Virus record (IMG/VR): IMGVR_UViG_3300030329_003921
Span: 3,435 to 24,468 of that record
Direction: 5' to 3' (one strand)
DNA from: a virus
DNA length: 21,034 nucleotides
Shown: positions 1 through 21,034 of the stretch, one piece after another
How the letters are laid out: the number at the start of each line of letters is the position of its first letter
Position numbering within the stretch: the stretch's first letter is position 1
Notes under the pieces: model-generated
The model's database searches: none
Told to the model about the DNA's origin: nothing
What the model saw: only the letters and a program-made list of their open reading frames with translations
Position numbers and translations under genes: made by a program

Positions 1-17
1 CCACCCTTGAGGTTGTG

Positions 18-45
18 AAAAGGCAGGCCATTTCTGGCCTGCCCG
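18..45 (-). terminator. Rho-independent terminator of the leftmost gene
   Basis: A perfect 9-bp inverted repeat (GGCAGGCCA / TGGCCTGCC, 22-43) closes a 4-nt loop. On the - strand the loop reads GAAA, a stable GNRA-type tetraloop, and the stem is followed by TTTT. It lies 17 nt past the stop codon of the - strand gene. No U-run follows on the + strand, so it is a one-directional terminator for that gene. Confidence 0.85.
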
Positions 46-59
46 CTTCGGCGTTAATG

Positions 60-437
60 CTACCTGTTGAGTGGCGATACTTTGTCAAGAAACTTGCGGA
101 TAGCCTTTTTCCTATCCTCTCCAGTGAGTTTCTTGATCTTTGCAATCGTCCCTTTGTGTACAGGAAACTCGTCTTCGGGCATGTCATTGTAAAACCAATG
201 GTCCAATGCTTTGACGGTTTCCCTGTCCGGTATGGCCAGCTCGCCCTCACGGTAGCGATTGCATTCGGTGGTAACGTATTGAGTTACTGCCGCTCTGAAC
301 ATTTCGTCCCGGTCGGCTTCACTGAGTGTTTGCAACTCATCCCAACTTTCGGGGACCATAACAGTTTTTGTCCCCTCGATGGGTCCACCACGTTCACCTT
401 TTGCGTCCCATACTACTTTCTTTGTTACCTCTTTCAT
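60..437 (-). CDS. Small phage protein of unknown function (125 aa)
   Basis: The start is set at the ATG at 437, not at the longer open frame reaching 521. An AGGAGA Shine-Dalgarno lies 8 nt upstream of it, and the longer version would run over the promoter. The 125-residue product is charged and soluble, with no signal peptide or membrane segment. It has a lysine-rich N-terminus (MKEVTKKVVW), a VPESWDEL stretch, a helical middle, and a basic C-terminus rich in Lys and Arg (KKLTGEDRKKAIRKFL). I do not recognise the family. Small basic phage proteins with a 'VPES-DEL' N-terminus occur near head genes, but that is only a resemblance. It is the only - strand gene, with its own promoter, a possible operator and a terminator, so it is a separately controlled single-gene unit. 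An early or regulatory role is plausible but unproven. Confidence 0.85.
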   Translation of the reverse strand: MKEVTKKVVWDAKGERGGPIEGTKTVMVPESWDELQTLSEADRDEMFRAAVTQYVTTECNRYREGELAIPDRETVKALDHWFYNDMPEDEFPVHKGTIAKIKKLTGEDRKKAIRKFLDKVSPLNR

Positions 438-473
438 TGTTTCGTCTCCTATTGAAAAAAGGTTAGTTTTGCA

Positions 474-490
474 GGTGTTACCGTAACGCC
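474..490. promoter_or_regulatory. Palindrome overlapping the transcription start (candidate operator)
   Basis: A 17-bp near-perfect palindrome contains GTTAC-C-GTAAC, with flanks GGt/gCC. It lies about 8-24 nt downstream of the predicted start of the - strand transcript and upstream of its ribosome-binding site. A dyad here fits a repressor operator. A small 5'-UTR hairpin is the alternative. The binding protein is not identified. Confidence 0.5.
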
Positions 491-503
491 TGTCACTATT
501 ACA

Positions 504-531
504 AGTATAGCACACAACCATTCAATGTCAA
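504..531 (-). promoter_or_regulatory. Strong sigma70 promoter with extended -10
   Basis: On the - strand, TTGACA (531-526, consensus) is followed by a 16-nt spacer and TATACT (509-504). The preceding TGC gives an extended -10 (TGn). Predicted transcription starts near 497, about 60 nt before the ATG at 437. This is the best consensus promoter in the window and points to a host sigma70-type RNA polymerase. Confidence 0.8.
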
Positions 532-670
532 ATAAAAAATGAGAAAATTCACAAAATTTTTTCCTGCCCGTTCTGAGTGGATGGGAGGGGCCCTCCCCGG
601 CCCCCACCCGATATATATAATTAAGGCCACTCTGAAAATATATCAAATTTTGAAAAAATGAGGATGTTAA

Positions 671-699
671 GGGGTGAACCACTTTGTGGTGTAAGCCCC
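671..699 (+). other. Two-tier stem-loop
   Basis: GGGG (671-674) pairs with CCCC (696-699) and ACCAC (678-682) pairs with GTGGT (686-690) around a TTT loop, with an asymmetric internal loop between the two stems. No U-run follows, so it is not a terminator. It could be part of an RNA leader or a DNA recognition site. Confidence 0.4.
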
Positions 700-711
700 G
701 AACTATATCTG

Positions 712-728
712 TGTTCAAAATGTGAACA
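712..728. repeat. Dyad TGTTCA-N5-TGAACA, copy 1
   Basis: This is a perfect 6-bp inverted repeat with a 5-nt centre (AAATG), extended on the left to GTGTTCA. The same half-sites and spacing recur at 7344-7360 between the capsid and decoration genes. It has the size of a dimeric repressor operator and is not followed by a U-run. Confidence 0.5.
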
Positions 729-740
729 AGCCAGAAACTA

Positions 741-843
741 CCTCAACATCAGAACTTATTCCTGTGTTGAGTATAGAACTGGAGCGGAAGTCCAGGAACA
801 TCACCCAGGGCGGTGATTCACCCAACGTGAGGGGAAGTTGAGG
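741..843 (+). ncRNA. Candidate structured RNA element with two alternative folds
   Basis: CCTCAAC (741-747) can pair with GTTGAGG (837-843). This would close a multi-branch domain holding three adjacent hairpins: CTGGA/TCCAG (779-795), ATCACC/GGTGAT (800-817) and TCAC/GTGA (818-830). The same 5' strand can instead pair locally with TGTTGAG (765-771), extended by CAG/CTG, as a 10-bp stem with one bulge. I match it to no known RNA family. It lies upstream of the 910-937 promoter, so as RNA it would need an earlier promoter. It may instead act as DNA, for example in packaging. Confidence 0.35.
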
Positions 844-909
844 CCGCGGACTGCACATTCAGTTAGAGTGGAGGGTTGCGAGGTTCTTTGTGGTCAGCGA
901 TCTTGGGGT

Positions 910-937
910 TTGACACTCATCAGGATGGCGGTATATT
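910..937 (+). promoter_or_regulatory. Sigma70-like promoter of the late operon
   Basis: TTGACA (910-915, consensus), a 16-nt spacer and TATATT (932-937) precede the small terminase gene. TATTAA at 934-939 gives an 18-nt alternative. The start would fall near 944, leaving a short leader before the GAGG Shine-Dalgarno at 955-958. The downstream genes are tightly packed and co-directional, so this could drive the whole morphogenesis operon. Confidence 0.6.
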
Positions 938-966
938 AATGGTAACGGGGGGTCGAGGTACGTCTA

Positions 967-1461
967 ATGCATCAATTAAAACGATTGACAGAGAAACACC
1001 AGCATATAATGGGCCTAGCACTGGATGGGCTGACACGCACGGAGATTGCTCACGAAGTGGGTATGACTCCTGAAGGTGTTGGTAACGTCCTTAACTCGGA
1101 TGTGTTTCAGCATCAGCTTGCTAGGCGGCGTGACGGTATTGAGAAGTCCGTAGATGAACAACGTATCACGGAACGCCAAACTGCTGAGACTGTTTTGACT
1201 CGCCACGCAACGCAGGCCGCACAGACTCAAGTAGACCTGATGCAGCGTGGTAGTGAGAAGGTCAGACAAGTCGCTGCGATGGATATACTTGACCGTGCTG
1301 GGTATCCCAAAATAACCAAACAACAGAGTTCGAATCAGAATGTTAATATCAATGTGTCGAGTGAACTCATTGAACGGATGAACCAGGCTTCACAAGAATG
1401 TTTTGGTGAACCAATGAAGTTTCGACCAGAGGAGTATGCAAATGGCGAAGATGAAAGCTGA
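967..1461 (+). CDS. terS: Terminase small subunit (TerS-like)
   Basis: The 164-residue protein has an N-terminal helix-turn-helix (about residues 18-46, LDGLTRTEIAHEVGMTPEGV), which would recognise the phage packaging site. A long helical region with repeated Gln and Arg (about 50-110) probably mediates oligomerisation. The 'DILDRAGYPKITKQ' segment (106-119) is typical of HTH-type small terminases, and the Asn/Val stretch and acidic tail after it would contact the large subunit. The ATG start has GAGG 8 nt upstream. TerS rings select viral DNA and regulate the TerL motor. The position directly ahead of TerL and the portal supports the call. The 3' end overlaps the next small ORF by 20 nt. Confidence 0.85.
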   Translation: MHQLKRLTEKHQHIMGLALDGLTRTEIAHEVGMTPEGVGNVLNSDVFQHQLARRRDGIEKSVDEQRITERQTAETVLTRHATQAAQTQVDLMQRGSEKVRQVAAMDILDRAGYPKITKQQSSNQNVNINVSSELIERMNQASQECFGEPMKFRPEEYANGEDES

Positions 1462-1591
1462 TTTGAGAAACAAGATGAAAGGTGGCAAGCTGGGAGCGGG
1501 GATGAGAGGCAAACGTGGTAGTGGTAAAACTACCGTAATGACCAATACTACAGCAACGAACGACGCGGCTCGACTAAGTGGCAAAAAGTAG
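1442..1591 (+). CDS. 49-residue basic protein with a P-loop-like motif
   Basis: This short ORF starts at ATG 1442 inside the end of the terS gene and ends 14 nt inside the terL gene. An AGAGGAG Shine-Dalgarno sits 7 nt upstream, one of the best in the window, so translation is likely. The product is strongly basic and Gly/Lys-rich. Residues 23-30 (GKRGSGKT) fit the Walker A pattern GxxxxGK[ST]. At 49 residues it is far too short to be an ATPase on its own, and the motif may be chance in Gly/Lys-rich sequence. Possible roles are a small terminase accessory protein or a coupling ORF that delivers ribosomes to the terL start, which itself has no clear Shine-Dalgarno. The family is not recognised. 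Confidence 0.6.
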   Translation: MAKMKADLRNKMKGGKLGAGMRGKRGSGKTTVMTNTTATNDAARLSGKK

Positions 1592-3236
1592 CATAGTAAC
1601 ACCGGAACGGGTTGATAGTGCTCACGAAGCGGTTGACTGGCTTGGTAAGCTCGATTCAAAACATTTCCTCGATGAAACGCGTGAGAAGTTCCGTAGGGAT
1701 TTCTTTTTTGCGTGTCGGAGCGTTTTCGAATTCTCCTTTGCAGGTAGTTGGCTCAGCTACGAGGTTCATAAGCCGCTTTGTGATGCATTACAGGATCCAG
1801 AGAAAAAACGACTTGCCGTGGTGTTTCCACGAGATTGGTTAAAGTCTACGGTATGCTCGATTTACTACCCAGTATGGCGTGCAATGTTGGACGATACGTT
1901 CACGTGTATGATTGTCCTAAATACTTTTACGAACGCCTCAAAGAAGCTCTTAGCGATACGGAAGCTTATTCTCGAGAGCCCTTTGTTGCCGTTACTGTTC
2001 CCGGAAAGGATGCCTACCTCATCCAGTACTTTATCCACCGAGGCCATAACTTTGCCCCGTACTATTCCGATTGCCGATGCGACTTTCGAGGCTGCTGGTG
2101 CAGGTACTCAAGTCACCTCGCGTCACCACAGGTGTATAATTGAGGATGATACGGTTGCACCGGAAATTGATAACATGACTGGAGATGTCGTTGAGCCGAC
2201 GCCTGAACAGGTAGAGAAAGCAATTGGGTTTCATAAGGTTGCTCACTTTCTTCTCAATGATTTTAAGACGGATCGGCGGATTGTGGTTGGTACGCGATGG
2301 GCCGAACGTGACTTGTTTAGTCACATTAGGGAGAAAGAACCACAGTATAAGTGGCTGAGTCGAGCTGCTAAAGAATTAGAGGATGGAACTCCCTCACATG
2401 ATGGCGAGTGTGTTTATCCTGAGCGGTTCGATGATGAGGTTCTTGACGAAATACGGAGCACTGTCGGCGAGTATATGTTCTCGTCGCTTATGTTAAACTT
2501 GCCTATAAATCCTTCTACGAGGGTATTTCAAGATGAGTGGATTAAGTTCTATGATAAGCCGCCTCAAGGCTTGGTTGCCTTTACGACCGTGGACCCAGCT
2601 CCGAATGACGGTAGTGAAACTGGTAGTGATCCTGATTATAATGTGGTGCTTACTGCTGGCATTCAACTTCTGCCTGGAACAGTTCGGATCTACGTCCTCG
2701 ACTATTTCAGAGACAGATGTAATCCCAAAAAACTAATAGATCAGATTTTTACTCACAATACGCTTTACCAACCAATGAAGGTTGGGATTGAGACTGTAGC
2801 GTATCAGAAGACGTTGGCCTACTGGCTGAAAGAGATGCAGACCGAGAAACGCGAGTGGTTCAGTGTGGAAGAACTTAAGCCTCCACGCAAAAGTAAGGCT
2901 CATGTCTACGGCTTGCAGCCGATGTTTGAGGCGGCGAGGATATTTATCCAACCGTGGATGACAGAGTTGCGACAGGAGTTGTTGAGCTTCCCGCGTGGTG
3001 CACATGATGACTTGGTTGATGCACTGGCTTATCAGCAGAAGTTCTGGAAACACGCTGAGCTTGTTGAGCAGCCTGAAACTCCGGAGATGTTCCAGAGTTC
3101 ACGTAGCGGAGCGTCGTTGATTCATCAACTTTATGGCCGACATGAGCGTAAAAAAGGCTTCCCGTTTGATTGTCAACCAGGGTCGAAACTTGGACTTCAA
3201 TCCGGCCTCTATGGTGAAAGGTATCATACAAATTGA
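1578..3236 (+). CDS. terL: Terminase large subunit (TerL)
   Basis: This 552-residue packaging motor combines an ATPase and a nuclease. In the ATPase half, a divergent Walker A-like segment PRDWLKST occupies residues 84-91 (R85, K89, S90). Hydrophobic Walker B IIEDD follows at 187-191, with the coupling-motif-like VVGTRW at 236-241. In the nuclease half, the acidic residues of the RNase H-like fold are visible: D339 (TTVDPAP), E405 (IETV) and the HDDLVDAL motif at 476-483. It docks on the portal, pumps DNA into the prohead and cuts the concatemer. The start is GTG 1578 with no strong Shine-Dalgarno, so translation is probably coupled to the preceding small ORF. Length and motif order are normal for the family. 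Confidence 0.95.
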   Translation: MAKSSIVTPERVDSAHEAVDWLGKLDSKHFLDETREKFRRDFFFACRSVFEFSFAGSWLSYEVHKPLCDALQDPEKKRLAVVFPRDWLKSTVCSIYYPVWRAMLDDTFTCMIVLNTFTNASKKLLAIRKLILESPLLPLLFPERMPTSSSTLSTEAITLPRTIPIADATFEAAGAGTQVTSRHHRCIIEDDTVAPEIDNMTGDVVEPTPEQVEKAIGFHKVAHFLLNDFKTDRRIVVGTRWAERDLFSHIREKEPQYKWLSRAAKELEDGTPSHDGECVYPERFDDEVLDEIRSTVGEYMFSSLMLNLPINPSTRVFQDEWIKFYDKPPQGLVAFTTVDPAPNDGSETGSDPDYNVVLTAGIQLLPGTVRIYVLDYFRDRCNPKKLIDQIFTHNTLYQPMKVGIETVAYQKTLAYWLKEMQTEKREWFSVEELKPPRKSKAHVYGLQPMFEAARIFIQPWMTELRQELLSFPRGAHDDLVDALAYQQKFWKHAELVEQPETPEMFQSSRSGASLIHQLYGRHERKKGFPFDCQPGSKLGLQSGLYGERYHTN

Positions 3237-4957
3237 TTAAGATGAAACACACCCTAGAGGATTGGTTGGTTCGTTTAGACCAGGCTCTGGAGTATAGACG
3301 GACATATGGACGTGAGAGCGAATGGGCCCTGTTGGAAGCTATGTATGCAAACCTTCCTAACTCGGGTGCCGAGAATGGCCCGAATCTAATTGAAGAACTG
3401 GGCGATGCGTTGGTGAGTCGGTTGGGTGTCGGCAATCCTGCCATCGGGATATCCCCCAGTAGTCTGGATCCACGCTCCGTAGAAACGTATCCCATCGTGC
3501 AGGCAGTTGATAATTGGCTCATGACAGAGCTTGAGATCGCTGATATAATGCAGGATGTGATTTTGCATGCGTTTCTGTGGGGACGTGGGATTGTTAAGAT
3601 TGGATATGATAGTGAGTATGGATTTGCACCCAGGTCAGACGTGGGATTGCCAGAAGAACCAATGGGACTTACTCTTACTCAGTTCTCCCGACGAGGACTT
3701 AGACTTGAGCATGGTCCTGCTAGACCGGGGATGCCCTGGATCTTGCCGGTGTTGCCCCACGATTTTCTCGTGCCTTGGGGAGTGAAGTATTTACGCTGGG
3801 CACCGTGGTGTGCACACAGGATTGTGAGACATATTGATGATTTCCGAGCCGACACAAAGTACAGAAACAAACACAACGTTGAACCCAATATGTCGATGGA
3901 GGATTTTGTCGAATCCTACACTAAACTCTCAGTCCGACGATCCCATAGAAACACTTTTACAAACACACTTGGACGTACTTCGATGGGACCGAAAAATGCG
4001 GAGTTTATTGAATTGTGGGAAATTCACTCCGCCATAGACGGTAAGGTTGTGGTGATAAGTGATCAGAATGTTCACCGTGTGGACGATGATATGATGCAGG
4101 TGGATGGACTTCCGTTTGTTAGTGGTTCGTTCGTACGCCATCCTCGGACATTCTGGTCTACACCACAAGCGGATTACCTGAAGATTCATCAGGCTGAGCA
4201 AAGTGACATATCAGCTCAGGCCAGTAAGCAGCGGCGTATCAATGCGTTCAAGCTTTTGATGAAAAAAGGAATGATGGACATAGAGGAAAAGGAAAAACTA
4301 CTCTCTCCTGATATTGGTGTGGTAGCAGAGGTAAATCCTAATGCAGACAAAGACGACATCTTCCCAGTCCCACAAGCGAATAACTTCCAGCTATTTAATG
4401 AAGCAGAGTTCGCACGAAGAAACGCTCGTGAGTCTATCGGATTCTCCCGTAATCAGCTTGGCGAGTTTGATACCTCCTCTCGACGGACCGCGACGGAGGT
4501 TAATGTGGTGCGACAGGGGAGTGACTTTAGAATGGATCGCAGGTCTACAGCCATTACTAAAATGTACACCACCATGTTTAGAAAACTCAACCAGACTGTG
4601 TTCAAGTTCTGGCGAAGGCCGAGGGTCATTCAGATCAGCGATGGTAACTGGCCCGAGTTTGATGGAGAGGACATCCGAGGAGAGTATACCTACGCTGTTA
4701 ACTTCGGCCTCGATAAACCCCGTGATCCCGAAAGTCGTAGGATGGAAGCATTTCAGATGTACCAGTTCTTTGCACAGGATCCATATGTGGATCAAGTCGA
4801 GCTTCGGCGTTATCTGGCACGAGTGTTTGCTGATATTGAGTTCGGTCGCATCTTTAGTGACCAAGCTCTGCAGCAAGGTGCCCAAGCTGTGAATCAGGCT
4901 CAGCAAGAACAAATGGCATTACAAGCAGCACAAGGAGCACAAGGTGCCTCTGTATAA
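3233..4957 (+). CDS. Portal protein (P22-like)
   Basis: The 574-residue protein follows TerL directly. Family features include the central 'FVRHPRTFWSTPQADYL' stretch, a following helical region rich in Gln/Ser, the 'RRTATEVNVVRQG' segment that resembles the portal wing/stem region, and a Gln/Ala-rich C-terminal tail (about the last 30 residues) like the barrel end of P22-type portals. A dodecameric ring at one capsid vertex would serve as the DNA channel and the docking site for TerL and the tail adaptor. The start taken is TTG 3233, which overlaps the terL stop and has an AAAGGT site 10 nt upstream. An ATG at 3242 is possible but lacks a good ribosome-binding site. The gp4-like adaptor further on fits a P22-type connector. 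Confidence 0.88.
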   Translation: MIKMKHTLEDWLVRLDQALEYRRTYGRESEWALLEAMYANLPNSGAENGPNLIEELGDALVSRLGVGNPAIGISPSSLDPRSVETYPIVQAVDNWLMTELEIADIMQDVILHAFLWGRGIVKIGYDSEYGFAPRSDVGLPEEPMGLTLTQFSRRGLRLEHGPARPGMPWILPVLPHDFLVPWGVKYLRWAPWCAHRIVRHIDDFRADTKYRNKHNVEPNMSMEDFVESYTKLSVRRSHRNTFTNTLGRTSMGPKNAEFIELWEIHSAIDGKVVVISDQNVHRVDDDMMQVDGLPFVSGSFVRHPRTFWSTPQADYLKIHQAEQSDISAQASKQRRINAFKLLMKKGMMDIEEKEKLLSPDIGVVAEVNPNADKDDIFPVPQANNFQLFNEAEFARRNARESIGFSRNQLGEFDTSSRRTATEVNVVRQGSDFRMDRRSTAITKMYTTMFRKLNQTVFKFWRRPRVIQISDGNWPEFDGEDIRGEYTYAVNFGLDKPRDPESRRMEAFQMYQFFAQDPYVDQVELRRYLARVFADIEFGRIFSDQALQQGAQAVNQAQQEQMALQAAQGAQGASV

Positions 4958-5201
4958 ATATAAGTGTGAACATTGTGGAAGAGAATTCCGAGAGTTGAAC
5001 TCGGTCGATGATCGAGCAACTTGTGAGTGTGAATGTGGTGAAACTGCAAAGCAGTCCGTCGTACCTACAACGCCCACTGCACCAACGTGGCGACCGATAA
5101 CGCTGGAACATATTGCAGACAAGCCGATGCATTTTAAGACTCGAGAGGAATTGTCTCGGTACTGTAAAGATAATAAGGTTTCCAGCGGAGCATTGTTATG
5201 A
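4944..5201 (+). CDS. FmdB-type zinc-ribbon protein
   Basis: The 85-residue protein opens with MPLYKYKCEHCGREF, the usual start of FmdB-type small zinc ribbons. C8 and C11 form the first knuckle and C27/C29/C31 provide the second (CxCxC rather than the usual CxxC). The C-terminal half lacks cysteines and ends with a short helix. It starts at GTG 4944 inside the portal stop region, with AAGGAG 6 nt upstream. Such ribbons are common small ORFs between portal and scaffold genes in environmental phages. Their function is unknown, and protein or nucleic acid binding is assumed only from the fold. Confidence 0.85.
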   Translation: MPLYKYKCEHCGREFRELNSVDDRATCECECGETAKQSVVPTTPTAPTWRPITLEHIADKPMHFKTREELSRYCKDNKVSSGALL

Positions 5202-5986
5202 ATGAACAAAGTTATACTCCCAACGATAAGCTACGCTTAGTTGTGGAGTACGATCCCCAATCGAAGACACTGTGGAGTGTCCAGTTTACTGGGTTGTGGA
5301 TGCCAAAGCGAATCCACGAGGCTCAGAGATTTGTTTCGAGGCAGTTTCAATACGAGCGGCGGCAAATTGCGGCGAACTATGCTCAGTCCAAGAAACAAAT
5401 GAAAGAGAAGGAACGCGAGTTAAAGGAACGCGAGAGAGCGTTAAAACATGCTGAAAATGAGATTAATTCTCAAGTGGTAACACCACTGGATGTTTTGAAT
5501 ACTGTTGCAACCGAGCAAGCGAATTTGCTCAACTACAAATTAGGAGCTAATGATGGCAGACGAGAACAAAACGGCCGACGGCCAAGAGACTCAAGAGCCG
5601 ACTCCAGCGGAGAAGGCATTGCAGGAGCAACTGCAAACAATGACGCAGAAGATGGATCAGGTGACACAGTCCCTCCAGAATCCGGAAATTCAGAGGGTGT
5701 TGGAGATGCAGAAGGAAGGCAAGCAAGTCCAGATAAGCGAACCGGAACCACCGGCGGAACAGCCGGACGTTCTGGAGTCGCTTCTCCAAGGAATGCAAAC
5801 CGACGAGACGGATACGTCGGAAGAGAAGCCGGCTCCCTCGCCTCAAGAACAGCTTCAGATGACGGATCAGTTGGTGAAGGAACGAGCGAAGGAACTGCTG
5901 AAACCGCTGACGGCGGAGATCGAAAGCCTCAAACAACAACGCGACGCGGAAAGGGAAGAGGCTCAACAGCAAGTCCTGGCAAGTGA
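5198..5986 (+). CDS. Coiled-coil protein with a long disordered tail overprinting the scaffold gene
   Basis: ATG 5198 overlaps the previous stop (ATGA), with GGAG 7 nt upstream. Residues 1-118 look like normal coding sequence: a short beta-rich start (LRLVVEYDP), then a strongly charged coiled coil (about 50-95) full of Lys, Glu and Arg. The frame then stays open for another 144 codons inside the scaffold gene, in a different frame. That part encodes a low-complexity Gly/Ser/Thr/Arg/Asp tail. Third-position T is rare in the overlapping scaffold codons and becomes common right after the overlap ends, which fits a constrained overlap. The coiled coil next to the scaffold suggests a head-assembly helper. 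The family is not recognised, and the tail could be a chance extension. Confidence 0.6.
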   Translation: MNEQSYTPNDKLRLVVEYDPQSKTLWSVQFTGLWMPKRIHEAQRFVSRQFQYERRQIAANYAQSKKQMKEKERELKERERALKHAENEINSQVVTPLDVLNTVATEQANLLNYKLGANDGRREQNGRRPRDSRADSSGEGIAGATANNDAEDGSGDTVPPESGNSEGVGDAEGRQASPDKRTGTTGGTAGRSGVASPRNANRRDGYVGREAGSLASRTASDDGSVGEGTSEGTAETADGGDRKPQTTTRRGKGRGSTASPGK

Positions 5987-6287
5987 CATTCAGGCTGTGA
6001 GTGAGAAGTATGAGGACTTTACTGAGTTTAAGGATGAGATGGCTCAACAGTACGCCAAGACACCAAACTTGACGGTTGAACAGTATTACATCCTGGCCAA
6101 GCACTCGAAGCTTGGTGATGAAATGTTTCGCCCTTATCCTCAGGAAGAGACTGAGTATCCCTTACAGATCACAGCCAACAGGGAAACAGCCCGTCCGAAG
6201 GAAGTGCGTCATGGTCCAGAAGGTTTTAGATCAATGTTAAACGATGCGGCCGGAAAACGTCCGTGGGGACGTGGCGTCCGCTACTGA
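5553..6287 (+). CDS. Scaffolding-like protein
   Basis: The 244-residue protein is very rich in Gln, Glu and Lys, with long predicted coiled-coil helices (about residues 20-55 and 100-145). It has a conserved-looking basic end containing RSMLNDAAGKRPWGRG. Composition and position immediately before the major capsid gene are typical of phage scaffolds, which organise capsid subunits through the C-terminal end and then leave the prohead. Two adjacent ATGs occur at 5550 and 5553. The second is chosen because AGGAG is then 6 nt away rather than 3. The first 434 nt overlap the upstream gene in another frame. No protease motif is visible. Confidence 0.8.
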   Translation: MADENKTADGQETQEPTPAEKALQEQLQTMTQKMDQVTQSLQNPEIQRVLEMQKEGKQVQISEPEPPAEQPDVLESLLQGMQTDETDTSEEKPAPSPQEQLQMTDQLVKERAKELLKPLTAEIESLKQQRDAEREEAQQQVLASDIQAVSEKYEDFTEFKDEMAQQYAKTPNLTVEQYYILAKHSKLGDEMFRPYPQEETEYPLQITANRETARPKEVRHGPEGFRSMLNDAAGKRPWGRGVRY

Positions 6288-6304
6288 TATGAAAGGATTG
6301 CATA

Positions 6305-7339
6305 ATGGCAACTGGTGTACCGACACTTTCGGAAACCCTCAATACCGAGTTTACTCATACTTGGTATGAGATACGTCCGGAAGCAATTGATAACATCCTG
6401 GATGCGACTCCGGTTACGGCTCTGTTGCGAGCCAAAAACCGGTTCAAAAGCCAGAATGGTGGAAGGTTTATCGAACGCACGGTTCTTTATGGTGAGAAGA
6501 CTGCGTCCGGTTTTGTTAAAGGCGATGTTCTGCCGGTCGAAGAGCCTGATCTCGAGACCGTAGCACTGTTCAACTGGGGTTACACTCAGGTTCCAGTGAC
6601 ACGGACTTTCGTTGATGATCAGGTTAATAGTGGTCCCGAGAAGATCAAGGACTATGTTGATACCAGGCTGACTGCGGCTCGTAATGCGTTGGTTCAGAAG
6701 ATTGAGGCTGTTATTATGGCCGAGGCAACTTGGACCGCCGCAAGTAAAGACCCGCTGTCGATCTATGATTATATCCCCGATAATGGTGACGGAACTAATC
6801 GCTTCGTAAGCGGTTCGTCCACAACCTATGGTGGTATCGATCAGGAAAACCCCTGGTGGCAGAATCAGGACTATACGATTGCTGCTGGTAGTGAGAATCA
6901 GTATGGTACTAAGACTGGACCTGCGTCGTCAACGATGTATGATGACATGCGTAATGTGTTTAATACCACGGGTGCCCAGCTCAGTAACCCCGATTGTATC
7001 ATTACTACGCAATCGTTGTTTGAGATTTTTGAGGACTTCGCTGTTCAGAAGGAACAGATCATTCGCGATGAGACGACACGTCTTGCCGATTTGGGTTATG
7101 ATGTGTTGCGTTTCCGTGGCAAGCCCATTACGTGGTCGAGCCGTACCAAAGCTTCGCAGATGATTTTCCTGAACAGTGAATTCTTTGATATCGTGTTCGA
7201 TCCCAAAGCGTGGTTCGACATGACTGATTGGCAGCGGCCATCACGCCAGCTGGAACAGGTTGCTTACATCATTTTGGCATGGCAGATTCTTGGATATAAT
7301 AAGAGATTCAATGCCCGTGTCGAGTGGGATAGTGAGTAA
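6305..7339 (+). CDS. Major capsid protein
   Basis: The 344-residue protein follows the scaffold after a short gap, with AAAGGA upstream of ATG 6305. The N-terminal 'PTLSETLNTEFTHTWYEIR' region, a central helix with many Arg/Glu (about 100-125, PEKIKDYVDTRLTAARNAL), the Tyr/Gly/Trp-rich insertion about 150-205, and a C-terminal segment with 'ITWSSRTKASQMIFLNSEF' are typical of HK97-fold capsid proteins of environmental tailed phages. It would form the icosahedral shell. No long N-terminal delta domain is obvious, which agrees with a separate scaffold gene. The 'Asp/Trp' C-terminus (ARVEWDSE) resembles related capsid proteins. The fold is inferred from family resemblance and gene order, not from a motif. 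Confidence 0.88.
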   Translation: MATGVPTLSETLNTEFTHTWYEIRPEAIDNILDATPVTALLRAKNRFKSQNGGRFIERTVLYGEKTASGFVKGDVLPVEEPDLETVALFNWGYTQVPVTRTFVDDQVNSGPEKIKDYVDTRLTAARNALVQKIEAVIMAEATWTAASKDPLSIYDYIPDNGDGTNRFVSGSSTTYGGIDQENPWWQNQDYTIAAGSENQYGTKTGPASSTMYDDMRNVFNTTGAQLSNPDCIITTQSLFEIFEDFAVQKEQIIRDETTRLADLGYDVLRFRGKPITWSSRTKASQMIFLNSEFFDIVFDPKAWFDMTDWQRPSRQLEQVAYIILAWQILGYNKRFNARVEWDSE

Positions 7340-7342
7340 ACC

Positions 7343-7361
7343 GTGTTCATTTTTTGAACAC
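7343..7361. repeat. Dyad TGTTCA-N5-TGAACA, copy 2 (perfect 7-bp inverted repeat)
   Basis: GTGTTCA and TGAACAC flank a TTTTT centre in the 46-nt gap between the capsid and decoration genes, one of the largest gaps in the operon. CACTTTTTAG follows, so it could act as a weak terminator or attenuator that adjusts downstream expression after the abundant capsid protein. Half-sites and spacing match the copy at 712-728, which instead suggests an operator. Confidence 0.5.
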
Positions 7362-7385
7362 ACTTTTTAGAGAAAGGAGCTTAAA

Positions 7386-7937
7386 GTGGCTCAGACATTT
7401 ACGCAGGGATTCAAAGAACTGTTTCTCACCGCGTTGACGGACACCAAATCTACTGATGTAGAAGGTGTTGGTACTGTTCGTCAGGAAGGTGATAAGTGGT
7501 ATCGTTGGGTTCAAAACGACGAGAGTAGTGATGCATTACGGGCTGGTGATCTCGTATGTTATGATCTCTCACAGAATGAGAACATGCATGAGAACGTCTT
7601 GCAGCCTGTAACGGCGGACTTGTTCCATATGGCCGGTATCGCGATGAGTGCCATCGCTGCTGGTGAGTATGGATGGATTCAGATTGAAGGTTGGTACGAC
7701 GACGCGTATGTGCGTAACAGTGCATCTAATGTTGCGATTGCCGCTGGGGATATTGGTGGTGCCGCAAATGGCGTGGATTGTGCTGTGAAAGCCATTGCGT
7801 CGGGTGGTGTGAGTGCTAATGCCTCCGAGGGTTACATTCTTTTGATGGAATCCCGGGCATCGGTTTCTAATGCTACCATAACTGATAGTGGAACTAATGC
7901 CACACTCGATGTGTGGATTCACTGTAAGGATGTGTAA
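7386..7937 (+). CDS. Capsid decoration-like protein
   Basis: The 183-residue protein starts at GTG 7386, with AAGGAG 6 nt upstream. It is rich in Ala, Gly, Ser and Val with short beta-prone segments. These include 'GDLVCYDLSQ', 'EYGWIQIEGW' and an alternating Ala/Ser/Gly C-terminal half (SASNVAIAAGDIGGAANG). That composition is usual for head decoration or minor capsid proteins, and its place straight after the capsid gene fits. Its Ser/Thr-rich surface segments would be possible substrates for the glycosyltransferase encoded next. No specific family is recognised with certainty. Confidence 0.7.
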   Translation: MAQTFTQGFKELFLTALTDTKSTDVEGVGTVRQEGDKWYRWVQNDESSDALRAGDLVCYDLSQNENMHENVLQPVTADLFHMAGIAMSAIAAGEYGWIQIEGWYDDAYVRNSASNVAIAAGDIGGAANGVDCAVKAIASGGVSANASEGYILLMESRASVSNATITDSGTNATLDVWIHCKDV

Positions 7938-7939
7938 CG

Positions 7940-8647
7940 ATGCGTATTATGGTTGGAATTCCCACACTGGACAACGTCTATTGGAAGTTCTTTCTCCACA
8001 CCGTGCCGCTGATTGCGAAGTTAAAAACTAATCACCTTGTTTCGCTGTGTTGTGTGAATAGGTGTGCGATTGACAGGGCACGTGATATTACGGTGGAGAT
8101 TGCATTTAAGAAGGATTGTGACAGGATTCTGTTTATCGACGATGACACGTTGATCCCGGACGACACGTTCGAGAAGTTGAATCCTCTCTTGGATGACGAC
8201 AAAATTCTATCGGCTAGTGGAATCTCGTATCAACGAGGTCATCCTTTCTTGCCGATGGTGTATAAGTTCAAGGACTTTAAGTTCGAGAACATTGGACCGA
8301 AGTGGCACTCAAACCAACTTATACAGTGGCCCGACGAGCCGTTCAGAGTGTCCTGTAATGGTATGGGTGTGTCGCTGTTAGACGTCCACAAGATGCGAGA
8401 TATACCTAAGCCCTGTTTCTCACGTAACGGCCCTGGCACAGAGGATTTCTTCTTCTATGAAAAGGTCGCTGCGATGGGATACGAGGCTTGGGTTGATCCA
8501 TCAGTTAAGGCCACGCATATAGGTAACAGATCAGAAGTTACTTGTGAGAATCATTCTGAGTTTCGGCGTGAGAGTGTTCTAAAGGATGCTCAGTTGGTTG
8601 AAGACGAAGGCTCAGGGCGTGGCATGGTAATGGAGGCTGTGTTATGA
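7940..8647 (+). CDS. GT-A fold glycosyltransferase (family 2-like)
   Basis: The 235-residue protein shows a GT-A layout. MVGIPTLDN (4-12) starts the nucleotide-binding half. A conserved Asn/Arg segment (CVNRCAIDRARD, 38-49) follows, then the metal-binding acidic motif FIDDDTLIP (65-73; DDD at 67-69), an acceptor-side GTEDFFFYEKV (166-176), with the ED pair of GT2 enzymes, and a late His (THIG, 192-195). It would transfer a sugar from a nucleotide sugar in the cytoplasm. Lying 2 nt after the decoration gene and overlapping the methyltransferase by 4 nt, it probably glycosylates a virion protein or another phage-made acceptor. Donor and acceptor cannot be read from sequence. Confidence 0.85.
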   Translation: MRIMVGIPTLDNVYWKFFLHTVPLIAKLKTNHLVSLCCVNRCAIDRARDITVEIAFKKDCDRILFIDDDTLIPDDTFEKLNPLLDDDKILSASGISYQRGHPFLPMVYKFKDFKFENIGPKWHSNQLIQWPDEPFRVSCNGMGVSLLDVHKMRDIPKPCFSRNGPGTEDFFFYEKVAAMGYEAWVDPSVKATHIGNRSEVTCENHSEFRRESVLKDAQLVEDEGSGRGMVMEAVL

Positions 8648-9264
8648 ATAAGACGAAAGAAGATCCACGCAGGAAGTATGAGGTTCTATATCGAACCGCT
8701 GTGGGACTGCATTCGTTGGATGAAATAGCACGCATCCACAGGTTGTTGGATTCTGTTCAACCGGATCGTATATTGGAGTTTGGTACGGGTGGTGGAATGA
8801 TGACATCGGCTCTAGGTGAATGGGCCATGAGTTATCCCAACAAAACTGTACTGAGTATTGATAGGATTCAGGGATTGAACATGGAGACGATGTTGGATCT
8901 GGCCAAAATGCCTGTGATTACGGTTGTGGGTGATGAGTATGCAAGAGGTGTCAGGATGCTTATGGAAGCATTTCTGGAACCCGGCCAACCACATGTAACG
9001 CGGTTTGTTTATTGTGATGGTGGTAACAAGCCCCAAGAGATGCGACAATTTTCGAGGTTGCTCAGTCCGGGTGATTGTATTGCATGCCATGACTATGAGC
9101 GAACTCCAGAAGAAGACAAGAGATTTTATAATGTGAATCCTTACACGGAGCGAGTGTATCGCAAGCAACTTGATTCGCTTTTAGAAAATGGATTCAAATT
9201 CGTTGAAGGTGAAAGTAACATTGAGGAAGGATTACATGTTCTTCCCTTGATAAAGGATAAGTAA
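8644..9264 (+). CDS. SAM-dependent methyltransferase (class I)
   Basis: The 206-residue protein has SAM-binding motif I ILEFGTGGGMMTSAL (43-57), a following acidic strand end (VLSIDR, D73), and VYCDGGNKPQEM (122-133). The 'PGDCIACHDY' segment (142-151) is usual in Methyltransf_24/cephalosporin-hydroxylase-like enzymes, which often act on sugars or small molecules. ATG 8644 overlaps the glycosyltransferase stop by 4 nt, indicating translational coupling. The pair suggests a sugar is added and then O-methylated. DNA methylation is unlikely because no DNA-MTase catalytic motif (DPPY/NPPY or PC) is visible. Confidence 0.82.
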   Translation: MNKTKEDPRRKYEVLYRTAVGLHSLDEIARIHRLLDSVQPDRILEFGTGGGMMTSALGEWAMSYPNKTVLSIDRIQGLNMETMLDLAKMPVITVVGDEYARGVRMLMEAFLEPGQPHVTRFVYCDGGNKPQEMRQFSRLLSPGDCIACHDYERTPEEDKRFYNVNPYTERVYRKQLDSLLENGFKFVEGESNIEEGLHVLPLIKDK

Positions 9265-9265
9265 G

Positions 9266-9559
9266 ATGGCAATTAGGAAACAAACGAGTTTTACAATATT
9301 GGGACGCGAGACGGGTGGCTTGTTGAGTGATATTGCAGAAAACGCAACGATCACTAATGGGCCCTCACGCTATGGGCGTACTAAATTAAACGAAATGATG
9401 CGAGCGGCTGCCAAGATAGGTACGCTGTATACTAATGCTGGTGATCCTGCTGGCGAGATTCCAATCGCCGCTGGGTCGCTTTGTTTCGATACAACCAACA
9501 ACGATCTGTATGTCTGTGTTGCTCGTGCCGCTGGAACGTGGACTGCGTTGGCTGAATAA
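9266..9559 (+). CDS. Small virion-type protein with a C-terminal beta motif
   Basis: The 97-residue protein starts one base after the methyltransferase stop. The C-terminal 30 residues (AAGSLCFDTTNNDLYV... GTWTAL) form a compact beta motif often seen at the ends or joints of phage structural proteins. A related version occurs in the fibre gene at 13524 ('LYVDTDSDGLYYINGTTWTEV'). The N-terminal 60 residues are basic and not recognised. It is probably a minor structural protein or a fibre connector. Confidence 0.55.
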   Translation: MAIRKQTSFTILGRETGGLLSDIAENATITNGPSRYGRTKLNEMMRAAAKIGTLYTNAGDPAGEIPIAAGSLCFDTTNNDLYVCVARAAGTWTALAE

Positions 9560-9586
9560 GTTTTTGCATCTAGTGGAGTAACATCA

Positions 9587-9856
9587 ATGGAAGACAGATT
9601 ATGGGAAATAGCGGCACAGGTCCCATCGCTAAGTGTGTTGTCGGTTGTTGTCTGGATGTTTCTAAAGGAGCGGAAACAGACTATTGACGCCATTGCCGTC
9701 ATTGCCGACACCTGCCACAAAAATCACGACGGCGTGCATCAGAGGTATAGGGAGTGCATCGATTCCAACACGGCGGCGATGAGGGAGATGGTCGAACTTA
9801 TTGGGTCGTTACGGAGTAAATCTTATCAGGACTTCAAGGGACAGCGGGAGCTTTAG
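9587..9856 (+). CDS. Single-TM membrane protein, holin-like candidate
   Basis: The 89-residue protein has one hydrophobic segment near its N-terminus (about residues 12-26, VPSLSVLSVVVWMFLKE), then a basic stop-transfer patch (KERK) and an amphipathic, probably coiled-coil cytoplasmic part. ATG 9587 has GGAG 8 nt upstream. This one-TM plus coiled-coil plan resembles small phage holins or XhlA-like lysis accessory proteins. No endolysin gene is visible in the window, so the lysis role is only an inference. A structural anchor is the alternative. Confidence 0.5.
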   Translation: MEDRLWEIAAQVPSLSVLSVVVWMFLKERKQTIDAIAVIADTCHKNHDGVHQRYRECIDSNTAAMREMVELIGSLRSKSYQDFKGQREL

Positions 9857-9862
9857 GATTCA

Positions 9863-10186
9863 GTGAGCAACTTTAGCGAAATCTTTGAGCGTGCCAAGGC
9901 GTTTGTTGACGCCAAGGATGTGACCGTGGCCCAGATTGAGGCGGCATCGGCGGTGCAGATCGGCACTGTGCTGGAGATTCCGGTGGAGGATCTGAATCAG
10001 TTTGCGGACAGGATCGACCAGTTCAAAAAGAAACTGAAGTCGTATGCTCAGAAACGCGAAGACATCGCCATGATTCAAACGATTAAAAGAAAGCTGGCGG
10101 CAGAAGAATTTCAGTGGCTAAAGGACAACATCAGGTTCGTTGACAAGCAGATTAACCCTGTAGTTGCAGAGGTGCCTAGTGGCTGA
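9863..10186 (+). CDS. Small helical protein of unknown function (107 aa)
   Basis: It starts at GTG 9863 with AGGAT just upstream. The product is almost entirely helical and charged (repeated Lys, Glu, Asp and Val), with a possible coiled coil around residues 45-80 (LNQFADRIDQFKKKLKSYAQ). No cysteine, membrane segment or known motif is visible. The gene is GC-richer than most neighbours and lies within the higher-GC block that starts near 9590. Its end overlaps the following gene by 8 nt, so the two are probably co-translated. Function is unknown; an appendage chaperone or connector would fit the position. Confidence 0.7.
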   Translation: MSNFSEIFERAKAFVDAKDVTVAQIEAASAVQIGTVLEIPVEDLNQFADRIDQFKKKLKSYAQKREDIAMIQTIKRKLAAEEFQWLKDNIRFVDKQINPVVAEVPSG

Positions 10187-11387
10187 TACTACTTGGTATG
10201 TTGACCCCGACGCGACAGGGGCGAATGACGGGACGAGCTGGGCTGACGCTTATCAGAACATCACCGGAGCGAACAGCCTACAGACGGCCATCGACCAAGC
10301 GAACGATGCGGACAACACGACTGTGTATGTTCGGTACAGTGGCGCGACCACGAACTGGGCATTAGGTGCATCTGAATTAACTGTCTCGACTGGCGGGTCG
10401 CCGTGGGTGACATCGGGGACGCAGGATAATAACTGGCTGAAGATTATTGGGTGCGATGCGGCTGGCGATCCGATCACGACACGCGGGACGCGGCTCGTCA
10501 TTCAGGCGGACCAGTCGATTACAAGGATGCTGAACTACACCTCGGACGCTGATCGGGTGGTCTGGTACAACTTTGAGTTTGACTGCAACGGCGGGAACGC
10601 GACGAACGGAATAAGCATGACATCGAGCGCGATGTTGCAGTCCTACCTGTTCGGGTTTGTGAACTGCGCTGTCCGTGACGGAGATAACTATCCTTGGCAG
10701 ATGCAGTCCGATGCCGACATGGTGTTTCTTATTGACTGCGATGTGTACGACGATGCTGGTACTAGCTGGTATGGTTTCGATGTTCAGTCTGCGGGACTCT
10801 ATTGCTTTAGGTGTCACTTCCGAGGTCAATATACCAATGGCGGAGCTATGCGACTGAACACTGGAAATGGTGCTCATTTTGAGCAATGTGTGTTTGACTC
10901 GCTAGGGGTTGGTAATTATCCTGTTTACTTCAACAACTCTTGGGGCGGGGCTGTTTTCAACAAATGCGCTTTTATTAACTACTTGATTGATGCTTTTAAT
11001 AACTACACGGCGTATCCGTATTATGTTTTCAAGGATTGCTATTTTGAAGCTCAGGACAGTGCGAGTGATGGGATCTGGTCTAAGCAGGATACGTGGGACC
11101 ATGACGTTATCTTGCCCATCTATACAGCATCTAATTTATCGAATCGCTTGTTGAATGCGGCCAATCTCGGAAACGACATTTTAGATCCTTACCTACCAGC
11201 CTCAGTCCTCCTGAGCGATGGTAATACGACCAACTGGGGTCCGGTGAGCGCAACTGATTATAGGAACCAGAATAGGGAGGACGGATTTTACGGAGCCGCT
11301 CCTGACTTCTGGGGCAATCGGGGTACCTTTGGCCCTGAGAATATGAACGGGATGACCGAAGCCAAACGGAGACGTAGACATGTCTGA
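10179..11387 (+). CDS. Right-handed beta-helix appendage protein (tailspike-like)
   Basis: The start is set at GTG 10179 (MADTTWYVDPDATG), with AGAGGT 5 nt upstream. A longer TTG frame from 10164 has no such site. The 402-residue product begins with the 'WYVDPDATGANDGTSWADAY' block that precedes parallel beta-helix domains in many secreted and phage proteins. Repeating beta-strand/turn units with Asn/Asp/Gly/Cys follow (e.g. YNFEFDCNGGNATNG, FVNCAVRDGDNYPW, RCHFRGQYTNGG, CVFDSLG, CAFINYL, KDCYFEAQ). That is the pattern of a polysaccharide-binding or -degrading tailspike. No catalytic residues can be assigned. The 5' half is about 60% GC where sampled and the 3' half about 35%, so the gene itself looks mosaic. 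Confidence 0.8.
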   Translation: MADTTWYVDPDATGANDGTSWADAYQNITGANSLQTAIDQANDADNTTVYVRYSGATTNWALGASELTVSTGGSPWVTSGTQDNNWLKIIGCDAAGDPITTRGTRLVIQADQSITRMLNYTSDADRVVWYNFEFDCNGGNATNGISMTSSAMLQSYLFGFVNCAVRDGDNYPWQMQSDADMVFLIDCDVYDDAGTSWYGFDVQSAGLYCFRCHFRGQYTNGGAMRLNTGNGAHFEQCVFDSLGVGNYPVYFNNSWGGAVFNKCAFINYLIDAFNNYTAYPYYVFKDCYFEAQDSASDGIWSKQDTWDHDVILPIYTASNLSNRLLNAANLGNDILDPYLPASVLLSDGNTTNWGPVSATDYRNQNREDGFYGAAPDFWGNRGTFGPENMNGMTEAKRRRRHV

Positions 11388-12750
11388 CGTGCAAGTTATT
11401 CGTAAAAACACTACTGGTCAATACATCTACTTTGATGCTTTTAATGAGATCACGGGTGAAGATGTTACTGGTGATGCGGCTAACATGACTACCAAGAAAA
11501 TCAGTCTTGATAATGCGGCATCAGGCAGTTTAACGAACAATGTGGCGGAGTTGGACAGTGACGATCAAGATGGGGTTTATTACATCGAACTGACTCAATC
11601 TGAGAGTAACTGTGATGCAGGCAATATTCGTATCGAGAGTACCACGGCTAATGTAAAAGTAACCCGAGCAAGGTTCAATACGGTGCCGAACTTCGAGGAT
11701 GGCTCAATGGACGTGGACTGGAACACGTTGACTATTACTCCTTCTTCTGGAAGTGGTATAACTGTAACTTCTGGTAGTTCGGGAAGTCCTGCTGTCATAT
11801 TCACAGGACACACATCAGGTGCAGGACTCGAACTTGCTGGTGGTACAAGCGGGGATGGTCTAACCGTCATTGGAGGTGTAACGGCAGGGAATGGAATCAC
11901 TATTTCTGCTAATAGTGGAGATGGTATCGACATTACTCCAGGAACAAATCAACACGGCATCTATTCTCGTGGAAACGGAACTGGATCTGGACTAAAACTT
12001 GAAGCTGGAACTTCGGGATCTGGTCTTGAGTCTGCTGGTAGTAGTGGCGGGGCCGCAATCAAGTTAACTGGAAATAGTGGAAATGGTTTGGAAATAACTG
12101 CCTCAGCCAATACACATTGTATCAGCTTGTCTGCTGGTCCGGTAGGTAGTGCAGGAATAAGTTACTCATCCAACACACCCGGGGAGACGGATTTGCTTCT
12201 GATGGTCAATGCCACAGTGGACACGGCGATAAGTGATTATCTTGGAACCGATGGGGATGGACTTACTGCAGTGCCATGGAACTCGAGTTGGGATGCTGAG
12301 GTAGAGAGTGAAGTAACAGATTCGCTTGTGGCACATAATTTGGATCATCTAAGTTTGACACCAGTGGCGTCTAATGCGGATATGACTACTGAGGTTCCAG
12401 ATGGCACGATCTTGTCGAACATCATGACCAAGACAGGTGATACGAGTGACTTTGTTTCCACAACAGATTCACTTGAGGGAATTGCTAATGCCACGACGAG
12501 TGGTACATTGGGTGCAGGTGCAATTAGCTGGACTTACACTGTTACAAATAGTGCTACCGGACTGGGTCTTGCGGACGTCGATGTGTGGGTAACATCGGAT
12601 ACAGCAGGCTTAAACATACTGGCATCGGGGCGAACGAATCAAAATGGTCAGGTTACGTTTAACCTCGATGCCGGTACGGTCTATGTGTGGAAGAACAAGT
12701 CGGGTTGGAATGATGACCAAGGCACTTATGACACGGAGACTGTAAGCTAA
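11380..12750 (+). CDS. Repeat-rich fibre protein with a C-terminal Ig-like domain
   Basis: This 456-residue protein has three parts. Residues 1-100 form a beta domain (DGVYYIELTQSESNCDAGNI) found at the base of phage fibres. Residues 121-262 hold about six Gly-rich repeats of 21-23 residues around the theme GSGLxLxAG, probably a beta-solenoid shaft. A linker follows, then residues 384-440 resemble a carboxypeptidase-regulatory or Ig-like fold ('ADVDVWVTSD...GRTNQNGQVTFNLDAG'). It overlaps the previous gene by 8 nt and the next by 1 nt. It is a likely tail fibre or baseplate appendage. High Gly/Ser/Thr content would also allow glycosylation. Confidence 0.75.
   Translation: MSDVQVIRKNTTGQYIYFDAFNEITGEDVTGDAANMTTKKISLDNAASGSLTNNVAELDSDDQDGVYYIELTQSESNCDAGNIRIESTTANVKVTRARFNTVPNFEDGSMDVDWNTLTITPSSGSGITVTSGSSGSPAVIFTGHTSGAGLELAGGTSGDGLTVIGGVTAGNGITISANSGDGIDITPGTNQHGIYSRGNGTGSGLKLEAGTSGSGLESAGSSGGAAIKLTGNSGNGLEITASANTHCISLSAGPVGSAGISYSSNTPGETDLLLMVNATVDTAISDYLGTDGDGLTAVPWNSSWDAEVESEVTDSLVAHNLDHLSLTPVASNADMTTEVPDGTILSNIMTKTGDTSDFVSTTDSLEGIANATTSGTLGAGAISWTYTVTNSATGLGLADVDVWVTSDTAGLNILASGRTNQNGQVTFNLDAGTVYVWKNKSGWNDDQGTYDTETVS
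11740..12165 (+). repeat. Tandem coding repeats (about 6 x 21-23 codons)
   Basis: The fibre-shaft segment repeats a Gly-x-Gly-Leu-x-Leu-x-x-Gly theme. The DNA copies have diverged, so the repeats are visible mainly in protein. Copies start near 'SGSGITVT', 'SGAGLELAG', 'SGDGLTVIG', 'AGNGITIS', 'GSGLKLEAG' and 'SGNGLEIT'. Confidence 0.65.
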
Positions 12751-13514
12751 TGGCTGGCTCAGGAACTATGACTGCGGCGACCGGTGTAGGTACCGGTTTA
12801 GCCAGAAGCGTAATACGGGATCGGATTGGGCGTCGAACAGGCAAACAAACCGGAGACGACTTTGACTCTACCGCTGATGATGGAATCAATGAGGGATTCA
12901 AAGAGGCACTCGACAGGTATTCTTGGCGTGAGATGTGTGCCGAAAAAACTGTGAGTATTGCATCGGCGGCTACGTCAGGTACGTTCACAGCAACAGGATA
13001 TGATAGTATTTTGGGTGCCAGACTTAGACTTACTTCGTCGCCCCAAACAACGTATCCGTTTTTCATCAAGACATTGGAGTGGATTAACAGGCATTTCCCG
13101 GATCGGGATCGCAGCGGGACGCAAAGTGGTAAGCCAAAGTATGGTGCGATTTGTGTCAACAGCGTAGAAATAAACATTCCTGCTGATGATGCATATACGA
13201 TTCATTTGACTGTGGACCAGCCTTTAACATTTGACTCGGCTGACACGGATCAGAATCCGGTTCCGTTGATTGATAATGCTCTTGTGCACTACGGTGCTCA
13301 TTGGGTTTTTGAATCGTTAGGGATGCAAGAGGAGTCTACAAGATCGTTACAACTATATGAGCGTGCGTTGGCTATTGCTATGAGTAAGGACATGCGTAGA
13401 CCTGCAGTTAAACACAAGTTTATGGCACGACCCCTCAGTATTGATCGGGCTAATGATAGAAGCGACGAGGATAATATTTTCTCGTTAAGTGATTTACAGA
13501 CGGCATATCCGTAA
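12750..13514 (+). CDS. Head-tail adaptor (P22 gp4-like)
   Basis: The 254-residue protein starts with the stop-start overlap TAATG. After a Gly/Thr-rich start it has a helical N-terminal half (DDFDSTADDGINEGFKEALD, about 30-50; WREM at 53-56) and a mixed beta part. 'FFIKTLEWINRHFPDRDRSG' and 'YGAICVNSVEINIPADDAYT' are followed by a C-terminal helical bundle ending in 'HYGAHWVFESLGMQEE'. This order and these stretches resemble P22 gp4/T7 gp11-type adaptors that bind under the portal. In a short-tailed virion it would connect the portal to the tail hub. Its place between two fibre genes is compatible with a tail module. Confidence 0.7.
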   Translation: MAGSGTMTAATGVGTGLARSVIRDRIGRRTGKQTGDDFDSTADDGINEGFKEALDRYSWREMCAEKTVSIASAATSGTFTATGYDSILGARLRLTSSPQTTYPFFIKTLEWINRHFPDRDRSGTQSGKPKYGAICVNSVEINIPADDAYTIHLTVDQPLTFDSADTDQNPVPLIDNALVHYGAHWVFESLGMQEESTRSLQLYERALAIAMSKDMRRPAVKHKFMARPLSIDRANDRSDEDNIFSLSDLQTAYP

Positions 13515-13523
13515 GGAGTTCTA

Positions 13524-14597
13524 ATGGGTACAACAACTGCAGTACCAGAAACAACAACGTGGGACATAAACTTGCCACAGGACACGATGTGTGGTGAGGA
13601 TATTCCTGGTGAGATTCGTCAGGCTCGGGATGAACTTGCTCATCGAGCTCAGCAGGAACATAGTTTTCTGACTGATACTCCTGATGGTGGTAGGCCTGGA
13701 GATTTTGGTGGTGTTCATAAAGCTGGATCAGCTAGAGCATTTGTAGACAGTGGTTTGCCATCAGTACAAGTTGCAAACATGACTGGACTGGCAACGAATA
13801 ACTCTGCACGTAGCACAATTGATTCAGATTTGGACGAAGGCAGACTGTATGTTGACACAGATAGTGATGGGTTGTATTACATCAATGGTACGACGTGGAC
13901 TGAAGTGGCGATTGTCGGGGCCATATCAGGAGCGAATGAATACTCGAACTTGGTTTTACTGGGAGGTCGAGCATCAGGACAGACGATAAATGGTGGTACA
14001 GCGGCTAGCGAGGATCTGACGCTTGCATCTACAGCACATGAAACTAAAGGCTCGATTGTTTTAGAGAGTGGCACAGATGATGTTACGACAAACAACGTGC
14101 CTTTTAAGGGACTTACTCTTGATGACAACATGGATGCATCGGATAATAAGATCACCGCGTTGGGTGCTGCCACAGCGTTCAAAGATGCAATTCGTAAAGA
14201 AGATAATGCAACTAAGATCGGTGTACTGACCTCAGCGGATGTTGAGCAAGACGAAGCTACGGTTGACGCTGCGGGTGATGGTGGTATAGCATGTGCAGCT
14301 CATGGCCAGGGCACGTGTTCTGACTCTGCTGATCAAACTGCGGATATTGGTTTTGCTCCTGATTTTATTCTGGCATGGAATGACACAGCCAATTCGGCGG
14401 TGGCCTGGAATTCGGAAGTGAATGCAACAAAGCGTATGGATGGAGGTCACTATGATACGAGTGCTGGTAACAAAGACATAACTGTTAGTGGTGATATAAT
14501 TACTTTTCCACATACTCATGATCGTGTCAATGGTGCGGCTGGTACGAACTTTTACTACATCGCAATAAAAACAAACCACAGAAAAGATCCAGGATAA
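13524..14597 (+). CDS. Tail fibre / appendage protein
   Basis: The 357-residue protein has AAGGAG 6 nt upstream of ATG 13524. It has a helical start that may attach it to the tail, a central beta motif (about 107-128, RLYVDTDSDGLYYINGTTW) like the one in the small protein at 9266, and a repetitive Thr/Asp/Asn shaft (about 140-245). The C-terminal domain (about 270-350) contains 'IGFAPDFILAWND' and 'ITFPHTHD', a layout seen at tips of phage tail fibres with lectin-like folds. It probably contributes to host recognition. No enzymatic motif is visible. It ends in a 1-nt overlap with the tail hub gene. Confidence 0.72.
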   Translation: MGTTTAVPETTTWDINLPQDTMCGEDIPGEIRQARDELAHRAQQEHSFLTDTPDGGRPGDFGGVHKAGSARAFVDSGLPSVQVANMTGLATNNSARSTIDSDLDEGRLYVDTDSDGLYYINGTTWTEVAIVGAISGANEYSNLVLLGGRASGQTINGGTAASEDLTLASTAHETKGSIVLESGTDDVTTNNVPFKGLTLDDNMDASDNKITALGAATAFKDAIRKEDNATKIGVLTSADVEQDEATVDAAGDGGIACAAHGQGTCSDSADQTADIGFAPDFILAWNDTANSAVAWNSEVNATKRMDGGHYDTSAGNKDITVSGDIITFPHTHDRVNGAAGTNFYYIAIKTNHRKDPG

Positions 14598-17500
14598 TGC
14601 CTACAGGACGACAAATAGCCCTGCATCCGTGGGACAAAGGGATGGACCTTTTGTCTGAAGAATCCCAGATGCCCACGGGGTTCACAAGGGAAGTTAATAA
14701 TGTTACGTTTAACTTTGGACGGTTTGCTAAGCGTCCAGGGTATGCCAAGAGGAGAGGTTCGCTTACGGGGGTTGTAACGGACTTGAATTTGCTTGCTAAT
14801 GGGAGTTTCCTTGATTGGGATGACACTCCAGATGATCCAGATGATTGGACTTTGGCAGGCGAGACAAGCGGAACTGCAGAAGTAAGCGAAGTAGCATTTG
14901 ATGAGCTTTATGGTGGCACAGGCAATGACGCTGCGAATTTCTATTCAACAGTACCAACTACCCTCAGCATAAGCCAGAACATCACATCGGGGATAACTGC
15001 AACTAACACATATCGGTTTCAGGCGATTGTGAGTGAACATGGTGGAGGTCGAGGAAAGCTCACAATAACAGACAACGCGAGTGTTGTGCTAGAGCAAATG
15101 CTACTGGATCGGGTCGGGGTGTTCACAACGTCGTTTGTTGCAACCACCGCAGCTGCAACATCTGTTACAGTGAAGCTCGAAGTCAACAACACTAGTGAGA
15201 GTGTCATCACGGACTTTACTGTGAATGAGATAAGTGTTAAGGAAACCGACACGACAGTTGTGCCTGATCGAGGTTTCAACCTTGTTAAGACACCTGACTT
15301 CAAGGCTCAGTGGTCCCAGCAGGCTCCGATTGTTGTTCCGACGGGATCATGGACTTCAATAGGATCACGCACAGGCTCGGACTTGATTACGAATGGGGGG
15401 TTCGAAAACGAGCCACTAGATGGCTGGAGTGTTGTGGGTACAGGTACTATCGCACGCAACACTACAGTTTTACACACTACGGGTGTGTTGAATAGTAGTA
15501 CTGGCTCAGGGTTGTTACAAGTATCGGCGGCGGATGACGGAGTCAAATCCAGCACATTTACTACAGCTAATGATGGTGTTTATATGATCACAGGATGGGT
15601 GTATCCTGTTGACATAACGTCGATTCAAGTTCTGGTTCGTAATGGAAATGACACAGTAGATTTGTACGATCAATCCCACACTCTCACAGCTAATGTGTGG
15701 AATCGCATTGTTGTGGTGTTTGTGGAAGGTGCTGCGAGTGGGGGAGCAAACGCCTATATTCAGTTTGATGCTGGAACTCGCACATCGGGATCATGGTATT
15801 TAGATGATATCGAAGTATATAAACAAGGAACCGCACAAGACTGGACTGCCACGGGTGGTGCAACAGCTGTGATGATTTCCACAGGTCACCCTGACAGGCC
15901 TGGGGCATTTGTTACTCAGCAGTTTACAGCAACTACAGCGGATGATGGAATCGAAAGCGATACGTTTAGTCTGACGAGTGGAACGTACTATATGCTCACT
16001 GTGGTGTATGTTCCGCCAAGTGATGAAGTAAGTATTGCTGTGAGGAAAGGTGATGATGCAGGGGATGAGTTTGACGAGGCACTGACTGGACTTACTGCTA
16101 ACACGTGGGCGTTTTATCGCAAGATATTTTCGGCGACTGCAACGGGGTCTAGTGGAAAAATAACCATAGATAGTTCCACCGAGACTAGTGGCACGTGGTA
16201 TGTTTCACACGTCCAGTTGTTGGCTCTCGACAATGATACGGATTGGACCTTTGGTTCTGGTTGGAGTTGGGATGGAAGTGAAGCCGATGCCACAACGTCA
16301 AGTGCGGACTTAGAACAGACTCTGAGTGATCTTAAAGCTGGCACGAAGTACATCGTGGATTATACGGTACGTGGATTGAGTGCAGGATCAGTTCAGCCTA
16401 CGCTGGGTGGTACTGCAGGAACATCACGCAGCACAACAGGAACGAACTCGTATACGGAGTTCATTACTACGCCTGCGACGCTAACGGATTCAAAGATTAA
16501 GTTTACTGGCACAGGTTTCAGTGGAGCTATAGATAATGTTGGGGTGTATGAGACCTCGACTAGTGTGGGTCAGTTTGATGGATTCACAGGGGATATTGAA
16601 GGTGAGCTTATTACTGGTATCAAGAGCTTTCAGGATGCTGGTGGAAACTTCGTCGAGGCGGTATTTACAAACAAACATTCGCTGGTACATGATCCCAACA
16701 CGGGTGAGTTTCACTCGTTGTTTGAACTGGCGGACACAGAGGAACGGATACAGATGTTTCGGACGACGTTGCCTTCATATATGTCGATGGCACTCGTACC
16801 GGATACAACCACAGCACAGCCTAAGTTGTATTTTACTAATGGACTTCCCTTTGAGTCGTCTGATAGTTTGGACCACACACTGTATTTCACTGAAGGCAAG
16901 CTTACTACTGCGGAAACTGAGGATGAAGTACGAGCTAATGCAAGGATCAATGTTGATTGGTTCATTGACGAAGGGAACTTTTTAGGGGCCAAGCAGATTG
17001 CGTATTATCACGATCATCTAGTGTGTGCGAATTATAATATTGATGGTACGTGGTTCAGAAACAGAATTGTATGGGGAGATTTACTACAGGATGATTTCAG
17101 CAAGCGACAGGGTGATGCAGGGGATCAAGGCTCATACATTCTGGCGGATGCCAGGGGTGAGTTGCTCAGATTGATTAAACTCGGGGATCATATGGCGATA
17201 TACTTCGACAGGAGTATTGTTATAATGGATCCCATTCCCACCACCGCAATTTGGTCGTTTGATACACGCGTGCAGGGAACAGGGTTGCTTGGGCCGAATG
17301 CTGTGACGGACATTGGTGGAGTGCATATTTTTGCTGGACAGGACAATGTGTTTTTGTATGATGGAGGCTTACACCCCAGACCGATTGGTGATAGGATCAT
17401 CCAACGGTTCTTGGGTACAATTGATGCACGCAAGAAAGACCGCATTGTAGCTCAGCATATTCCTGAACGGGATCAGGTTATTTTCTACTTGCCAACGGTG

Positions 17501-18229
17501 TCAACTGAGTATGGTAAGGTTGCATTTATGTATCATTATTTGCGTGACACGTGGACTCATTGGGAGCTTGGTGATGAAGTTAGTGCAGTTGGTACAGCAA
17601 GGCGTGGCGGGACTCTCGTCACTGGTCTTGACGATGATGGTAATCCTGCTGATGATAATACTCCTAGTCCCCTTTGCCTGCGTGTTAGCGATTGGCCACC
17701 TAATGAAGACGGGACGTGTCGGACAGTCGAGCAAATGTTCCCAGCACCGTGTGACGATCAAGGAGGAGCAAGGCTCAACGAAGTCGAATTCACAGGTGGT
17801 GGATTCGGTCCCGTCATGGGCACGGCGAGTGGAAAGTACATCGATCAATCAAACCTGACAGGGGATGATGCAGGCGTGCCGTTCTCGGCGTTTGTTGAAA
17901 CGGACATGAAACCGCTTGGAAGTTCTACAGGGTCGTTTGATCAGAGGGGTGTTGCGTATGGTGAGTTTGGTCGGATCAATGAAATTGAACTTCGTTACAA
18001 AGGAGGGCGTTTCACCCTTAGTTATAAAGTTGAAGAAGACGAACCGTGGCAACAAATAAAGACATTTGCTAAACAAGATAATCCTTCGGTAATCCGCCAT
18101 CCGTTTGACTTGGTTGCGAGGTTTATTGCGTTTAGAATTGATATCCCTGAGGATTCCTACAACACTGAAATAAGCGTACTAAGTATCACAGTACGTCCGT
18201 GGGGTTCACGACACTTAGATGGGAACTGA
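14597..18229 (+). CDS. Giant tail hub protein (P22 gp10-like) with inserted lectin-like modules
   Basis: The 1210-residue protein starts (1-60) and ends (660-1210) like the tail-stabilisation/tubular proteins of podoviruses (P22 gp10, T7 gp12 type). The start is 'QMPTGFTREVNNVTFNFGRF'. The last 550 residues form beta-propeller-like strands with 'YYHDHLVCAN', 'RIVWGDLLQDDF' and 'YFDRSIVIMDPIPTTAIWSF'. Between them are four jelly-roll modules resembling carbohydrate-binding domains: about 65-215, 261-410, 413-543 and 548-652. Modules 2 and 3 are related ('ADDGVKSSTFTTANDGVYM' versus 'ADDGIESDTFSLTSGTYYM'). The usual hub is about half this length, so the insertion is a large decoration that could bind host glycans. 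It overlaps the next gene by 11 nt. Confidence 0.78.
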   Translation: MPTGRQIALHPWDKGMDLLSEESQMPTGFTREVNNVTFNFGRFAKRPGYAKRRGSLTGVVTDLNLLANGSFLDWDDTPDDPDDWTLAGETSGTAEVSEVAFDELYGGTGNDAANFYSTVPTTLSISQNITSGITATNTYRFQAIVSEHGGGRGKLTITDNASVVLEQMLLDRVGVFTTSFVATTAAATSVTVKLEVNNTSESVITDFTVNEISVKETDTTVVPDRGFNLVKTPDFKAQWSQQAPIVVPTGSWTSIGSRTGSDLITNGGFENEPLDGWSVVGTGTIARNTTVLHTTGVLNSSTGSGLLQVSAADDGVKSSTFTTANDGVYMITGWVYPVDITSIQVLVRNGNDTVDLYDQSHTLTANVWNRIVVVFVEGAASGGANAYIQFDAGTRTSGSWYLDDIEVYKQGTAQDWTATGGATAVMISTGHPDRPGAFVTQQFTATTADDGIESDTFSLTSGTYYMLTVVYVPPSDEVSIAVRKGDDAGDEFDEALTGLTANTWAFYRKIFSATATGSSGKITIDSSTETSGTWYVSHVQLLALDNDTDWTFGSGWSWDGSEADATTSSADLEQTLSDLKAGTKYIVDYTVRGLSAGSVQPTLGGTAGTSRSTTGTNSYTEFITTPATLTDSKIKFTGTGFSGAIDNVGVYETSTSVGQFDGFTGDIEGELITGIKSFQDAGGNFVEAVFTNKHSLVHDPNTGEFHSLFELADTEERIQMFRTTLPSYMSMALVPDTTTAQPKLYFTNGLPFESSDSLDHTLYFTEGKLTTAETEDEVRANARINVDWFIDEGNFLGAKQIAYYHDHLVCANYNIDGTWFRNRIVWGDLLQDDFSKRQGDAGDQGSYILADARGELLRLIKLGDHMAIYFDRSIVIMDPIPTTAIWSFDTRVQGTGLLGPNAVTDIGGVHIFAGQDNVFLYDGGLHPRPIGDRIIQRFLGTIDARKKDRIVAQHIPERDQVIFYLPTVSTEYGKVAFMYHYLRDTWTHWELGDEVSAVGTARRGGTLVTGLDDDGNPADDNTPSPLCLRVSDWPPNEDGTCRTVEQMFPAPCDDQGGARLNEVEFTGGGFGPVMGTASGKYIDQSNLTGDDAGVPFSAFVETDMKPLGSSTGSFDQRGVAYGEFGRINEIELRYKGGRFTLSYKVEEDEPWQQIKTFAKQDNPSVIRHPFDLVARFIAFRIDIPEDSYNTEISVLSITVRPWGSRHLDGN

Positions 18230-18632
18230 TAGAAATAAACGGGAACTTATAAACTTACTCCATGTGCCGATGCCCATGATACCGCCGGGCTTGGATCCAC
18301 AATTGGCGTCGTATTTGCAAGAACTCACACGGACTATAGAAGAAAACTTACGCAGGGTGTTTGGTGGTGAAGCTGGAACTGGAACGCCCTACCATGCCGA
18401 AGTAATTGGGACTAACCATGCTCCGTTTTATGATTGTATTGTAAGGGAGATTCAGGCAGGCACGGACGCGGACTTGACCGTGGCTGATAATGCCCCAGTG
18501 TTGGATCTTATCGACTTGCATCACTTTGAGGAAACAATGAATGTGGGTGGCAAGCTTTTGTGTTGGGAACTTGGAACTAATTCGTATGTAGGCATACAGT
18601 ACTTTGGACGCAGCACGATTGGTTTACCGTGA
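18219..18632 (+). CDS. Small tail-associated protein of unknown function (137 aa)
   Basis: ATG 18219 lies inside the end of the tail hub gene. Residues 1-50 are helical and include 'PMPMIPPGLDPQLASYLQEL' and 'TRTIEENLRRVFGG', an arrangement typical of short trimeric coiled-coil attachment domains. The rest is beta-prone (VADNAPVLDLIDLHHFEETM, GGKLLCWELG). It could anchor the next adhesin to the tail. The family is not recognised. The stop overlaps the GTG start of the adhesin by 4 nt (GTGA), suggesting coupled, perhaps stoichiometric, translation. Confidence 0.7.
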   Translation: MGTDRNKRELINLLHVPMPMIPPGLDPQLASYLQELTRTIEENLRRVFGGEAGTGTPYHAEVIGTNHAPFYDCIVREIQAGTDADLTVADNAPVLDLIDLHHFEETMNVGGKLLCWELGTNSYVGIQYFGRSTIGLP

Positions 18633-19420
18633 CAACAATAAAAGATTTCTCAGATGGAAGTGGAGATTGTCTGTGTGGTGCAGTAAAGACATTCGCTACA
18701 TGGCACAAAGGTAATGAGATAGTTCAGTTTGATTCGGACCAGGGTTATTGGATTCCGGATGCAGTTTATGTTGTAGGTGATGCATGTACGTTTCAGCATG
18801 CATACAGTGGGGAGTGTTTGGTAGCGGATGTCGCAGGTCAAGGCTACACTCGAGCATATTGGGACAAGTCAGCAGAGCGAGCATATACGTGTGTTACAAC
18901 AACGACAACAACTACGACGACTACGACCACAACTACTACAACTACTACAACAACGACAACCACAACTACAACAACAACGACAACAACTACAACAACCACA
19001 ACAACCTCCGCTGCGGATGGAAGCTGTCCCAGTGATTGCAGTAGTTGTTCTTCTACTTACTCGGTTGAAACGGTTGATGATGGTTTAACAGCAGACTGTG
19101 ACGGATTTGTTTGTGCATCGGCTGTATTGACAAGATCAGGATGTCGTTGGGCAACAGCTATTCGCTATTGTGGGTTTAATCCCGGATGCTGGGCAATAAG
19201 CTGTTATGACCACGATAGTGATTCAACGAACAATTGGATTATTTCTTATGGATGCCCTGATCTGGACACTGTTACTGGTGGTTGCGGTTTCCTTGGCCTT
19301 GGGCCAGTAGCAGACAGTGGTGGTTGTCCGGGAACAGGAACTTACAGTGGGTTGCCCGTTGTTGATGATATTGCTTGCGATTGTACTGGCGAAACATCTT
19401 ACCATTTTGTGGTAACATAG
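18629..19420 (+). CDS. Cys-rich tail adhesin with 37-residue threonine tract
   Basis: The 263-residue protein has three parts. Residues 1-89 are a beta-rich domain with five cysteines and many aromatic residues (GYWIPDAVYVVGDACTF). Residues 90-126 are 37 consecutive threonines. Residues 127-263 are a Gly/Ser-rich domain with 14 cysteines, which could form disulfides after release from the cell. No signal peptide is seen. The tract resembles a mucin-type linker, and long Thr/Ser runs are classical O-glycosylation substrates. The following gene encodes a polypeptide GalNAc-transferase-like enzyme, which makes a modified virion adhesin plausible. The GTG start overlaps the previous stop, with no strong Shine-Dalgarno. 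Confidence 0.78.
   Translation: MTTIKDFSDGSGDCLCGAVKTFATWHKGNEIVQFDSDQGYWIPDAVYVVGDACTFQHAYSGECLVADVAGQGYTRAYWDKSAERAYTCVTTTTTTTTTTTTTTTTTTTTTTTTTTTTTTTTTTTTTSAADGSCPSDCSSCSSTYSVETVDDGLTADCDGFVCASAVLTRSGCRWATAIRYCGFNPGCWAISCYDHDSDSTNNWIISYGCPDLDTVTGGCGFLGLGPVADSGGCPGTGTYSGLPVVDDIACDCTGETSYHFVVT
18896..19006 (+). repeat. Poly-threonine coding tract (37 codons)
   Basis: All 37 codons encode Thr, using 19 ACA, 8 ACT, 6 ACG and 4 ACC. The mixed synonymous codons show it is not a simple DNA microsatellite. Purity is kept at protein level, so the threonines themselves appear to be selected. Confidence 0.95.
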
Positions 19421-19423
19421 AAT

Positions 19424-20632
19424 ATGTTTGAAGTAGAGTGTAAATATTGGAGCAGAGGAAACGCTGAGGATGGTGGCCTGTGCCAACTTGGATTGTTTGG
19501 TGGAAGTCCTTCGTTTGGTGTTTGTATTAATCATTGTGATAAATATCACGGGCCAAAACTGACATCACAACAGATATTGGAAGAAACGGAAAAAGGCTTG
19601 GGATTTCTTCCTAAGACTAAGGGACTCGCCGAGGCTGTTAAAAGGCAAGGAGCAAGATTGATGAAGGGACAGCCACTGGCTGTTTCTGGAGACGAAGCTG
19701 AACGACGCTGGAACATCTGCAAGGCCTGTCCGACTGGGCAGTTTCAACCCAAAGGAGACAGTAAGGGATCATGTAAGGTGTGCGGATGTGGGATGCACCG
19801 CAAAGTTCGCTGGGCCAGTGAGTGGTGCCCGGATGGACACTGGGGGAAGGATGACACGACATGTGTTCTTATATCGGCTACAATAAATGAACAGCATCTT
19901 AACGAGACAATCGAACAAGTGCAAAAGAGTGCTCGAGGTCAAGTAGAATTCCGGACACAATATGACACGTCGAACGAGGGATTGAGGGTGATACTGAACA
20001 GGCTCTCGATGCAAACTCGAGCGAAGTACCTGATGAAACTCGATGCACATTGTACGCTGAGTGATGGGTGGGACGAACAGATGAAGGCAGAATGTAGTGA
20101 GGGTACTCTGGTGTTTCCTTCGATCGTGGGAATGAATGACAAGTTTGAACTTACTGGACATCGTAACGGTCCGGCGTATCTAAACTCGGACTTAGTTGAG
20201 AAGTGGTGGAACACAGAACATACTAATGTGCGTCCCGCGATGGCTAACACGGGATGTGGGTTGTTTATGCACAGAAGTGACTTCGAAAAGTTGGGACGAT
20301 TCGACACACAGCTTGGACGGTACGGTGGGCTTGGGCCTGAGACCTCGCTGAAATTCTGGCTTAGTGGTGGTAAGCTTGTTTATCATCCAGGTGTGGTGTG
20401 TGGACACATTTATAAACGCAAGCCGGATCACGACACCACCGTACAGGACTTGCAGGATACGTACGCTCGGATTCGTCACAACACACACTTAGGACTGTGG
20501 CCAGAGCAGAAACATCACATTGGATGGCTCGTAGGAAAATTTGACCCAGTTCCTACATGGGACAAAACGATGATATGGACTACGCAACCGTCGTCAGACC
20601 GAGTGGAGTGGGTAAGTGAATACTATAGTTGA
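19424..20632 (+). CDS. Cys-rich domain fused to a GalNAc-transferase-like (GT27-type) glycosyltransferase
   Basis: The 402-residue protein has two parts. Residues 1-147 carry cysteines at 6, 20, 34, 38, 99, 102, 117, 120, 122, 135 and 147, probably zinc-binding (CKAC, CKVCGC). Residues 148-335 match the plan of polypeptide GalNAc-transferases. An NE at 155-156 and EGL...LNRL (185-194) lead to LDAHCTLSDGW (206-216), whose D207/H209 equal the DxH metal motif. 'NTGCGLFMHRSDFEKLGRFD' (275-294) and YGGLGPETSLKFWLSGGKL (300-318) correspond to the 'WGGEN.E.SFR.W.CGG' block. CGHIYKR (326-332) supplies the third metal ligand, H328. The usual eukaryotic ricin-type lectin is absent. The preceding poly-threonine adhesin is its obvious candidate acceptor. 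Confidence 0.8.
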   Translation: MFEVECKYWSRGNAEDGGLCQLGLFGGSPSFGVCINHCDKYHGPKLTSQQILEETEKGLGFLPKTKGLAEAVKRQGARLMKGQPLAVSGDEAERRWNICKACPTGQFQPKGDSKGSCKVCGCGMHRKVRWASEWCPDGHWGKDDTTCVLISATINEQHLNETIEQVQKSARGQVEFRTQYDTSNEGLRVILNRLSMQTRAKYLMKLDAHCTLSDGWDEQMKAECSEGTLVFPSIVGMNDKFELTGHRNGPAYLNSDLVEKWWNTEHTNVRPAMANTGCGLFMHRSDFEKLGRFDTQLGRYGGLGPETSLKFWLSGGKLVYHPGVVCGHIYKRKPDHDTTVQDLQDTYARIRHNTHLGLWPEQKHHIGWLVGKFDPVPTWDKTMIWTTQPSSDRVEWVSEYYS

Positions 20633-20670
20633 GTTTGGAATAGAAATACTCAGATTAGGGATTTACGAGA

Positions 20671-21034
20671 ATGAATGTGTTCAGAGTAACCAACCCGCAG
20701 GCAGTGGATTTAATCCGTGATCAATTATTGAACGATGACGGAGTAAGCCGTGCACAAACACAGATGGAACTCAAGGCATTTATGGAGAGCAATCCAGCGG
20801 ATTTGTTGTTTCTCCTAGCCACAGAAGAAGAGAACCACAAGGTCGAAGTAAGAGCATTTGTTATAGCGTGGATTCCGATGGGTCGGGATTATTTGTTTCT
20901 GCATCAGGCGTTTGTCGAACCGAAGTTTAGTGAAAAGTATCCGCATGTAAGTCGTAGTTTGTTTAGTCGTGTGGTTGCTTTTGCAGAAGGGAACGGGCTT
21001 AGGAGTGTGAGAGCCGAGACAACAAGAAGTCCTG
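20671..21034 (+). CDS. GNAT-like acetyltransferase (partial, cut by window edge)
   Basis: An open frame from ATG 20671 runs without a stop to the end of the window (121 codons). Residues 1-60 are helical. 'DYLFLHQAFVEP' and 'VSRSLFSRVVAFAEGNGLRSVRAET' look like strand beta-4 and the following helix of the GNAT fold. The acetyl-CoA signature cannot be confirmed because the C-terminus is missing. Small GNAT proteins are frequent in tail regions of environmental phages. With its neighbours, it could modify a sugar or a virion amine, but that is speculative. The ribosome-binding site is weak; AGGGA lies about 10 nt upstream. Confidence 0.6.
   Translation, partial: MNVFRVTNPQAVDLIRDQLLNDDGVSRAQTQMELKAFMESNPADLLFLLATEEENHKVEVRAFVIAWIPMGRDYLFLHQAFVEPKFSEKYPHVSRSLFSRVVAFAEGNGLRSVRAETTRSP

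Follow-up and report, generated by a model that had tools for sequence, protein, structure and literature searches.

Gene content of the locus

The DNA analyzed here (the window, 21,034 nucleotides) corresponds to 3435-24468 in an uncultured virus record of 44.4 kb and has the gene content of a tailed phage, with PHROG matches for terminase, portal, major head protein and a virion structural protein (phrog_3287). The relatives of the large terminase among phage records are all distant (below 60% identity). Downstream of the phrog_3287 gene, the plus strand carries a gene (18629..19420) for a Cys-rich protein of 263 amino acids with a stalk of 37 threonines, which we propose to be both a glycosylation acceptor and a virion component. 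Its GTG start and the stop of the gene before it share 4 nt (GTGA), and its own stop ends at 19420, 3 nt before the ATG (19424) of a gene on the same strand (19424..20632) for a soluble, 402-aa, GT27-like glycosyltransferase, the proposed polypeptide O-glycosyltransferase. Both the uninterrupted run of threonines in a Cys-rich protein and the 3-nt spacing had been reported in a first-pass annotation of this DNA, and both are borne out.

The poly-Thr tract occupies residues 90-126 (18896..19006, plus strand) and is encoded by all four Thr codons (ACA 19, ACT 8, ACG 6, ACC 4). Third positions depart from the majority base in 18 of 37 codons, as against none of the 74 first and second positions (Fisher 7e-11). 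Since Thr codons are mixed while first and second positions are invariant, it is the protein sequence that keeps the tract, and the 37-Thr run is maintained by protein-level selection, not by chance or replication slippage alone. Five cysteines precede the tract and 14 follow it, the latter in a C-terminal head (19007..19417, plus strand). This head resembles that of a poly-Ser protein adjoining a GT27-like gene in another phage contig (L150). This similarity has an E-value of 1e-6 in pairwise comparison and of 0.03 among 17,735 ORFs; given that a pattern scan found no homologues of the head, its likeness to the L150 protein and to one in L096 is only suggestive. No family model matches the 263-aa protein above threshold and, for this reason, the labels "tail protein" and "adhesin" derive from gene position only. 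Membership of the Pfam Mucin family (PF01456) was rejected, as the low-complexity match (E 1.6e-5) scored 25.3 bits, under the gathering cut-off of 34.7.

The gene overlapping the start of the poly-Thr gene (18219..18632, plus strand) encodes 137 amino acids and has no match in the Pfam and PHROG comparisons; it is probably a small virion or tail attachment protein. By eye, its stretch PGLDPQLASYLQELTRTIEENLR resembles the short helical N-termini of poly-Thr ORFs in other contigs (e.g. L090 and L092). Directly 3' of the glycosyltransferase gene, a GNAT-like acetyltransferase ORF can also be recognized by eye (20671-21034), extending beyond the window end into a short stretch of undetermined bases in the record. 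To the right of the window, the late region of the same genome (G000) includes a 2149-aa ORF (L443:2420-8869) that takes up a big fraction of the 44 kb and probably encodes an internal virion or ejection protein.

A second GT2-like gene (7940..8647, plus strand, phrog_1574) is located between the head and tail genes, together with an overlapping methyltransferase-like gene (8644..9264, plus strand, Methyltransf_23 2.5e-5). Their products might be, respectively, a glycan extension enzyme and a sugar O-methyltransferase, and the two genes possibly belong to the same glycosylation route as the poly-Thr protein and its neighbor. No donor-sugar genes were recognized. Hence, the system need not be self-contained, as had been proposed, since the 7940-9264 genes may also take part in it.

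Sequence and predicted structure of the glycosyltransferase

Comparison of the glycosyltransferase sequence with the PDB returned 15 matches, all of them polypeptide GalNAc-transferases, the best of which (E 2.9e-8) covers residues 170-335. An AlphaFold (AF2) model, with pLDDT mostly above 90, predicts a GT-A catalytic domain nearest to GT27 in residues 146-385 (19859..20578, plus strand). Its closest structure is GalNAc-T2 (Z 26.6, 2.4 A over 238 residues), and the top 29 entries of the structure comparison are all GalNAc-transferases, with Z-scores of 21.9-26.6. The next entry stands at 17.6, from which the other GT-A enzymes follow downwards, polysaccharide glycosyltransferases being at about 17. 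Sequence and model thus agree with the GT27-type assignment of the first-pass annotation, and the best structural matches are polypeptide glycosyltransferases, not enzymes acting on lipids or polysaccharides. The DxH, GGE-like and GH motifs noticed at that stage are likewise present. In the alignment to GalNAc-transferases, the predicted metal-binding DxH motif is DAH (D207-A-H209; residues 207-209, 20042..20050, plus strand), His328 of the GH motif (G327-H328; codon 20405..20407, plus strand) is the predicted third metal ligand, and the GGE-like stretch reads YGGLGPE. D207, H209 and H328 are nearly invariant among 48 relatives.

The phage enzyme departs from the animal enzymes in several respects. 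The third strand usual in GT-A enzymes is missing from it, as from its relatives in L123 and L125, and the nucleotide-site Asp is retained as D181; the reading of a broken gene was rejected, because these two relatives are equally shortened and the frame is open. The positions aligned with E334 and N335 of GalNAc-T2, which we take to be GalNAc-contacting residues, are L302 and G303. The protein ends at 402 aa, shortly past the catalytic domain, and hence has no ricin-type lectin domain; no membrane segment is apparent on reading the sequence. Given the absence of the C-terminal lectin domain and the change in the presumed GalNAc-contact residues, we term the enzyme, as judged from its sequence and model, GT27-like instead of filing it as a GT27 member, and treat GalNAc as no more than a possible donor sugar. 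Neither a tblastn comparison with 50,697 phage records nor two pattern scans over genome contigs revealed close homologues.

The N-terminal part (19424..19858, plus strand) carries a Cys4-like domain of the DUF6171 type, identified by tblastn (4e-12 to phage L001), PHROG (phrog_13558, 8.7e-7) and HMM comparison. In L001 the domain is free-standing (DUF6171 E 2e-4). It is fused, by HMM, to glycosyltransferases adjoining poly-Thr genes in L112, L030, L051 and L097, with DUF6171 itself matched in L001, L030 and L097, and these fusions involve both types of enzyme (A and B, below) found beside poly-Thr.

Recurrence of the poly-Thr/glycosyltransferase pairing

A scan of IMG/VR for 25 or more ACN codons in a row yielded at least 119 stretches. 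Among the stretches listed, ORFs with at least 20 Thr were kept and similar ones merged, leaving 65 clusters; a downstream gene was present in 46 of these and in 44 of the 56 clusters of the poly-Gly control set. A GT27-like profile, which took in three of the positives (L112, L109 and L032) as members or query seeds, matched within the next three genes at 12 of the 46 poly-Thr loci listed, in all 12 cases downstream and on the same strand, and matched none of the upstream genes at these loci and no gene of the control set. When a second profile (type B), built solely from members that do not adjoin a Thr-rich gene, is also considered, a glycosyltransferase of either type lies within three genes downstream, and never upstream, at 16/46 independent poly-Thr loci listed versus 0/44 poly-Gly loci (Fisher 5e-6; the contigs are to some degree related, and this and the other p-values are indicative). 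About 65% of the listed poly-Thr loci have no type A or B enzyme in the next three genes, some of them ending with the contig. A Pfam tally, independent of the profiles built here, gave the same orientation: PF00535 occurs in the first two places downstream of the listed poly-Thr genes in 17 of 84 genes, versus 2 of 79 upstream and 1 of 78 downstream of poly-Gly controls. The spacings between the poly-Thr and glycosyltransferase genes are often short (37, 38, 43, 52, 79 and 197 nt), the last corresponding to L079, in which a divergent enzyme with GalNAc-transferases as best matches follows a T42 gene. The pairing is, therefore, recurrent and non-random across phages.

In L084, a poly-Thr gene and its type B glycosyltransferase are followed by an ORF on the minus strand (147-710) that is GT29 sialyltransferase-like by eye. 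To this ORF we attribute the single GT29 match (2.1e-18) that Pfam detects in the 84 genes downstream of the listed poly-Thr loci.

Two enzyme families and serine variants

At least two glycosyltransferase families take part in the pairing. Type A, to which the window enzyme belongs, has 102 viral relatives by pattern scan, 80 of which were kept. Type B is recognized by the motifs MATYDDYDGV...DSHVL...FGGEE...HRFGRP, with at least 553 relatives and no match in the 50,697 phage records. Against PDB sequences, type B has no significant match to GalNAc-transferases, and only a weak one to TarP; the closest structures to its AlphaFold model are, nonetheless, GalNAc-transferases (Z 22.5, the next family being at 18.7). 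Among the longer type B proteins, a methyltransferase domain is added in L051 and L097 and a DUF6171 domain in L030 and L097. The large, multi-domain type B proteins of L030, L051 and L097 lie beside poly-Thr genes, and their sequences suggest a one-protein system that would both glycosylate and methylate.

The reverse test, starting from the enzymes, gave different results for the two families. A Thr-rich gene is present at 11/77 type B loci, in every instance (11/11) immediately upstream of the glycosyltransferase; eight of the 11 are not seed contigs, as compared with 13 Thr-rich genes among the 975 of the control loci (p 4e-5 for the eight). For type A, the immediately upstream gene is Thr-rich in 0/76 cases, a result that limits the pairing claim, and runs of at least 20 Thr occur near 2/80 GT27-like viral loci, both of them query seeds. 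The majority of GT27-like phage enzymes have no poly-Thr gene next to them, and many type A enzymes are found within larger glycan clusters. The co-occurrence that the first-pass annotation proposed as a check is thus far above chance from the poly-Thr side, and weak when approached from the GT27-like side.

Type A enzymes are also found next to serine tracts. Two phage contigs of very large size, L136 and L150, have a GT27-like gene adjoining poly-Ser proteins with runs of up to 56-88 residues. The poly-Ser codons of L150 include both AGY and TCN, two classes that cannot be interconverted by one silent change. Seven further GT27-like loci (L153, L160, L163, L166, L190, L130 and L140) adjoin Ser/Pro-rich proteins of the SPSVSPSASPS type. 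With Ser-rich genes included, hydroxyl-rich genes make up 10/133 of the genes adjacent to type A enzymes, against 23/849 of the distant ones (p 0.009) and 6/975 in the control. A scan for poly-Ser (TCN) runs yielded 7 coding clusters only, too few for use. Around the GT27-like genes of L136 (10702-12150) and L150 (7414-8988 and 10702-12531) we also observed Cys-rich families (MxFxRYxEGFDQCxPPxCP...), whose members differ in the presence or absence of a long poly-Ser tract.

Discussion

We consider it fairly probable that the poly-Thr protein and the adjacent glycosyltransferase form an acceptor-enzyme pair, in which a cytosolic GT27-like enzyme O-glycosylates the hydroxyl-rich stalk of the phage's own virion protein. 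According to this proposal, the poly-Thr protein would be a late virion protein, its Thr stalk joining the N-terminal part to the Cys-rich head, and would be co-translated with the soluble enzyme. The latter would move sugar from a nucleotide-sugar onto the Thr hydroxyls in the cytosol of the host, either ahead of assembly or in the course of it, giving rise to a stiff, hydrated, protease-resistant and mucin-like stalk on which the head is displayed. The DUF6171-type Cys domain would probably help in substrate recruitment, a role that in animal GalNAc-transferases has its counterpart in the lectin domain. Within this scheme, we infer transfer to the tract, the donor sugar, the virion location and the effect on the stalk.

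An enzyme acting instead on another virion protein, or on the Cys-rich head, as part of a generic virion-glycosylation module with the Thr tract as an unmodified linker, would be in keeping with the frequent lack of a hydroxyl-rich tract near type A and type B enzymes and with the many poly-Thr genes that have no such glycosyltransferase alongside. We nevertheless judge it unlikely, since the Thr-rich gene is immediately upstream of the type B enzyme wherever it was found (11/11), type A adjoins tracts as varied as poly-Thr, poly-Ser and SPSxS, and poly-Gly linkers show no association with these enzymes. Less probable still is a role in making or altering host or phage polysaccharide, be it for receptor masking or as exopolysaccharide, with adjacency reflecting mosaic insertion in a variable tail region. 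Cargo genes do build up in tail regions, and the Pfam and NCBIfam matches of the relatives include polysaccharide glycosyltransferases; such enzymes, however, rank clearly lower in the structure comparison (Z about 17), and a protein that reads as free of membrane segments, encoded 3 nt from a structural gene and consistently in downstream position, argues against this function.

The association could also stem from a shared genome type, Thr-tract phages being simply richer in glycosyltransferases with no substrate link. Indeed, GT2 genes are present in 23/49 whole poly-Thr records listed versus 3/50 poly-Gly records (2.66 versus 1.60 Mb), and part of the signal must hence be attributed to genome type. 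As a full explanation we find this very improbable, because it does not account for the strict downstream, same-strand and adjacent placement of the enzymes (12/12; 17/84 versus 2/79; 11/11), which argues for a substrate link. Returning to the acceptor-enzyme pair, the recurrence of similar pairings in many unrelated phages suggests that these phages sugar-coat their own particle proteins. The broader proposition, that many uncultured phages have a mucin-type O-glycosylation of their own, with homopolymeric Thr, Ser or Ser/Pro virion stalks modified by dedicated GT27-like enzymes from at least two families, seems to us evenly poised.

The animal and protozoan polypeptide GalNAc-transferases (CAZy GT27), which act on mucin Thr/Ser/Pro tracts, are the closest structural and sequence match of the phage enzyme, which shares with them the GT-A fold and the DxH plus His metal site, and has a candidate hydroxyl-rich acceptor encoded next to it. 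Unlike them, it is phage-encoded, cytosolic and one strand shorter, has changed residues at the presumed GalNAc contacts and carries a DUF6171-type Cys domain in place of the lectin domain. In Gram-positive bacteria, the serine-rich repeat adhesins (SRRPs) Fap1, GspB and SraP have dedicated Gtf enzymes encoded next to the adhesin. The phage pair is comparable in its homopolymer-like, hydroxyl-rich stalk and in the linkage to a glycosyltransferase gene across genomes, whereas its acceptor would be a virion protein and not a cell-wall protein, its enzyme is of the GT-A, GT27-like kind and not GtfA/GtfB, and accessory Sec genes were not seen in the window. By analogy, then, the pair is like the bacterial adhesins and their dedicated glycosyltransferases, and its enzyme resembles those of mucin synthesis. 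SRRPs are heavily O-glycosylated (PMC12355684). Glycosylated virions have been described in actinobacteriophages (Freeman et al. 2023, as cited in PMC13313380), where, according to the available portion of the citing article, phage-encoded glycosyltransferase and methyltransferase genes are likewise linked to structural genes; that portion does not mention a poly-Thr/GT27-like pairing. No published description of a phage poly-Thr/glycosyltransferase pairing was found in a collection of open-access papers.

If correct, our proposal would provide a function for the long runs of Thr and Ser found repeatedly in phage proteins from the environment, which are usually dismissed as low-complexity filler. 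It would also establish GalNAc-transferase-like polypeptide glycosylation in phages, with a bearing on the origin of the GT27 fold, and would supply small, soluble and self-paired sets of enzyme and acceptor, possibly useful for the production of mucin-like proteins in bacteria. Should the broader proposition also hold, many uncultured phages would have an equivalent, viral and prokaryotic, of mucin biosynthesis in animals.
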